Program-made: the position numbers and the translations under genes
The notes under the pieces: generated by a model
Database searches by the model: none
What the model saw: the letters and a program-made list of their open reading frames with translations, nothing else
What the model was told of the DNA's origin: nothing
Shown: positions 1-64,000 of the stretch, one piece after another
How positions within the stretch are numbered: position 1 is the stretch's first letter
Layout: every line of letters starts with the position of its first letter
Assembly (NCBI GenBank): GCA_022448945.1
Contig: JAKVCV010000016.1
Span: forward strand, 1 to 64,000
From: Saprospiraceae bacterium
Lineage (GTDB): Bacteria > Bacteroidota > Bacteroidia > Chitinophagales > Saprospiraceae
DNA: 64,000 bases
Direction: 5' to 3'

Positions 1-198
1 GATGATTTTTATGTTGGTGTTGATGTCGTGGATGTTGTTGTTGTTGTTGATGATGTCGTTTTTGATTTAGATGTTGATGACGTGGTTGTTGTTGATGATG
101 ATGATGATGATGACGATGATGATGACGATGACCTGGATCTAGATGATGATGACGATGATGAAGACGACCTGGATCTTGATCTTGATCTAGATTTTTAG
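1..198 (+). CDS. C-terminal end of an Asp-rich protein (5' end outside window)
   Basis: Frame 1 is open from the first base to a TAG at 196-198 and gives 65 residues. It begins with alternating Val/Asp runs and passes into a long Asp stretch broken by Leu-Asp pairs, ending in Leu-Asp repeats and Phe. There is no recognisable domain in this part. Such acidic tails can bind cations or act as low-complexity linkers, but the function is unknown because the body of the protein lies outside the window. The DNA is a GAT/GAC codon repeat, so the length of the tail may vary by slippage. The gap to trmN6 is 10 bp, so the two may be cotranscribed. A non-coding GAT repeat is the alternative, but the frame stays open up to one clean stop just before the next gene. 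Confidence 0.6.
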   Translation, partial: DDFYVGVDVVDVVVVVDDVVFDLDVDDVVVVDDDDDDDDDDDDDLDLDDDDDDEDDLDLDLDLDF

Positions 199-208
199 AT
201 TTTGCTTA

Positions 209-934
209 ATGGCAAACTTTAAATTTAAGCAATTTGAAATACAACAAGATAGATGTGCTATGAAAATTGGCACAGATGGTGTACTATTAGGGGCCTGGGC
301 AAATGTTGCTCAGGCCTCTAGTATTTTAGACATTGGTACTGGTACTGGTATTCTTAGTTTAATGGCTGCACAACGAAATCATAATGCTGTAATTGATGCC
401 TTGGAAATAGAAGAAAAAGCTTTTGAGCAAGCTTCATTAAATATCCAGAACAGCCCATGGAAAGAGCGAATAACTGTTTATCACAGATCTGTTCAAAATC
501 ATAAAGACATAGATACTTATAACTATTATGATTGTATTATATGCAATCCTCCTTTCTATAACATTGACACAAAAAGCCATATTAAAGATAAGGCAAGAAA
601 TATAGCCAGAAATTCAAAAACTTTGAGTTTTGACGCTTTACTTGAATGCACTAAGAACTTATTAGAAGTAAAAGGTAGTTTATCTCTTATTCTTCCAATA
701 GCAGAAGGAAATGAATTTATTTTTAAAGCATTGTCTCAGGGATTTTTTCTTACTAAAAAAACTGTAGTTATTCCAAGAGTCGGAAAAGCTCCTAACCGAT
801 TCTTGCTAGAATTTAGATTATCGGATAGTAAGACGATAGAAAACAAACTAACTATACGAAATGAAGGAAAAAAATACCACGATTACACAGACGCTTATAT
901 TCATTTACATAAAGATTTTTATTTGTTTCTTTAG
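209..934 (+). CDS. trmN6: tRNA1(Val) (adenine(37)-N6)-methyltransferase TrmN6 (YfiC family)
   Basis: Predicted SAM-dependent enzyme that methylates N6 of adenine 37 next to the anticodon of tRNA-Val. At 241 residues it has the family's usual size. Motif I DIGTGTG lies at residues 41-47 and the N6-adenine catalytic motif NPPF at 113-116. The N-terminal segment with KIGTDGVLLGAW is typical of YfiC/TrmN6 and separates it from rRNA methylases with the same fold. The ATG at 209 follows the previous stop by 10 bp and no other start fits the full domain. The call is by motif and overall pattern; a related small-molecule or protein methylase is less likely. Confidence 0.9.
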   Translation: MANFKFKQFEIQQDRCAMKIGTDGVLLGAWANVAQASSILDIGTGTGILSLMAAQRNHNAVIDALEIEEKAFEQASLNIQNSPWKERITVYHRSVQNHKDIDTYNYYDCIICNPPFYNIDTKSHIKDKARNIARNSKTLSFDALLECTKNLLEVKGSLSLILPIAEGNEFIFKALSQGFFLTKKTVVIPRVGKAPNRFLLEFRLSDSKTIENKLTIRNEGKKYHDYTDAYIHLHKDFYLFL

Positions 935-1052
935 GCTACTGCAAATACCCTTTTAAGCATTTTTTCTGAAGTACAAATTAATTTCTATATTTGTATGGGT
1001 AGTTAAAAAGAAGAAACTATCTAAATTCCTTTGAACATCCGTAAGTCTATTA

Positions 1053-2870
1053 ATGCGAAAATTCATTCAAAACAAGCCCTTTCTTGCATCAATGATCCTG
1101 AATCTTGGGCTTTTTTTAGTATTTTTTACCATCTTCTACTCCCGTTATGGAACAACTGATGATGTAGAAATGCAAATGGTATTATCAGGAAAAGGAGTTT
1201 TACAAGATCCATCTGCATACCTACGCTGGACACATATTTATATCGGTTATTTACTCTCTACACTTTATTCATATTTACCTTCTATTCCTTGGTATGGCCT
1301 ATATCTTAGTTTTGCACATTTACTGGGAATGACTGCTATTCTATATAGTATATTAATCCTTAAAACTAATCTTTTTCGCCTTTCATTTTTCGTATTGTGT
1401 TTTATTTTAGGAGAATCTGCATTACTTCAGGACTTGCAATTCACTTCATCTGCTTTGGTTCTGCAAACAGGTGCTGTATTTTTATTGTATACTGCAATTA
1501 GTAACCCAATAGATAAGCGACGGAATCAATGGTATATAATCGCCTTTATAATGCTTATATTTGGTTCTATGATGCGATGGAGCACCTTGGAGCTTATTGT
1601 TGTGCTAAGCACCCCTCTCCTTTTATATGCAATTTTTCAACAAAATAAAAAGAGACTATTCAATGTCGTATTTTGCGTATCTATCCTATTGACTGCTTAT
1701 GGTCTTAATAAAATTCATTACAGCATCCAAAATCAAGTTAAAGGATGGGCAATATTCAATGAATACAAAGCATTATTAACTGGTCCCGACATCCTGGATT
1801 ATAATAAACCGCAGTACAAATGGACAGCTACTACAGCAGATGACTATTTTTACAAAGTAGGCTGGGAATATGAAGACTTAATGCTTTTCAAGCATTGGTT
1901 TTTTGCGGATTCCAGTGTATTTGGCCTAAAACAATTCCAAGCATTAAAAAATAGTTTTCAAAACTGTCCTTATCCCGAAGAACATATACAGGAAAGGCTC
2001 TGGCAGTTTTTTATTGAGATGCCACTTAACGACTATGTCTTTTACGGCTTCCTCGTATTAGGAATTGTATTAATGCTAATAAAAGGTAACAGGTGGTCAT
2101 ACCTATTGATCATAAGCAGTATATTGCTAGTTATAGCTATTTTAGGCAGCTTATTTGTTTATAAACACCTTCCGGAAAGAGTTAGCTATCCAATTGCATT
2201 TTATCTTATTTGCCTGGGAGCATTATTTATTACCTACGACAAAGAAATACAAAGAAATACCAAATTATGTACACTGTTTGCAATAGGCATAATGGCTATC
2301 TCGAATTTAAAAATGGTTACTAATGAAAGTAGCAAAACTGCATTTGCAAAGATGCACTGGACTAATGCACTAGATAGTTTAGACACAAATCCTGAGCAAT
2401 TATATATAGGTAGTGGCGACTATTTTATGCATGCTATTATGACCCCTTTTCAAAATACGAATGACTCAATGTTTCTGAATTTCAATATGCTTGATTTCGG
2501 ACATCTTGCTAACACACCTACACATTACAAACAATTAGAGAATTTTGGTATAAAGAATATTCATACTGAAGCGCCATTAGATAGTAACATCTACCTTATT
2601 CATCGATACCAATCTCCTTTTTTAAATTGGTATGCAAACTTTGTTGACAGACATTACAATATGCATATCGAATATGAATTAATTAGAAAAGAAACAAAGG
2701 TCGATGTTGCTGTTTATAGGATCAGAGAGCAAATAAGGGTAAAACAAAACTCTCAAGGGATTAACCTTGAGAATATGCATCAGTTCGGTATTAAAAAAGA
2801 AACAACTGTTGATTCTGTAGACTTCAGAGCCGATTACAATGAGGAAGAAACATTTATATTTGCAGATTAA
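1053..2870 (+). CDS. Large multi-pass membrane protein, possibly GT-C-like
   Basis: Protein of 605 residues with about ten hydrophobic helices spread over the first two thirds and a soluble C-terminal part of about 170 residues. A first helix (about 12-29) is followed at once by an Asp-Asp pair in the loop (YGTTDDVEMQ, residues 32-41). An acidic pair in the first extracytoplasmic loop is common in GT-C fold lipid-linked-sugar transferases, which is the only hint of function. No named family is recognised. It stands alone: the next gene starts 42 bp downstream on the same strand and might be cotranscribed. A possible -7 element TATATTTG lies at 986-993, without a convincing -33 box. Confidence 0.75.
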   Translation: MRKFIQNKPFLASMILNLGLFLVFFTIFYSRYGTTDDVEMQMVLSGKGVLQDPSAYLRWTHIYIGYLLSTLYSYLPSIPWYGLYLSFAHLLGMTAILYSILILKTNLFRLSFFVLCFILGESALLQDLQFTSSALVLQTGAVFLLYTAISNPIDKRRNQWYIIAFIMLIFGSMMRWSTLELIVVLSTPLLLYAIFQQNKKRLFNVVFCVSILLTAYGLNKIHYSIQNQVKGWAIFNEYKALLTGPDILDYNKPQYKWTATTADDYFYKVGWEYEDLMLFKHWFFADSSVFGLKQFQALKNSFQNCPYPEEHIQERLWQFFIEMPLNDYVFYGFLVLGIVLMLIKGNRWSYLLIISSILLVIAILGSLFVYKHLPERVSYPIAFYLICLGALFITYDKEIQRNTKLCTLFAIGIMAISNLKMVTNESSKTAFAKMHWTNALDSLDTNPEQLYIGSGDYFMHAIMTPFQNTNDSMFLNFNMLDFGHLANTPTHYKQLENFGIKNIHTEAPLDSNIYLIHRYQSPFLNWYANFVDRHYNMHIEYELIRKETKVDVAVYRIREQIRVKQNSQGINLENMHQFGIKKETTVDSVDFRADYNEEETFIFAD

Positions 2871-2912
2871 ATTGCACCTTATTATAACAATACTAAAATA
2901 AATATACACATT

Positions 2913-3548
2913 ATGAAAACAGCATTAATTATTGGGGCTTCAGGAATGATTGGTACTGAATTAACACAATTACTATTAGGAGATGAACGATATTCTAAAG
3001 TTAATGTCCTTGTACGTACACCACTTGAAATCCAAGATGAAAAATTAAATCAGATACGTTATAATTTTGATTGGCCTGAGGCCGAACTTGTCAAGGGTGA
3101 TGAATTATTTTGTTGTTTAGGTACTACCATTAAAAAAGCCGGTTCTCAAGCTGCGTTCAGAAAAGTTGACTATGACTACATCTATCAAACAGCGAAACTT
3201 AGCCTTGAAAACGGTATTAAAAAAATTGTTATGGTCTCATCTATCGGGGCTAATATAAATTCAAAAGTTTTTTACAGTAGGATCAAAGGCGAAATTGAAG
3301 CAGCAATTAGTCAATTGGGATTTGAGACCTGTCATATCTTACGCCCATCTTTATTATTGGGTAGTCGTTCCGAATTGCGAATGGGAGAAATCGTTGGTGC
3401 ATTCTTTAGCACTGCATTTTCTTTTGCTATACCAGACAAATATAAAGCTATAGAAGCGAGTCAGGTTGCAAAAGGAATGATCAACTCTATGAATTCTGAA
3501 CAAACAGGTGTTTATATTCATGAATCTGATGATATTTTATCTTTATAA
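2913..3548 (+). CDS. NAD(P)-binding atypical SDR (NmrA/HTATIP2-like)
   Basis: Rossmann-fold protein of 211 residues. The N-terminus has the nucleotide-binding pattern GASGMIG at residues 8-14, and the middle has FCCLGTTIKKAGS and a VMVSSIGAN strand, as in small atypical short-chain dehydrogenases related to HTATIP2/YbjT. These proteins act as NAD(P)H-dependent reductases or redox-state sensors, so the substrate cannot be told. The length is right for a single-domain member and the gene looks intact. It follows the large membrane protein by 42 bp on the same strand. Downstream the strand changes, with an AT-rich 41-bp gap that holds only a weak hairpin. Confidence 0.8.
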   Translation: MKTALIIGASGMIGTELTQLLLGDERYSKVNVLVRTPLEIQDEKLNQIRYNFDWPEAELVKGDELFCCLGTTIKKAGSQAAFRKVDYDYIYQTAKLSLENGIKKIVMVSSIGANINSKVFYSRIKGEIEAAISQLGFETCHILRPSLLLGSRSELRMGEIVGAFFSTAFSFAIPDKYKAIEASQVAKGMINSMNSEQTGVYIHESDDILSL

Positions 3549-3589
3549 AATTGATTTATAATCAAATTTATATTTATGTATAACAAATA

Positions 3590-4186
3590 CTAAATCAATA
3601 ATAGTAATAATACAATTCCTAAAATTCCGCACATTATACTACCTATAATGATTCCAGCTGTAGAAAGACCTTTACCGGGGTTTCTTTTTGAAAATATTCT
3701 ACCAAAAATAGATGTAACAAGTCCTACTATAGCTGTTATGATTGAAGCAAATAAAAGATAGGATGCTACATTTGAAAAAAATGATGAAAGCGTATTTAAG
3801 ACCGGTACGGAATACAAACCATACAAGGCTCCATAGAGTAGAAAGACAAGAAAAACTAAAAATAAAATTACAGAAAGAATAGACATTACCATACCTACAA
3901 TCCCAACTGCAGTACCATTTGAATTATTTTTTTGCTTTTCCTTGATCATGCGGATCTTTTTCTGGATCCTTTGTCGCTGTACCTGCTTTTTACTTTTATT
4001 AAGACGGTTTTCAAGCCTTGACTTACGCTGTTCCATGCGTAAATTACGTCTTTGATCCTTTTGAGAAATCTTAGTACCATCATCTCTGCTATCAATCCTT
4101 GAATAATCTACTGAATAGCTCGACATTAATATTATAAAGCCAAATGAAAATAAATACAATGGAATTAAATGCAGTTTGTTTTTCAT
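3590..4186 (-). CDS. Mosaic membrane protein, paralog A (DUF4190-like tail)
   Basis: 198 residues from the start at 4186. A start at 4231 is possible but would add 15 residues absent from the paralog. A signal-peptide-like segment is followed by a very basic, Arg/Lys/Gln-rich helical stretch (about residues 38-87) and then three hydrophobic segments including GKGLSTAG, a pattern seen in DUF4190-type small membrane proteins. The first 87 residues are identical to those of the gene at 5046-5603, while the rest is only distantly similar. The upstream leader differs from those of its two neighbours and carries a short repeat (AATTAAAGTTGT twice). Function unknown; the basic part may bind nucleic acid or the inner face of the membrane. 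Confidence 0.7.
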   Translation of the reverse strand: MKNKLHLIPLYLFSFGFIILMSSYSVDYSRIDSRDDGTKISQKDQRRNLRMEQRKSRLENRLNKSKKQVQRQRIQKKIRMIKEKQKNNSNGTAVGIVGMVMSILSVILFLVFLVFLLYGALYGLYSVPVLNTLSSFFSNVASYLLFASIITAIVGLVTSIFGRIFSKRNPGKGLSTAGIIIGSIMCGILGIVLLLLLI

Positions 4187-4310
4187 GATAATTAAAGTTG
4201 TCGTTTGATAAAAATAATTAAAGTTGTACAAAATGAATATTTAATTATTAATAAATAAGGAATAGGAAATAAATTACTTATATCCGTTGTCTGTTATTAA
4301 TTGCTTTTAT

Positions 4311-5012
4311 TTAGCTTTCTGGAGAATCCGTTTTCTTTTTTGCCAAAATCAATTCTAAAATACCTAGAAAAAACACCCCCAAACCAATAATAAGTGAAAT
4401 CACGGCAAGAACTGGCACCAAAAAATCGGTTATAAAAAAGAAAATAAATACGCTCGCTATTGATATTAAACTACCCAGAATAGTTAGTAAAATACCTCTG
4501 GTTGTTCTGTCCTTTTTTGTCATGCGTTTTAAAGCTTTGGCTTTTTCTTTCTTTTCACGATCTACTTTTTCTGCATAATCTTTTGATGAAGCTATTTTTA
4601 ATTGTTTAATCCCTAATACTAAGAAAATTATAAAAGGTATTGCAAGTAATACAATAGCAATCCCGAGCATTAAGCGCGCACCAATATCTGAGTTCAAGGC
4701 AATTATACACATTGCTGTTATTCCTAAAGCTAAAAACATAGCAGCAAGTCCAATATATAGGGTTCCTTTTTGCTTTGGCGTTTTATCACTTGAATTAAAG
4801 AATTTCCTAAAAGCATTTTTTTTGTTTTTTCTGTTCAGATTTTTTCTCTTTTTCTTTTTCTTGACTTTTTTCCTGGGATTTCTATCTACAGGAGGAGGAG
4901 TGTTGTCGACAGTGCTTATACTTGTTGGTGCAGTTACACTATTGGAATTGGAAGTATAAGGCATTATTGTTAAACAAAAAACAGATAGGCAAAGCAGGAT
5001 GAGGTGTTTCAT
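4311..5012 (-). CDS. Small membrane protein of the same cluster, basic linker and four helices
   Basis: 233 residues: a signal peptide (about 1-20), a Thr/Ser/Pro stretch, a strongly basic block of Lys/Arg (about 46-70), two helices, a second Lys/Glu-rich charged linker and two more helices ending in a charged tail. The order (signal, basic block, membrane helices) matches the two flanking genes although the sequence is different. Its 22-nt leader directly before the ATG matches that of the gene at 5046-5603 with one mismatch, so the two probably arose by duplication that included the translation start region. No family is recognised. Confidence 0.7.
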   Translation of the reverse strand: MKHLILLCLSVFCLTIMPYTSNSNSVTAPTSISTVDNTPPPVDRNPRKKVKKKKKRKNLNRKNKKNAFRKFFNSSDKTPKQKGTLYIGLAAMFLALGITAMCIIALNSDIGARLMLGIAIVLLAIPFIIFLVLGIKQLKIASSKDYAEKVDREKKEKAKALKRMTKKDRTTRGILLTILGSLISIASVFIFFFITDFLVPVLAVISLIIGLGVFFLGILELILAKKKTDSPES

Positions 5013-5034
5013 AGTGTGTGAGTTATTGGGTGTA
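5013..5034 (-). repeat. Duplicated 22-nt leader, copy 1
   Basis: Read on the minus strand this is the sequence just before the ATG of the gene at 4311-5012. It matches 5604-5625, just before the ATG of the gene at 5046-5603, with one difference (a G/A change). The match is at the same distance from the start codon in both genes. It could be a conserved translation initiation region or simply the edge of a duplication. Confidence 0.7.
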
Positions 5035-5045
5035 AAAAAAATATG

Positions 5046-5603
5046 TTAAAACATCATAGGCGCATATATTATTAAAAATAAAATAAGGGAAAGCAATAAA
5101 ATACTTGATATTATTAATCCTGCAATAGAAAGTCCTTTGCCTCCAAATCTTTCAGGTTTATTTTTAGATAAATTCAAACCCACAATTGAAAAGATCAATC
5201 CTGGTAAAGCTAGAATAGCACCTAAAATTATAGCTGCTAGTAAAAATTGTTGAAAGAAAGCAATTATAAGTAAAATTGACAAACATACAGCAACAATAGA
5301 TAAAACTATTCCTACAATACCAAAAACCGGATTTTCATTTTGATTTTTTTGCTTTTCCTTGATCATCCGGATCTTTTTCTGGATCCTTTGTCGCTGTACC
5401 TGCTTTTTGCTTTTATTAAGACGGTTTTCAAGCCTTGATTTACGCTGCTCCATGCGTAAATTACGCCTTTGATCCTTTTGAGAGATCTTAGTGCCATCAT
5501 CTCTGCTATCAATCCTTGAATAATCTACTGAATAACTCGACATTAATATTATAAAACCAAATGAAAATAAATACAATGGAATTAAATGCAGTTTGTTTTT
5601 CAT
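5046..5603 (-). CDS. Mosaic membrane protein, paralog C (DUF4190-like tail)
   Basis: 185 residues. The first 87 residues equal those of the gene at 3590-4186. The remainder has three hydrophobic helices with a GGKGLSIAG loop between the second and third, resembling DUF4190-type proteins. The two DNA copies differ at about nine positions over 260 bp, all silent. It begins the cluster on the minus strand, behind the terminator at 5668-5702, so it may have its own promoter in 5604-5667. The role is unknown; all three genes of the cluster look like envelope proteins with a basic cytoplasmic or periplasmic arm. Confidence 0.7.
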   Translation of the reverse strand: MKNKLHLIPLYLFSFGFIILMSSYSVDYSRIDSRDDGTKISQKDQRRNLRMEQRKSRLENRLNKSKKQVQRQRIQKKIRMIKEKQKNQNENPVFGIVGIVLSIVAVCLSILLIIAFFQQFLLAAIILGAILALPGLIFSIVGLNLSKNKPERFGGKGLSIAGLIISSILLLSLILFLIIYAPMMF

Positions 5604-5625
5604 AGTGTGTGAATTATTGGGTGTA
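5604..5625 (-). repeat. Duplicated 22-nt leader, copy 2
   Basis: Partner of 5013-5034. The similarity fades further upstream, where only an AT-rich ATATGTT stretch is shared. The gene at 3590-4186 lacks this leader although it shares the coding half, so the duplication history is mosaic. Confidence 0.7.
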
Positions 5626-5667
5626 GAGAAATATATGTTGCTTACAATTTAACAATTATTTATATAA

Positions 5668-5702
5668 AAAAAGAACTGAGATTTAAAATCTCAGTTCTTT
5701 TT
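5668..5702 (-). terminator. Intrinsic terminator after the fatty acid desaturase gene
   Basis: A near-perfect stem (AAAAAGAACTGAGAT paired with ATCTCAGTTCTTTTT) around a five-base loop ends in T runs on both strands. It lies 27 bp past the stop of the desaturase gene, which runs leftwards, and before the start of the small membrane protein cluster. It could work in both directions, but only the minus strand has a gene to end here. Confidence 0.8.
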
Positions 5703-5729
5703 AGTAGTTGTTATGTTATATAGTATAAT

Positions 5730-6833
5730 TTATTGAGTATGCAACTTAAGTTGTTCTTTCGAGAACCTTCTGGTCCTTTGCTTCATAATTTCTATTATTT
5801 CTTCTTCTGATTCAAAAGTGTTTCCATTAATATTAACAACGTGCGAAGCAAGCCATTTGTAGCGCTTCAACATCAAATTCAACCAAACCATATGAAAATC
5901 CAGTCCATCAAAAATCAATGCCTTATTATCGGCATATTTCTGTAAGTTTTTTTGTAGTTCCCCAGGCATGTCAGTCCAGTGCATATTCGGAACGAGATGA
6001 TGTCCTATATGATATCCATCATTAAAACACTTTTGATTATATGTAGCATTGATACAAGTTATACTATTGGTGTAATCATTACTTGGATTTTCAGGGTCGA
6101 CAAAAGAGTGCTGCCCCCAATTCCCAGACATCATCCCTAGACGAACTAAAATAAGGGGGATAACAAATACAGCCATTGAAGCACCAAGATTTACAAAAAC
6201 ACATAATAAAATTAAGATAATTGTGTATGAATATTCTTTTATTGCTGCCTTATTTGCTATAGATTTTTTCTTTTTACCGAAAAAGTATTGGGCCAATTCT
6301 ATAATCCCAATAAACATAAATCGAAAATAATAGTGTAGAAAACCTAAAAAGCTATCTCTCTGAAAGGGCATAGTTGAACTTTTATCCTCGGGCATGTTTC
6401 CTTCATTATGATGCATTCCCATGTGATGAATAAAATATAAATCAGGGGATTGCCCCATAAAGATTCCAAGAAACCAGGGAATGTATTTATTCCAGATATC
6501 ATATTCACGTTTAAAGAAAGGGCGGTGACTAGTATTGTGGAGCATTAAGGTGTAAGGTCCCATAAAAACAACAAGGCACAATATAAGATGTACTACAGCC
6601 CAGGACCACCACAGCATTCCATTCAGCACAGGTAGATATAATAAAATAGCCGAAGGCACCATGACCATAGTTATCTTAAATATCAGATAGATGAATGGCA
6701 GATCACGTTCATCACGAATTTTAGTCAAAAAGTATTTTTCAAAACCATTGAGGTTTTTTTTCTCAAAAACAGGGTCTGTAATTTCAGGAAATGCTCTCAT
6801 AAAAAAATCTATTAATGGTGAAATCTGGCACAA
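5730..6833 (-). CDS. Membrane fatty acid desaturase
   Basis: 367-residue integral membrane di-iron enzyme. The three histidine clusters of the acyl-lipid/acyl-CoA desaturase family are visible: HNTSHRP, HHMGMHHNEG and HIGHHLVPNMHW. Hydrophobic stretches lie around residues 50-100 and 200-235. It probably introduces double bonds into membrane fatty acids or modifies a related lipid; regioselectivity cannot be read from the motifs. Starts at 6833 and 6800 (Met12) are both possible. It follows the GH92 gene on the same strand by 77 bp, and has its own terminator at 5668-5702. Confidence 0.85.
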   Translation of the reverse strand: MCQISPLIDFFMRAFPEITDPVFEKKNLNGFEKYFLTKIRDERDLPFIYLIFKITMVMVPSAILLYLPVLNGMLWWSWAVVHLILCLVVFMGPYTLMLHNTSHRPFFKREYDIWNKYIPWFLGIFMGQSPDLYFIHHMGMHHNEGNMPEDKSSTMPFQRDSFLGFLHYYFRFMFIGIIELAQYFFGKKKKSIANKAAIKEYSYTIILILLCVFVNLGASMAVFVIPLILVRLGMMSGNWGQHSFVDPENPSNDYTNSITCINATYNQKCFNDGYHIGHHLVPNMHWTDMPGELQKNLQKYADNKALIFDGLDFHMVWLNLMLKRYKWLASHVVNINGNTFESEEEIIEIMKQRTRRFSKEQLKLHTQ

Positions 6834-6910
6834 GATACAGTTTTTGCCTTCAAAATTATCAAATTCTAGGCATTGATATAAAAAAAAGTCTGCTGTATAT
6901 TTTTTATTAC

Positions 6911-9829
6911 TTATTGAACTTGAATTTCATCTGCAAAAATCCAGGTAACACCACCTTTCCCCAAATGCCATTCAGGGCACACACCGTAATTTTTAGCTAT
7001 AATTTTAATATAACGCGCATTAATATTTTTGTTTAGTTTAATTTCAAAATCTTTGGTAGTAGGTGTATAATTATCATCCGGCATATCACAATTATAAGTG
7101 CCACATTGTTTAAAATTTACTCCATCTTGAGAGGTATAATAATCAACAAGTGGTGGGTAAAAGATCCAGGCTTTAATATCCTGTAAGAAACCTACTTTAA
7201 TATTTGAAATTTGTTGTGATGCTCCTAAATCTACAATCACATTCATATCTTCCCTGTATCCTTGCCAATAACCAGTTCTAAAATTATTATTTCCTCGTAG
7301 CTGATCTATTAATGCATACTCGCCACCTGCAGAATACTGATTCGCATATTTTGAATTGATCTGTATTTTTTTAGTGTTATCTATCATTAACAAATCTTCT
7401 GTCATGATAGCACTTTTTTGTCCATGTTTATCAATAGATAGAAACTTAAATCTAGTGCTTTGATTTATATTAAGCGTCTGGGTATACAGAATACTATTTT
7501 CATTGGGCTCAGTACTGTCTATTGTATAAAATATTTTACAATCTTTACATATTGATTTCATGCTAACAGACATACTATCAACAAAAGTTTTACCCGATGC
7601 AACTAAATACGGTACAGGTATGATCAAATCATCTTTGATTTCAGAAGAAGGTAGAGCGTTGTTTGAAATGCCCCATTTTTTATTCGGGGTATTCCCCATT
7701 TCAAAGACCATTTCTCCCCCATTTATAATATCGGAATGTTTTAAGAATGTTTTGTTATAATCACGACCATTTAATTTTATTGATTGAACATATGTATTAC
7801 TGCCACTAAGGTTATTCGCTTTTATAATAAATTCGTTGCCATTCTCTAAGTTTAATTTTATCTTTTCAAATGCAGGAGAGCCTATAACGTAGTAATCTGT
7901 ACCTGGTGTAACAGCATAAAAACCCATTGTACTAAGATTATACCATGATGACATCTGACCACAATCTTCATTGCCAGAAAGGCCGTCAGGAGCATTTTGA
8001 TACAATTCATTAATAATCTGCTTAACTCTTTTTTGTGTTTTCCATGGTTTATGAACATAATTATATAAGTAAGCAAAATGGTGGCTTGGTTCATTTCCAT
8101 GCGCATACTGTCCAATTAGTCCAGTAATATCTACCTGATGCCTACCTTCAAGGTCACTTTCTGCTTCAAACATATTATCCAGCATCTTTTCCAATGCACC
8201 AGCTCCTCCCATCAAATCAATCAAACCGGAAATATCCTGAGGAACAAAAAACGTATATTGCCAACCATTGGCTTCAGTATAATTAAAATTCACCTCACTT
8301 GGATCAAAAGGAGAAAACCATGCACCATTTATTCTACCTCTAATAAATTTTGTAGATGGATCGTACAGATTTTTATAGGACTGACCTCTTTTTATATAAT
8401 AATGAAATAAACTATCATTGCCTATTGCTTTTGCAAATTGTGCAATACACCAATCGTCATAAGCATATTCAAGTGTCTTGGAAACAGATTCCGCCTCTTC
8501 ATCACAAGCAATAAATCCATTTCTTTTATAATATTCTAAACCCAGATGATCCTGAGTCGCACTATGATGCATTGCCTCTAAAGCATATGTAAGGTCGAAA
8601 TCTCTAATACCTTTAGCATATGCATCTGCAATTACAGATACAGAATGGTATCCAATCATACAACCCGTATAATTTCCAGCTAATTCCCAAACTGGTAATT
8701 GACCGCCATATTCATATTGCTTCAAAAAGGTCTTGATAAAATCAAGTGTTCTTTTACGTTGTAATATTGTAAAAAGTGGATGAGTGGCCCTAAAGGTATC
8801 CCAAAGCGAAAAAATGGTATAGTAATCAAAATTATCTGTCTTATGAACTTTACCATCTGTACCTCTGAATTGTCCATCAACATCCATAAAAATGTTAGGA
8901 ACTATAAAAGAATGATATAATGCTGTATAAAATATCGTTTTACTGTCTTGGGTTCCTCCTTCAATTTCTACTTTACTCAATTCTTTGTTCCAAATATTTG
9001 TTGCATTATTTTGTATCTTATCAAAATCCCAATCGGGAATTTCTTTTTCAAGGTTCTTTTGCGCACCTTCCATCGAAACAGCGGACATTCCAACTTTGAC
9101 AAGTAATTCCTGCTCCTTAGAATCAAAAGTAAATTGACCATTTACATTACCGAAGTTCTCCGATTTAAGTACTGACTTTTTAACAAAAGGTCTTGAGAAT
9201 TGTAAGTAAAAATAAAAATGCTGGTCTGTAGCCCAAGTATTCGATCGTCTAAATCCTCTGATCGTTTTATTGTCAACTATTTCAAAATCAGCACTGAGCA
9301 ATTGATCACGATGCTGCAAGTCTAACATAACCTGCTGATTATTTTTAGATGCAAAAGTATATTTATGCATACCGCATCGTGTTGTGGTACTAAGAGCAAC
9401 TTTAATATTGTCATCATTTAGTTTAACTTCATAGTATCCGGGACTTGCTTTTTCAGAGTTTTTATCAAAACGAGAATGGAATAACGTATATTCCAAGGTA
9501 GGACTTTGAGTGTCACAATGAGGCATCAATAACAAATCTCCATAATCTGATACTCCAGTGCCACTCAAATGTGTGTGGCTGAAACCATATATAATTGAAT
9601 CACTATAATGATATCCGGAACAACCATCCCAACCCTCCAATCGTGTGTCAGGACTCAATTGCATCATTCCAAATGGAACTGTTGCCCCAGGATAAGTATG
9701 CCCATGACCGCCAGTACCAATAAAGGGATTTACATAGTCTGTGAATAATAAGCTATCGGATTGAATCCGGGAGCTTTCTGAACAAGCAAAAACTAAAATT
9801 AAAACTAATAAAATGAGACCCCTATTCAT
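6911..9829 (-). CDS. GH92 alpha-mannosidase lipoprotein with C-terminal F5/8-like domain
   Basis: 972 residues. A lipoprotein signal ends in LVFAC (Cys16), placing it on the outer membrane or facing the periplasm. The family 92 signature GGHGHTYPGATVPFG is at residues 40-54, and further family motifs follow: SVSKTLEYAYDDWC, GNEPSHH and GNEDCGQMSSWY. GH92 enzymes are calcium-dependent exo-alpha-mannosidases that release mannose from N-glycans or mannans. After the catalytic part there is a chitobiase/CBM-like beta segment and a last domain of about 140 residues resembling F5/8 type C (discoidin) domains, probably for sugar binding. The ATG overlaps the stop of the ROK kinase gene (TAATG), suggesting coupled translation. 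No SusC/SusD pair is present in the window. Confidence 0.93.
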   Translation of the reverse strand: MNRGLILLVLILVFACSESSRIQSDSLLFTDYVNPFIGTGGHGHTYPGATVPFGMMQLSPDTRLEGWDGCSGYHYSDSIIYGFSHTHLSGTGVSDYGDLLLMPHCDTQSPTLEYTLFHSRFDKNSEKASPGYYEVKLNDDNIKVALSTTTRCGMHKYTFASKNNQQVMLDLQHRDQLLSADFEIVDNKTIRGFRRSNTWATDQHFYFYLQFSRPFVKKSVLKSENFGNVNGQFTFDSKEQELLVKVGMSAVSMEGAQKNLEKEIPDWDFDKIQNNATNIWNKELSKVEIEGGTQDSKTIFYTALYHSFIVPNIFMDVDGQFRGTDGKVHKTDNFDYYTIFSLWDTFRATHPLFTILQRKRTLDFIKTFLKQYEYGGQLPVWELAGNYTGCMIGYHSVSVIADAYAKGIRDFDLTYALEAMHHSATQDHLGLEYYKRNGFIACDEEAESVSKTLEYAYDDWCIAQFAKAIGNDSLFHYYIKRGQSYKNLYDPSTKFIRGRINGAWFSPFDPSEVNFNYTEANGWQYTFFVPQDISGLIDLMGGAGALEKMLDNMFEAESDLEGRHQVDITGLIGQYAHGNEPSHHFAYLYNYVHKPWKTQKRVKQIINELYQNAPDGLSGNEDCGQMSSWYNLSTMGFYAVTPGTDYYVIGSPAFEKIKLNLENGNEFIIKANNLSGSNTYVQSIKLNGRDYNKTFLKHSDIINGGEMVFEMGNTPNKKWGISNNALPSSEIKDDLIIPVPYLVASGKTFVDSMSVSMKSICKDCKIFYTIDSTEPNENSILYTQTLNINQSTRFKFLSIDKHGQKSAIMTEDLLMIDNTKKIQINSKYANQYSAGGEYALIDQLRGNNNFRTGYWQGYREDMNVIVDLGASQQISNIKVGFLQDIKAWIFYPPLVDYYTSQDGVNFKQCGTYNCDMPDDNYTPTTKDFEIKLNKNINARYIKIIAKNYGVCPEWHLGKGGVTWIFADEIQVQ

Positions 9830-10803
9830 TATGTTGATGTTTTAACAAAAGTGTTATTCGATTCCGTTTTCCAAACTAATGCTGCAGCACCCAATATTGC
9901 TGCATTCTTTTCAGGTACCTGCGATAGCAATAATTTCACTTTATTCTTAAACAAAGAAAGTAAATTTTGTTCCATATATCTTTGTGTAGGTTCCAGAATA
10001 AGTTTACCAGCATTCGCCAACCCTCCAAAAAGAATGATAGCCTCTGGGCTACTTATTGCTATTGTATTTGCCAAACTAAATCCTAATTTTTTGGCTGTAT
10101 AATCAAAAATTTGTAATGCCAATTCATCTCCTTTTTCAGCACATACAGCAATATTTTTGGATGTAATATGATCAAGTTCTGAAAGTAGAGAAACACCTGA
10201 ATGTTTTTCTAACATAATTTTGGCAGTACGGACAATACCGGTAGCAGAGGCATAGGTTTCAAGACACCCTCTCCGTCCACAACCACACTTTCTGCCGTCA
10301 ATTTCTACTATTGTATGCCCTAATTCGCCAGCAAAGCCATCATGTCCATATATTAAATTTCCATTAGCGACAAAACCTGATCCTAATCCTGTTCCCAAGG
10401 TTATTATTACAAAATCATTTAATCCTTTTGCAGCACCAAACTGCATTTCTCCTATGGCTGCAGCATTAGCATCATTTGTTAAGCAAACAGGTAAATCAAA
10501 AAAACCTTCAAACATTTGTCTGATAGGTATAATGCCATTCCATACAAGATTAGGAGGATCTTCAATCGTACCATGAAAATAATTTCCATTAGGAGCACCA
10601 ATGCCAATTCCGGATAGTTGGAAATCAGAGTTGTTCTGAATTACTTCATTTATAGCATTAGAGGTAGTACGAACAAACTCCGCTGGTGTGCTAAAATCGG
10701 CAGTAAGAAAATTTCCTTGTGCCTGAACAACACCTTGTTGATCTACAAAGCCCCAAACTATATTTGTGCCTCCTATATCTATTCCTACAGCTACTTTCAT
10801 CAA
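9829..10803 (-). CDS. ROK family sugar kinase (glucokinase-like)
   Basis: 324 residues with the ROK fold: phosphate-binding DIGGTN near residue 10, GTGLGSGF in the middle, and the zinc motif CGCGRRGC followed by LETYAS, which is diagnostic of ROK kinases. There is no N-terminal helix-turn-helix, so it is an enzyme rather than a ROK repressor. Glucose is the commonest substrate, but next to a GH92 mannosidase it may phosphorylate mannose or another released hexose. Its stop codon overlaps the GH92 start. It lies 34 bp after the methylase-kinase fusion gene on the same strand, so all three may be on one transcript, although the upstream gene has no obvious metabolic link. Confidence 0.88.
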   Translation of the reverse strand: MMKVAVGIDIGGTNIVWGFVDQQGVVQAQGNFLTADFSTPAEFVRTTSNAINEVIQNNSDFQLSGIGIGAPNGNYFHGTIEDPPNLVWNGIIPIRQMFEGFFDLPVCLTNDANAAAIGEMQFGAAKGLNDFVIITLGTGLGSGFVANGNLIYGHDGFAGELGHTIVEIDGRKCGCGRRGCLETYASATGIVRTAKIMLEKHSGVSLLSELDHITSKNIAVCAEKGDELALQIFDYTAKKLGFSLANTIAISSPEAIILFGGLANAGKLILEPTQRYMEQNLLSLFKNKVKLLLSQVPEKNAAILGAAALVWKTESNNTFVKTST

Positions 10804-10837
10804 TCAGTTAAATTATTTAAACATTTACAATAATACA

Positions 10838-13522
10838 TTAATTTATAATCGGTAACGTTATTTCAAATTGCACTTTAAAGGGATCTCTCCTATCAATTTT
10901 AGAATGATATTGAATGGTTCCATTATGATTGTCTATTATCTGATGAATAAGATATCCACCTATTCCAGAATGACCTGTTTTTCCTGCATAGTTTCCATAT
11001 CCTATAAAATCATCAAACGAAAAATTAACAGGAAATGGTTTCCCATCATTTTTATATAAAATGATTAATTCCTGTTGATCAGAAGACAATCCAACTCTAA
11101 AATGAATGGAATACTTTTTGTTCTTTTGCACGAAACCGTGACGTTTAGCATTGTCAATTAAATTGGTAAAAACAGTAGATATCTGAGATTTATCTAGTTT
11201 TGTATAAATAGGAATTTCCCTCCCTTTTTCATCTTCTTCTATTTCTATTTGTATAGTAAACATCGGTTCATTCTGGTACATTTGCTGTATTTCTTTAAGC
11301 AAATCCTTGACTTTTATATATTCAAGTTTTAATTTACTACGGTCTGCTTTGACGATGTCTCCCGTTGAGTCAATGCTATTTATTGAATGAATAAGGATCG
11401 ATTCCATTCTTTCAAGAATGGTTTCTAGCTTGTCAATAGAGTCCAAGTCTTCTCCTTCAAATGCAGCAAAAATTGGATCGGAAAAATTTATAGGTTTTTG
11501 GGCTATTTGTTTTTCAAGAAGATAATCTTTTAAATTTTTGAATTCTGTCAGAACCGCAGGTAAGCGATTGCCCAATTCATGTTGTAGTGATGATATAATT
11601 TTGTATTGTTCACTTTGTGCCTTCTGTTTGCCAAGATTTAGATCATGGCGCAACTTCTCAACTTTTTGTTCTTCTTTCTTTAACAATAAGATCTTAGCTT
11701 CTTTAATGATTGCGGACTGTTCATCTAATGTTGGAAGGTTAATTTGTAATTCCTCAAATTGATTTTCATTTATTGTTTTGAATTGATAATCATTTTTATA
11801 CATATTTAATTGCTGTAAAAACAATTTTTCATACATCTTCATTATAAGATAATCAATAATAGTTTTTGATTCATCAATTCTAAAAGCCATTATATCTTCA
11901 TTAACCAGAACAGGTGTTTCTTTAAATATAAAATAACCTAGACGTAATTTTTTGCCAGAACGTTTCACAAGTAGTACACTATCTTGTATTAATTGACCTG
12001 AGACTTCACTAACATCATCTGTATTGGGTAATTTATTTGTATTAATAATATAATTGGTAACTGAATTTCCTAAATCCTGTGGTCGTATATAAGGAATATT
12101 TTGACGTGGTGTATCGTCATACCAAAGGGATGGTTTCTGGGTTTTGAATAATTGTTTTAGCTGTATAAGTTGTCCTGTGGAATCCAATTGACGAAGTTGA
12201 CTAATAAATGGTGAAGCATAGATTTTTGCATCAAGATTATAATCTTTTAAAATCACAAAATGCAAAGGGACAAGAGTAATACATTCATTTAATTCAGGTA
12301 TGCTTTCAGTTTTTAAATCATGATATGCGTCTGCAATACATTTAATTTGTTTAACAGTTAATTCCCTTTTTAATTTAGATTGGGTATTAACTTTCAAATT
12401 AGCCCCATTAATAAATAGTATTTGCTCTCTTCTTGAAATCGCTTTTTTCTTATTGATAACCAGTAAACATATAGGAACACCAGTAGCGTATAGCAAACCG
12501 TATGGTAGTGTTATTACTGCTTCAAGTAAGTCACGCCTGATAAGAAATTCTCTAAGTTTTCTATTTTCTTTTTCGTTTACCAAAGAATGTATAGGGAGAA
12601 TACAGATCAGTTGACCTTCATTATTAAGTTTATCAAGCATTTTCTGGATAAACAAAATATTGCAATTTATTTCTGCTGCATTAACATCAAATGGAATTGA
12701 AATATACGATTGGTCTTTGATTGTCCCTGTTGAAACCTTTTGCCCGAATGGAAAATGCGCAACTGCTATATCAACTTTTAAATTGGAATCATTATCTTCA
12801 ACTAAGCAATTTGTATTGGTGATTTGCGAATGATAAGCACCATTGACCAGTAAATTCATTTTACATAATGCCCAGGTATTTAATTCTTTTTCCTGAGCAA
12901 TAATATCAAGATTGGGTAATTTATTTATAAATCCAACAAGAGAAGAACCCTGACCTGCAACAGGATCATAAATCAACTCACCACCTTTAGGATTGGTTAA
13001 TGCTACAATAAGATCATTTATTGATTTTGGAGTAGTACGTGTAAAGCCTAGCTTTCCTCCCTGAAGAGCAGTTCTATACAAGCCATCGTTAAAAAAAGCA
13101 CCAAAATCAGATATTGAAATTGCACGAGATGAAAAATCAAGTTTTTTTAACATTACAAGTACTTGAATTAATAATTGCGCATTTTTTTCCTGTTCTAAAG
13201 CAGATATAAGTGGAGAAAAAATATCTTTTAAATATGTATTCCGTTCAGAAAATTCAGTAAATGTTTTGATTAACTGTTGTTTTGCATGCTGTGGTTGTTC
13301 TACTACAGAATTAGTAAAATTGTCTATCCACTTGAAATCTTCTGATTTGATATCTAAAAAATCAATCTTGTTCTCTGTATGTAGTGCTAGAATTCGTTTA
13401 TAAAAGACCAATGACAACAAGACATTACTGGCATTGGTGGGCTCCCAAATTCCACGGAGAGCATCGAGTGTGGAAAAAAAGACAGTTTCTAACTGAAGTG
13501 CTTGTTCCTTTGTTTTCATCAA
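10838..13522 (-). CDS. Type I DNA methylase / specificity-like / histidine kinase fusion
   Basis: 894 residues in three parts. Residues ~1-370 look like HsdM: an N-terminal helical part with LLSLVFYKRI, motif I DPVAGQGSSL (~186-195), and LREFLIRRDLLEAVITLP with GLLYATGVPICLLVI further on. The motif IV position, normally NPPF, reads HFPF (256-259), so catalysis is doubtful. Residues ~430-600 resemble an HsdS target-recognition half (YIRPQDLGN and NLPTLDEQSAI, then a coiled coil). Residues ~640-894 are a histidine kinase: H box LQHELGNRLP with His648, N box NLIDNAKRHG, and G box GHSGIGG. No membrane segment, HsdR or standalone HsdS is nearby. This suggests a cytoplasmic DNA-binding sensor kinase rather than a restriction enzyme. 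The ROK gene follows by 34 bp. Confidence 0.85.
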   Translation of the reverse strand: MMKTKEQALQLETVFFSTLDALRGIWEPTNASNVLLSLVFYKRILALHTENKIDFLDIKSEDFKWIDNFTNSVVEQPQHAKQQLIKTFTEFSERNTYLKDIFSPLISALEQEKNAQLLIQVLVMLKKLDFSSRAISISDFGAFFNDGLYRTALQGGKLGFTRTTPKSINDLIVALTNPKGGELIYDPVAGQGSSLVGFINKLPNLDIIAQEKELNTWALCKMNLLVNGAYHSQITNTNCLVEDNDSNLKVDIAVAHFPFGQKVSTGTIKDQSYISIPFDVNAAEINCNILFIQKMLDKLNNEGQLICILPIHSLVNEKENRKLREFLIRRDLLEAVITLPYGLLYATGVPICLLVINKKKAISRREQILFINGANLKVNTQSKLKRELTVKQIKCIADAYHDLKTESIPELNECITLVPLHFVILKDYNLDAKIYASPFISQLRQLDSTGQLIQLKQLFKTQKPSLWYDDTPRQNIPYIRPQDLGNSVTNYIINTNKLPNTDDVSEVSGQLIQDSVLLVKRSGKKLRLGYFIFKETPVLVNEDIMAFRIDESKTIIDYLIMKMYEKLFLQQLNMYKNDYQFKTINENQFEELQINLPTLDEQSAIIKEAKILLLKKEEQKVEKLRHDLNLGKQKAQSEQYKIISSLQHELGNRLPAVLTEFKNLKDYLLEKQIAQKPINFSDPIFAAFEGEDLDSIDKLETILERMESILIHSINSIDSTGDIVKADRSKLKLEYIKVKDLLKEIQQMYQNEPMFTIQIEIEEDEKGREIPIYTKLDKSQISTVFTNLIDNAKRHGFVQKNKKYSIHFRVGLSSDQQELIILYKNDGKPFPVNFSFDDFIGYGNYAGKTGHSGIGGYLIHQIIDNHNGTIQYHSKIDRRDPFKVQFEITLPIIN

Positions 13523-13771
13523 TTCTGAAGGTATCCTAAATAAAAAACTGAAAAATCAGATAAGTTATCAATCTAAAGTATTACTAAATATATAAACATA
13601 TTTTGAATTGTTCAATTAGATAGTCTATTTAGGATACAATTAATTTCGAACTGGAATAGTGAACTGTAATATTCAAATGTTATTACGAAAATGATTGTTA
13701 TCTTTGAGAAAAATCAAATTCAAATAAGAATGACATTAAATTAATCTCTTTTTATACGCCTAAAATTTTTC

Positions 13772-14005
13772 ATGGATAAACACATTAATAATGATCCTTT
13801 GCATGGTAAAACACTACTTATGATTCTTGATTTCCTAGTAGAAACATATGGATGGGAACATTTAGGATACAAAATCAATATTAAGTGTTTTAATAACAAC
13901 CCAAGTATCAAATCAAGTTTAAAATTTCTAAGGAGGACAAATTGGGCCCGAAAAAAAGTTGAAGATCTGTATATACTTACCATTAAAAAAATCAACAAAC
14001 CATAA
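13772..14005 (+). CDS. DUF2132 (VF530-like) small DNA-binding family protein
   Basis: 77 residues that match the whole length of the VF530/DUF2132 family. Recognisable parts are [17 protein letters not shown] near the start, [15 protein letters not shown], and [18 protein letters not shown] before the end. VF530 has been described structurally as a putative DNA-binding protein, but the biological role is not known. The ATG at 13772 is supported by the family start. A possible -7 box TATCTTTG is at 13699-13706. The YchJ-like gene begins 6 bp downstream, so the two form an operon. Confidence 0.88.
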
Positions 14006-14011
14006 TTGGAA

Positions 14012-14503
14012 ATGAAAAAGGAAAAATGCCCATGTAACAACAAAAGAACATATATGGAATGTTGCGGCATGATTTTAGAAGGCAATCAAACAGCAACTAC
14101 AGCCGAAAAATTGATGCGCTCAAGATATTCAGCACATGTAAAAGACAAGATTGACTATATAATAAATACCATTCACAGCTCAACTAGAAAAAATACAAAT
14201 AGAAATACTATAGAACAATGGGCAAGACAAACATCCTGGCAAGGTCTAGAAATATTAGAGACTACCAGAGGTGGAGCTAATGATTTAGTTGGGCGAGTAA
14301 TTTTCAAAGCGCATTATAAGCTCAATGGACAAATGAAATTTCATCACGAAGACTCCGTTTTCAAAAAAGAAGATGGAGTTTGGTATTATGTTGATGGAAC
14401 CACTCCAAAAACACAACCTAAACGCAGTTTAAAACTAGGAAGAAACAGTCCTTGCCATTGTGGAAGTGGCAAAAAATTCAAAAAATGCTGTTTCAAAAAG
14501 TAA
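14012..14503 (+). CDS. YchJ-family SEC-C protein (UPF0225)
   Basis: 163 residues from the ATG at 14012. A TTG at 14006 could add two residues but is less likely. The protein has a SEC-C-type CPCN...CC zinc motif at the N-terminus, a central NTF2-like region, and a C-terminal SEC-C motif (SPCHCGSGKKFKKCC). This double-ended layout is the YchJ/UPF0225 pattern. SEC-C motifs bind zinc and, in SecA, help to contact SecB and ribosomes; the role of YchJ is unknown. It is cotranscribed with the DUF2132 gene and converges on bioB with only a 13-bp gap and no visible terminator. Confidence 0.88.
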   Translation: MKKEKCPCNNKRTYMECCGMILEGNQTATTAEKLMRSRYSAHVKDKIDYIINTIHSSTRKNTNRNTIEQWARQTSWQGLEILETTRGGANDLVGRVIFKAHYKLNGQMKFHHEDSVFKKEDGVWYYVDGTTPKTQPKRSLKLGRNSPCHCGSGKKFKKCCFKK

Positions 14504-14516
14504 GAATATGATTTTA

Positions 14517-15509
14517 TTAATTGAATTCCGTTGCCATTACCTCTTTTTCCTGCCCTTTAAAAGCTGCCATAGGCTTTAACCCAAGTAATTCAAACATCAT
14601 TTTATCCTGATTGACGTCTGGATTTGGAGTGGTAAGTAATTTTTCACCCGCAAAAATAGAACTAGCACCAGCCATAAAACAAAAAGCCTGTTCGGTAACA
14701 GACATTTCCTGTCGACCAGCAGATAGTCTTATTTGAGATTTAGGCATTATAATGCGCGCAGTAGCTATCATTCTAACCATTTCCCAAATAGAAACGCGTT
14801 CTTGATTTTCCAAAGGAGTTCCCTTTACAGCAACTAGCGCATTTACTGGAACAGATTCAGGATGTTTAGGTAAATTTGCTAAAGTGTGTAACATCGTTAT
14901 TCTATCTTCATTCGTTTCACCAAGTCCAATAATACCACCACTACATACATTTATTCCTGTTTCACGTACATGTTCAAGGGTATCTAATCGATCTTTATAT
15001 TTGCGAGTTGTAATAATTTCGGCATAGTGGCCTTCAGAAGTATCTAAATTGTGATTATAAGCATGTAACCCTGCTTCTTTTAATCGTTCTGCCTGCTCCT
15101 TTGTGAGCATTCCTAAAGTACAACAAACTTCCATTCCAAGTGTATTTACACCTTTTACCATTTTCAGGACCTTCTCAAATTGTTTGTTGTTTTTTACATT
15201 TCTCCACGCTGCACCCATACAGAATCGTGTAGAACCATTTTGTGCCGCAATACTAGCTTTAGTCATTACTTCATCAATAGACAATAAACGTTCAGGTTCT
15301 AATCCTGTATTATGGTGTATGGACTGTGGACAATAAGAACAATTTTCAGGACACCCTCCAGTTTTAATTGATAAGAGTGTTGATACTTGTACTTCATTTG
15401 GGTCATTATATTCACGATGTACCGTAGCAGCTTCATAAATAAGCTCCAGTATAGGTTTATTGAATATAGATTCTATTTCGTCTTTTTTCCAATCGTTTCT
15501 GATGCTCAT
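14517..15509 (-). CDS. bioB: Biotin synthase BioB
   Basis: Radical SAM enzyme that inserts sulfur into dethiobiotin, the last step of biotin synthesis. 330 residues from the start at 15509. The radical SAM cysteines are in CSYCPQS, and the typical segments RFCMGAAWR, CTLGML, YNHNLDTS and GGIIGLGE follow, as does RLSAGR near the end. A longer frame to 15572 exists, but a promoter with both boxes sits inside that extension (15547-15576), so the start at 15509 is preferred. The other biotin gene in the window, bioF, is 32 kb away, so biotin genes are scattered here. Confidence 0.95.
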   Translation of the reverse strand: MSIRNDWKKDEIESIFNKPILELIYEAATVHREYNDPNEVQVSTLLSIKTGGCPENCSYCPQSIHHNTGLEPERLLSIDEVMTKASIAAQNGSTRFCMGAAWRNVKNNKQFEKVLKMVKGVNTLGMEVCCTLGMLTKEQAERLKEAGLHAYNHNLDTSEGHYAEIITTRKYKDRLDTLEHVRETGINVCSGGIIGLGETNEDRITMLHTLANLPKHPESVPVNALVAVKGTPLENQERVSIWEMVRMIATARIIMPKSQIRLSAGRQEMSVTEQAFCFMAGASSIFAGEKLLTTPNPDVNQDKMMFELLGLKPMAAFKGQEKEVMATEFN

Positions 15510-15546
15510 AATAATTACAAAATTTTCGACATTCAAAAATACATGG

Positions 15547-15576
15547 CAAATGTAATCAATATAATTTAACAATCAA
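15547..15576 (-). promoter_or_regulatory. Bacteroidota-type promoter for bioB
   Basis: On the minus strand TTG (15576-15574) is followed after 19 bases by TACATTTG (15554-15547), which fits the TTG/TAnnTTTG primary sigma pattern of this phylum. Transcription would begin near 15540, about 30 bases before the bioB ATG at 15509. This also argues against the longer frame that begins at 15572. Confidence 0.6.
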
Positions 15577-15644
15577 GCAGTTTAATTCGAAATTAAAACA
15601 AAGATTTAAAGAAATAAATAAATGGGATAATAATAAAAAGCAAA

Positions 15645-16277
15645 TTAGTTAGTTTCCGTCAATGTTTCTAAAAGTTGGATATCAGGAAAATTATCATTGT
15701 ACAACAATCGTTGAGCCTGTACAATATGACGTTCAGTATGGTAAACTATAATTTTAAGCATATCTCCGAGTTGTATACGAAAAAGCCCAAGAAAACCAAT
15801 AGGAACACATATCTTTTGGATATTAACTGTTTTAGATTGTATTATAAACTGTAGTAAATCATCTTGGTTTTTAAGAAAATTTTTGATTACTTCCTGGGCA
15901 TTAATTGGAGCAATATCCTGAATTTTGGGGTTGAATTTTACAGGTGACTCCGATAGCTTTTTGGTTCGATTATTTCGACTTAAACGAACACCTTTAGATA
16001 TCCTATTACCAAGCCAGCCATGTAAATAAGTAGAAGAAGGTTTTGAATTACTGGTATTGGTTTTTTCAAAAACCTTTAAGATTTTGGGGAAATAAAAATC
16101 TGAAATAAGATTTAAATGCAACAAACACTCAGCAATACTCCAATGCTCATTCAATTCTTTCCAATTGAGTTGTTCGTCGGCAAGTGGTGGAAAATCTCTT
16201 TCCACGATTTCAGAAAGACGTATTGTTAATCTTTCAAGTTGATTAATGAGTGTATCGGTAGGAATTGCCTTAGCCAT
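15645..16277 (-). CDS. DinB superfamily protein
   Basis: 210 residues forming the four-helix DinB/YfiT fold. The first metal-ligand region is WSIAECLLHLN, and a last histidine region YHTERHIVQAQRL lies near the C-terminus, where the metal-binding His residues of this superfamily are found. Members include thiol-dependent transferases, and in bacteria using bacillithiol some are bacillithiol S-transferases. YtxJ elsewhere in the window suggests this organism makes that thiol, but the link is inference. It lies 15 bp after a small membrane protein gene on the same strand and is probably cotranscribed. Confidence 0.8.
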   Translation of the reverse strand: MAKAIPTDTLINQLERLTIRLSEIVERDFPPLADEQLNWKELNEHWSIAECLLHLNLISDFYFPKILKVFEKTNTSNSKPSSTYLHGWLGNRISKGVRLSRNNRTKKLSESPVKFNPKIQDIAPINAQEVIKNFLKNQDDLLQFIIQSKTVNIQKICVPIGFLGLFRIQLGDMLKIIVYHTERHIVQAQRLLYNDNFPDIQLLETLTETN

Positions 16278-16292
16278 AAATTATAATTGACT

Positions 16293-16697
16293 TTATAAAA
16301 TCAATAAATAAAGACCCGTTCCTATGGCAACAAGACCTGAGGTGACTTTGTATGGGGTTAGTCGTTCATAAATTTCTTCACTTCTGGTTTTGGCTTCTTC
16401 TCCTAGATCATCAATAAACAAATCTTGCAAAACAGGGTATCCCAATAAAAAACCCATAACAATACAGGCTCCTATTGATACAAATGAAATACCTATATCG
16501 AATACATTTTGTCTAAGAATATGTTTTATGCTAAACAAAGAAAATAAAGCCATAGCTAATGCAGCAGCTCCAATAAAGCCTTCATAAGGTTTGATTTTAT
16601 CAATGACATCTGAAGCGTCAGGTAATTTTTTAATTACAACCGATGAAGCAGCAAGAATACCAGCTACAATAGCTATTAGAGGAAAAAGAAAGCTCAT
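16293..16697 (-). CDS. Small four-helix membrane protein
   Basis: 134 residues with four hydrophobic segments: at the N-terminus, around residue 45, around residue 75, and at the C-terminus. A short charged loop (DDLGEEAKTRSEEIYERL) precedes the last one. No family is recognised, and there is no enzyme motif. It is first in a likely two-gene unit with the DinB-family protein 15 bp downstream. Confidence 0.65.
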   Translation of the reverse strand: MSFLFPLIAIVAGILAASSVVIKKLPDASDVIDKIKPYEGFIGAAALAMALFSLFSIKHILRQNVFDIGISFVSIGACIVMGFLLGYPVLQDLFIDDLGEEAKTRSEEIYERLTPYKVTSGLVAIGTGLYLLIL

Positions 16698-17105
16698 AAC
16701 TTATAAGTTTAATTGAATATGCTTGAATAAGTAAAATATATTAAGAACTATAAAATATGAATATAAATAAAGATAATAAAAACCTAAGGAAAATATACAA
16801 AAGAAGGATAAAATTCAATATCAAAAGGAAAAACAGTGTACTTGATTTGATATTTATTTATCCCTTTACGAATAAGATAAAATTGTAGAGAAATGAATAT
16901 GAAAAATATATTAATAAAAAAATATTTATTTTTAGCCCGTCAAATTACTCATCTTTTGATTTGTATTTTAAAAAACTAGGCATCTAAACGCAACTAAAAC
17001 GTTATAGATTTTTATTTGTAGAAATTCGAATTCAATTTATCAATAAAATATAATTAATAAACTATCAAATTTTACTCAGTATTAACCAAAAGGTTAAGTA
17101 AGAAC
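16698..17105. other. Intergenic AT-rich region upstream of arsM
   Basis: About 410 bp very rich in A and T, between the divergent small membrane protein gene and arsM. I find no ORF with coding character, tRNA or strong hairpin. The arsM promoter sits at its right edge. A promoter for the leftward operon should lie here too, but no clear TAnnTTTG box with a paired TTG was found on the minus strand. Confidence 0.5.
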
Positions 17106-17136
17106 TTGGATAATCATGTATTTTATATTATCTTTG
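17106..17136 (+). promoter_or_regulatory. Bacteroidota-type promoter for the arsM operon
   Basis: TTG at 17106-17108 is followed after exactly 20 bases by TATCTTTG (17129-17136), a full match to TTG-N20-TAnnTTTG. Transcription would begin near 17143, leaving a leader of about 70 bases before the GTG start at 17212. No arsenic-responsive operator was recognised. Confidence 0.65.
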
Positions 17137-17211
17137 CGGCATAAATGAAGCAATTTTGTTGTTAATAACACTATACAATTCATCTAAACAATAGTTATAC
17201 TAATTTAGTAA

Positions 17212-18183
17212 GTGGTGAAAAATTATTTAGACACGACAATAGATGTTTACAGAAAGGCTGCTGAAACTCCTAATTTGGGTTTATGTTGCACTACTACCCC
17301 AATTTGGCAACTCCCTGATTTGAAAATTCCTAAAATCATGCTGGAAATGAATTATGGCTGTGGCTGTACGGTTAACCCACGTGATTTAGTGAACAATCCT
17401 AAAATCTTATACATTGGTGTTGGAGGAGGAATGGAACTATTACAATTTGCCTACTTTAGTCGAAATAAAGGTTCTGTTATTGGTGTAGACGTAGTTGATG
17501 AAATGCTAATGGCTTCAAGGGCTAATTTTGTGCAAGCTGAAGCAATGAACCCATGGTTCGAATCAAATTTCATCGAATTAAAAAGAGGTAATGCATTAAA
17601 CCTGCCACTAGACAATGAATCTATAGATGTTGCAGCTCAAAATTGTTTATTTAATATTTTTGAATCTGATGATCTTAAAAAAGCATTAAAGGAGACTTTT
17701 AGAGTGTTGAAACCCCATGGTCGATTAGTGCTTTCCGACCCTATCTGTGAACAATTAATGCCAACTGCTCTTAAAAATGATCATACATTAAGAGCTGAAT
17801 GTTTAAGTGGAGCTATACCATTACAGAAATATATAGAATTACTAACTGGTATAGGATTTGGCACAATAGAGATACGAGCAAGAAGGCCCTATAGGGTACT
17901 TTCTCCTAATCAGTACAATACTGATGAATTAATATATATAGAAAGTATAGAAGTATGTGCAATTAAAGACCCAATGCCTGATGACGGGCCATGTGTGTTT
18001 ACTGGCAAAACTGCTATTTATTATGGGGAAGATGAATTTTTTGATGATAATAAAGGGCATACTTTAACACAAAATCAACCGATATCAGTTTGTGATAAAA
18101 CGGCAAAAGCGCTTAATGAACTGAATAAAGAAATATATATTTCAGAATCCACTTTCCATTATGATGGTGGAGGTTGCTGTTAA
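17212..18183 (+). CDS. arsM: Arsenite methyltransferase ArsM, arsenosugar-biosynthesis type
   Basis: 323 residues. A SAM-binding core (YIGVGGGMELL) is flanked by cysteines placed as in the arsenosugar-pathway ArsM group: Cys25-Cys26 in GLCCTTTP, Cys50/Cys52 in MNYGCGCTV, QNCLFNIFE, and a final GGGCC. It is expected to add methyl groups to As(III) with SAM and thiol, the first step towards arsenosugars or a detoxification step. The start is GTG at 17212 or 17215, with no ATG upstream in frame. Two glycosyltransferase genes follow with gaps of 23 bp and 1 bp, suggesting a biosynthetic operon. The radical SAM partner ArsS, usual in arsenosugar synthesis, is not in the window. Confidence 0.85.
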   Translation: MVKNYLDTTIDVYRKAAETPNLGLCCTTTPIWQLPDLKIPKIMLEMNYGCGCTVNPRDLVNNPKILYIGVGGGMELLQFAYFSRNKGSVIGVDVVDEMLMASRANFVQAEAMNPWFESNFIELKRGNALNLPLDNESIDVAAQNCLFNIFESDDLKKALKETFRVLKPHGRLVLSDPICEQLMPTALKNDHTLRAECLSGAIPLQKYIELLTGIGFGTIEIRARRPYRVLSPNQYNTDELIYIESIEVCAIKDPMPDDGPCVFTGKTAIYYGEDEFFDDNKGHTLTQNQPISVCDKTAKALNELNKEIYISESTFHYDGGGCC

Positions 18184-18206
18184 TACAAGATTAAAGCAAC
18201 AATAAT

Positions 18207-18902
18207 ATGGTAAGAAAAGCAGATATATATATTATAATACCTGCTTATAATGAGGAAAATTCCATAGAATTAGTGATCAATGATATACCTAAAGATATTA
18301 TAAAGGAGATCATCGTTGTTGACAATAATTCTGATGACAATACTTCCATTATTGCAAAAAATGCAGGAGCTATTGTATTAGGCGAAAAAAACCAGGGTTA
18401 TGGTCTAGCTTGTCTAAAAGGAATAGAATATTTGAAAAATATAGCAGAGGAATCGGACATTATAGTCTTTATAGATGCCGACTATTCAGACTTTCCTGAA
18501 CAGATTCCTCAATTAGTGGCACCAATTTTGTTAGGTAACGCAGAGTTGGTGATAGGTTCCAGAAATTTGGGCACCAAAGAAAAAGGATCGATGACATTTC
18601 AACAGATCTTTGGGAATTGGTTAGCTACTAAATTAATTAAATGGCTTTACGGGGCTGTTTTTACTGACCTGGGACCTTTTAGAGCTATTAAATACGGTGC
18701 TTTGATAGGCTTAGAGATGTGTGATAAAACATATGGATGGACAGTTGAAATGCAAATTAAAGCAGTAAAAAATAAATTAAAATATATAGAAATTCCTGTA
18801 GATTATAGAAACAGAATTGGAAAATCTAAAATTTCAGGAACATTAAAAGGTACTTTATTAGCAGGTTATAAAATTATTACAACAATTTTTAAATACAAGT
18901 AA
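18207..18902 (+). CDS. Family 2 glycosyltransferase (DPM1-like)
   Basis: 231-residue GT-A enzyme. It begins with IIIPAYNEENSIE, has the metal-binding VFIDADYSD, and continues with GSRNLG, FGNWLATKLI, TDLGPFRAI and TYGWTVEMQ, which match the polyprenyl-phosphate sugar transferase (DPM/DPG synthase) type. There are no clear membrane helices, so it would act in the cytosol or at the membrane face. It sits between arsM and a processive-type GT2, so it may glycosylate an arsenic-containing or lipid intermediate, though this is context only. It ends one base before the next gene. Confidence 0.85.
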   Translation: MVRKADIYIIIPAYNEENSIELVINDIPKDIIKEIIVVDNNSDDNTSIIAKNAGAIVLGEKNQGYGLACLKGIEYLKNIAEESDIIVFIDADYSDFPEQIPQLVAPILLGNAELVIGSRNLGTKEKGSMTFQQIFGNWLATKLIKWLYGAVFTDLGPFRAIKYGALIGLEMCDKTYGWTVEMQIKAVKNKLKYIEIPVDYRNRIGKSKISGTLKGTLLAGYKIITTIFKYK

Positions 18903-18903
18903 C

Positions 18904-20400
18904 ATGGAAATTATTATCGTTTTATTGTATACCCTACCGCTGTTCTTCATTTTTCTTTACAGCTGTGTTCAGCTACAATTAGCAACTGCATTTTGGTGGA
19001 GACGTAGAAAATTAAAAAATGAAACATTAACTAATGATGACTTTGTTCCTACAATAACTATTCAACTACCCGTTTATAATGAATTGTATGTTGTAGAACG
19101 ATTATTAGAAGCTGTTGTTAAACTTGATTATCCAAAAGAAAAAGTGGAAATACAAGTATTAGATGATTCTACCGATGAAACAGTGCAAATCATAGCCAAT
19201 AAGATCAAAGAACTTGAACCCTTTGGCTGGGACATTCAACATGTAAGACGTAAAGAAAGAGTAGGTTTTAAAGCTGGTGCTTTATCTTATGGTCTTGATA
19301 TTTCAAAAGGCGAATTTGTTGCTGTTTTTGATGCCGACTTTATTCCTCATTCTGATTTTCTTATAAAAACTGTACCATATTTCCGTGATAGAAATATAGG
19401 TGTTGTACAAACAAGATGGGAACACATGAATAAGAGTTATTCTTTTCTAACTCAAATGCAAGCATTAGCACTTGACGGCCATTTTGTAGTTGAACAAATG
19501 GGAAGAAACATGTCCGGACATTTCATGAACTTTAATGGTACTGCAGGACTTTGGAGAAGAGCATGTATTGAAGATGCTGGAGGCTGGGCTGCTGATACGC
19601 TTACAGAAGATCTTGATCTCAGTTATAGAGCTCAACTAAAAGGATGGGAATTCAAATACCTGGGAGATGTTACTACTCCTGCAGAATTACCCGTTGCAAT
19701 GAATGCTTTTAAAAGTCAACAATTTAGGTGGACAAAAGGAGCTGCTGAATGTGCAGTTAAAAATTTACCAAGGGTATTAAAATCAAAAAATGTCAAACTA
19801 TTTGATAAATTACATGCTGTATCCCATTTACTCAATAGTGGTATTTTTATTTGTATTCTTTTCTTGTCTCTAGCTAGTGTTCCATTGGTTTACCTTCAAA
19901 TGCAATATCAGGGGCAAGAAGATATGTTTTTTAATAAAATACTACAATATGCTGCTATAGGATCCTTAAATATGGTAATGGTGACTATCTTTTTCTGGTT
20001 CTCATACGAACACACCAGAGGTGGCTTTTCTTTAAGAAATATGGCTGCATTTATTATTAAATTCCCATTATTCATAGCGTTATCCTTAGGGATGGCACTA
20101 CACAATGCTATGGCTGCTTTTGAGGGATATATTGGCAAAAAATCGCCTTTTGTTCGTACACCTAAATTCAATCTTGAAGAAATTGGAAAACTAAAAGGGT
20201 GGAAAAAAAATAAATACCTTTCTAAAGGAGTTGGTTTAACTGCAAAAATGGAGTTAATGATGGCATTGTTTTTTCTAACGACCATTATCATTTCAGTCTA
20301 CTATGGTGTATATGGAATGCTTCCATTTCACATATTATTATTCTGTGGCTATTCGATTATAAGTGGTTATTCGTTTGCCCATGCAAGAATGATGAGTTAA
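18904..20400 (+). CDS. Membrane glycosyltransferase, cellulose-synthase-like (CslA-type)
   Basis: 498 residues. An N-terminal helix is followed by a GT2 domain with QLPVYNE, DDSTDET, metal-binding DADF, catalytic TEDLDLS and the QQFRW motif (Q/RxxRW), and then four C-terminal helices. This motif set is that of processive beta-glycosyltransferases such as cellulose synthase, glucomannan synthase (CslA) and also ceramide glucosyltransferases. No BcsB, BcsZ or PilZ domain is nearby, so a cellulose role is not supported. As third gene of the arsM operon, with a one-base gap to the previous gene, it may add a sugar to a lipid or a polymer connected to that pathway. The operon ends at the hairpin 20425-20459. 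Confidence 0.87.
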   Translation: MEIIIVLLYTLPLFFIFLYSCVQLQLATAFWWRRRKLKNETLTNDDFVPTITIQLPVYNELYVVERLLEAVVKLDYPKEKVEIQVLDDSTDETVQIIANKIKELEPFGWDIQHVRRKERVGFKAGALSYGLDISKGEFVAVFDADFIPHSDFLIKTVPYFRDRNIGVVQTRWEHMNKSYSFLTQMQALALDGHFVVEQMGRNMSGHFMNFNGTAGLWRRACIEDAGGWAADTLTEDLDLSYRAQLKGWEFKYLGDVTTPAELPVAMNAFKSQQFRWTKGAAECAVKNLPRVLKSKNVKLFDKLHAVSHLLNSGIFICILFLSLASVPLVYLQMQYQGQEDMFFNKILQYAAIGSLNMVMVTIFFWFSYEHTRGGFSLRNMAAFIIKFPLFIALSLGMALHNAMAAFEGYIGKKSPFVRTPKFNLEEIGKLKGWKKNKYLSKGVGLTAKMELMMALFFLTTIIISVYYGVYGMLPFHILLFCGYSIISGYSFAHARMMS

Positions 20401-20424
20401 TAACTGATTTTAAAATCTAAAAAT

Positions 20425-20459
20425 AAAAAGAGAGGTAATCATTATGCCTCTCTTTTTTT
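20425..20459 (+). terminator. Intrinsic terminator of the arsM-GT2-GT2 operon
   Basis: AAAAAGAGAGG pairs with CCTCTCTTTTTT around an 11-base loop and is followed by a T run. It starts 25 bp after the stop codon of the last glycosyltransferase gene. Confidence 0.85.
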
Positions 20460-20571
20460 ATGTATTATATTGAAGCGTTTTTTATGAAAATCATAAAAGT
20501 GATTTTTCTTTCATTACTTTTATCAAAACTTATTCTATAATTAATATTATACTTAAATTCAAAAAAATACC

Positions 20572-22737
20572 GTGGACAAAAGACATACAATAACTGCTGC
20601 TCTACCTTATGCAAATGGTGCATTACATTTAGGCCATCTAGCCGGTGCATATTTACCTGCAGATATCTATGCAAGATTTTTACGTTTACAGGGCAATGAT
20701 GTTTTATTTGTTTGTGGGTCTGACGAACACGGTGCCGCTATTACTATTCGGGCAAAAAAAGAAAATAGAAGTCCACAAGAAATTATTGACACCTATCATA
20801 ACTTAAACAAAAATTGTTTCGAAAAACTAGGCATTTCTTTTGACAAATATCACCGTACTAGCAGTAAGCTACATCACGAAACAGCTCAAGAATTCTTTTT
20901 AGAACTTGTAAAAAAAGGTGGGCAATTTGAGGAGAAAATAAGCAACCAGTATTATGATGAAGATTTTAAACAATTTTTAGCAGATCGTTATATTTCTGGT
21001 GTCTGTCCTAAAGAAAACTGTGGTCATGAAGAGGCTTTTGGAGATCAATGTGAAAAATGTGGTTCTACCTTGTCTCCTACTGATCTTATCAATCCAAAAT
21101 CTACACTTAGTGGTAAATCTCCAGTTCTTAAAAAAACCAAACATTGGTATTTTAAATTGGATGAACATGCTAGTTGGTTAAAAGAATGGATTGAAAAAGG
21201 ATATGTTAATGGAGCATCTTTACACAAACCTGAAAAGTGGAAAAAACACGTTATAGGGCAATGTTTATCATGGATTGATGGAGGATTACATTCAAGGGCT
21301 ATTACCAGAGATCTAAGTTGGGGTATTCCTGTACCGGTTGAAGGTGCAGAAGGCAAGGTCTTATACGTATGGTTTGATGCGCCTATAGGCTATATTTCAT
21401 CAACAAAACAATGGGCAAAAGATAATAATAAAGAATGGGAACCATATTGGAAAGACAAAAACACGGAATTAGTTCATTTTATTGGCAAAGATAACATTGT
21501 TTTTCATTGCATTGTTTTTCCTGCAATGTTAAAAGCTCATGGGAATTATATACTTCCGAAAAACGTTCCAGCAAATCAATTTTTAAACCTGGAAGGCAGA
21601 AAATTTTCAAAATCAAAAGGTTGGGTTATTGAACAGCATCAATATCTTGAAGATTTCAAAGATTTCCCAAACAAGGAAGACGCCTTACGCTATACTTTGA
21701 TTCGAACGTTACCTGAGAATAAAGACGGTGATTTCAAATGGGATGAGTTTGTAGCCTTACACGATAATGAATTAGTTGCAAATTTAGGAAATTTTGTAAA
21801 CAGGGTTATCAGTCTAACACATAAATACTACAATGGAATAACACCTCAAATTAATGTTGATATAACTGTAAAAAATCTTGAAGAAGGATCTTCTACCAAT
21901 ATTAATTCTAGCATAAATGTTGTGCTTTTAAAAATTGAAAAACTAGAAAAACATATTCTAAATTTTGAATTTAAAAATGCAATTCAAGCCTTAATGGATA
22001 TTTCTTCTTATGGTAACATTTTATTACAAAGAAATGAACCATGGAAGATTTGGAAACAAGACCCAGAATCTGATCTTGTAAAAAGTTTAATGAATTTATG
22101 CTTACAAATTGTTGCGTCTTTAAGTGTTCTTTCTGAACCCTTTATACCTTTTACAGCAAAAAAACTGAGACATCTACTAAACATGGCAACAATTAAAGAT
22201 GGTGAATATAATAATTTAATATCCAGTTTAAAAAAAGATGGTATACTCCTGCCAGAAGGACATCGTATCAATCAACCTGAATTGCTTTTTGCAAAAATCA
22301 ACGACCGTAAAGATAAATCTAGACTTGAACTAATTGAACACCAAAAATCTAAACTAGAATCATTAAAAATTGAACAAACCATGCAGGATAAAAAACCTAC
22401 TCCTATAAAAGAAGAATGTAATTTTGAAGATTTTACCAAATTAGATTTTAGAACCGGAACAATAATTAATGCTGAAACGATCAAAAAAGCTAAAAAATTA
22501 TTAAAAATAACGGTGGATCTGGGTTTTGAAAAAAGAACAGTAGTATCTGGCATTGCCAAGCATTATGATCCTCAATTGATTATTGGAAAGCAAGTGATTT
22601 TAGTTGCTAATTTAGCACCGAGAAAGATGATGGATATAGAGTCTGAAGGTATGATTTTGATGGCAGAAAACAAAGATGGAAAATTGATATTCGTAGGTCC
22701 AGAAAACTTATCAGATAATGGGGCGATAGTCAAATAA
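20572..22737 (+). CDS. metG: Methionyl-tRNA synthetase MetG
   Basis: 721 residues; charges tRNA-Met with methionine. The class I HIGH-like motif is LHLGHLAGAY near residue 20, the zinc-binding knuckle region holds CPKENCGHEE and CEKCGSTL, and the KMSKS loop is KFSKSKG. A C-terminal EMAP/Trbp111-type tRNA-binding domain begins at about residue 615 (FEDFTKLDFRTGTI). The start is a GTG at 20572, which gives the family N-terminus (ITAALPYANG). Intact and of usual length for the long Bacteroidota form. Confidence 0.97.
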   Translation: MDKRHTITAALPYANGALHLGHLAGAYLPADIYARFLRLQGNDVLFVCGSDEHGAAITIRAKKENRSPQEIIDTYHNLNKNCFEKLGISFDKYHRTSSKLHHETAQEFFLELVKKGGQFEEKISNQYYDEDFKQFLADRYISGVCPKENCGHEEAFGDQCEKCGSTLSPTDLINPKSTLSGKSPVLKKTKHWYFKLDEHASWLKEWIEKGYVNGASLHKPEKWKKHVIGQCLSWIDGGLHSRAITRDLSWGIPVPVEGAEGKVLYVWFDAPIGYISSTKQWAKDNNKEWEPYWKDKNTELVHFIGKDNIVFHCIVFPAMLKAHGNYILPKNVPANQFLNLEGRKFSKSKGWVIEQHQYLEDFKDFPNKEDALRYTLIRTLPENKDGDFKWDEFVALHDNELVANLGNFVNRVISLTHKYYNGITPQINVDITVKNLEEGSSTNINSSINVVLLKIEKLEKHILNFEFKNAIQALMDISSYGNILLQRNEPWKIWKQDPESDLVKSLMNLCLQIVASLSVLSEPFIPFTAKKLRHLLNMATIKDGEYNNLISSLKKDGILLPEGHRINQPELLFAKINDRKDKSRLELIEHQKSKLESLKIEQTMQDKKPTPIKEECNFEDFTKLDFRTGTIINAETIKKAKKLLKITVDLGFEKRTVVSGIAKHYDPQLIIGKQVILVANLAPRKMMDIESEGMILMAENKDGKLIFVGPENLSDNGAIVK

Positions 22738-22747
22738 AACTGAATAA

Positions 22748-23071
22748 TTAAACATATATTTTTATTTGTTCAACATCAATAGCTCCATGTGAAGCATTAT
22801 ATATTGCCTTTCCCTCTTTCACAATTATTAATTGAGGTGACTCATGTCTTATTAATAACTTTTCAGCTATTGCATTCGAAATATCTCTATGAATAATTAA
22901 ATCTAAAAAATAGGCATCAATATCAAAACACCAAAATCGTTCAATTGTTTTTTTTGCCATTAAGCTTATAGAGCAGCGTGTACTATGTTTAAAGAGCACA
23001 ATAGGATTATCATAAGAAGCTTTTAATGCGGCATCAAGTTCACTAATATCATTGAGTGTTTTCCATTTCAT
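22748..23071 (-). CDS. ytxJ: Bacillithiol system redox-active protein YtxJ
   Basis: 107 residues from the start at 23071; the frame continues upstream to 23173, but the 34 extra residues do not fit the family. The thioredoxin-like fold has the single active-site cysteine in FKHSTRCSIS, as in YtxJ monothiol bacilliredoxin-like proteins, and ESPQLIIVKEGK near the end gives the cis-Pro region. YtxJ is thought to reduce mixed disulfides of proteins with bacillithiol in the cytosol, so its presence suggests this organism makes bacillithiol. It is divergent from rimM; two palindromes (23086-23098 and 23103-23119) lie just before the start and may regulate it. Confidence 0.87.
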   Translation of the reverse strand: MKWKTLNDISELDAALKASYDNPIVLFKHSTRCSISLMAKKTIERFWCFDIDAYFLDLIIHRDISNAIAEKLLIRHESPQLIIVKEGKAIYNASHGAIDVEQIKIYV

Positions 23072-23085
23072 TTTTTCTATTTTTC

Positions 23086-23098
23086 TATTCTTAGAATA
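23086..23098. promoter_or_regulatory. Dyad TATTC-N3-GAATA upstream of ytxJ
   Basis: Perfect 13-base palindrome (TATTCT-T-AGAATA), 14 bases before the ytxJ ATG and close to a second dyad with the same TATTC/GAATA ends. A candidate repressor site for ytxJ. No regulator is assigned. Confidence 0.4.
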
Positions 23099-23102
23099 AA
23101 AA

Positions 23103-23119
23103 TATTCATAGTATGAATA
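23103..23119. promoter_or_regulatory. Dyad TATTCATA-G-TATGAATA between ytxJ and rimM
   Basis: Perfect 17-base palindrome in the divergent intergenic region, centred 40 bases before ytxJ and 77 before rimM. It shares its outer half sites (TATTC...GAATA) with the 23086-23098 dyad; the centres are 19 bp apart, nearly two helical turns. This spacing suggests a cooperative operator, but AT-richness makes chance palindromes easier. Confidence 0.45.
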
Positions 23120-23187
23120 AAAACTTATCCTATAATATAATACTTTTACCACAACAAAAGAATCAATAGACAATCAAAGAAGAATAA

Positions 23188-23703
23188 ATGGAATATACTG
23201 AAATCGGAAAAATCAATAAACCACATGGGCTCAATGGTGAAATGAAGGCAAAAATTGATCAACGTTTTTGGAATGACATCACAGAAATAGAAGCTTTTTT
23301 TTTAGAACTAAATGGAAAAAAAACGCCCTATTTTATTGAATATTTACGAGGTAAAAGTAATTTGATATTAAAATTAGAGGAAATTGAATCTAAAGAAGAT
23401 GCTAGTGTTCTTACAAATAAACGAATATTTCTTAGAACACAAGATATAAGCTTAACTTCAGCGGAAATAAATGAAACAGGTTTAAAATTTAGTTATTTAG
23501 CAGGCTATGAGTTAGTAGATGTACAATCAAAAAAAAAGGGTATAATTAATTTAGTAGAAAAATATCCACAGCAAGAAATGGCATCAGTCAATTATAATGG
23601 TAAAATCAGCTTAATTCCATTGTTGGAAATATGGATTACTTCGATAGACAAAAAAAATAAAAAAGTAATAATGGATCTACCGGTTGGTCTTATAGATATT
23701 TAA
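23188..23703 (+). CDS. rimM: Ribosome maturation factor RimM
   Basis: 171 residues, two beta-barrel domains. The N-terminal domain begins with YTEIGKINKPHGLNGEMKA, and a PRC-barrel-like C-terminal half has LAGYELVD and LIPLLEIWI. RimM binds ribosomal protein S19 and assists 16S rRNA processing in assembly of the 30S head. In many bacteria rimM follows rpsP (S16) and precedes trmD; neither is here. It is divergent from ytxJ and convergent with a TPR-like gene 9 bp away. Confidence 0.93.
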   Translation: MEYTEIGKINKPHGLNGEMKAKIDQRFWNDITEIEAFFLELNGKKTPYFIEYLRGKSNLILKLEEIESKEDASVLTNKRIFLRTQDISLTSAEINETGLKFSYLAGYELVDVQSKKKGIINLVEKYPQQEMASVNYNGKISLIPLLEIWITSIDKKNKKVIMDLPVGLIDI

Positions 23704-23712
23704 AAAAGCATA

Positions 23713-24645
23713 TTATTGGAAAGCATCCAATTTAGCACACATCTGCTTAATATTTTCAGAGATATCATTCCTACAGGTTTTTTTAACTTTTTTTGAAGAA
23801 TTAATAAGGACTTCTGAGCATGTACATAATCGTATGGCTTCGTTGTCCGAAGCTAATAAATCTATCAACTCTTTATCACTAAAAGGCGTTAAAGTCATTA
23901 AGGCACCAAGTCGAATATGGATAGGTTCCTTTTTGTTATTATATACTTTCTTAGCATGTGTATTCTGTAACTCCAACTGTCTATCTAAATTATGATCATG
24001 CAAATGAAATTTTATTTCAATTTCCTCCTGGCTGTTATTAAACCGACATAACCAGTTTTCATGATAGCCTCTATAAGATCGTTTTACTATATGAAGGTGT
24101 TGTCCATTTTGGTTTCTAATATTTTTCAGAATAAGACTTTGCTCTGTAATTGTTTTAACATGATACCCTTTATGAGGTTTTGTGCTAGTAAGATAATGTT
24201 TGTTAAAACCTAAATGCTTAATAAAATAAGCCCATAAACAAACTTCTTTCAATTCTTCTAAAAAAACCAAATTACCTGGGTATTTAAGAACGGATTGCCA
24301 GGCTATATTGTAAGCCATGTCAAAATCTAATTTACGTAGATGTAGTCTAATTATGTTATCTAAAGCAGCTAATTGAGGTTTTGAGCTATTTTGAATGCAT
24401 TTGTTATAATAAAAAAGTGCAGAATCTCGTTTTTCTTCAATATCATATACTAAAGCAAGCCAATAACAACATAAAGGTCTGGGCATTTCAGAATAAACTT
24501 CAAGCAAAAGTGGTTTTGCTTTTAAATATTCATCTACATTGCATAGATTTCTAGCTCTATTCCATGAGGAGCGAATTTCATCACTTTGGGCCCTAAGGTT
24601 AGTAGTTATATAAAATAGTATAGAAAATATTATTAGATACTTCAT
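23713..24645 (-). CDS. Exported TPR-like protein of unknown function
   Basis: 310 residues with a signal peptide (about 1-19). The middle has tetratricopeptide-like helices (LAALDNIIRLHLRKLDFD, AYNIAWQSVLKYP), then a basic region and a C-terminal helical part where DKELIDLLASDNEAIRL looks like one HEAT-like unit. It carries several cysteines but no enzyme motif. The stop of the upstream TetR regulator lies only 2 bp before its start, so they form an operon and the regulator may control it. Confidence 0.65.
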   Translation of the reverse strand: MKYLIIFSILFYITTNLRAQSDEIRSSWNRARNLCNVDEYLKAKPLLLEVYSEMPRPLCCYWLALVYDIEEKRDSALFYYNKCIQNSSKPQLAALDNIIRLHLRKLDFDMAYNIAWQSVLKYPGNLVFLEELKEVCLWAYFIKHLGFNKHYLTSTKPHKGYHVKTITEQSLILKNIRNQNGQHLHIVKRSYRGYHENWLCRFNNSQEEIEIKFHLHDHNLDRQLELQNTHAKKVYNNKKEPIHIRLGALMTLTPFSDKELIDLLASDNEAIRLCTCSEVLINSSKKVKKTCRNDISENIKQMCAKLDAFQ

Positions 24646-24647
24646 TT

Positions 24648-25328
24648 TTATTTTATAACTCTTAAAGAGGAGAACGCAAAGTGCTCAAGTAAGCGTTTAA
24701 TGTCTTCAAGGCTACCTTCTTTAATTTTAACATCCGTCAAAGAAGGTAAGTGCTCAGCAAAATAAATATTATTATTAGCCATTTCTATCAAGGAAGAAGC
24801 TAAAGCATGTGGATAATGATAGTTTTTATTTATTTCAAGTATAATATTAGAAATACATTCGCAAAGGTCTTTATAATTGGTAAAATAACCATCAGTATTT
24901 TCTTTATCTACAGTTTTTGTATGATAAGCCTTGCTAGATTCTGAAACTACTATATTGTGCAACAAATTCTCATCTACATAACCGATTGCAGGATTAGTCT
25001 GAGAAGACTCTACTAGAACTGATAATACTATTTTTAATTTTTTATCTGCTTCAATAATATTCATTGTATTGTACTCGATTTGGAATTTCATCCATTCCCA
25101 GTACCATGAAACTAAATAAATTAATAATTCATGTTTATTTTTAAAATAACGGTAAATTGATGCCTCTGTAGAAAGAATTTCAGTAGCTAATTTTTTAAAT
25201 GTAAATTTTTCAAAGCCAAGTTTTTCAATTAAAACTATACTGTACTGAATAATTTTTTTACCTAGTTTGGTTTCCTGTGGATCCCGTATAAATAAATTTG
25301 AATTTAGTTTTATTTGTATTGCAATCAT
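24648..25328 (-). CDS. TetR/AcrR-family transcriptional regulator
   Basis: 226 residues. The N-terminal helix-turn-helix is clear: FTFKKLATEILSTEASIYRYF at about residues 42-62, followed by KNKHELL, the classic TetR pattern. The C-terminal ligand-binding half is helical and not recognisable. It precedes the exported TPR-like gene by 2 bp and probably regulates its own transcription and that partner. The inducer is unknown. Confidence 0.88.
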   Translation of the reverse strand: MIAIQIKLNSNLFIRDPQETKLGKKIIQYSIVLIEKLGFEKFTFKKLATEILSTEASIYRYFKNKHELLIYLVSWYWEWMKFQIEYNTMNIIEADKKLKIVLSVLVESSQTNPAIGYVDENLLHNIVVSESSKAYHTKTVDKENTDGYFTNYKDLCECISNIILEINKNYHYPHALASSLIEMANNNIYFAEHLPSLTDVKIKEGSLEDIKRLLEHFAFSSLRVIK

Positions 25329-25405
25329 AAATTAACCATTCAAGAAATAATTGAAATAAAGATAATAAAAAAAACAATCAGATCGATTCTAATTAATTGT
25401 TTGTT

Positions 25406-26032
25406 TTATTTTCTACCAAAATCTGCGGGAATTTCTCCCCAGGCTTTGGTTTCCCATTTTAATATTTCTGTCTTAAAAGTATTTGTTTTTAACCACTTTT
25501 CAGCCCTTTCAATTAATTCAAATATTTTTTTATTAGAATTACTTCTTACAACCTTTGTTCTACATTTTTTTGCCTTTATCCAAGACATCGCAATTTTTGA
25601 ATCCGTATAGATGGGTAAATCACTTTTGTGTTTTTGTAAGAAAGCCAGTCCATGTACTAGTGCCAAAAATTCACCGACATTATTAGTGCCCTCAGATAAA
25701 GGTCCCAAATGAAATAAACGTTTGCCTGTTGAAGTATCTACTCCCTGATATTCCATCATACCAGGATTACCACTACAGGCAGCATCGACGGCTATGCTTT
25801 TCCAGATAGGTATTCCTGCAAGACTAGGGTCAGGTTTCTTTTTCTTAATTGAAGGACTAATAGCATCAAAATAACTGCCCGCAAATGCATCCTCAGCCTC
25901 TTTTAGACTAGTAAAAGATTTGTATTTTGCACCTCCATAGCCCTTTATATGGCGCTGACATTCTTCCCAGGTTTTAAAAATACCTGTTTCATTGCCTTCC
26001 CAAACTACATAGAATTTTGTTTTTTTTGCCAT
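25406..26032 (-). CDS. Ribonuclease H with N-terminal Cauli_VI domain
   Basis: 208 residues. The N-terminal part (KFYVVWEGNETGIFKTWEEC, about 6-25, then YKSFTSLKEAEDAF) is the viroplasmin/Cauli_VI domain found fused to many bacterial and eukaryotic RNases H and thought to bind RNA-DNA hybrids. The catalytic RNase H domain follows with Asp in VDAACSGNPG, Glu in NVGEFLAL, Asp in YTDSKIA and a last Asp in IPADF. It degrades RNA in RNA-DNA hybrids, for example primers and R-loops. It stands alone on the minus strand. Confidence 0.93.
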   Translation of the reverse strand: MAKKTKFYVVWEGNETGIFKTWEECQRHIKGYGGAKYKSFTSLKEAEDAFAGSYFDAISPSIKKKKPDPSLAGIPIWKSIAVDAACSGNPGMMEYQGVDTSTGKRLFHLGPLSEGTNNVGEFLALVHGLAFLQKHKSDLPIYTDSKIAMSWIKAKKCRTKVVRSNSNKKIFELIERAEKWLKTNTFKTEILKWETKAWGEIPADFGRK

Positions 26033-26244
26033 TTTGACTTACTGATTTGAAAGAAAAAGGATAATAGAGTTATATACTTTTATATAAAGTACTTAAGTTT
26101 GTTGTATAAAGTATATCATTGTTAATGGCTATCATATAATAAGACAAAAATATAAAAATAAACTTTCACACACAAGCTTAAAAGTACCAGATGGTAGAAT
26201 GTAACGTGATTTCATAAAAGAATATTTATCTCAAAATACCGGAT
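26033..26244. other. Intergenic region between pntB terminator and RNase H gene
   Basis: Together with the terminator this gap exceeds 300 bp. It has an imperfect dyad (TACTTTTATATAAAGTA, about 26081-26097) and a related TATAAAGTATAT element shortly after. A weak minus-strand box TATTTTTG is at 26145-26152. No gene is seen. Confidence 0.35.
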
Positions 26245-26281
26245 AAAAAAATACAGACTAATAGACTAGTCTGTATTTTTT
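26245..26281 (-). terminator. Intrinsic terminator of the pntAB operon
   Basis: AAAAAATACAGACTA pairs perfectly with TAGTCTGTATTTTTT around a six-base loop. It lies about 75 bp past the pntB stop in the direction of pntAB transcription and is flanked by T runs on both strands. Confidence 0.85.
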
Positions 26282-26354
26282 AGTTTATTTCAATGTTAAA
26301 TAAATTTAAGGCTAATGCATTAAAAAACACCAAAGTAAGTAATTGGTATAACAA

Positions 26355-27776
26355 TTAATTCAATTCAGAATTGATCTTATCTACACTATCCTTGGCATCA
26401 CCATATAACATATCTGTATTATCTTTAAAGAATAAAGGATTTTGGACTCCAGCATAACCAGTAGCCATTGATCTTTTCATGACAATTACTTGTTTGGCAT
26501 TCCATGCTTCAATTACAGGCATACCATAAATAGGGCTACTTTTATCATCCAATGCGCCTGGATTAACAATATCATTGGCGCCAATTACCATAACAACATC
26601 TGTTTCTGGTAAATCAGGATTTACTTCTTCCATCTCAAGGACAATATCATAAGATACATTGGCTTCCGCCAACAATACATTCATATGACCAGGTAGACGA
26701 CCAGCGACAGGATGAATAGCGAAGCTCACCTTTTTACCTTTTTTTTGTAGTCTTTGAACCATATCATAAATTGGATATTGAGCCTTAGCAACAGCCATAC
26801 CATAACCAGGTACAATAACTATAGAGCTGGCTTCATTTAATAATGCTGCTGTTTCAGAGTGCGTTGTTGCTGTAACTTCTCCTTCTACTACCCGATCACC
26901 AGAAGCAACAGGAGCGTCTCCAAAGCCACCAGATATTACAGATATAAAAGAACGATTCATAGCCTCACACATTATAATAGATAATATAGCACCGGAACTA
27001 CCAACCAAAGCCCCAGTTACAATTAATAAGTCATTACCTAGCATGAAACCCGCTGCTGCAGCTGCCCAACCAGAATAAGAGTTTAGCATAGAAACTACTA
27101 CAGGCATATCAGCTCCCCCAATAGCCATAACCATCATAAATCCAATATAAGTAGCAATGGCAGTCATAATATACAAATACAACATTCCATCCTGCATAGT
27201 TTCTGCCACACAAAAGAGGTAACCAAGTACGAAACATGCAAGTATCATCAGACCATTAATAGCATGTCTTGCCGGTAATATCAATGGTTTTGAACGAATC
27301 TTACCATCCAATTTACCCCAAGCAATAATAGAACCAATAAAAGTAATCATACCAATAAAAACACCGATGAAAACTTCTACCAAATGAATACTATGAGCTA
27401 CAGCTTCCATTTTATCGGGAGTCATGTGTTCCATATGGTCGATATAAGACCCATAGCCAACAAGCACTGCAGCAAGTCCAACAAAACTATGCAATATAGC
27501 TACTAATTGCGGCATGCCTGTCATCTCCACTTTACGAGCAACAAAGATTCCAATTACAGAAGCTATAGCAATAGCTCCACCTATATAGCTATAAGCATCC
27601 ATACCTACTCCTTCACCTAAACCTAATACAGTAAAAGCTATTGCTAAAGCCATTCCTATCATCCCATATAAAACCCCTCTTTTTGCTGACTCTTGAGAAG
27701 ACAACCCTCCTAAACTTAATATAAATAAGACACTGGCAAACAAATAAGCTGCCGTTTGTAATTCTGCTGTTATCAT
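26355..27776 (-). CDS. pntB: NAD(P) transhydrogenase subunit beta PntB
   Basis: 473 residues. The N-terminal two thirds carry about nine helices that form the proton channel, and the C-terminal domain binds NADP(H) ([16 protein letters not shown], then [11 protein letters not shown] and [10 protein letters not shown]). With PntA it makes the membrane enzyme that uses the proton gradient to drive hydride transfer from NADH to NADP+. The start overlaps the pntA stop by four bases (ATGA). Normal in length and motif content. Confidence 0.96.
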
Positions 27777-29311
27777 TTTTTAAACATTTTAAGCATACGA
27801 TGCGTGACAAAAAATCCTCCTACAATATTGATACTTGCTACCAAAATAGCTATGGAAGCAAGAATAATAAGAGGCATGCTTATTTCTAAATTTTTAAAGA
27901 GTTCCAATCCTCCAATCACAATAATACCACTGATTGCATTGGTGACAGCCATAAGTGGTGTGTGTAGGGCATGTGTAACATTCCAGATCACTTGCCAGCC
28001 AATAAACACAGAGAGTACAAAAACAGTAAAATGTTGCATAAAATCAGCAGGAGCTACCTGACCCAACAATAATAAAAAAGCTCCTATAATTAATAGGCGT
28101 ACCATTGTAGATGTAGCTTTTTTCTTAGCAATTTCTTCTTCAGTCGGTCCTTCATCTACAACTTCAACAACTTCTTCTTTCTTTTTTTGTGGGCTAACAG
28201 GTAATGGCTTCGGAGGCCAATTGATTGATCCATTATAAGTAACCATTGCTCTTGAAACTACATCATCATCCATATCAATAGCAAAGTTTTCAGCTTTACC
28301 CATGTCATCTAACAAATGGCAAAGATTATTACCATAAAGTTGACTAGCTTGAGAAGGTAATTGACTTAACTTACCAACAATTATAACTCCATTTTCTGTT
28401 GTAATGATTTCGCCATCCTTGGTTAACTCACAGTTGCCACCAGTAGATGCTGCTAAATCAACAATTACAGAGCCAGGTTTCATTTCATCAACAGCTTCCT
28501 TTAAAACAAGTAAAGGTGCTTTTCTTCCAGGAATTTGAGCAGTTGTGATAATAATGTCAATTTCTTTCGCTTGTTCTTTGAATAAAGCCATTTCAGCCTC
28601 TATAAATGCAGGACTCATTACTTTAGAATACCCTGAATCAGTTGAACCATCTTCTTCTATATCAACAGATAAAAATTGAGCACCCATACTTTGTATTTGT
28701 TCTTCTACTTCCATACGAGTATCAAAAGCACGAACTATAGCACCTAAAGATCTAGCAGTTCCAATTGCTGCTAGGCCCGCAACACCAGCACCTATAACCA
28801 ATACTTTAGCCGGGTCAACCTTTCCGGCTGCAGTAATTTGACCATTAAGAAAACGACCAAAATAATTGGCACTTTCAATAACTGACCTATATCCAGCAAT
28901 ATTAGCCATAGATGAAAGTACATCCATTTTTTGAGCCCTTGATATTCTAGGAATAGCATCCATTGCAATTGCATTAATTCCTCTACTGGATAATTTTTCC
29001 AATAACTCTGGATTTTGAGCAGGCCACAAGTAACTAAGTATCACCTGATCCTTATGCATCATTTCAATTTCTTCACTACTTGGTGCCAATACTTTGAGTA
29101 TAATATCACCAGTTGAATAAATTTCTTTTGCGGTATCTAAAACTGTAGCCCCAGAGTTTGTAAAATCAGCATTTGAAAAATTAGCTTTAATTCCAGCATC
29201 ATTTTGTACAAATACTTCAAAACCCTGTTTAATTAGCCTAATAACAGTTTTAGGTGTTGCTGCAACACGCAATTCATCCGTGTTGATTTCAGCAGGTATA
29301 CATACTTTCAT
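27773..29311 (-). CDS. pntA: NAD(P) transhydrogenase subunit alpha PntA
   Basis: 512 residues. The soluble NAD(H)-binding part resembles alanine dehydrogenase and has the nucleotide loop [11 protein letters not shown] near residue 175. A charged linker of about 30 residues joins it to three or four C-terminal membrane helices (about 395-510). Both parts are in one polypeptide, as in the E. coli type, unlike bacteria with split PntAA/PntAB. It is first in the pntAB operon and overlaps pntB by four bases. No paired promoter boxes were found upstream. Confidence 0.96.
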
Positions 29312-29719
29312 AAATTAATACTTTATATGATTAATATTTTAAAAAATAGTAAGGCTTTATATATAAATTCTATAGGGGGGAAATATGTTTTATCGTAATA
29401 TTCTTTTAGTAACAAAAAAACATTGGTAATGTATTTTAAACATAAAAACTTTAATAAATGCTTTGATCTTTCTTTTTATTTAATTTATCTCTAGACAATT
29501 ACAGTTTTAAAATTTTGATTTTATGGTAGAAATAAAAAATTAAAATACACCTATTTTATTGAAAATAAACTAAATATAATTTAGCGTTTATTATATTTAT
29601 AAGAAATGCTAATTCAGACAACCCTAATGTAGTAAAAATCGAAAAATATTTAATGAAATTTGCTATAAATTAAATAATTATAAGAATTTGCTCAGTTTCA
29701 ATTTTGAGTACCTAATTGA
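29312..29719. other. Intergenic AT-rich region upstream of pntA
   Basis: About 410 bp without coding signal. It should include the pntA promoter, but no TAnnTTTG box on the minus strand could be paired with a TTG. It may also contain the eroded 5' part of the ilvA relic that follows, though no similarity was recognisable here. Confidence 0.4.
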
Positions 29720-29959
29720 ATTAATATATTTAAAACACTAACACTTATCATTATCAATTTCCCACAACGTGCAGGAGCACTTAGGTCTTTTGTTGTTGAT
29801 GTTCTTGGTGAAAAAGACGATATTGTGTATTTTCAGTACATCAAGATAAACAACTGTTCTAAAGGACCTGCAATGGTAGGTATAGAATTACAAAATGCAA
29901 GTGATTTGGAACCGCTGATCAACCGAATCAAAGCAAAACATTTTTTGATCAACACCTAA
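29720..29959 (+). pseudogene. C-terminal remnant of threonine dehydratase (IlvA ACT-like domain)
   Basis: The frame from 29720 (after a TGA at 29717-29719) to the TAA at 29957-29959 is open. It encodes INFPQRAGALRSFVVDVLG, then DDIVYFQYIKINN, then GPAMVGIELQNASDLEPL. This matches the end of the regulatory ACT-like domain of the IlvA type threonine deaminase found in Bacteroidota. The catalytic PLP domain is missing, and no ATG or GTG lies before the domain in frame (only internal ones), so it is most likely a decayed gene tail. It is intact for about 75 codons, so either the loss is recent or the remnant is used. It ends 45 bp before the STM3941-like gene. Confidence 0.7.
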
Positions 29960-30004
29960 ATCATCATCCTGATTTATTTCATTTTCTGGTATAATATAAA
30001 CTAT

Positions 30005-30550
30005 ATGTCAAAAACAATCCAATTCAAAAAATGGCGTCTTCTTATGTTTATTGTAGGCTTTACTTTTTGGATCTTTGTTGGAACCTGCTGCTTTTTTATC
30101 GGATTATCTGATCAGGAATTAGGCTTATCTATTGCTGGCTTTGTTATACTTCTTGGTATGATAAATCCGACTAAGCATACTTACAAAGGGATTATTAATA
30201 TATTTCCTGCTTTAGTTCTTGATGAAAACGGAATAACAGATAATACTTATTTCTTTTCTGTTGGCGAGATAAAATGGGAAGATATTAAAGAAATAAAAAC
30301 AGTTCGCATTTTGTTTTTATTTAAATTTATCAAAATCATCCTCAACAATCCTAAGTTCTATATTAAAAGAGAAAAAAATTTAAGAAAACGCTTCTACTTA
30401 TCAATAAATAAACTAGTCTATAAAACACCAGTTATACTAGATCACCGTTTAATGGATACAACTTATGATGAATTGGTTAGGATATTCGATGAAGTAAATC
30501 TGGAGGACCCAACAAATTTTACTGATCTATCTAAACATTTAATTAATTGA
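30005..30550 (+). CDS. STM3941-like membrane protein
   Basis: 181 residues. Two hydrophobic helices near the N-terminus (about 12-33 and 39-51) are followed by a soluble beta-rich domain with ALVLDENGITDNTYFFSVG and IKWEDIKEIKTV, the pattern seen in STM3941-family proteins of enteric and Bacteroidota genomes, whose soluble part resembles a PH-like fold. The function is unknown. It stands alone after the ilvA relic. Confidence 0.7.
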   Translation: MSKTIQFKKWRLLMFIVGFTFWIFVGTCCFFIGLSDQELGLSIAGFVILLGMINPTKHTYKGIINIFPALVLDENGITDNTYFFSVGEIKWEDIKEIKTVRILFLFKFIKIILNNPKFYIKREKNLRKRFYLSINKLVYKTPVILDHRLMDTTYDELVRIFDEVNLEDPTNFTDLSKHLIN

Positions 30551-30734
30551 TCTAAAATTGTATATCTATTAAAATTCAATGTATTCTTGGTATAAATTTA
30601 TCAAACTAAACGATATTCGTCATTAAGTATATCAATTTAATTAAATACAATACTGTCTATTTTTATCCAATCAGGATAGGTGTTTTTCATTTTTTTAGTA
30701 ATTTAGAAGTAACGATTCAATAATACCTAATTAT

Positions 30735-31670
30735 ATGTCAAAAAACAAAAACCGAAGACGTCCTATAAATGTTTTAATGATAGATGATGACGAAGGACTA
30801 TCGGCTTCTATAAAGAACAGAGCAAGACGCTTTAATGTCATAATAACTACAGCTACTAATTTCAAAGATGGTTTCCGTGAACTTGAAAACAACCAAAAAT
30901 ATCAGGCTGTTATTCTAGATGGGAAAGCCCCTATGAATAGTGAACAAGTTCAGGGAACTGAAGCTGAAAACTTTGTTCATGAATCGATTATTAAACTTAA
31001 AGAGCTAGAACTCTTACATGAACGCACCTTGCCATTCTGTGTTCATACTGCATGGTATATTCAATTGGAACCAAGCTTACGTAACCGAGCAAAAATTTTT
31101 GACAAGAAAAAAACATCGGTAAATGATTCGTTAATGGAAGAGATGTTTGAATATCTACACCAACAGATTGGCTTACTTGAAACTACAAAAATCAAGCTAC
31201 AACATCCTGAGGTGTTTGAATTTTCAGAGACTTACCTGGATGACGAAGACAATGCTTTTCTTGTCAGCATTCTATCGCCAAAATTGTCTTCTAAGCGAGA
31301 AGATTTAATGCATCGTTTGGGTTTTATCAGAAGACTCGAAGAATCTATTCTGAATGTGTATTGTAAGGAATGTCTAAAAATTGATCCTATAATGTTTGGA
31401 CAGGGTAAGGATACACCTAGTCGAGGAAAAGACCTCATTGATCACATCAAAAATAAGAAACTAGCTCCTTTGCATATATCTTTTATGACTTATGTGATTT
31501 ATAGCACACAAAGTATAGCTATAAATCACAAAGCTCCTGAATCAAGTGAATATTATAATTATCCTATAACGGTATATACCGTTCAGACCTTTATAAATGC
31601 ATTACTTGATATTATTATATGGGTAAAAGACAGTATTGAAAATGGCGTTCAAGAGCGAACTGATAATTAA
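30735..31670 (+). CDS. Atypical response regulator with novel C-terminal domain
   Basis: 311 residues. The N-terminal third is a receiver-like domain: acidic triad DDD at 17-19, phosphoacceptor Asp62 in VILDGKA, a Thr in CVHTAW, and a Lys in FDKKK. An insertion after Asp62 makes it longer than standard receivers. The C-terminal ~180 residues have no helix-turn-helix or enzyme motif that I recognise and may be an all-helical output or binding domain. No ordinary sensor kinase gene adjoins it. The only histidine kinase domain in the window is in the methylase fusion at 10838-13522, which makes that a candidate partner; this is inference. Confidence 0.7.
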   Translation: MSKNKNRRRPINVLMIDDDEGLSASIKNRARRFNVIITTATNFKDGFRELENNQKYQAVILDGKAPMNSEQVQGTEAENFVHESIIKLKELELLHERTLPFCVHTAWYIQLEPSLRNRAKIFDKKKTSVNDSLMEEMFEYLHQQIGLLETTKIKLQHPEVFEFSETYLDDEDNAFLVSILSPKLSSKREDLMHRLGFIRRLEESILNVYCKECLKIDPIMFGQGKDTPSRGKDLIDHIKNKKLAPLHISFMTYVIYSTQSIAINHKAPESSEYYNYPITVYTVQTFINALLDIIIWVKDSIENGVQERTDN

Positions 31671-31682
31671 ATATCTATATTA

Positions 31683-33146
31683 TTAAAAAATTAATTCATC
31701 TATAACCTCTTGCAACCAAACCCTACTTGCAACAGGTGTCGCAGTTTCAAATAGTTTTTTTAATTTTTCAGTTTCTGAAGTTAATTTTTCTTTTTTGAGA
31801 AAATCCCAATCTTCTTTTAATCTGTAAGATTTTCTTGTAAGGTTTATAAAATTCATATACGGAACCCGATCCAACTCCGTTAATTGTTTATTTCTTTTAA
31901 GATATATTTTAAATGCATCAGCAAGCGCATAAAGTGCATCAGCTTCATCAAGTTCATAATATATTCTCATTTGAATTAATTTAGCACCGGCATGATATGT
32001 CCAATTCGTGAAAGATACATCATTTAATGCCTGCAATGCACCCTTATAATCCTTTTTTGAGTATAATAGAAATGACATTAAGTAAGAATAAGCACTTTGT
32101 CTTACCCTAGGAATTAATGCTTCTTTATATGTTTCTATAAATTCTTGTGCCCAGTCAAAATCACCTAGGTTGATTGCAGAAGTACCAATATTTTTATAAT
32201 CGCCATCTAATAAATAGCCATCTATAAAATTAATTTTATGTTTTACAAGAAACTTGGAAATATCAAGCATCTCAATCAAGTATGTTTCATCTGCTGTATT
32301 TTTTTTATATTTTCTAATACAGTGATTTTCAAGATAATCATAAATGTTTTTCAGCTCGAGTTTTGAAAAAACGTCCATATACTGCACTAACCAATCTTTA
32401 ACTCTATAATATTCATCATCATTTTCTTCACCATGAAGAAGCATTTTTAATATTGAAGCATAAATTTTTATCGTTGGTTCTTGAGAATAGCTACTATCTG
32501 GCTGGTCTAAATAAACAAATAACTCATCAACTAATCTATATTGATAATCACTACCAATAATGCGGTTGCGACTTACCATATCGCAAGCAATTTTAAGTTT
32601 TTTAGTTATAAAAAACAAATCCAAATAATCGTTTTTCAATTGTAAGTTTTCATTGTAAGTACGCCCTCCTTGAGTTAAGAAATTAATATCAATTTCTTTA
32701 TGATAAGCATATTTTTCCCAATACAATTCTTCTACATCTGTATATAAACCATTATTATTTTTAGTGATTTTTCGAATTATTGCATCATAATCTTTGAATT
32801 GTTTCCTCTTTCTAAGTTCTTCTAATACTTTGATTAAATGAAAATTATTATTGTTGTCACCACAATCTATTACCAAAAAATCATGTAAGAGCGTCAATAG
32901 TTTCGAAGAAATTCCATGTAGTGCATTTGCATCAAATGTTTTATTCGGGAAAAGATTTTTATATACGCGCTGTTTATCTAACTTATTTTTTCTTTTGGGA
33001 TTAGAAAAATATTTAGAAAGGTAAATGCATAATTTCTTTACCTCTTCATGTTTATTATAAAAAGGAGAATGTACAAAATCAATGAATCTGGCAAACTCTC
33101 TAGAATTTAAGTGTTCTAAAAGAGTTATTAATTTAGTTTTATGCAT
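31683..33146 (-). CDS. Helical-repeat protein of unknown function
   Basis: 487 residues without signal peptide or membrane segment. It is almost wholly helical; aromatic-rich pairs of helices (for example AFKIYLKRNKQL, ALQALNDVSFTNW, YSYLMSFLLY) suggest TPR-like or similar solenoid repeats. The N-terminus (LITLLEHLNSREFARFIDFV followed by SPFYNKHEEV) is of a type I associate with unnamed cytoplasmic proteins of Saprospiria-like Bacteroidota, but I cannot name a family. It converges with the response-regulator gene with 12 bp between their ends. Confidence 0.65.
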   Translation of the reverse strand: MHKTKLITLLEHLNSREFARFIDFVHSPFYNKHEEVKKLCIYLSKYFSNPKRKNKLDKQRVYKNLFPNKTFDANALHGISSKLLTLLHDFLVIDCGDNNNNFHLIKVLEELRKRKQFKDYDAIIRKITKNNNGLYTDVEELYWEKYAYHKEIDINFLTQGGRTYNENLQLKNDYLDLFFITKKLKIACDMVSRNRIIGSDYQYRLVDELFVYLDQPDSSYSQEPTIKIYASILKMLLHGEENDDEYYRVKDWLVQYMDVFSKLELKNIYDYLENHCIRKYKKNTADETYLIEMLDISKFLVKHKINFIDGYLLDGDYKNIGTSAINLGDFDWAQEFIETYKEALIPRVRQSAYSYLMSFLLYSKKDYKGALQALNDVSFTNWTYHAGAKLIQMRIYYELDEADALYALADAFKIYLKRNKQLTELDRVPYMNFINLTRKSYRLKEDWDFLKKEKLTSETEKLKKLFETATPVASRVWLQEVIDELIF

Positions 33147-33229
33147 TTTGTATTGATATCAATTAACTAACTGATTAGATTTGCCAACTCTCAAGATACA
33201 AAACAATAATAATCCCTACAGTAAAATGG

Positions 33230-33901
33230 CTATATCAATTGTATTTTAAATATTATATACAATTCACCCCATACTAATTCTTGATGCACAGATTCCCAAT
33301 AAAAAATCTTTGTATTAGAAATGTTCTGAATCTTTTGAATGTTACAATCATCTGATAGAAGCATATATACTTCAGTCCTATGAGTAATATATTTTTGAAT
33401 TTGTTCAAATAAATTATAAAAATATTCAAAATTATCACCACAATAAAATGCTTTATCTCTATCTGTACGTGGCGCTCCCTTAAAATAAGGAGGGTTTAAT
33501 AAAATGTAATCGAAAATTTGTAGTGGGATTTTTTGAAATAAATCAGATTGGATGATTTCAAAAGACAAATTATTTACAGCCCTACTTTCACGCATCGAAC
33601 TAATAGCAGCTGGATTAATATCTGTGGATGTAACTTCAGCTCCATTTTTTGAAGATATTGCAGAAATCATACCTGAACCTGCACCAAGCTCAAGAATTTT
33701 TTTACCCTGTATGTTTAATTGAAAAGTATATCTCAACAAGATTTTTGTTGTAAAAAAAAGAGCAGGGTGAAATACAGTAGGTTCAACCTTTATTTTAATT
33801 GATTTAAAAGAATACCATCTTTTTTTAGAAAAATAGAATTTATATATCTTCCAATATATAGGTTGTTTGGTAGATTTATTTTTATTAGAGAGGTCAAACA
33901 T
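33230..33901 (-). CDS. Class I SAM methyltransferase, PrmC/HemK-like
   Basis: 223 residues. The SAM-binding motif ILELGAGSGMIS is followed by the acidic loop TSTDINP and the catalytic-type motif LLNPPYFKGAP, the combination seen in N5-glutamine and related N-methyltransferases of the PrmC/HemK group. It lacks the N-terminal helical domain of true PrmC, so the target may differ (protein, RNA or small molecule). The gene stands alone between two minus-strand genes. Confidence 0.8.
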   Translation of the reverse strand: MFDLSNKNKSTKQPIYWKIYKFYFSKKRWYSFKSIKIKVEPTVFHPALFFTTKILLRYTFQLNIQGKKILELGAGSGMISAISSKNGAEVTSTDINPAAISSMRESRAVNNLSFEIIQSDLFQKIPLQIFDYILLNPPYFKGAPRTDRDKAFYCGDNFEYFYNLFEQIQKYITHRTEVYMLLSDDCNIQKIQNISNTKIFYWESVHQELVWGELYIIFKIQLI

Positions 33902-33946
33902 TTGAAAGAATATAAAACAAACGACAATTGAATGAATATTATAATA

Positions 33947-35869
33947 TTATTTTGCCCATACATTATTGTCTCTATCTACATCAGCAAGCCTTAAAGAAGG
34001 GTCAATTTCTATTTTATCTATCCATTTCAAAGGTATATTAATATTAAGTTCATAGACTTTATGTGTCCATTTCCAATCAGGCATCACAATCTGTAATCCG
34101 TACTTCAATTCATCCTTCTTATTTCCTCGCATTATTTCAAGTGGAATATTATAGGTAATAATCTTTGTAGATTTTCCTTGGGTATAAGTTACAACAATGT
34201 CCAATGGCATGGGCATCCCTGCTTTCTTCTCAATATAAATACGAGTTCCATTTTTTTCAACTTTTCCTCCTTGAATATAATAATTTTCATCTTTTGCTGT
34301 AACTACTATTGAATCTTTACTAGCTTTATTTCCGGAAACAACATCGGCAATTGAATAATCAATCTTATGAGTAGTATTAACCCAATATTCTTTGTACCAA
34401 TCTAATTCCAAACCTGATTCTTTTTCCATAACGCGTATAAAATCATTAGGATTAGGATGTTTATAACACCATTCATTATAATATCGCAACATACCTTTAT
34501 CAAAAACATTTTCACCAACAATATAATTTAGCTGACCAAGAAATACAGCACCCTTAGAATAGGCTGCTTGTCCGTATGCGAAGTTTGTTTTAAAATGATC
34601 AGCATGTGTTGTCATAGGTTCCTCTACTCCACTATTTGCCAAATAATAATAACCTCTATATGAACCATTATGAGGAAATGAAGAATTTTTATCATAAAGA
34701 TAATCAGAAACAACATTTGAGGTATAAGAAGTAAAACCTTCGTCCATCCAGGCATATAAACTTTCATTTGATCCCATAAGCATTTGATACCAGGTATGCA
34801 TTACCTCATGTATAATAACACCAAGCAATGACTTAAAAACACGTTTCCCTGTTATCAATGTTGCCATGGGATATTCCATTCCCCCATCACCTGCTTGAAT
34901 AATTGAATACTGCGGATAGGGATATTTCCCATAACGATTTTGGATAAACTTAAAAGCATCAACTGTCTTATTTTGTACTCTTTTCCAAACATCCTTATAT
35001 TCCTCATTCTCCTGATATAAAAAATGCAATATTATTCCATCTCCAACTTCTTTTATATCATGGATATAATCAGGATCTGCAGCCCATACAAAATCGTGTA
35101 CGTTTTCAGCTTTAAAGTGCCAAGTAAGGTTTTGGTTTTCATTATAATTCACCTCCATACCTTTAGGTTCATATCCATGCCCAATTTCCTCAGGGTTTTG
35201 CAAAACTCCAGTACCTCCAAGTATATAATTTTTATCAATAGTAATTTTTACTTCAAAATCACCCCATACGCCATGAAATTCACGTCCTACATAAGGGTTA
35301 GAATGCCATCCCTGATAATCATACTCACACATTTTTGGATACCATTGAGACATTGAAAATTCAATTCCTTCTGCATTATTCCATCCTGAACGTCTTGTTT
35401 GTTGAGGCACCTGACTATGAAATTGCATGTCAAAAACTGACGTATCACCAGCCTTGATAGGACTATTAAGTGAAACCTCTAAAATTGTCCCAACAACTTC
35501 AAATTTTACATCTTCACCATTTTGTTTTAAAGAAATTATTTTGTGATAACCAATTTCTTCATCTTCTAAATGAAAAATTTTTGAACCAACCCTTGGATCA
35601 GCATCCTGAATTGTTCTAGAACGGACATCCATCATACTATTTGGTTGAAAAGCATTAAAATATAAATGATAGAAAACCTTAGTAAGTTCTTCATTCGAAT
35701 TATTGTAATACACTAAACGTTGCGTTCCTTTCAACTGATGCTTTTTTACATCAACCAGAATATCCATATCATATTCAACTTTTTGTTGCCATCGTTGTTG
35801 TTGGCTCCAAGTAATTGATATATTAAACAATAAAAAAAATACAATTAACCAAATTGATTTATGTGTCAT
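33947..35869 (-). CDS. M1-family zinc aminopeptidase, exported
   Basis: 640 residues with a signal peptide (about 1-22). The M1 catalytic set is complete: substrate-binding GGMEYP (equivalent of GAMEN), zinc motif HEVMH at 354-358, and the third zinc ligand Glu377, 19 residues after His358. It probably trims N-terminal residues from peptides in the periplasm or outside the cell. There is no C-terminal sorting domain. A possible minus-strand -7 box TAACTTTG lies at 36041-36048, far upstream. Confidence 0.92.
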   Translation of the reverse strand: MTHKSIWLIVFFLLFNISITWSQQQRWQQKVEYDMDILVDVKKHQLKGTQRLVYYNNSNEELTKVFYHLYFNAFQPNSMMDVRSRTIQDADPRVGSKIFHLEDEEIGYHKIISLKQNGEDVKFEVVGTILEVSLNSPIKAGDTSVFDMQFHSQVPQQTRRSGWNNAEGIEFSMSQWYPKMCEYDYQGWHSNPYVGREFHGVWGDFEVKITIDKNYILGGTGVLQNPEEIGHGYEPKGMEVNYNENQNLTWHFKAENVHDFVWAADPDYIHDIKEVGDGIILHFLYQENEEYKDVWKRVQNKTVDAFKFIQNRYGKYPYPQYSIIQAGDGGMEYPMATLITGKRVFKSLLGVIIHEVMHTWYQMLMGSNESLYAWMDEGFTSYTSNVVSDYLYDKNSSFPHNGSYRGYYYLANSGVEEPMTTHADHFKTNFAYGQAAYSKGAVFLGQLNYIVGENVFDKGMLRYYNEWCYKHPNPNDFIRVMEKESGLELDWYKEYWVNTTHKIDYSIADVVSGNKASKDSIVVTAKDENYYIQGGKVEKNGTRIYIEKKAGMPMPLDIVVTYTQGKSTKIITYNIPLEIMRGNKKDELKYGLQIVMPDWKWTHKVYELNINIPLKWIDKIEIDPSLRLADVDRDNNVWAK

Positions 35870-36218
35870 TATGATAAATTTTAATTTTATTAAGTTGTCA
35901 CTAAAAATTATATCTGAAAAAAACCAGAAGTGAAAAATGGTAATTCTAATTAAGATTTCGTGACTTTTTTATTAGCTTATAAACCTAAATGCTAACTTAG
36001 TGGAATAATACTATCACACCAATTATGCATCAAAAATACACAAAGTTATTTAAACGCGAAATTTTGTTTCTGAGGATAATAAATTTTCTTTTTATCGAAT
36101 CTGTCTTTTATTTTTACTAGAATAAGATGAACACAAAGTGATTATCTGTTCAATAACATTTCTTAATTTATTAAAATTATATTCCTACAGAATTGCACTA
36201 TTATTAAGATATATTATT
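35870..36218. other. Divergent intergenic region, M1 peptidase / YceI-like gene
   Basis: About 350 bp, AT-rich. It holds minus-strand boxes TAACTTTG (36041-36048) and TATTTTTG (around 36031-36038) that could serve the peptidase gene, neither with a paired TTG. No ORF or hairpin of note. Confidence 0.35.
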
Positions 36219-37634
36219 ATGCCAAAATACATCACTTTAATTTTTTTAATATTTTCTTTATCAATATATGCTCAACAAAAAGTTGATGAAGAGCTTCTGA
36301 TTTTTATAAATACAAAGACAGATAGTGAATTTACTAAGTCTGATATTAATAAACTTAAAGAAGAAATGCATAAAAATAATATTCCCTCAAAGATAATAGA
36401 TGTTAATGAAAAAGGAGCTCCAATAGATATAGGCTATACTCCTTGTATTGTCTATAGGAACTATCTTGGCAAAAAGCTTTACAAAGGCAGACACACTTCA
36501 CATAAACGTATACTTAATTTTATCAGAACTGTACGTCGACTTGAACAGTCTTCAATAAGTTACAAGGAAAAAAACATTATAGTTTGGAAAAAAGAAAGAG
36601 CCAATTTATTTTTCAAACTTAAAATCACATCACCAGAGGGGGTTTTGCCTGATGATTTTGATCAAAAACAATTCGACAAAATGATGATCAAAGGAATTAA
36701 ACAAGGCTTCAATGAGGCACATTATTGTAAAAGTCATTTAGTGGGGAATTCTGATGATATCTTTTTTTGTAATTTCTATCCATACTTCTCTAAAGATGGG
36801 AATGTATATGTAAGCACTGAAATTTTTTCACATTATGACTGTATAAACCCAATTTATCAACAGTTCGATTTTCCTTCAAAATCAAATTCAATTATGGCAG
36901 CTTTTGACTCAGCTGCTTCAAATACCTTTTCTGAAATAAAAATTCAAATTGTAAATTCAAAAAAAGGTGATGCTATAAATTATATAGATAAAAATATAAA
37001 AGTAATTAATTGGAATGATTTAGATCTAAATAAACTTGAAGCACCAAAAAAGAATATTCAAACTGAAATTAAAAACATAGCTTTTCCAATAAAATGGGAC
37101 TTATCAGGTCCGGTTGATGAAAGTACTCCAATTCTTACTTTTCATTTTCCTCCACCACTTCGAAATTATGGTGGTGAATTAAAAAAAACATCTGGTAATA
37201 TTACTTTAAACAACAATCATAGTCTTGAAGATGCTGCTGGGACTTTTGTTGTAGATGTAAATTCACTAGAAATGGGTGTAACAAGTTTAAATAATGCGGT
37301 AAAAGAAACTATGCTAATTGTAAAAAAATACCCAACTGCTACACTTGTTTTTAGAAAAATTTATAGCGATGATTTAAAATTAGCAATAGGAAAAATAACA
37401 CATGCTGATATTGAAGCAGATCTTACTATAGTGCACAAGACAGGCCAAGTGATAGCGAAGAGTCAATTTGAACCTTTTTTGAATGAGCAAGGAGATTTAA
37501 TGCTGCTTGTTAGTTCCCAATTTGTCGCTGAAGATTTGACAGGAAGTTACCAGATTAGTGGCCCCGATGGACCTTCAACTTCAAATAATAAAATGTTTTT
37601 TAATGCAAATTTTATTATGAAGGTAGCCCCATAA
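36219..37634 (+). CDS. Exported two-domain protein with YceI-like C-terminus
   Basis: 471 residues from the ATG at 36219, which gives a clean signal peptide ending in IYAQ; a start at 36138 would put an extra 27 residues before it. The first ~100 mature residues resemble a thioredoxin-like alpha/beta arrangement (LLIFINTKTDSEF, IGYTPCIVYRNYLGKKLYKG) but lack a CxxC pair. The last ~170 have the YceI lipocalin-like pattern (GNITLNNNHSLEDAAGTF, then DVNSLEMG and FRKIYSD). YceI proteins bind isoprenoid or amphiphilic ligands in the periplasm. The function of the combination is unknown. Confidence 0.7.
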   Translation: MPKYITLIFLIFSLSIYAQQKVDEELLIFINTKTDSEFTKSDINKLKEEMHKNNIPSKIIDVNEKGAPIDIGYTPCIVYRNYLGKKLYKGRHTSHKRILNFIRTVRRLEQSSISYKEKNIIVWKKERANLFFKLKITSPEGVLPDDFDQKQFDKMMIKGIKQGFNEAHYCKSHLVGNSDDIFFCNFYPYFSKDGNVYVSTEIFSHYDCINPIYQQFDFPSKSNSIMAAFDSAASNTFSEIKIQIVNSKKGDAINYIDKNIKVINWNDLDLNKLEAPKKNIQTEIKNIAFPIKWDLSGPVDESTPILTFHFPPPLRNYGGELKKTSGNITLNNNHSLEDAAGTFVVDVNSLEMGVTSLNNAVKETMLIVKKYPTATLVFRKIYSDDLKLAIGKITHADIEADLTIVHKTGQVIAKSQFEPFLNEQGDLMLLVSSQFVAEDLTGSYQISGPDGPSTSNNKMFFNANFIMKVAP

Positions 37635-37647
37635 TTAAAAATTAGAT

Positions 37648-38430
37648 TCAATTGTTAGTAGCATCGAATACAGAAAAATTATCTCTATCTCCCAAAAATG
37701 GATACTGATTACGCACTTCTACTAAATGTTCCTTAGTTAAAGTTATTGTGTGTACTTCTTCATCATTTTCTTTGTGATACATTAATTCCCCTGCTGGATC
37801 AACTACAGTAGAATTGCCAGAATAAATAATACCATTCCCATCTTTACCAACTCGATTAACAGCAACTATATAAGATTGATTTTCGATTGCTCTTCCAAAC
37901 AAAAGACTTAGCCAATGATATGACCTTTTTGCTGGCCAATTTGCTACATAGAATGCAAGGTCATAATTTTCCTGATTTCTATTCCAAACAGGAAAACGTA
38001 AATCATAACATATAAATGGAGCAATCCTCCATCCCTTGTAATCAATAATTAACTTCTTTGTTCCTGCAGTAAATTTTAAATGTTCATTTGCCATAGTAAA
38101 TAAATGCTTCTTATCATAGGCATATTGTTTACCATCGGGTTCAACCCATATTAGTCTGTTGTAATATCTACCTTCATCTTTAATAATAAGGCTCCCCGTT
38201 ATAACGGCATGATGTTTCTGAGCCAAGACATGCATCCATTTTATTGCCTTACCATTCATATTTTCAGCAACCTTTTCAACATTCATAGTGAATCCTGTAG
38301 AAAACATTTCAGGTAAAACAATAACATCCGTTTGTTCGATCTTTTGTAGTTTATGAGCAAACATGGATAAATTCCCATCTATATCCTCCCAAAGTAGTTT
38401 TGACTGAACTAAAGTTATTGTTAAACTCAT
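37648..38430 (-). CDS. Omega-amidase / nitrilase-family hydrolase (YafV/Nit2-like)
   Basis: 260 residues of the C-N hydrolase fold. The catalytic triad is visible: Glu41 in VLPEMFSTGF, Lys in DKKHLFT, and Cys in PFICYDLRFP. The start LTITLVQSKLLWED and the overall pattern match YafV, an omega-amidase that hydrolyses 2-oxoglutaramate or 2-oxosuccinamate, part of metabolite repair and methionine salvage. Cytosolic. It is divergent from lptE, sharing an 81-bp intergenic region. Confidence 0.9.
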   Translation of the reverse strand: MSLTITLVQSKLLWEDIDGNLSMFAHKLQKIEQTDVIVLPEMFSTGFTMNVEKVAENMNGKAIKWMHVLAQKHHAVITGSLIIKDEGRYYNRLIWVEPDGKQYAYDKKHLFTMANEHLKFTAGTKKLIIDYKGWRIAPFICYDLRFPVWNRNQENYDLAFYVANWPAKRSYHWLSLLFGRAIENQSYIVAVNRVGKDGNGIIYSGNSTVVDPAGELMYHKENDEEVHTITLTKEHLVEVRNQYPFLGDRDNFSVFDATNN

Positions 38431-38473
38431 CTTAGTAGCTGTTAAAATAAGGTATAATAATTTATTTTTTTTG

Positions 38474-38481
38474 TACTTTTG
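38474..38481 (+). promoter_or_regulatory. Possible -7 box for lptE
   Basis: TACTTTTG matches TAnnTTTG and would start transcription about 25 bases before the ATG. No TTG is found at the usual distance, so this is tentative. Confidence 0.35.
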
Positions 38482-38511
38482 TTAGAAGCAAAATAAAAGA
38501 TAAAAATTAAT

Positions 38512-39021
38512 ATGCCAAAGTTTACTTTCTTTATTTTAATCACTATAGTCCTCTTTACTCAAAGTTGCACAGTTAGTTTTATTAATACAGGTATTGATTA
38601 TTCTGTTCTAAAGACTTTTTCTTTAGAACAATTTGAAGTTAAAGTAACTAACGCTCCACCAACATGTGGCCAAACTTTTTCTGAGCAATTAAAAGATAAA
38701 ATTATCAGTAATACACGCCTAGCATATCAGGTAGGCAAAAGCGATATAGAGTTTTCTGGGAATATTACAGGATATACATTAAGCTCCTTGGCTCCTCAAG
38801 CGAATCAAACAGTAGCATTTCAACGGTTAACGATAAATGTAGCTGTTAACTTTAAGAACACAAAACAAAAAGATGGTTCTGAAGATTGGAATCAAACCTT
38901 TTCAAGATTTGCAAACTTTTCATCAGATGAGGATTTATCAAGTGTTGAAGAAGTCCTTATACAGGATATATACGATCAGGTTCTTAATGATGTTTTTAAT
39001 AAGGCTTTCTCAGGATGGTAA
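38512..39021 (+). CDS. lptE: LPS assembly lipoprotein LptE (Bacteroidota type)
   Basis: 169 residues. The signal peptide ends at the lipobox with Cys19 (FTQSC). The mature part has the alternating strand and helix arrangement of LptE with the family pattern VSFINTGIDYSVLKTFSL, QLKDKIISNTRL and EFSGNITGYTL. LptE plugs the LptD barrel and helps place lipopolysaccharide in the outer membrane. A possible -7 box TACTTTTG lies at 38474-38481. In related genomes lptE often follows a sigma-54 type regulator and miaB; here it stands alone. Confidence 0.87.
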   Translation: MPKFTFFILITIVLFTQSCTVSFINTGIDYSVLKTFSLEQFEVKVTNAPPTCGQTFSEQLKDKIISNTRLAYQVGKSDIEFSGNITGYTLSSLAPQANQTVAFQRLTINVAVNFKNTKQKDGSEDWNQTFSRFANFSSDEDLSSVEEVLIQDIYDQVLNDVFNKAFSGW

Positions 39022-39047
39022 TCTAAGAATACAATAATAAAAATGTA

Positions 39048-40355
39048 CTATCTACAAATTAACTTATTTATATAAGTTGCATTTGTGTTTTCATTTGTCA
39101 GCCGAACAATATAAGCGCCTCTTTCTATATTTTTTATATTTATTGAGAATAATCCATTGACCAATAAGGAATTTGAATACACAACCGAACCTAATAAATC
39201 TGACAATTGAATGGTGTAATAGCCAGACTTATTAAAATCGATTGTAATATATTCATCTGAAGGATTCGGATAGATATTCAATAATTCTGGCAGCTTATTT
39301 ATCTTAGCAACGGATGTAAATGTTCCACAATATGCATTCCCAGGTATTGTTTCATTACCAGCTTGTGGGCCAATTGCATTTTGAGCAACCTGACCATAAT
39401 ATTCTGAGGCCAAAACATACGGAAATGAAGGATCACCATTTGCTTTTGTAGTAATAAAATATGCATATGTACCACCTGGGTATTCTGGAGTAATACAATT
39501 TCGTCCGTTATACTGATCTAAATGTCCAGAACCATTTATATATTCATAGTCCTCAATATAAGTGCCCAAATCAAAATTTCCACCAGTAGTTACATTAGGA
39601 CCAGCAGGATTTGAAGTTTGACCATTCGGCAGTATGGTACGTGTAGTTATGTTTCTTAGCTGATAACTACTGGTAATTCTTTCGATAGCACTTGTAGAAT
39701 CATTAGGGTTTGAATACCCAAAGGGTCCATAAATTGGATAACCATCAAAAGAAAAACCAACTATTGGTGAATGTGTTGAACTTGGATCTGTATAGTGTGC
39801 TTTGGGATTTGCATGCAAATGATATGTGCCAAACATATCAGCATGTCCATTAGCATTAGGATCTAGAGTAGCACCTTCAGTAATCCAAGCATCTGAATTC
39901 CAATTACCATCTCCATTTGAAACATTAGTGTTTTGTGAAGCGCTATAAGATTTTGCGTCACCATAAGGGTAAAATATAACACCATCTATGGCTAATGCCT
40001 GGGGACCTCCAAATGGAGTTGAGGTTTTTGCACCAGTCTCAGGTTGAGGGTTCAACGGAAATTTATAGGTATTGTTTAAAGCAACAGGTACATTAGGATT
40101 CATCAACCAAGGCCCCATTAAATAACTTCCCAAACTATTAGCATGTACATATACATGTGTTGAAGTTGAACATACTTTAATGACATCTGCCGAATCAGTC
40201 ATATTTACAGTTATGGATGTTGGTGGTGGTCCAGGGTAATACTCATAAGTAGCGGTTCCTGTACTAAGTTTCCATACATTCAGAATTGGCTGTTGTGCAT
40301 TTATCAAAAAAATTGGTACAACGATAAAAATCATTGATAACACAAAATTTCTCAT
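39048..40355 (-). CDS. YHYH-domain protein with type IX secretion sorting signal
   Basis: 435 residues with a signal peptide (about 1-20). The central region belongs to the YHYH group: GTYHLHANPKAH with YHLH in place of YHYH, then FDGYPIYGPFGY. The last ~75 residues begin LNIYPNPSDEYITIDF and end with YINKLICR, a typical type A C-terminal sorting domain. It is therefore expected to cross the outer membrane by the type IX system and be attached to or released from the surface. The role of YHYH proteins is unclear; metal or small-ligand binding has been suggested. It follows the glutamate synthase-like gene by 19 bp. Confidence 0.85.
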   Translation of the reverse strand: MRNFVLSMIFIVVPIFLINAQQPILNVWKLSTGTATYEYYPGPPPTSITVNMTDSADVIKVCSTSTHVYVHANSLGSYLMGPWLMNPNVPVALNNTYKFPLNPQPETGAKTSTPFGGPQALAIDGVIFYPYGDAKSYSASQNTNVSNGDGNWNSDAWITEGATLDPNANGHADMFGTYHLHANPKAHYTDPSSTHSPIVGFSFDGYPIYGPFGYSNPNDSTSAIERITSSYQLRNITTRTILPNGQTSNPAGPNVTTGGNFDLGTYIEDYEYINGSGHLDQYNGRNCITPEYPGGTYAYFITTKANGDPSFPYVLASEYYGQVAQNAIGPQAGNETIPGNAYCGTFTSVAKINKLPELLNIYPNPSDEYITIDFNKSGYYTIQLSDLLGSVVYSNSLLVNGLFSINIKNIERGAYIVRLTNENTNATYINKLICR

Positions 40356-40374
40356 ATTAATTATATTTAAGGTA

Positions 40375-41979
40375 TTAAGTATAATCTTTAGTATTATAGA
40401 TTAACATCTCTTTTTTGAAAACCTCTGGTATTTCATCTGTATTCAAACAACATCCCACAGGAATGTCTGGGAATAATTGATCATATCTCTTGACAATTCC
40501 TACAGTTGTTCTTTTAAATACATGATGTCTCCTAATTTTAGAAGGGTGATCTATACCAGCAGCAGCCATCATCTCTACAAAAGCATACATCGTTTTATTA
40601 TGATAATTATAGACACGTTCTGCTTTGTCAGGCACATTAAGACCTTTCATCAATTTTTTGTCTTGTGTTGCTACTCCTGTTGGACATTTATTTGAATGGC
40701 ATTCAAGCGCTTGAATACATCCTACTGCCATCATCATTGCACGGGCACTATAACATGCATCTGCTCCCAATGCTAAAGTTTTTACTATATCAAATGCTGA
40801 AGTAATACGGCCCGCTCCTATCAAAACAACATCCTTCTTTAAGTCAAATGCTATTAATGTGTCAGCGGCAAATGACAAGCCATCTTGAAGTGGCATACCC
40901 AATGAATCAGAGAATTCAACAGGTGCTGCTCCTGTTCCTCCTTCACCCCCATCTACAGCAATAAAATCAGGCTTCAATCCTGTTTCAACCATGGCTTTAC
41001 AAAGCTCATAAAATTCATGCTCGTCTCCAATACATATTTTAAATCCTACTGGTTTACCTCCTGAAAGATCACGAAGTTCCTTAAGAAATTCCAAAAGCCC
41101 CTTAGGGTCACTAAATGCTGAATGACCTGAAGGGGAAAGAACCGCTGTGTGCGGTTGAACGCCACGGATTTTCCCTATTTCTTCCGTATTTTTAATTGCA
41201 GGCAAAATTCCGCCTTTTCCGGGCTTCGCACCTTGAGACAATTTTAATTCTATCATCTTAATCGATTCATGCGCAACAGTAACTTTATATTTTTCACGGT
41301 CAAAGGTGCCATCTTCCGCACGCGCCCCAAAATAACCCGTTCCTATCTGCCAAATTAAATCGCCTCCCTGTTTATGATATGGACTTACACCACCCTCTCC
41401 GGTATTGTGAGCAAAACCTCCTTTTTTAGCACCATTGTTCATGGCCATAACAGCATTGGCACTTAATGAACCATAACTCATGGCAGAAATATTAAATAAA
41501 CTTAAATCATACGGTTGTTTACAATCTGCACCTCCAACTCTTACACGTGGGTGTTGATCTAACTTTTTGGAGTCCAAAGGGTAAGCTGAATGCACCATCC
41601 ATTCATATCCCTCTTCATATACATCTACCTGAGTACCAAATGGTACTGTTTCCTTTACTCTTTTAGCTCGTTGATAAACCATAGAACGTTTTCTCCTACT
41701 AAATGGTCGACCATTTAAATCAGATTCTACAAAATACTGTTGAATTGCAGGTCGGAAAGTTTCAAATACGTAACGTAATCTTCCAAGAATAGGATAGTTT
41801 CTACGTATTGCTTGTTTTGTTTGAATAATATCAATAATACCTATTAAAAGTAAAGGTCCTACGATGGTAAAAGCCCATAATGGTTGATAGGATTTAAAAA
41901 AATATGCAAGTGCAAGTATTGAGGCTACTATGATAAATGAGGCCACATAAAATTTAAATCTAAAATTTGGTATTACCAT
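40375..41979 (-). CDS. FMN-binding glutamate synthase-family protein
   Basis: 534 residues. Two membrane helices at the N-terminus (about 8-50) precede a TIM-barrel domain like the FMN-binding synthase domain of glutamate synthase (GltB): GGVSPYHKQGGDLIWQIGTG, GGEGGTGAAPVEFSD, and the CHSNKCPTGVATQ cluster near residue 430. It lacks the glutaminase domain, so it may use ammonia or act on another substrate, with electrons from a separate reductase. The membrane helices fit association with a redox chain. The YHYH gene follows by 19 bp, probably on the same transcript. Confidence 0.88.
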   Translation of the reverse strand: MVIPNFRFKFYVASFIIVASILALAYFFKSYQPLWAFTIVGPLLLIGIIDIIQTKQAIRRNYPILGRLRYVFETFRPAIQQYFVESDLNGRPFSRRKRSMVYQRAKRVKETVPFGTQVDVYEEGYEWMVHSAYPLDSKKLDQHPRVRVGGADCKQPYDLSLFNISAMSYGSLSANAVMAMNNGAKKGGFAHNTGEGGVSPYHKQGGDLIWQIGTGYFGARAEDGTFDREKYKVTVAHESIKMIELKLSQGAKPGKGGILPAIKNTEEIGKIRGVQPHTAVLSPSGHSAFSDPKGLLEFLKELRDLSGGKPVGFKICIGDEHEFYELCKAMVETGLKPDFIAVDGGEGGTGAAPVEFSDSLGMPLQDGLSFAADTLIAFDLKKDVVLIGAGRITSAFDIVKTLALGADACYSARAMMMAVGCIQALECHSNKCPTGVATQDKKLMKGLNVPDKAERVYNYHNKTMYAFVEMMAAAGIDHPSKIRRHHVFKRTTVGIVKRYDQLFPDIPVGCCLNTDEIPEVFKKEMLIYNTKDYT

Positions 41980-42180
41980 TGGAGATGTTTTTAAGTTTAG
42001 ATTGTTCCAGATGTTTTGTTATCATGGAATAGGAAAACATTTTATATTAATTATTTCTTTAAATTAAAGAATTTTACTGTAATTCCAAAAACTAATCCTT
42101 AAATATACATTGAATAACTATCATCTAACAAAGCTATATTAGTTTAAATAATTTATTGAAATCTCAATAATACCCATTTA

Positions 42181-42217
42181 ATTATTTAGCTGCTAGCAAA
42201 ACTAGCAGCTAAATAAT
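42181..42217 (-). terminator. Intrinsic terminator after the ArsR gene
   Basis: A 16-bp perfect stem (ATTATTTAGCTGCTAG against CTAGCAGCTAAATAAT) with a CAAAA loop. It lies 50 bp past the stop of the ArsR-family gene in its direction of transcription. The T-rich ends on both strands would let it also block read-through from the other side. Confidence 0.75.
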
Positions 42218-42267
42218 TTTATAAAGATTCTAATTAAAATATACTGGAGAGATAATAAAATAAAACG

Positions 42268-42588
42268 CTAAAAACAATTAACACAACTATCTAAACATGA
42301 CAAAAGATTATTGAGTGTCGGTAGTTTTAAGTAATAATAAACTTTCTGACCTTCTCGTTTACTGCCAAGAATTCCTTTAAGTTTCATATTTGAAAGATGG
42401 TGAGAAGTTAACGATTGTTCACTATTAATACGTTTACAAATCTCATTTACTGATAATCGTTCTTCATTATCCAAAAGCTGGAGAATTGACAAGCGAATAG
42501 GATGTGCTACTGCCTTAAGTATAGAAGCAGCAAATTCAAGTTGATCTGGAGAAAGGGATGTTTTATTATTTTGTTGAATTTCTTTCAT
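42268..42588 (-). CDS. ArsR-family winged-helix regulator with C-terminal cysteines
   Basis: 106 residues. The winged helix is clear: FAASILKAVAHPIRLSILQL, NEICKRI, then SLTSHHLSNMKLKG as recognition helix and GQKVYYYL as the wing. The tail carries CLDSCVNC, and one Cys is in helix 3 (EICKRI). Such cysteines in ArsR proteins commonly bind metals or sense sulfane sulfur; which applies here cannot be told. The gene is monocistronic, with a good promoter, two matching dyads and a terminator, so autoregulation is likely. The arsM operon lies 25 kb away and has no such dyad, so a link is not supported. Confidence 0.9.
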   Translation of the reverse strand: MKEIQQNNKTSLSPDQLEFAASILKAVAHPIRLSILQLLDNEERLSVNEICKRINSEQSLTSHHLSNMKLKGILGSKREGQKVYYYLKLPTLNNLLSCLDSCVNCF

Positions 42589-42616
42589 GATATTTAATTG
42601 AGCGATTGGGTTTTAG

Positions 42617-42626
42617 GTATTAATAC
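42617..42626. promoter_or_regulatory. Operator-like dyad GTATTAATAC, site 1
   Basis: Perfect 10-base palindrome in the ArsR-gene leader. It has the same GTAT-N2-ATAC layout as 42637-42646, with the two centres exactly 20 bp apart (about two helical turns). Likely autoregulation site. Confidence 0.55.
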
Positions 42627-42636
42627 AATCAGCATA

Positions 42637-42646
42637 GTATAAATAC
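42637..42646. promoter_or_regulatory. Operator-like dyad GTATAAATAC, site 2
   Basis: Second GTAT-N2-ATAC dyad, overlapping the expected transcription start of the ArsR gene. The flanking A and T extend the dyad to AGTAT/ATACT. Repressor bound here would block transcription. Confidence 0.55.
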
Positions 42647-42652
42647 TGGGAT

Positions 42653-42683
42653 CAAAGTTACTCATTTCTCAAGCCAATTCCAA
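42653..42683 (-). promoter_or_regulatory. Promoter of the ArsR-family gene
   Basis: On the minus strand TTG (42683-42681) is followed after exactly 20 bases by TAACTTTG (42660-42653), a full fit to the Bacteroidota consensus. Transcription would begin about 42646, inside dyad site 2. Confidence 0.65.
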
Positions 42684-42788
42684 AATATGAAAGAATTATC
42701 ATAATATATTTATTTGATAATATTTTATAGATAAATTCTATGGGAAAACCTTTTATAAATAATAACAATTTATAAATATTAGGTCTTA

Positions 42789-44726
42789 TTAATCCGAAAT
42801 ACGTATCTCAACTCTTCTTTTTTGGTGTTTAGCCAGATCACCTTTTACAACTCCTCCACCTTTAAATACAATCTGTTCAGGATTAATTCCAAGACTTGTT
42901 AAATATGCAACTACATTTTTTGCACGATCCTCAGACAATGCTAAATTAGAATACTTTTCACCAACATCATCGGCAAAACCTATGACATCAAACTTTAAAG
43001 CAGTTTTATCAATAAACTGATTTACCAAAATTTGAATCTGTTCTTTTTGAACTTCAGTGATCTTATGATCTCCTGAATCAAAATAAACAGACAGATTTTT
43101 TCGTTTTTTTACTTTAGGAGGAACTTTTTTCTCTTGTTTTTCAATATTAGGGACTAAAAAAATCTCAATTTTCTTTGTAGCCTGATTCTTTTGTCTTTTA
43201 AAAAAATCAGCACCAACAAATGTCTGATAATTATCATGCATCAATATATATGAATAAGATGCACTATCAGTTAAACAAACAAAAAATCGACCATTTTTAT
43301 CTGTTACAAATTTTTGCTTTTGATTACCTGATTTACCAATTTTTACATCTACATTCGACACGGGTTCTTTTGTTGCAGCATCATATACATATGCATTCAT
43401 CATCACATTCGCTACTTCTGGTGCAATGTCTTTATCCATTCTGACTTTATAGATATCCAAGCCTCCTAAGCCATTATTTTGAGCAGAAGAATAATAGGCA
43501 GTTTCACCATCAGGACTTACAACAATACCTGCTTCCCTGAAGGGCGTATTTACTGCAAGACCAATATTTACGGGATTAGACCAACTACCGTCTTCTTGTT
43601 TTACTGTTCTGAAAATATCAGCTTCACCAAATCCAGGATGTCCATTAGACGAAAAATAAAGGGTAATGCCATCAGGTGCAATATATGGTGCCTCTTCATC
43701 TTGATTCGTATTAATAATTGCTCCCATGTTTACAGGAGGGTCCCATATACCATCATCTCCCAATGTGCTAACCCATAGGTCAGCACCACCAATATTACCT
43801 TTTCTGGAAGAAGAAAAATACATGGTTTTCCCATCACAACTTATTGCTGGTTGAGAGTCCCATTTTTTGCTATTTAAACCCAATGAAGGGCGGACATCAT
43901 CAACTACAGCAAAATCATTTTGGGTATCAAAGTCAGCTTCAAAAATATCACATCCACCCTCAACATTTTCCCATGCACAAGCAGAAAAATATATTGTACG
44001 TCCACATACTGAAAGTTTAGCCATCCCTTCATTTCTCGGGGTATTAATTGCTTTAGAAATAGATCGCGCTACAGACCACTTCCCAAAAGCATTACATTTG
44101 CTCATTAAAATATTCTCACCATTTCTATTTGAAGTAAAAATCAACCAACGATTATCACCAGTAAGTGTGGGGAGGTATTCATCTGCCCATGAATTTATTG
44201 CAGGACCTAAGTTCTCATTTACTAATTCTAATTGTGTAAAGTCGAAATTTCTAGCAAAACGACAATTCATGATTTCATTTTTCAAATACATATTATATCC
44301 CAATTGAACAGTTTGTTCATCAGACTTATAATCATTAGGATTGGCATTTTTATATAAATTTAAATAACTAAGAGCTTTGTTATATTTATAGTTTTTCATA
44401 TACGCCATTGCACATTCAAATATAGCAGCCTTAGATAAAGTAGGATCTAATTCAAATAGTTTTTCGTACGCAGCCACGGCATCATCAAAAAGTCTCAATT
44501 GAGAATATACGATACCAAGCATACGATATGCAACTACGAAGCTTTTTCTTTTATTGATAACTGCCTCAAGTGTTTTTTTTGCTTTCCTGTAATCACGTTT
44601 ATTAATCAAACCCTCAGCTTCCTGTAAAAGTACTTTAACAGGCTTTTTTGTATTATTCTGATCTTGGGCACGAATAATTGTAGAAAAAGTGCAACAAATA
44701 AACAATAAAAGGATTAATTTTTTCAC
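42789..44726 (-). CDS. PorE-like protein: TPR, PD40, CarboxypepD_reg-like, OmpA domains
   Basis: 645 residues with a signal peptide. In order: two or three TPR units (about 25-150), a beta-propeller of PD40/WD40-like units (about 170-420; repeats such as KTMYFSSSRKGNIGGADLW and ITLYFSSNGHPGFGEADIF), a small carboxypeptidase-regulatory-like domain (about 430-510), and a C-terminal OmpA peptidoglycan-binding domain (from about 545; SVYFDSGDHKIT, FADDVGE). The same domain order is described for PorE of the type IX secretion system, which links the outer-membrane machinery to peptidoglycan. Many paralogs occur in Bacteroidota, so the exact role is uncertain. The YHYH protein in this window carries a type IX sorting domain. 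Confidence 0.85.
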   Translation of the reverse strand: MKKLILLLFICCTFSTIIRAQDQNNTKKPVKVLLQEAEGLINKRDYRKAKKTLEAVINKRKSFVVAYRMLGIVYSQLRLFDDAVAAYEKLFELDPTLSKAAIFECAMAYMKNYKYNKALSYLNLYKNANPNDYKSDEQTVQLGYNMYLKNEIMNCRFARNFDFTQLELVNENLGPAINSWADEYLPTLTGDNRWLIFTSNRNGENILMSKCNAFGKWSVARSISKAINTPRNEGMAKLSVCGRTIYFSACAWENVEGGCDIFEADFDTQNDFAVVDDVRPSLGLNSKKWDSQPAISCDGKTMYFSSSRKGNIGGADLWVSTLGDDGIWDPPVNMGAIINTNQDEEAPYIAPDGITLYFSSNGHPGFGEADIFRTVKQEDGSWSNPVNIGLAVNTPFREAGIVVSPDGETAYYSSAQNNGLGGLDIYKVRMDKDIAPEVANVMMNAYVYDAATKEPVSNVDVKIGKSGNQKQKFVTDKNGRFFVCLTDSASYSYILMHDNYQTFVGADFFKRQKNQATKKIEIFLVPNIEKQEKKVPPKVKKRKNLSVYFDSGDHKITEVQKEQIQILVNQFIDKTALKFDVIGFADDVGEKYSNLALSEDRAKNVVAYLTSLGINPEQIVFKGGGVVKGDLAKHQKRRVEIRISD

Positions 44727-44883
44727 AAAATGTAATGGTATATGTTCAATAAATATTAAGTATAAATATTCTAATGCAATTATTTTACCAATCTTATCAA
44801 AACATTACTAATAACAAAAAATGCCTCTAAAAGTGATGTCAATATAAATATGTTAAACATAGATAAATATGATTAGAATTTCT

Positions 44884-45438
44884 TTATTTTCTTGAAATCC
44901 ATGGGATCTCTTCAAGTTTATTAATTTGACCTATAAATCTTGATAAAACAAATAAATAATCTGATAAACGATTCATATACTTAATTACTATGGGTATTAA
45001 AGGCTCTATATGATTAAGAGCAACACATAAACGTTCAGCTCGACGACAGACACACCTTGCTATATGACAATAAGAAACTGCCGTATTACCTCCAGGTAGT
45101 ATAAAGTTTTTCAGAGGTGTTAATGTATTCTCCATCATATCAATTTCATCCTCTAAATATTTAACATCAGTTTCGAAAAGGTCAGGTGTCTTAATATTTT
45201 GTTTTGAAGGGTCAGTTGCCAATATTGCCCCAACTGTAAATAATCGATTTTGAATTTCAAGCAAACCCTTTCTAATTGATTCATCTTCGACAGAATCACG
45301 CACCAAACCAATATAAGAATTCAATTCGTCCACTGTTCCATAAGATTCAATTCGAATATGGTCTTTAGGTACTCTTGCACCACCAAAAAGTGCTGTCATC
45401 CCTTTATCTCCAGTTTTTGTATATACTTTAAAAGCCAT
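44884..45438 (-). CDS. Cob(I)alamin adenosyltransferase, PduO type
   Basis: 184 residues. The N-terminal ATP-binding pattern YTKTGDKGMTALFGG and the SYGTVDELNSYIGL and RRAERL segments are those of PduO/MMAB-type enzymes. The enzyme transfers adenosyl from ATP to cob(I)alamin, giving the cofactor for mutases such as methylmalonyl-CoA mutase. It is last in a compact minus-strand run with a deoxynucleoside kinase, folK and a nudix gene; the gap to the kinase is 31 bp. Confidence 0.92.
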   Translation of the reverse strand: MAFKVYTKTGDKGMTALFGGARVPKDHIRIESYGTVDELNSYIGLVRDSVEDESIRKGLLEIQNRLFTVGAILATDPSKQNIKTPDLFETDVKYLEDEIDMMENTLTPLKNFILPGGNTAVSYCHIARCVCRRAERLCVALNHIEPLIPIVIKYMNRLSDYLFVLSRFIGQINKLEEIPWISRK

Positions 45439-45469
45439 AATTAGTTACATTTTAATGTAGGTTCGGTAT

Positions 45470-46129
45470 TTATCCTACCTTCTGTTCCAATTTCCAACGA
45501 TGTAATCCTTTGGGGTATTCTTTTTGAATTTGTTCAATGATTATCTTATAATGAAAAGGATTATTGATAAAATCTAATCCTTCTACATCTAGTATTAGTA
45601 TAGACAGCTCTTTCTCAGCAATTTTAAAAAAACTGAAATATGCATTTTGAATTTTTTCTAGATAATTTTCACTTATATCCTGTTCGTATTCTCTTGCTCT
45701 TTTTCTTATATTATCTATTAGATCATCTATAGATCGATGTAAATATACTAATAAATGCGGTTTTGGAAAAGAAGCATTGAGGGTATGAAATAGGTTTTGA
45801 AACAATCTCAACTCTTCAGCTTGAAGGTTTTGACCTGCAAATAATAATGTTTTTGAAAAAATATAATCTGAAACTACATATTGCTGAAACAAACTTCCTT
45901 TATTTAGTAAACTTTGGAGTTGTTTATGTCGTTCCGTCATAAAAAACAATTCTACAGGAAAAGCATAACGTTCAGGATTTTTATAAAACAAAGGCAAAAA
46001 AGGGTTGTCAGAAAACTCTTCTAGTATTAACCTTGCATTCAAATCTTCAGCAAGTTTCCTGGATAAAGAAGTTTTACCTGCACCAATATTACCTTCAACC
46101 ACTATATAATTTCCATTGGGAATTTTCAT
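45470..46129 (-). CDS. Deoxynucleoside kinase (dNK/dGK family)
   Basis: 219 residues. The P-loop EGNIGAGKTS is at about 12-21, the ELFFMTERHKQL region follows, and a LID-like RKRAREYE lies near residue 150. This is the deoxyguanosine/deoxyadenosine kinase type that salvages deoxynucleosides. It lies two bases after folK; a folK-dNK neighbourhood is common in Bacteroidota. Confidence 0.9.
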   Translation of the reverse strand: MKIPNGNYIVVEGNIGAGKTSLSRKLAEDLNARLILEEFSDNPFLPLFYKNPERYAFPVELFFMTERHKQLQSLLNKGSLFQQYVVSDYIFSKTLLFAGQNLQAEELRLFQNLFHTLNASFPKPHLLVYLHRSIDDLIDNIRKRAREYEQDISENYLEKIQNAYFSFFKIAEKELSILILDVEGLDFINNPFHYKIIIEQIQKEYPKGLHRWKLEQKVG

Positions 46130-46131
46130 AT

Positions 46132-46632
46132 TTATTTATTTTCCTGTATAGGTTTCAATTTTACAATAGATAATTTATCCTGACATTCATTCTTTAACAT
46201 AAAGATAGTCTTATTATTGGCAGGATGAATATATCCTTCTGAAATTTCAGACAAAGGTACAAGAACAAAATTTCTATCCTGTATTAAAGGATGAGGAATA
46301 ACCAAATCCTTATGATTAAAGATCAGTTGATTGTAGAACAAAATGTCAATATCAATAATTCTAGGTGCCCATTTTTGTTTACTAATTCTTCCTAGTTTCT
46401 TTTCGATTTGCTGACAACAATTCATAAGCTCTATTGGTTTTAGTAAGGTTTTTACCAAAACAACCTGATTATAAAAATCATCTTGGTCCTCATTACCCCA
46501 GGCAGCAGTTTTATAAACAGAAGAACATTTCTCTACCTTTCCTATAGATTGAGATATAGATTCTATTGCAGCTATTAAGTTAAGCTGAGGATTACCTAAA
46601 TTACTTCCAAGTGCTAAGTATATTGTATTCAT
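46132..46632 (-). CDS. folK: 6-hydroxymethyl-7,8-dihydropterin pyrophosphokinase FolK
   Basis: 166 residues with LALGSNLGN at the start, PRIIDIDILFY in the middle and IPHPLIQDRNFVL after it, the standard HPPK set including the metal-binding aspartates of DID. It passes pyrophosphate from ATP to the pterin alcohol in folate synthesis. The gap to the nudix gene is zero and to the kinase two bases, so the run is one operon. Confidence 0.95.
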   Translation of the reverse strand: MNTIYLALGSNLGNPQLNLIAAIESISQSIGKVEKCSSVYKTAAWGNEDQDDFYNQVVLVKTLLKPIELMNCCQQIEKKLGRISKQKWAPRIIDIDILFYNQLIFNHKDLVIPHPLIQDRNFVLVPLSEISEGYIHPANNKTIFMLKNECQDKLSIVKLKPIQENK

Positions 46633-47253
46633 TTATATCATTTCAAGAAGATCTTGAATATTTTTATACATAGGTGTTTTATTCTTAAGTTCATGAACAT
46701 TCATCCATATAGCTAATTCTATATCTTCTTCAGCTTGAGGAATCAAAATTTCATCTTTGGTAGTCATTTTATACCATACAGACCATTTTAAAATACGTTT
46801 TCCTGTGTTACTTTTATAAGTATGGTATGTATCGCAAATAAAATCACCAGGTATTAAATCATTTATTCCTGTTTCTTCCTTAACTTCTCTGATAGCAGTT
46901 TCAAGTATTTTTTCACCCTCATCTTGTTTACCTTTTGGTAAATCCCAAAAACCCAGCCTTTTTATGGCAAGAATCTCCTTTTTTTCATTAAAAACGAGCC
47001 CCCCTCCTGCTTTCTGTACGTTAAAAAGGGAAAAGAAATAATCTTTAAGCGCAGGAAGATCATCCGAAACAATTATTATTGAATCATAATGTTTTGATCC
47101 TTTTTCAAGATTATCAATATACCTGTACAAAGTCCTTCTGTTTGCTATATTATAGTCTACAAGCAAATTTCTTAAATTTGTGGAATCAAAAGAATGCGAT
47201 TCTTCACGTGAAACTAACAAAAGTGGTACTTCACCGATATATATTTTGTACAT
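46633..47253 (-). CDS. NUDIX hydrolase
   Basis: 206 residues from the ATG at 47253; an in-frame start 30 codons further upstream is less likely. The N-terminal ~100 residues are a separate domain of unknown kind (KIYIGEVPLLLV). The C-terminal NUDIX domain has the box G-x5-E-x7-REVKEETGI and LPKGKQDEGE. It probably hydrolyses a nucleoside diphosphate derivative. It begins the operon with folK, dNK and pduO. Confidence 0.88.
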   Translation of the reverse strand: MYKIYIGEVPLLLVSREESHSFDSTNLRNLLVDYNIANRRTLYRYIDNLEKGSKHYDSIIIVSDDLPALKDYFFSLFNVQKAGGGLVFNEKKEILAIKRLGFWDLPKGKQDEGEKILETAIREVKEETGINDLIPGDFICDTYHTYKSNTGKRILKWSVWYKMTTKDEILIPQAEEDIELAIWMNVHELKNKTPMYKNIQDLLEMI

Positions 47254-47407
47254 TTGTATTCTTGACTTGATTTTCTGAAATCTGAGGTAAAGATAGTATA
47301 AATTTGACGATTGAACGATTGAACAGAAGACTAAAAAGGACATTTATCAGACTTGTTATAACACAACTTCCTCATGAGTGTCCATACTTAATACACAACC
47401 AAATAAA

Positions 47408-48526
47408 ATGCAGATAATCAAACGGATGCAAGCACTCTTAGATCGAAGAAAACAGAATCTTTCTTTTAGAACAATTCAAAAGAAAGAGCAGTTGATCGAT
47501 TTTTGCTCCAACGATTATCTTAGTTTGTCCAGAAATCAGACCATCCAAAATGAAATACACAAAAAGTCAAAAGAACTCAAACTGGGTTCTACAGGTTCAA
47601 GATTATTAAGCGGACATTATGATCTACTTACTGAAGCTGAAGAAAAAGTAGCAGCCTTTCATCATGCAGAAACAGCATTGATCTTCAATTCTGGATATAC
47701 AGCAAACTTGGGGTTACTGTCAAGTATACCCAGACGTTCGGATATTATTCTTTATGACGAATTGGTACATGCAAGCATACACGATGGTTTACGGCTAACT
47801 GCTGCTGACAAATATGTATTTGCACATAATAACTTATCAGAATTAAAACAGCTACTGGAACAACACCATTCAAAAACTGTTTTTGTAGTTTTAGAATCCA
47901 TATACTCTATGGATGGAGATACTGCACCACTAAAAGAGATCTGTCAGTTGTGCCAAGAGTATGATGCCAACTTAATTGTGGATGAAGCGCACAGTACTGG
48001 TGTCTGTGGAACAAATGGTGAAGGACTATGTGTAGCGCTCGGAATTGAAAAACAAGTCTTTGCCAGAATACATACCTTTGGAAAAGCAATGGGCACTCAT
48101 GCTGCAGCAGTAGTTGGATCTAAAATCATGAAGGATTATCTGATCAACTTTTCAAGACCGCTTATTTATACAACTGCTATTAGTCCTCATTCAGCCTTAT
48201 CAATTATTGAATCATATTCACATCTTCAACAAAACGGAAAAGAATATATTGCAGAGCTAAATAAAAAAATAGAATATTTCAGATCACTGATCAAAAACCT
48301 TAATGAACAACACTATATTGAAAGCAATAGTGCAATACAATGTATCATAATTCCAGGAAATGAAAATGTAGTTAATACCTGTGCTCTTTTACAAAAAGAA
48401 GGTTTTGATATAAGAGCAATACGAAATCCTACTGTCGCATCAGGAAAGGAAAGAATACGCATTTGCTTGCACCGCCACAATAGTCTTGAAGAAATTAAAA
48501 AGCTTGTTGATTATATTGATCGATAG
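47408..48526 (+). CDS. bioF: 8-amino-7-oxononanoate synthase-like enzyme BioF
   Basis: 372 residues from the ATG at 47408; a GTG at 47378 would add ten residues. It is an alpha-oxoamine synthase: DFCSNDYLSL, GSTGSRLLSG, DEAHSTGVCG, and TFGKAMGTHAAA with the PLP lysine. The pattern fits KAPA synthase, which condenses pimeloyl thioester with alanine for biotin; serine palmitoyltransferase or KBL are related alternatives. bioB is at 14.5 kb but the other biotin genes (bioA, bioC, bioD) are not in the window. It ends with the hairpin at 48538-48572. Confidence 0.85.
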   Translation: MQIIKRMQALLDRRKQNLSFRTIQKKEQLIDFCSNDYLSLSRNQTIQNEIHKKSKELKLGSTGSRLLSGHYDLLTEAEEKVAAFHHAETALIFNSGYTANLGLLSSIPRRSDIILYDELVHASIHDGLRLTAADKYVFAHNNLSELKQLLEQHHSKTVFVVLESIYSMDGDTAPLKEICQLCQEYDANLIVDEAHSTGVCGTNGEGLCVALGIEKQVFARIHTFGKAMGTHAAAVVGSKIMKDYLINFSRPLIYTTAISPHSALSIIESYSHLQQNGKEYIAELNKKIEYFRSLIKNLNEQHYIESNSAIQCIIIPGNENVVNTCALLQKEGFDIRAIRNPTVASGKERIRICLHRHNSLEEIKKLVDYIDR

Positions 48527-48537
48527 GTGTCGATTTG

Positions 48538-48572
48538 AATAAACGTTCGTTTTAAAGGCGTTTATTTTTTGT
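48538..48572 (+). terminator. Terminator between bioF and the DUF4157 gene
   Basis: AATAAACG pairs with CGTTTATT around a 13-base interval, followed by a T run. It lies 11 bp after the bioF stop and 22 bp from the end of the convergent giant gene. Confidence 0.7.
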
Positions 48573-48594
48573 TATAGGTTTTGCAGGTATAAAA

Positions 48595-51500
48595 TTATGG
48601 AGCTAGCTTATCCATTGCAGCTGCAAATCCAGACAAATCACTGTGGATATAAAGCACTTTAACCTTTATCTTGCCCCAAGCTCCCTCCTCTTTTAAAATA
48701 CTTTCAACTTCTTGAAATCCCCAAAAGCTTGCAGCTTTTTCATGAGCCTTAATAGTTTGAATAATTTGAGACTTTGTAGATTCACTAGTTAATCCCTTCA
48801 TTGCTGATCTAAATGCTTCATTATTTCTTGAATGTGCATCACCATTGGAGATAATATTTGCAGCCCCACAGCCACCTGCCTCTTTATCATGAACTACCCA
48901 ATCACAATCGTCAGCAGCATCAGACATTTCTCCACATTGATGACAAGTAAACATCTGAGATAATCCTTGACTAAGCTCACACGGTTTAGCTGGAGCGTAT
49001 AGTGCTTTCTTCTTTCGTGGAGGATTGGTGGTCCATTGAAAGTCCTTCATACCTTCAGCCATATTTTCTTGATTAACAAATATCTCTTCACCTTCTGGAG
49101 TAAACATGCGGGTCAAGGGTTCAATTACACCATCTCCACCCATAAGATTTTCAAAATAACAAACCCCTTTTTTGTGCTCAACAAATAATCTATTTGCCTT
49201 TTCCAAGGTATCCGTCTTTAATTCATCATCTAGCTTTTTTTTCAAAGCAGCTAATGACGCATGATTTAGAAATTCAAAAAAATTATTACTGTCGTTCATT
49301 TGTAAAATGTCCTGTACAATACTTGTCCATTTATCATCCCAATCATCTCCCATAAGTTCCTTTATCTCTTCCAGCGTATTATAAGATACTCTATCAACTG
49401 TCAATGCGCATTGAATAATATTTGAGTCTACATGAGCCTTTTGCTGAACTACTTGAGATGGCTTTTCAACGTTATTATCAACATTTTCCTGAATTGTACC
49501 TGTTTTAGTTTTATTTTGGACAAGACCTTCATTATTACCACCACCATTATTAGTGTTAATATCTTGTGTATTAGTGTCAGGGTTCAATTTTAGACTGTTT
49601 ACCTTAGCAGCAATATTGTCCGCTCCTTTTTCCAACTTAGGATCATCATTAATCTGAGAACCATTTTGTGTTTTGGTTGCTTTTACCTGACCTTTTTTCT
49701 GTTGAATAATATGGCCTAATTCATGTGGCAAATGCTTTTCCTGTCCGGGAGCAAGATGTACTTCATTACCCTTGGCATAGGCATGTGCATTAAGCTGAGC
49801 AGGTTTGTTTGAGTTTTTATGAACCTTAACATCATCCATGGACATTCCTGAATATTGTTCAAACCCAGCTTTCATATCGCTGGGAATACCACTACCCGAT
49901 GATTTACCAAAGGAACCAATGCCTCTAGAATTATCAGATTTATCTTTTAGCTGGGTAGGTTCATCATTACCTGAACTATCAAATTCTTCAGCTGCAGCTT
50001 GATCAATTGTATTAGTTCTAGTTCCTGAACTCTCTAATACAGGCCCTCCAACCAATTTTTCACTTTGAATTTTTACCTGACCCCTTACTCCTGTACTCAA
50101 ATCCAGTCCTATATCATCAAATTTATATTCCCCCATTTCATTTGCGGATGCATCTCCTTCTAAACGTGGTATTATAGCATTACCATTCATTAATGTAATA
50201 TGCGCATCATCTCTAATATATCTAAACCCTGAAGAGCTAAAAGTATAATCATCTTTACTTAAGTTGATCGAACCAGTTACTTCAATATCTTGAGCATTTT
50301 CAAAAACCTCATATTGTCCAGATCCTGAAAATTTAAGGTTTTCAGAACTATAAGCATGGGCAACATCTATGAATAGATCAAAATCTTTATATTCAAGATA
50401 TTCCTTTACTTCCCATTTATAATCTTCAGCTACTGTAATTCCAAGTTGAGAACTAAAAAAATCCATTACAGAATCAGACTCTTTATCAATACTATCCTTA
50501 GACCCAGTAGATAGACCCTCGATATCTGCTATTTCATCAGAGACCTTTTTAATCTTATTATATTGCTTAGTATATTTTTTAAGTTCCCTTTTCTCTGAAA
50601 AAGATAAAGGCTCTTCATTTTCTTTTTCTTTTAATTGATCTATTTCAAGCTTTAATTCCGCTTCAGTAAAACCAAACTTATCTTCCAAATTCATTCGCTT
50701 ATTCTCTAAATCGGCTATTTCTACGTTATCTTCACTTATATAAGTAAGTTCATCAGCTATGTTTTCATGGGCAGTATTAATTATTTCTTCTTGTTCATAC
50801 AATATACTTACTAGGGGTAAATTACTAAAAATAACATCATCTGATTCTTCTCCTTCTAAAACAATATCTTTAATTTCATCTGCTATTTCGCCTGCTTTTC
50901 CTGTTTCATTACCTGACTTTTCGTGCATAAAATTATCAACTTCTCCCAATCCTAGATCCCCTTTAGACGCATAATTATTGGTAAATTCTATCAAGTAATT
51001 ACTATATGCGACTTCTTTGTTTTGGTTGTATTTCTGTGTATATTTATCATAAACAATTTTTTTATCCGCTAATGTTAAACTTTGCTTTACCTTATCATCA
51101 TCAGAAAGTTTTTCATCTCCTTTAGTAGATTGATCATTATCCTTATCAGTATCTGTTTCGTTTTTTAAACCTAAAAGAACATCCAATTTAAAAGTTCCTC
51201 CATTTTCAGGTAAATAGGAATCGGCTTCAGCTAATCCTTTATCAACAGATAATATAATACCATCTTCTTCAGTAAATATTTCTATAATTTTACTGCATTT
51301 CGCTTCAAGTTTAGGATATTCTTGCATTTGCTTTGCGTATAATTGATATTCAGAATGTATTTGATCTAAAACACCAGCTTGCGCGATAAGGCTTCGGTTG
51401 TCTAATTTTTGTTCAAGTGCACCCATACGGTATTCAAGCAATTCTTTTTCTAACTTAAATGTATTGAGTGATTTTGATAGTTTTTCAAGGATGCCTAATT

Positions 51501-54500
51501 CATCAGCTGCTCGATATGCGCCATGTCTTTGGCCTATTTTTAATGCTATATTTTCGGCATCTAAAAATGCTTTTTTAAGAATACGGGCTTTTCTTTGATC
51601 CTTATTTTCAAGCTTTGGATCCCTTTTTATTGTCGTGGTTTCATCATGTAACTTTTGAGGGTCAGAAGATTTTCTAGCATTCTCAAGAGACAACAAGAAG
51701 GCATCTTCAAAAATCTTAGCATTTTTAACGGCACGTTTTTCTTTATCCGGTATATCAGTATCATTAACAATAACTGTATAAAAACTCTTAACATTCATAT
51801 CTGCCTCTCCGGACAACACCGCCTTAATTCCTTCTATCTTACCCGCTTCTTTATCTCTGGCTTTCCAATATGCATCTACAAAACCATCTTTAAATAACTT
51901 TGAAGGATTAAAATCTATTAAACTTTTCTTAATTTTTAATCTTTTTAAATTGCTTTTAGCATCTTTTACCTTATTCTTAGAATCTTCATCGGATTCGTTT
52001 TCCTTAGATTCTTTCTCTGCTTGCTTTAATTTTTGTTTAGCCTCTTTAATTTCCTTAGAAATGACTCCCCTTAAATCTTCTGCCGATTTTAATGCGTTTG
52101 GTTGCATTTGAGCATGATTTTCTTCTTTTGCATGAAGTTGTCCTAATTTAACACCTTCTGCCTGACCAGCTGAAAACTCACTTTGGACATTTCCCTTGTT
52201 TTGTTCATTAACTATATTCCCAGCTTGCTCATTTGTAATCATCCCTGACTTAATTTGCATAGCCAATTCTGATCCTTTAGTATCACCCTCAATATATTTT
52301 GCCTCAGACTTATAGTCCTCAGAATTTATATCTTTATTTTTTAAAGCTTCTTCTAATTTACCTTGTGCAACTTTTAGATTTTCGGGCAATTTATCAGAAC
52401 CTGCAATTCGTATATATCCATCTCTATACCCAATAACATATAATATGTTCTCGTCTTTAGATTTTAAAATTTCTTTTTCTATTGCCTCAACTCTTTTTGC
52501 ATAACCTTTTTTAAACCCTTCTTCTAATTCAGGAAGATCCTTTTTTACTTCATCAGAAACAACAATTTTCTTTGTTTCATTATCCCCAATTTTAATTAAA
52601 ATAACATCGCTATCATCTCCTTCTTCCGTTTCCCCTTCCGATTCAACTCTAACATCTTTGTATTTTTCACGAACTGCAACAGCAAGTTCTCTAGATTTCA
52701 CTTCTTTATACCATAGAAGTACTCTTTGTATGATTTTATCGTTTTTACTGCCAAACTCCAAGAGTGTTGTTTCGCTTATCTCAATTTCTTCCTTATCGGG
52801 TCCTTTAATAGATTCAACATTTTTTTCTACATCATCAGGTACTATTTGAGAATTTTTAAGTAGAAACATTTTTGTCCACGCGGCTATGTCCTTTTCATTT
52901 CCTTCTTCAAAAGCACTACGTGCCAAATTACTCTTAATATTTCCATACATAGCCTCTTTTTCCTTAATCTTTTCCTTAGTATTGGTCATCATTGATGCAA
53001 AAGCGCCGTAGCCAGTTTCACTTGCAGACTTAGCTGCTCCTTCTTTATAAGCGGGATGTTCTTTGTTTTCTTTATATTTTTTATCTATTTCAGATTTATC
53101 ATTTTTAAATCCTGCCTCATAATACCTTCCATCTTCATATCCTTTATAGTAACCAAATTGTTTTTTTTGTTTTAAATCTATGTTGAAGCCTTCCATATAA
53201 ATAGATATTAATTGATCTTTTTCACTTCTTAGTTCTTTGTTATTGTCTATTTCCTTACCTCTTGTATCTTTTTTTTTATCCAGCTTATTAGTAATCTTTT
53301 GGTTAAGATCTGGTTCATCAAAAGTATTTGCAGATCGTTTACTATGTACCTCTTCTTTAATTTGATTGTAAGTTAAATTATAGCCTTCTTGTGCTCCTGC
53401 AATAAAGAGATTTTTAGCTTTCTCTTTTACTTTACCTGAAAAAAAAGATACAGCATCTTTAGTTGCAATATCCAAATCAATTTTCTTATTTCCTTTTTTG
53501 CCTTTTTGCTTCTTTTTCTGTATTTCCTTAGATAGGACATCGCGATAGCCATTATAAAAAACACGGAAACATGATCTAATATTAGAAAGTATAACCTTAT
53601 TATCTGGAGTGTCTCCTAATACGGTATCTAATTCAGATTGTAATTCGTCATCCGTTGATGCCGAAATTTTAAGATCCGGATCAAATTCATTTACAAGGGC
53701 AATTTTAGCGTCAAGGGTGATGGCTTTTACCATTAAACGAATCTTTTTTTCGTAAAGCTTGGTATCCAGTCCCTCTTTTTTATAGTCCTCTAATTTCTCG
53801 TCTTTTTCAATTTTAAATCCACCTACAGATTTGCCCAAATTAAAAGCAAATTTTTCATTATCATTCTTACCGGAAAAAGTATCTCTACCAAATTTTCCCT
53901 TTATTTTTCCAGCTATTTTATTCGTGGGGTCTAACAAAAAAACAGAATAAATATTGTAAGATTTTCTATATGCTGCTTGAAAATCAACATCTTCATTTTT
54001 ATATAAATTTTCAGCATTTTGAATTTGCGTCTGGAGTTGTGATTTATGCGGATCATCATCAGCAAGATATTTACACTTGAACTTAGCATAAGCGACGAGC
54101 TCACCAAGGTTTAATTTAACAGAAACTGGTTCGTCATCATTTTCATCTATTCGTTCTTCATGTCTGTAAACCGTCCTTAAGGCTTTCTTATAACCCGCTG
54201 TTTCCTTCTTCTTATTCAGTGAAAATTCTGCTTTATTATCCTCGGTTTTGATATAAGATGCATCAGTAGACAATTTATATGCTTGTTTAAAAAAACCAAT
54301 TTGTTCATTTCTCTTTGCAATAAGTTGAACTTTTTCTTCTTTATCTTTAGTAGAATCTGGATTAGCATATAAAGGTTCAGATGTTGGGTAATTATCGAGT
54401 TTTATAATTTTTACAATATTAGGGGGAACAACAATGCTTATGCCCGCTTTTTTAATTGCTTCAGGATCAGAAACAACAGATTTTACACGTTTAAATGTAA

Positions 54501-56502
54501 ATACAGATGCTAACAATCCTTTGATTGAACCTGCCGTTTCGCCCAACTGATATACAGGGTCATTTTTTTTGCGCTCCTGAAGTGCTTTTTCTTCAGCTGC
54601 CTTTTCAGCCTTTTTTTGATAAAATGCCTGATTATAACCATATATAAATCCTGCACGAATTTTTCCGTACTTGTTTTTATCTTTCTTGGCTTTATCAACA
54701 GAAGATGATGAAAAATGTTCCTTTTTAACCTTTTTAAGCCTTTCTAATTCTTCAGCTTTTAAGTTATCATTTCTACCTAGTTTATTACCATCTAGGTATC
54801 CCTGCTTAAAAAGAGGGTCCTCTAAGCGTTCTTGATGAGAAGGACCTTTTTCCTTTTTTGATTGAGATTTCAGGTAGTTTATATTATAAAACTTAAGATA
54901 TGCTTTTTTGAAATTCTCAGGCATGGGTTGTCCGTCAGGGTTTTTACCAGAGGATGCATTAGAATGAACTATTTTAAAACTGGTTTTATATTCCTTTCCA
55001 TTTGACGCCTTAAGTTCAAAATCATTTCCTTTTTTTTCTTCTTTATTTTTATTACCCTGTTGCTGAATAGCAATCATTCCAGCATAAGTACCTAGATCTT
55101 TACCCAGTTTATAGTTAGGATCCTTTTCTCGTTCTTTTTCGGCTTCTTCGCGTTTCTTTTTTTCATCTTCTTTTTGAAACCTTAGGCCTTCTGAGTAGCC
55201 AATATTATAGCCTTGATAATAAAACTTTAAATATTGAGGTCTGGATTGATCTTCAGCTTTAGCTTTATCTGCTTCTTCTTTTATGTACTGTTTTTTAGGA
55301 GGTGTTTCCTTGCTTTCTTTTAATTTTTTATACTCATAAGTATTGGGTCCAATATTCTTTTCCTTACGTTCTGCTTCCAATTTTTCCGCAGGATAGAAAG
55401 GAACTTTCTCTATAACACAATTCCCTTGTTTAGGTTCAGAAGAAGTGTCCCCACTTTGCGTACCTCCCTCTACTTCTGAATCTTCTGATTTTTGTTGTTT
55501 AGGGTCTTCAGGTTTTGAGGTATCAATTATTTTAAGCATTTGGCCATAACCTGATGCTCTTCCAACCAAAGTTCCTTTTTTAATTGCTTCAGATTCAACT
55601 GCTTTTTTCTCTTCTAGTTGATTTTCTAATCTCTGATCCATTAACTCCTCAACATCCTTATCCGGTTTAGTTTCTTTTTTATCCTCCTTAGCTGCCCTGG
55701 TTTTACCAACAGATGAATCATCTTTATTTATCTCTACATCTTCTTTATCTTCATTTGTTGTAACATCTTCTTCTGACTTAGAATTATCTTTGTCTTTATC
55801 AGTGATTGATTCTACCACTTCGTCTTCTAATGTTTCAGATACAGCTTTATTCTCCAGAGTAGCGAATTTTATAACCAACTTTTGAGCACGACTTAATGTT
55901 ATTTCTGCTTTTTTTTCAGATTTATTTTCTTCAGAATCAGAATCTTCTTTAGCTGTAGTGTCTTCAGGATCATTGCGATCACCATCTGAACCACCTGAAG
56001 CACCATCATCATCTGATGTACCAGTATCTAAATTTTCATCCTCTGATCCTTCTACTGGGCCTTCATCATCTGATTCTTCTTCTGTAAATTCTTCTCCTGG
56101 GTCATCATCATCTGATTCTTCTTCTGTAAATTGTTCCTCTTCTCCTGAGCCACCTTCATTATCTTGAATATTTTCTGGTGATGGTTTAGGAGCAACAGGT
56201 CCGCCACCTGATGATGAAGTATCGACTTCCTTGTTTTCCTGTTCGGATTCCCTATTAGCTGCTTCCTCTTCTTCATTTATAGGACTTTCTTCTTCAGCTA
56301 ATTTTTCAGATGACTCTGAATTTCCAATCGCCATGGAATCACCTTTCGAATTTATTCCTCCTAAATTAACATTCGAATCTATGTCGAAATCAAGATCTTC
56401 ATCATGATTTACAGATACAGCTCCCTCCTGGTCATGGTCCTGCTCATAAACTTTACCTTCCTTATCCTTTCTACTAGGGCTATTATCTTCGTGGTTTGCC
56501 AT
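48595..56502 (-). CDS. Giant DUF4157 protein with acidic N-terminus, glycine/aromatic repeats and novel C-terminal domain
   Basis: 2,635 residues, no signal peptide or membrane helix. Residues ~30-300 are Glu/Asp/Ser-rich, with a short tandem repeat. Residues ~400-1700 are Lys/Glu-rich coiled segments with about ten degenerate units that contain a YxxGYxxGY-type aromatic/Gly run and then a DPxYxxGxxxG glycine run. Residues ~2205-2275 form a DUF4157 domain with HELGH at 2260-2264 followed by IIQQ. After a linker, ~2357-2635 is an unrecognised domain with CHQCG (~2518) and a downstream VVHDKEAGGCG. DUF4157 is associated with large secreted proteins of extracellular contractile injection systems and polymorphic toxins. 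No eCIS, secretion or immunity gene is in the window. Divergent from the WG-repeat gene. Confidence 0.85.
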   Translation of the reverse strand: MANHEDNSPSRKDKEGKVYEQDHDQEGAVSVNHDEDLDFDIDSNVNLGGINSKGDSMAIGNSESSEKLAEEESPINEEEEAANRESEQENKEVDTSSSGGGPVAPKPSPENIQDNEGGSGEEEQFTEEESDDDDPGEEFTEEESDDEGPVEGSEDENLDTGTSDDDGASGGSDGDRNDPEDTTAKEDSDSEENKSEKKAEITLSRAQKLVIKFATLENKAVSETLEDEVVESITDKDKDNSKSEEDVTTNEDKEDVEINKDDSSVGKTRAAKEDKKETKPDKDVEELMDQRLENQLEEKKAVESEAIKKGTLVGRASGYGQMLKIIDTSKPEDPKQQKSEDSEVEGGTQSGDTSSEPKQGNCVIEKVPFYPAEKLEAERKEKNIGPNTYEYKKLKESKETPPKKQYIKEEADKAKAEDQSRPQYLKFYYQGYNIGYSEGLRFQKEDEKKKREEAEKEREKDPNYKLGKDLGTYAGMIAIQQQGNKNKEEKKGNDFELKASNGKEYKTSFKIVHSNASSGKNPDGQPMPENFKKAYLKFYNINYLKSQSKKEKGPSHQERLEDPLFKQGYLDGNKLGRNDNLKAEELERLKKVKKEHFSSSSVDKAKKDKNKYGKIRAGFIYGYNQAFYQKKAEKAAEEKALQERKKNDPVYQLGETAGSIKGLLASVFTFKRVKSVVSDPEAIKKAGISIVVPPNIVKIIKLDNYPTSEPLYANPDSTKDKEEKVQLIAKRNEQIGFFKQAYKLSTDASYIKTEDNKAEFSLNKKKETAGYKKALRTVYRHEERIDENDDEPVSVKLNLGELVAYAKFKCKYLADDDPHKSQLQTQIQNAENLYKNEDVDFQAAYRKSYNIYSVFLLDPTNKIAGKIKGKFGRDTFSGKNDNEKFAFNLGKSVGGFKIEKDEKLEDYKKEGLDTKLYEKKIRLMVKAITLDAKIALVNEFDPDLKISASTDDELQSELDTVLGDTPDNKVILSNIRSCFRVFYNGYRDVLSKEIQKKKQKGKKGNKKIDLDIATKDAVSFFSGKVKEKAKNLFIAGAQEGYNLTYNQIKEEVHSKRSANTFDEPDLNQKITNKLDKKKDTRGKEIDNNKELRSEKDQLISIYMEGFNIDLKQKKQFGYYKGYEDGRYYEAGFKNDKSEIDKKYKENKEHPAYKEGAAKSASETGYGAFASMMTNTKEKIKEKEAMYGNIKSNLARSAFEEGNEKDIAAWTKMFLLKNSQIVPDDVEKNVESIKGPDKEEIEISETTLLEFGSKNDKIIQRVLLWYKEVKSRELAVAVREKYKDVRVESEGETEEGDDSDVILIKIGDNETKKIVVSDEVKKDLPELEEGFKKGYAKRVEAIEKEILKSKDENILYVIGYRDGYIRIAGSDKLPENLKVAQGKLEEALKNKDINSEDYKSEAKYIEGDTKGSELAMQIKSGMITNEQAGNIVNEQNKGNVQSEFSAGQAEGVKLGQLHAKEENHAQMQPNALKSAEDLRGVISKEIKEAKQKLKQAEKESKENESDEDSKNKVKDAKSNLKRLKIKKSLIDFNPSKLFKDGFVDAYWKARDKEAGKIEGIKAVLSGEADMNVKSFYTVIVNDTDIPDKEKRAVKNAKIFEDAFLLSLENARKSSDPQKLHDETTTIKRDPKLENKDQRKARILKKAFLDAENIALKIGQRHGAYRAADELGILEKLSKSLNTFKLEKELLEYRMGALEQKLDNRSLIAQAGVLDQIHSEYQLYAKQMQEYPKLEAKCSKIIEIFTEEDGIILSVDKGLAEADSYLPENGGTFKLDVLLGLKNETDTDKDNDQSTKGDEKLSDDDKVKQSLTLADKKIVYDKYTQKYNQNKEVAYSNYLIEFTNNYASKGDLGLGEVDNFMHEKSGNETGKAGEIADEIKDIVLEGEESDDVIFSNLPLVSILYEQEEIINTAHENIADELTYISEDNVEIADLENKRMNLEDKFGFTEAELKLEIDQLKEKENEEPLSFSEKRELKKYTKQYNKIKKVSDEIADIEGLSTGSKDSIDKESDSVMDFFSSQLGITVAEDYKWEVKEYLEYKDFDLFIDVAHAYSSENLKFSGSGQYEVFENAQDIEVTGSINLSKDDYTFSSSGFRYIRDDAHITLMNGNAIIPRLEGDASANEMGEYKFDDIGLDLSTGVRGQVKIQSEKLVGGPVLESSGTRTNTIDQAAAEEFDSSGNDEPTQLKDKSDNSRGIGSFGKSSGSGIPSDMKAGFEQYSGMSMDDVKVHKNSNKPAQLNAHAYAKGNEVHLAPGQEKHLPHELGHIIQQKKGQVKATKTQNGSQINDDPKLEKGADNIAAKVNSLKLNPDTNTQDINTNNGGGNNEGLVQNKTKTGTIQENVDNNVEKPSQVVQQKAHVDSNIIQCALTVDRVSYNTLEEIKELMGDDWDDKWTSIVQDILQMNDSNNFFEFLNHASLAALKKKLDDELKTDTLEKANRLFVEHKKGVCYFENLMGGDGVIEPLTRMFTPEGEEIFVNQENMAEGMKDFQWTTNPPRKKKALYAPAKPCELSQGLSQMFTCHQCGEMSDAADDCDWVVHDKEAGGCGAANIISNGDAHSRNNEAFRSAMKGLTSESTKSQIIQTIKAHEKAASFWGFQEVESILKEEGAWGKIKVKVLYIHSDLSGFAAAMDKLAP
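56063..56132 (-). repeat. Short tandem repeat in the acidic N-terminus
   Basis: Two exact 28-nt copies at 56063-56090 and 56105-56132, offset by 42 nt, encoding EFTEEESDD units. The repeat keeps the frame and so changes only the length of the acidic part. Confidence 0.7.
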
Positions 56503-56619
56503 TGAATAAAATTAGTAAAAGAAAATCAATATAATTTGTAAATGCTTCTTTATAGTATCAATAGCTAAAAAAAGTTGCATCATAATACAATTTCAAATTA
56601 CGAATAAAATATAAATTTA

Positions 56620-56633
56620 CAAAGGTATATTTG
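56620..56633. promoter_or_regulatory. Overlapping divergent -7 boxes between the giant and WG-repeat genes
   Basis: On the plus strand TATATTTG is at 56626-56633; on the minus strand TACCTTTG is at 56627-56620. The two share the central TA. Neither has a TTG box at the normal distance, so both are tentative. If real, the genes would share one control point. Confidence 0.35.
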
Positions 56634-56734
56634 ATTATTTAATTAGTTTTAAGAAATATTAGTTAAAACCTATGGCATCTTTATTGTTAAACAAATAAAC
56701 AATCTATTAAATCTTTAATTTTAAAAAAACTAAA

Positions 56735-58330
56735 ATGAAATCATTTGCACTTACGATCATTCTTTCAATATCCTTTCTTCAACATAATAATGGTCAAAAC
56801 TGGGATAAAGTATACACTGAAAATGAAGGATTACGTATAGTAATCAAAGATAATAAATACGGATGTATAAACAATGAAGATCAACTTGTTGTGCCTTTGA
56901 AATATGATAAGATTTACTCTTTTAAAAACGGTATGGCTACCATTATGTTAAATTCATTAAAAGGTAAAATAAACAATAAAGGTGCAATAGTTATCCCAAT
57001 AGTATATCAGCAAATTTATCCATTTCAAAATAATGGTCTTGCTACAGTCAAAAAGGAAAATAAAGTTGGCTGTATTGACAAAACTGGAAGAATAATTATT
57101 CCTATAGAATACGATAAAATAAATAAATTTAAGGATGGTTTAGCAACAGTTTTCCTAGGTGCTAAAAAAGGAAAAATAAATACGGAAGGGAACCTTGTCG
57201 CGCCAATTATCTATGACAAAATATACACGTTTCAGGAAAACGGCTTAGCTATTGTTATGCAAAATGATAAAACCGGATGCATGGATAAAAAAGGTAATAT
57301 AATTATTCCTATTATCTATGATAAAATATATGTATTTAAAGATGGTTATGCAACTGTAATTTTGGATGATAGAAAAGGAAAAATAGACAAAAATGGCATT
57401 GTATCCTGGGGAGAAAAAGCAAATATTTGGGACAAAACATACCCTGAAAAACAAGGATTAAGAATGGTTGTTAAAGATAACAAATATGGTTATATAGACG
57501 CTTCTGGAAAAGTGGTTATTCCTGTTAAATACGATAAAGCTTATAACTTCCAGGGAATTGGTCTTGCAATAATAAAAACCGGTACTAAACATGGCTGTAT
57601 TAACAAAAATGGTGACATAATTGTACCCGTAAAATACGATAAGATTTTTAACTTTAAAAATGCAATTGGAGTTGTACAAAACGGTGGAAAACAGGGATGT
57701 ATAAATAAATATGGTGAAGCTATAACACCTATTAGCTACGACCAAGTCTTTTCTTTTCAAAAATCAGGATATGCAGTTGTAAAGTTAAACAATAAACATG
57801 GTTGTATAAATAAGAGCGGTAAAGTAGTTGTACCCATAAAATATGATAAAATTTATGCTTTTAAAGATGGATTAGCTACGGTTCATCTTGGTAATAAAAA
57901 AGGAAAAGTTAATACCAAAGGTTCCGTAGAATGGCACCCGCAAATTGGTGATTACAAACATGGGGGAATCGTCATTCAAGTTGATGATTCTGGAGAACAT
58001 GGAGTTATCTGTCATATGAGGAATTGCGAAAAAAGCGAAAAATATGATTATAATTCTGCGTCATTAGCTCCGAATACTACAATTAATAGTAAAAGAACAT
58101 GGAGACTTCCCACCTTGAATGAATTGCAAATTATGTATAAAAACATAAATGTCATACAACAAGGATTGATTGAAAACTCGGGTTACGAAATCATCCATGG
58201 CACATATTGGAGCTCCGATAAATACGATTTAAGTACTGGATATACATTAAATCCAACCGGTGGAAATGGTAAAGGAGATAAAACTTATATCGGTAAAAAA
58301 CACTACGTTCGTGCTGTAAGTGATTTTTAG
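56735..58330 (+). CDS. Exported WG-repeat protein with DUF1566-like C-terminus
   Basis: 531 residues with a signal peptide (about 1-20). Eleven WG/KWG-type units follow (about 34 residues each), such as GCINNEDQLVVPLKYDKIYS and GKINNKGAIVIPIVY. They form two blocks: units 1-6 and 7-11, each opening with WDKxYxExxGLRxVxKDNKYG, so the array was itself doubled. Within block one, units beginning GC and GK alternate. The last ~115 residues resemble DUF1566/Lcl proteins (WRLPTLNELQ, YWSSD, VRAVSDF). WG repeats form beta-structures thought to bind ligands or proteins at the surface. It is divergent from the giant DUF4157 gene. Confidence 0.85.
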   Translation: MKSFALTIILSISFLQHNNGQNWDKVYTENEGLRIVIKDNKYGCINNEDQLVVPLKYDKIYSFKNGMATIMLNSLKGKINNKGAIVIPIVYQQIYPFQNNGLATVKKENKVGCIDKTGRIIIPIEYDKINKFKDGLATVFLGAKKGKINTEGNLVAPIIYDKIYTFQENGLAIVMQNDKTGCMDKKGNIIIPIIYDKIYVFKDGYATVILDDRKGKIDKNGIVSWGEKANIWDKTYPEKQGLRMVVKDNKYGYIDASGKVVIPVKYDKAYNFQGIGLAIIKTGTKHGCINKNGDIIVPVKYDKIFNFKNAIGVVQNGGKQGCINKYGEAITPISYDQVFSFQKSGYAVVKLNNKHGCINKSGKVVVPIKYDKIYAFKDGLATVHLGNKKGKVNTKGSVEWHPQIGDYKHGGIVIQVDDSGEHGVICHMRNCEKSEKYDYNSASLAPNTTINSKRTWRLPTLNELQIMYKNINVIQQGLIENSGYEIIHGTYWSSDKYDLSTGYTLNPTGGNGKGDKTYIGKKHYVRAVSDF

Positions 58331-58361
58331 AAAATAGTAATATAAAAGATAGGCTACTGGA

Positions 58362-58394
58362 CAAAAGCAACTTCGTCACACGAAGTTGCTTTTG
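58362..58394. terminator. Bidirectional terminator between the WG-repeat gene and ffh
   Basis: A 15-bp perfect stem (CAAAAGCAACTTCGT against ACGAAGTTGCTTTTG) with a three-base CAC loop. It sits between convergent genes, 31 bp after the WG stop and 20 bp after the ffh stop. Confidence 0.8.
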
Positions 58395-58414
58395 TTTGCA
58401 TAATTATTCTACAT

Positions 58415-59749
58415 TTATAATTTAGGGAAATTTGGCATACTCATTCCTCCTTTGCCCTGCATTTTACTCATCTGATGCATCATTTTCCGCATTTGTTCGA
58501 ACTGGCGCATAAATTGGTTTATTTCTTCTAATTGATTTCCAGAACCTTTGGCAATGCGTTTTTTTCTTGAGCCGTTGATAATCCCAGGTTCTCTACGCTC
58601 CTGAGGTGTCATTGATTGAATGATTGCTTCAATTTTATTAAATGCATTATCATCAATGTCAAGATTTTTTGTCATTTTAGACATACCTGGTATCATATTG
58701 ATAAGATTTTTGATATTACCCATCTTACGTATATGCCCCATTTGAGTCATAAAATCGTTGAAATCGAACTTGTTTTTCTTGATCTTTTTTTCTAGACGTT
58801 TCGCTTCTTTTTCATCAAATTGTTCCTGCGCTTTTTCTACAAATGAAACAATATCTCCCATTCCGAGAATACGCTGAGCCATACGATCAGGATGAAAAAC
58901 ATCCAAAGCGTCCATTTTTTCACCATTACTAACAAACTTGATCGGTTTACCAACAGTATATTTGATTGAAAGTGCAGCACCACCTCGTGTGTCACCATCC
59001 ATTTTTGTAAGAACGACTCCATCATAATTAATTCTTTCATTGAAAGCTTTTGCTGTATTTACAGCATCCTGCCCCGTCATAGCATCTACAACAAATAATG
59101 CTTCTGTTGGATCAATTGCATTCTTAATAGATTCAATTTCATTCATCATTTGTTCGTCCACTGCCAATCGTCCTGCTGTATCAACAATGACAACATCAAA
59201 GCCCATTTTTTGAGCATGACTTACTGCATTTTGGGCAATTTCAACTGGATTTTTATTCCCTTCTTCTGTATAGACCTCAACCCCAGCCTGTTCTCCTAAT
59301 ACTTCTAATTGAGTAATAGCTGCAGGTCGGTATACATCACAGGCTGATAACAAAACCCGCTTACCTTTTTTCTGTTTCAGAAACTTTGAAAGTTTACCGG
59401 TAAATGTAGTTTTACCAGAACCCTGAAGCCCTGCAATTAAAATAATACCAGGTTTGCCCTTGATATTTATTCCAGCCGCCTGTCCACCCATTAACTCTAC
59501 CAACTCGTCATTGACAATCTTTGTCATCATTTCACCAGGCCTAACAGAAGCAAGTACATTCTTGCTACCCATTGCCTTTTCTTTAATTTTATTGGTAAAA
59601 TCTTTGGCAATTTTATAATTGACATCAGCACCGACTAATGCTCGGCGAATCTCTTTAATAGAAGTAGCGACGTTAATTTCCGTCAGTTTACCCTCCCCTT
59701 TTAACGTTTTAAAAGCACCTTCCAAACGTTCTGATAAACTATCAAACAT
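58415..59749 (-). CDS. ffh: Signal recognition particle protein Ffh
   Basis: 444 residues. GTPase part: GLQGSGKT at 107-114, DTAGR, and TKMDGDTRGGAALS. The C-terminal M domain (from about 296) ends in a Met-rich tail, with the GSRKKRIAKGSG motif that binds 4.5S RNA. It targets nascent membrane proteins to FtsY and the Sec translocon. Intact and of normal length. The 4.5S RNA gene was not found in the window. Confidence 0.97.
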   Translation of the reverse strand: MFDSLSERLEGAFKTLKGEGKLTEINVATSIKEIRRALVGADVNYKIAKDFTNKIKEKAMGSKNVLASVRPGEMMTKIVNDELVELMGGQAAGINIKGKPGIILIAGLQGSGKTTFTGKLSKFLKQKKGKRVLLSACDVYRPAAITQLEVLGEQAGVEVYTEEGNKNPVEIAQNAVSHAQKMGFDVVIVDTAGRLAVDEQMMNEIESIKNAIDPTEALFVVDAMTGQDAVNTAKAFNERINYDGVVLTKMDGDTRGGAALSIKYTVGKPIKFVSNGEKMDALDVFHPDRMAQRILGMGDIVSFVEKAQEQFDEKEAKRLEKKIKKNKFDFNDFMTQMGHIRKMGNIKNLINMIPGMSKMTKNLDIDDNAFNKIEAIIQSMTPQERREPGIINGSRKKRIAKGSGNQLEEINQFMRQFEQMRKMMHQMSKMQGKGGMSMPNFPKL

Positions 59750-59867
59750 ATTAATTCTTTTTATTTATAATTTTATGATCATCAATAAGAGCAAATATTC
59801 CATATTTTTCTGCTCCGACCTGCGAATATACTAAAAAAATGCTTATTAGAGTTTATCTATTTAATAC

Positions 59868-59893
59868 TTTTTGCACATTGATTAGTGCAAAAG
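59868..59893. promoter_or_regulatory. Inverted repeat upstream of the VOC gene
   Basis: TTTTGCAC and GTGCAAAA are separated by ATTGATTA. There is no T run on the outer side, so it is less like a terminator and could be an operator. A -7-like TATATTTA follows shortly after at about 59896-59903. Confidence 0.3.
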
Positions 59894-59994
59894 AGTATAT
59901 TTACTTTTAACAGATAAAATGACTATAAAAACTCGGATAAAAACATGTTTTTGTCAAAATCAATTACTGTTTTTATTCCTAATGAACTCCATCC

Positions 59995-60654
59995 ATGTAT
60001 ATAAAAGAAATCACACTATATAGTTCTAAAATCAGCGCTCAAAAACAGTTTTATACTGATGTACTTGGTTTTAAATTACTCAATGATGAGATTGATAGTT
60101 TTTCATTGAAAGTTGGTAAAACTAGACTTAATTTTGTTTATAATAAGAATGCTACTAATTACCATTTTGCTTTTAACATTCCTTCAAATCAGGCATCAGA
60201 AGCACTTAATTGGTTAAAAAAAAGAGTAGATATTCTAGATCATTGCGGCTATGAATTGGTACCATTTATCAACTGGAATGCAGAAGCAATGTATTTTTAT
60301 GATATGGATAGGAATATCGTAGAATTTATTGCCAGAAAGAACCTAAATGACAATAGAAGCAATGAATTTAGCGCTGAAAATATATTGGAAATAAGTGAAA
60401 TTGGAGTCCCTACAGATAATCCTGAATCGGTTATTAAAAATATCCGAAAGCATTTTCCTATAGAAATTTACAGTGGGAGCCTCGAACAATTTTGTGCTGC
60501 AGGAGATGAAAGAGGATTGTTTATTATTATAGAAGATGCTACAAAAAATTGGATTCCACGAGATGATAAAGCTTTTCGTTCACCTTTTGATCTTACCGCA
60601 AATTTTAAAGGAAAAAACTATACATTAAGCTATATAAATGGAACTATAGAATAA
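59995..60654 (+). CDS. VOC (glyoxalase/dioxygenase) superfamily protein
   Basis: 219 residues. The first half begins IKEITLYSSKISAQKQFYTDVLGFKLL and has an EFIARK end strand, the classic VOC half; the second half (EISEIGVPTDNPESVIKNI, RGLFIIIEDATKNWIP) is more diverged. VOC proteins bind a metal between the halves and include lyases, dioxygenases and resistance proteins; the substrate here is unknown. An inverted repeat (TTTTGCAC...GTGCAAAA, about 59869-59892) lies 100 bp upstream. It ends 5 bp before ftsK, which converges. Confidence 0.82.
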   Translation: MYIKEITLYSSKISAQKQFYTDVLGFKLLNDEIDSFSLKVGKTRLNFVYNKNATNYHFAFNIPSNQASEALNWLKKRVDILDHCGYELVPFINWNAEAMYFYDMDRNIVEFIARKNLNDNRSNEFSAENILEISEIGVPTDNPESVIKNIRKHFPIEIYSGSLEQFCAAGDERGLFIIIEDATKNWIPRDDKAFRSPFDLTANFKGKNYTLSYINGTIE

Positions 60655-60659
60655 GCTAT

Positions 60660-63185
60660 CTATTTAAAAGCAATTTTTTTCTTCCGTTCATGTAAAGCTT
60701 TAAGAAACTTCTCTAGCTCTAATTCATCCTGTATATATACCTGTCTTGCTTTAGAACCCTCATTGGGACCTACTATTCCGGTACTCTCTAATTGGTCCAT
60801 AATACGGCCAGCCCTATTGTAACCCAACTTTAGTCTCCTCTGTATCATGGAAGTCGAACCTGATTGATTCATTACTACAAGACGTGCTGCATCATCAAAA
60901 TGTTCATCAAGGTCGTGTAATACCTGATTAAGTTTACGTTCATGATCATCACCTGAAGCTTCATCTCCATATGCAGGTAACAAAAAAGGTTGTGGAAATC
61001 CAGGTTGATTAGCAATATGTTCAATAACCTTATCGACTTCAGGTGTATCTACAAAAGCACATTGAATACGAACCAATTTACCCCCTGTTGATAATAACAT
61101 ATCTCCACGTCCTATGAGTTGCTCTGCACCTCCACCATCAAGAATTGTTCGGGAATCTATCTTAGATGTAACTTTAAAAGCTAAACGTGCAGGGAAATTA
61201 GCTTTAATAATACCTGTAATTATATTTACAGATGGACGTTGAGTTGCTATAATGAGGTGAATACCAACTGCACGAGCTAGCTGCGCCAAACGACCTATTG
61301 GCAATTCTACTTCTTTTCCTGCAGTCATAATCAAATCGGCAAATTCATCTATAATCAAGACTATAAAAGGCATAAACCTATGTCCTTTTTCCGGGTTTAA
61401 TCTTCTTGCAACAAACTTTTTATTGTATTCATTAATATTTCTAACTGATGCTTTTTTTAACATATTATACCTGTCATCCATCTCAACAGTCAAAGAATAA
61501 AGTGTTTGAACAACTTTGGTTACATCTGTTACAATTGCCTCTTCTTCATCTGGGAGATAACCTAAATAATGAGAGGATATATGATTATATAATGAAAGTT
61601 CTACTTTTTTGGGATCGATAAGGATCAACTTGAGTTGCGAGGGGTGCTTTTTATATAGCAAACTCATAATAATAGTATTGATACCTACCGACTTTCCCTG
61701 ACCTGTAGCCCCTGCTATAAGAAGGTGTGGCATTTTTGCTAGATCAGCAATAAATACCTCATCAGATATTGTTTTACCTAAAGCAATAGGAAGATCCATT
61801 CTTGCATCCTGAAATTTAGAAGATGACAAAACTTCTCGTAGGGATACTACTTGTTTATTCCTGTTAGGTACTTCAATGCCAATGGCTCCTTTACCAGGAA
61901 TAGGAGCAATAATACGAATTCCAAGTGCTGCAAGACTTAGCGCAATATCATCTTCGAGACTTTTTATCTTTGAAATTCTTACTCCAGGTGCTGGAACTAT
62001 CTCATAAAGGGTAACAGTTGGTCCAATTGTAGCACGTATTTTTACTATTTCAATTTTATAATTGAGTAGAGTTTCAATAATTTGATCCTTATTAGACTCT
62101 AGTTCAGCACGATCAACAGGAGTTTTTTGGTCAGCATAAGTTTCAAGCAGATCAAAAGAAGGGCTTTCATAATTTGGAAGATCAAGAGTGGGGTCATAAG
62201 GTTCAAAATGATCTTTATTCTCTTCAGTTATTGCTATTTCAATCTCCTCTGCCTTGTCATTGATCTCTACTTCCACATTATCATCTGAATTCTCATCTTT
62301 TTCTTTTTTGTTTAACCCCAAGGACAATTGGCTTTTGGTTAAATTAATATTCTTATCCTCTAATTCTAAATTGGTTTCAGAATCGTCCTTTTTAGTTGCT
62401 TCAGCTTCAGTTTCAACTTTTGTATCAAGTTCTATAATTTCTTTAGGGGTTTCCTTTTCAGCAATTTTATCAAAAGGATTTTTAAAAGTATTTGAAGGTC
62501 TAAGCGCTTCAACTTTTTTTGGTGCTGCTATTTCAGGTTTTAATTCTGGTAGAGGCGTTAATCTAAATAGTTTTCTAAGGGTTGCGTTTATATTTTTAAT
62601 AGTGAAAGCTGCACGTAATTCATCAACGGATAAACCATCTTTGAAATTGGGATTGCTGTTCCAAACTACAAAACCAAGAAAACCAAAAATGAGGATTGCC
62701 ACAGTACCTATTGTACCGACAAAACCATCAAGAATATTTACCATTACAGCACCTACTGCGCCTCCCCACGGAAAGCCATAGGCATTCATAATAAAGGCTA
62801 AGAGAAAACTTGACCATAACATGGTTAATAAAGAACGTTTATAAACTGGTATTAATTTTTTAACCGGTGTTTCGAGTATAAGATTCATACCAGTAATAGA
62901 GAGCAGAAATACCAAAATAAAAGAAGGAAAACCAAAGCCCCAATAAAAAAATTGGTGAGCAACAACAGCACCAAGACGTCCTAACCAATTCTGTATTTCA
63001 TTAGAGGTAAACAAGTCAGACCAATTGGCATTATCCCAATCAACTTTCCAGGTAAAAAGATATGAAGAAAAAGCAATAAAGAGATAGAGTGCAAGAAACA
63101 AACAAAACAGACCTAGTAATTTGGGAATCCGTTCATCTTTCATTCTTCCTTTTATAGCAACCCGTTTTTTTTTCTTTTTGGCCAT
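60660..63185 (-). CDS. ftsK: DNA translocase FtsK
   Basis: 841 residues. A basic start is followed by four or five membrane helices (about 25-185), an acidic linker (about 220-340), and the motor: alpha and beta parts with Walker A GATGQGKS (near residue 490), Walker B IVLIIDEFADL (near 610), then a C-terminal gamma winged-helix domain (MIQRRLKLGYNRAGRIMDQL). It pumps DNA at the division septum and activates XerCD. Intact, with the length usual in Bacteroidota. It is divergent from the ABC exporter gene. Confidence 0.96.
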   Translation of the reverse strand: MAKKKKKRVAIKGRMKDERIPKLLGLFCLFLALYLFIAFSSYLFTWKVDWDNANWSDLFTSNEIQNWLGRLGAVVAHQFFYWGFGFPSFILVFLLSITGMNLILETPVKKLIPVYKRSLLTMLWSSFLLAFIMNAYGFPWGGAVGAVMVNILDGFVGTIGTVAILIFGFLGFVVWNSNPNFKDGLSVDELRAAFTIKNINATLRKLFRLTPLPELKPEIAAPKKVEALRPSNTFKNPFDKIAEKETPKEIIELDTKVETEAEATKKDDSETNLELEDKNINLTKSQLSLGLNKKEKDENSDDNVEVEINDKAEEIEIAITEENKDHFEPYDPTLDLPNYESPSFDLLETYADQKTPVDRAELESNKDQIIETLLNYKIEIVKIRATIGPTVTLYEIVPAPGVRISKIKSLEDDIALSLAALGIRIIAPIPGKGAIGIEVPNRNKQVVSLREVLSSSKFQDARMDLPIALGKTISDEVFIADLAKMPHLLIAGATGQGKSVGINTIIMSLLYKKHPSQLKLILIDPKKVELSLYNHISSHYLGYLPDEEEAIVTDVTKVVQTLYSLTVEMDDRYNMLKKASVRNINEYNKKFVARRLNPEKGHRFMPFIVLIIDEFADLIMTAGKEVELPIGRLAQLARAVGIHLIIATQRPSVNIITGIIKANFPARLAFKVTSKIDSRTILDGGGAEQLIGRGDMLLSTGGKLVRIQCAFVDTPEVDKVIEHIANQPGFPQPFLLPAYGDEASGDDHERKLNQVLHDLDEHFDDAARLVVMNQSGSTSMIQRRLKLGYNRAGRIMDQLESTGIVGPNEGSKARQVYIQDELELEKFLKALHERKKKIAFK

Positions 63186-63254
63186 TATAAAATAAATATC
63201 AATTAGTTAAAGGGTAATTCAATTTGGAGCTTATAATAACTTTTATGCCTCAAT

Positions 63255-63262
63255 CAAAAGTA
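63255..63262 (-). promoter_or_regulatory. Possible -7 box for ftsK
   Basis: TACTTTTG on the minus strand, 70 bp before the ftsK start. No TTG at the usual distance. Tentative. Confidence 0.3.
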
Positions 63263-63448
63263 AGTAATAAAATTGAGGATTGAAATATTTAGATGAAAAA
63301 AATGTAACGTTTTTGCTGATGTCAAGTTCATAGTATAAGCAAATCTTTGTATTTCGAACAAAAATTAAGCCATTTTTCTTTTAATCACACTCTATTAGTC
63401 AAAGAGATCATTTTTTCGGAATAAGTTCAATTTTATTATATTTACAGC

Positions 63449-64000
63449 ATGAAAGAATTGGCCTATTTAAATAAATATTTCATTAAGTATAAGTGGCGGT
63501 TTTTATTGGGTATTTTATTTGTTGCTACATCCAATTATTTTCGGGTTTTACAACCTCAGATTATCAGGTATTCACTTGACCTTGTAGTAGACAATGTAAC
63601 TCTTTATGGGTTATTCGATGGTTTTGAATTACAAAAGTTGTTATTCAATAAAATTGGTAAAACCCTATTGTTTTTTATGGGTTTAGTCATCTCTTTAGCA
63701 CTACTAATGGGTTTTTTCATGTATTTCATGCGTCAAACACTGATTGTAATGTCTAGACTTATAGAATACGACTTACGTAATGAAGTGTATGGCCATTATG
63801 AAAAACTTAGTCTGGCTTTCTACAAACGCAACAACACCGGTGATCTAATGGCACGGATTACAGAAGATGTAAATCACGTACGTATGTATCTTGGTCCTGC
63901 TGTTATGTACTCCATAAATCTAACCGTTCTTTGTTCATTGGTTATTTATTCAATGATACAGGTAAGCCCCACGCTAACGCTTTATTCTTTGATTCCGTTA
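63449..64000 (+). CDS. ABC exporter, permease part (3' end outside window)
   Basis: The frame opens at the ATG 63449 and stays open for 184 codons up to the window edge. It encodes an N-terminal helix from about residue 15, a second long helix near 75-95, and the cytoplasmic coupling region LSLAFYKRNNTGDLMARI followed by TEDVNHVRMYLGP, which is diagnostic of the type IV exporter (MsbA/LmrA-type) membrane domain. The ATPase part would follow beyond the edge. The substrate (lipid, peptide or drug) cannot be told. Confidence 0.9.
   Translation, partial: MKELAYLNKYFIKYKWRFLLGILFVATSNYFRVLQPQIIRYSLDLVVDNVTLYGLFDGFELQKLLFNKIGKTLLFFMGLVISLALLMGFFMYFMRQTLIVMSRLIEYDLRNEVYGHYEKLSLAFYKRNNTGDLMARITEDVNHVRMYLGPAVMYSINLTVLCSLVIYSMIQVSPTLTLYSLIPL

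Follow-up and report, generated by a model that had tools for sequence, protein, structure and literature searches.

Several described systems share parts of the arrangement analysed here. Detocs, a two-component-like phage defence, combines a histidine kinase with a receiver that acts as effector and contains a nucleoside-phosphorylase domain. The gene described below likewise encodes a histidine kinase with a predicted receiver partner, but it differs in its sensor, and no nucleoside phosphorylase-type Pfam match was obtained at E 10 in 22 receivers of its family. Bacteria with restriction systems face both foreign DNA and the failure of their own marks, and to our knowledge the sensing of either in such bacteria is largely open. 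The type I HsdM/HsdS enzymes (PacII M1M2S, 7vru; EcoKI; EcoR124I) share the fold of the methylase part; the protein examined here differs from them in its broken motif IV, in carrying one target recognition domain (TRD) in the same chain, in its added kinase and in coming from a genome in which no HsdR was found. MADS (MAD2 methylase, MAD5 specificity), compared by NCBIfam/PADLOC model names, is weakly similar to the methylase part and its relatives, the MAD2 equivalog model scoring 29.3 bits against a cut-off of 720.

HEF_HK (PF19191)/Response_reg_2 (PF19192) is a different, known restriction-linked pair (Bellieny-Rabelo et al. 2021, PMC8011034). In the accessible portion of that paper it resembles our pair in being a predicted soluble kinase and receiver, mostly encoded by adjacent genes and linked to restriction-modification, with a receiver that keeps the acid pair, Asp, Thr and Lys. 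HEF_HK accompanies C5 methylases and HATPase_c_3/paraMORC proteins, as far as the same portion goes, whereas our kinase is fused to an N6 methylase and HsdS-type sensor and its ATPase belongs to PF02518. PF19191 was absent among the matches of our protein (E 1) and of 21 relatives (E 0.01), the presence of this model in the library being unconfirmed, and PF19192 had no match at E 10 in the 22 receivers, in a HMMER search whose filters drop most weak matches; a whole-genome search with PF19192 gave no match anywhere, controls included, and is uninformative alone. CapK/CapS comprises a DNA-activated GHKL kinase that controls neighbouring immune operons, some of them beside restriction systems, according to the available part of its report (EMBO J 2026, PMC13373217). 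There CapK senses ssDNA and phosphorylates a Ser of a STAS-domain repressor, whereas the kinase studied here has a conserved His, a receiver-fold partner and a methylase/recognition-domain sensor. A literature search found no description of such a methylase-sensor kinase/receiver system, in keeping with the preliminary description of this DNA, which knew of none, and we regard the pair as an unreported, probably DNA-sensing switch.

The window is the whole stretch of DNA analysed, 64,000 nucleotides in length. On its minus strand, a frame of 894 codons spans positions 10838-13522 with no interruption, and the opposite (plus) strand is stop-rich. The frame opens with TTG (13520-13522); since an ATG (13517-13519) follows directly, 13519 is the preferred start. 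The features of the gene are as follows, with residues numbered in the 894-aa frame.

10838..13519, minus strand: pseudo-methylase/TRD/histidine kinase fusion gene, 893 aa from the ATG at 13519 (ORF, Pfam, genus orthologs)
13154..13477, minus strand: HsdM N-terminal-like helical domain, residues 16-123 (Pfam HsdM_N, E 1.5e-4, 22.8 bits, below the 24.5 cut-off)
12212..13069, minus strand: N6 adenine methylase fold, residues 152-437 (Pfam N6_Mtase, E 6e-45; Foldseek 7vru)
12944..12967, minus strand: motif I (SAM site) DPVAGQGS, residues 186-193, intact (sequence)
12746..12757, minus strand: motif IV (catalytic) position, HFPF replacing NPPF, residues 256-259 (sequence; genus copies)
11702..12163, minus strand: single HsdS-type target recognition domain, residues 454-607 (Pfam Methylase_S, E 1.5e-6)
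11513..11728, minus strand: a long helix followed by another, residues 599-670, presumed to serve dimerisation and to hold the phosphoacceptor (AlphaFold2)
11579-11581, minus strand: codon of His648 (sequence)
10853..11194, minus strand: HATPase_c kinase domain, residues 777-890, containing the N, G1 and G2 boxes (Pfam, E 1.2e-8)

The Pfam domains on this frame confirm the earlier proposal that methylase, specificity-like and histidine kinase parts are joined in one gene, and the sequence features that it named (DPVAGQGSSL, HFPF, His648, N and G boxes) are all present. For the specificity part a correction is due, in that there is only a single specificity-type domain (Methylase_S, residues 454-607). 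An AlphaFold2 model (mean pLDDT 73.7) comprises the methylase, the recognition domain, a long helix and the ATPase domain, and its top PDB match is the PacII M1M2S methylase complex (7vru; Foldseek, E 3e-24). In this model His648 sits on the helix of residues 599-651, which is followed by a second helix (653-670); confidence is low from about residue 631, with a pLDDT of only 41-60 over residues 631-730 around His648. A search of window positions 9000-33000 against Rfam gave no match.

A candidate receiver gene, overlooked in the preliminary description, also lies within the window, 17 kb from the kinase gene:

30735..31670, plus strand: receiver protein of 311 aa, the predicted partner, whose gene is not linked to that of the kinase (profile match, E 2.6e-38)
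30759..31175, plus strand: receiver fold, residues 9-147, with acidic pair D17/D18, phosphoacceptor D62, a Thr near the end of strand 4, and K124
31206..31643, plus strand: putative output domain of this receiver, helical, approximately residues 158-303, without a Pfam family in the window protein

This protein is the single strong match (E 2.6e-38) in its own genome to a profile built solely from receivers found beside distant kinase homologs. The same profile has one match in each of eight other genomes of the genus, and matches in only 14 of 394 other genomes of the phylum. The receiver folds as (beta-alpha)5 and has the acid pair, the phosphoacceptor Asp, the Thr/Ser and the Lys expected of such domains; the acid pair, Asp and Lys are invariant across 22 receiver sequences. 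Both the kinase and the receiver look soluble.

The preliminary description had asked which response regulators sit next to the homologs, and a receiver does adjoin them. A scan of named genomes, from which the best 80 of 159 relatives were kept, yielded 25 member loci; 22 of these have the receiver as next gene, and the remaining three are cut at or within 80 bases of a contig end. The same best 80 include 55 control loci, which match the methylase part only or mainly, and in none of them is the receiver the next gene. Non-genus receiver loci from the phylum search have a large protein directly upstream in 12 of 12 cases, and this protein matches the kinase profile in 11; they derive from 12 of the 14 phylum genomes with a receiver match, G147 and G480 (partial matches) having been left out. 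The kinase and the receiver of the window each match best, out of 35 non-genus loci, to L028 (genome G070), where the two are adjacent genes. Kinase and receiver distance matrices are correlated over 32 non-genus loci (r 0.80; 0 of 2000 permutations as high). Within the genus the two genes are unlinked, so the pairing there rests on one phylogenetic event together with the relatives. From these sequence comparisons we infer that 30735-31670 encodes the partner of the kinase in this genome.

In our preferred reading, to which we assign a probability of about 0.6, the gene product is the kinase of a two-component system in the cytoplasm; its sensor is a catalytically disabled HsdM-like methylase with one recognition domain, and its partner is the receiver at 30735-31670. 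Two chains would dimerise via the His648-bearing helix that extends from the recognition domain, and the resulting complex of two methylases and two recognition domains would resemble that of type I modification enzymes. A bound DNA site (or bound SAM) may alter the geometry of the helix and thereby switch phosphorylation of His648; Asp62 of the receiver would then take over the phosphate, and the receiver's helical domain would form the output. In most of the relatives seen, the pair lies beside type I restriction genes and would serve as a module for regulation or surveillance that can move between loci. In this genus the pair is unlinked to restriction genes, with its two genes apart, and is retained in the chromosome.

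The state of the methylase motifs was compared across 45 non-redundant homologs, from which L024, L066, L069, L103 and L104 had been removed as duplicates and which include two (L072, L074) without a recognisable methylase part. A single homolog (L094) has motif I and motif IV both intact, against 48 of 52 control HsdM proteins; for members the motifs were read at aligned positions, whereas for controls a match at any position counted, a laxer criterion. The 52 are the testable proteins from 55 control loci, some of which end near the match. All seven non-redundant genus copies retain the motif I pattern, while motif IV reads HFPF in seven of the eight genus copies (window included) and HFAF in the other. 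The supposition that HFPF would be conserved across homologs failed outside the genus, where the position reads NPPF, SPPF, TPPF, CPPF, DLPL and others; as a family-wide signature HFPF is rejected. A motif IV of the type [NDS]PP[FYW] is kept in 13 of 38 non-genus homologs, and because of these and of L094 the catalytic loss is not universal. Six of the 13 (L068, L088, L089, L093, L095, L097) also have an HsdR-like gene in the stretch fetched around the locus. Such a combination of intact motif and HsdR neighbour had been held in advance to speak against the proposal, as had a degenerate kinase domain; the former thus occurs in six relatives, and the kinase domain is not degenerate.

These motif counts bear on the view that the sensor reads SAM or SAH and not DNA, the methylase fold serving as a metabolite pocket and the recognition domain as a dimer strut. 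The retention of motif I throughout the genus alongside the loss of motif IV favours this, as does the lack of another enzyme of this methylase family (PF02384) in the own genome. However, the large restriction-linked clade has an altered motif I, mostly NPFAGLASF, and often keeps motif IV, so SAM binding is not what unites the family. Within the genus, moreover, conservation is at a similar level in the recognition domain and the methylase part, and the recognition domain is under purifying selection in the pair tested (G006/G001, the sole pair with usable dS), for which dN/dS is 0.082 in the methylase, 0.063 in the recognition domain, 0.028 in the kinase and 0.058 for the whole gene. On balance we consider SAM sensing unlikely, though worth keeping in mind.

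The surroundings of the relatives suggest another reading, that the receiver in restriction-linked relatives is an abortive-infection effector that fires on restriction failure rather than a regulator, the genus version being a retained form. A neighbourhood tally, counting genes anywhere in the fetched stretch, covered 42 loci, of which 32 have a WYL gene and 28 have HsdM; it used few seed sequences, and may thus undercount HsdR, and counted four organisms or near-copies twice. Four of the 22 receivers, among the longer ones, end in an S1/cold-shock-like domain of the kind found in TOTE conflict systems, and one pair (L072) lies among genes read by eye as type III CRISPR. Against these points, the scanned receivers have no consistent nuclease or toxin family, showing isolated sub-threshold matches such as PIN_11 in 2 of 22, and the genus receivers are highly conserved (dN 0.04-0.06, dS saturated). 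An effector role for the receiver is accordingly doubtful in our estimation. A DUF4145/HEPN-like output, suggested by eye, had no Pfam support even at E 10. Fold searches were dominated by receiver domains, so that they barely covered the output half, and gave no CapS-like or Detocs-like match, which excludes nothing.

The restriction genes beside the pair appear to have been exchanged in some operons. Loci L088 and L089 are 77% identical in the kinase and 83% in the receiver, but 31% in HsdM and 22% in HsdS. Such exchange is not seen everywhere, since HsdM is as similar as the kinase in L083/L085 (72%) and L031/L103 (95%). The idea that the recognition domain of the kinase copies the specificity of the neighbouring HsdS was not supported, the cognate HsdS being the top match in just 1 of 23 loci.

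The kinase part had been described as complete-looking, and its homologs bear this out: in all 43 full-length non-redundant homologs (L092 and L099, which end at contig ends, being excluded) the phosphoacceptor-like His is invariant and the ATP-site residues of the N, G1 and G2 boxes are kept. The H and G1 boxes are atypical. The residue after the His is E in the genus and often S, T, N, K, Q, R, A or I in relatives, and the first G-box residue is Asn, at a position where kinases often have Asp; because of these two departures, the kinase may be weakly active or work in an unusual way. Neither the window protein nor 21 relatives matched any DHp family of Pfam. The atypical H and G1 boxes would suit a MORC-like conformational ATPase in place of a histidine kinase, and GHKL ATPases are known in restriction operons, according to the available part of PMC2292703. 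The invariance of the His (43/43), and the adjacent receiver with its invariant acid pair, Asp and Lys in 22 sequences, argue against this interpretation, which we judge improbable.

The proposal that no restriction subunit is present was upheld. HSDR_N gave no match in the own genome at E 0.01, where 10 of 14 control genomes were matched; a second PF02384 (N6_Mtase) protein was lacking at E 1e-5, where 12 of 14 controls were matched; and PF01555, with PF02384 the methylase families searched in this genome, was not found. The state of motif IV, together with the lack of HSDR_N and of another PF02384 protein, led us to reject an active restriction/modification enzyme. The other genus genomes have up to seven further PF02384 proteins besides the fusion gene, so that a link to restriction in trans is possible there. 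A working, regulated orphan m6A methylase, with methylation controlled by the kinase domain, would accord with the good N6_Mtase match, with the 13 relatives that keep motif IV and with both motifs in L094. It is very hard to reconcile with HFPF or HFAF in all eight genus copies, given that [NDS]PP[FYW] occurs in 52 of 52 control and 23 of 23 neighbouring HsdM proteins, and we give it little credence.

Full-length orthologs occur in seven of the eight other genus genomes, at 55-70% identity and most of them sharing neighbour genes, and the same domain order recurs in distant relatives. A decaying type I restriction remnant with a chance fusion could account for the broken catalytic motif and the lack of type I restriction families in the own genome, but is scarcely credible in view of these seven orthologs, the domain order kept in distant relatives and a dN/dS of 0.03-0.08 in each domain (one pair); on the orthologs and the low dN/dS a pseudogene was likewise rejected. 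The suggested derivation from a type I modification enzyme is supported, with a conserved kinase part. In the eighth genome (G007) the receiver was found and the kinase was not. Its neighbours ROK and BioB are likewise not found there, so the kinase locus may be unassembled, loss and gap being indistinguishable.

Taken at the level of the family, we see an even chance that these genes form a two-component family whose sensor, a dead type I methylase bearing a single TRD, lets the kinase read a specific DNA sequence or its methylation state and signal via a dedicated receiver, the pair moving as a cassette between unrelated type I operons and being retained free-standing in this genus, even where no type I system was found. 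If this is true, a disabled modification enzyme used as a sensor would couple DNA recognition directly to phosphorelay signalling, and the genus would provide an example of a defence part turned chromosomal regulator. Viral scans with query A1 and with the window receiver gave no match, and a scan with query A4 gave two weak matches, to the methylase part only. A single-protein scan of genome contigs gave 82 pattern matches, with no relative among them. A tblastn search with the receiver of L086, a Flavobacterium omnivorum locus that has a complete operon of WYL, kinase, receiver and Hsd genes, hit three plasmids of Myroides and a gut contig labelled as phage.

The methylase-kinase encoded in the window is a fusion of a methylase-like part, a single recognition domain and a histidine kinase, and a distant gene of the same window encodes its likely receiver partner. 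At 10838-13522 only the minus strand has an open frame; its first codon is TTG, but the next, an ATG at 13519, is the better start. The features concerned are as follows.

10838..13519, minus strand: window kinase, with these parts from Pfam:
N-terminal part: HsdM-like, below the cut-off
residues 152-437: N6_Mtase domain
residues 454-607: Methylase_S domain, single copy
residues 777-890: HATPase_c
30735..31670, plus strand: window receiver, 311 aa, 17 kb from the kinase gene

The SAM-site motif (motif I) of the window kinase reads DPVAGQGS, and HFPF stands at the position of the catalytic motif IV, which is NPPF in N6-adenine methylases. In an AlphaFold2 model (21-row alignment, mean pLDDT 73.7), the methylase, recognition and ATPase domains were all formed, and a long helix (residues 599-651) linked the recognition domain to His648; the pLDDT of 41-60 over residues 631-730 indicates that the kinase hairpin was poorly modelled. 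The top PDB match of the model was the PacII M1M2S methylase complex, the same entry that came first, followed by other type I M subunits, in a sequence search. The kinase part by itself weakly matched the sensor protein SrrB (E 0.0076).

In five distant homologs (from G070, G013, G023, a Myroides plasmid and a phage-labelled gut contig), a protein of 295-453 aa with a receiver signature was encoded directly 3' of the kinase; four of the five were scanned with Pfam, which recognised no receiver in them. A profile built from these five proteins, none of genus origin, gave a single strong match in the source genome, at 30759-31643 within the window (E 2.6e-38; runner-up, E 0.08). Each of the eight other genomes of the genus carried one such receiver, apart from the kinase (∼738 kb from it in G003 and ∼734 kb in G004, and on separate contigs in the other drafts). 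Within the phylum, the profile matched 15 of 395 genomes, the source genome included. Loci were fetched from 12 of the 14 others, and in all 12 a large protein was encoded immediately upstream of the receiver. Eleven of these proteins matched the kinase profile, one of them (L072) without a methylase part, and that of L074 gave no match.

When genome_contigs was scanned with four aligned homologs, 159 relatives came up, and the best 80 loci among them were carried forward. Among these 80, 25 were methylase-kinase members; the receiver was the next gene in 22 of them, and the remaining three are cut at a contig edge or ≤80 bases from it. The receiver was the next gene in none of the other 55 loci. 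In separate searches of 35 non-genus loci, the top match of both the window kinase (257 bits) and the window receiver (142 bits) was L028 (from G070), where kinase and receiver adjoin. Kinase and receiver distances were correlated across 32 non-genus loci (r 0.80), a value reached by 0 of 2000 permutations. The genus counts as one evolutionary event in this argument, and it is mainly the common top match and the distance correlation that make the pairing of the unlinked window genes likely.

Several relatives differ in modular structure. L028 (6650-9343), the closest outside relative of the window pair, bears an N-terminal HARE-HTH (Pfam E 9e-7) ahead of the methylase part, and similar residues were seen by eye in the same place in L029 (7000-9726) and L071 (6694-9507). 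A 1443-aa methylase-kinase protein with a long additional part precedes the receiver in L106 (7628-11959). In L072 (6758-9973, from G162), a 763-aa family kinase missing the methylase part accompanies a receiver, and the pair is surrounded by type III CRISPR-like (Csm-type) genes and then repeat-like frames, as judged by eye from the sequence starts.

Forty-five non-redundant members were compared (7 from the genus, 38 others), L072 and L074 having no recognisable methylase part. The kinase His, N791, G827 and the G2 glycines were conserved in all 43 full-length members. Motif IV of the type [NDS]PP[FYW] was intact in 0 of 7 genus members and 13 of 38 others; motif I was intact in all 7 genus members and in 8 of the 38 others. 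Only L094 retained both (1 of 45). Among 52 control HsdM proteins, matched over the methylase part only or mainly, motif IV was present in 52 and both motifs in 48. A neighbouring HsdM, defined as the nearest to the kinase on the same strand, occurred in 23 of 45 loci (six of the 45 being genus loci), and all 23 carried NPP[FY]. Such operons thus pair an HsdM of intact catalytic motif with a kinase that usually has an impaired methylase part.

In 42 non-genus loci, which include some organisms twice, genes were counted anywhere within the fetched stretch: a WYL-type gene was present in 32, HsdM in 28, HsdS in 27 and HsdR in 11. L088 and L089 shared 77% identity in the kinase and 83% in the receiver, versus 31% in HsdM and 22% in HsdS; the corresponding values for L088 and L090 were 60% and 73%, versus 23% and 32%. 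With similar pairs beside dissimilar subunits, the kinase-receiver pair can thus attach to different restriction systems. HsdM tracked the kinase in L083/L085 (kinase 72%, HsdM 72%, HsdS 41%) and L031/L103 (kinase 98%, HsdM 95%). The neighbouring HsdS was the closest to the kinase's recognition domain in only 1 of 23 loci, which argues that this domain does not track those of the restriction systems.

Among 100 genomes searched, the source genome included, a full-length ortholog (55-70% identity) was found in seven of the eight other genus genomes. HFPF was present in seven of the eight genus copies, with HFAF in G001. In the seven genus neighbourhoods fetched, no receiver or restriction gene adjoined the kinase; as named from their sequences, a SEC-C-type gene lay close by in all seven, BioB in six and a ROK-type gene in five, neither of the latter two lying nearby in G002. 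In G001 the contig ends after the kinase gene. The source genome (99.15% complete) yielded no PF02384 match besides the window kinase, and neither HSDR_N nor PF01555. The seven other kinase-bearing genus genomes had 1 to 7 additional PF02384 matches each, and G007 had no match to this family at all.

The single pair with usable dS, G006/G001 (dS 0.87; five others were saturated or had very small dS), gave a dN/dS of 0.058 for the whole kinase gene; by part, the ratio was 0.082 (methylase), 0.063 (recognition domain) and 0.028 (kinase). The 21 genus pairs averaged 67%, 65% and 76% identity in these three parts. HsdS recognition domains are hypervariable; with such identities, that of the kinase is not.

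Comparison of sequences establishes the domains, the motifs, the pairing in relatives, the selection and a source genome in which no type I restriction family was detected, and DNA sensing by the window kinase is plausible. The helix from the recognition domain would run on into the phosphoacceptor helix, and with this continuity dimerisation would arrange two methylase-recognition halves as in an M2S complex; DNA (or SAM) might then set the helix, and hence the kinase.

The kinase-receiver pair is real and conserved, and we found no description of it. A literature search that took in no preprints and only a minority of subscription papers turned up nothing on a methylase-specificity-kinase fusion accompanied by a receiver; it may therefore have been described before. 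The closest described systems found were the HEF_HK/Response_reg_2 pair (PMC8011034) and CapK/CapS (PMC13373217). No PADLOC model matched any of six receivers tested.

Elsewhere in the window, 48595-56502 encodes a repetitive, charged protein of 2635 aa, whose C-terminal stretch we take to resemble DUF4157, a domain found in the cargo of contractile injection systems. The gene at 17212-18183 encodes a SAM-dependent methyltransferase, perhaps arsenic-related, with GGGCC at its end. Two neighbouring genes for small membrane proteins (3590-4231 and 5046-5603) share ∼85 near-identical residues in the N-terminal half and diverge afterwards, the product of a recent duplication or gene conversion.
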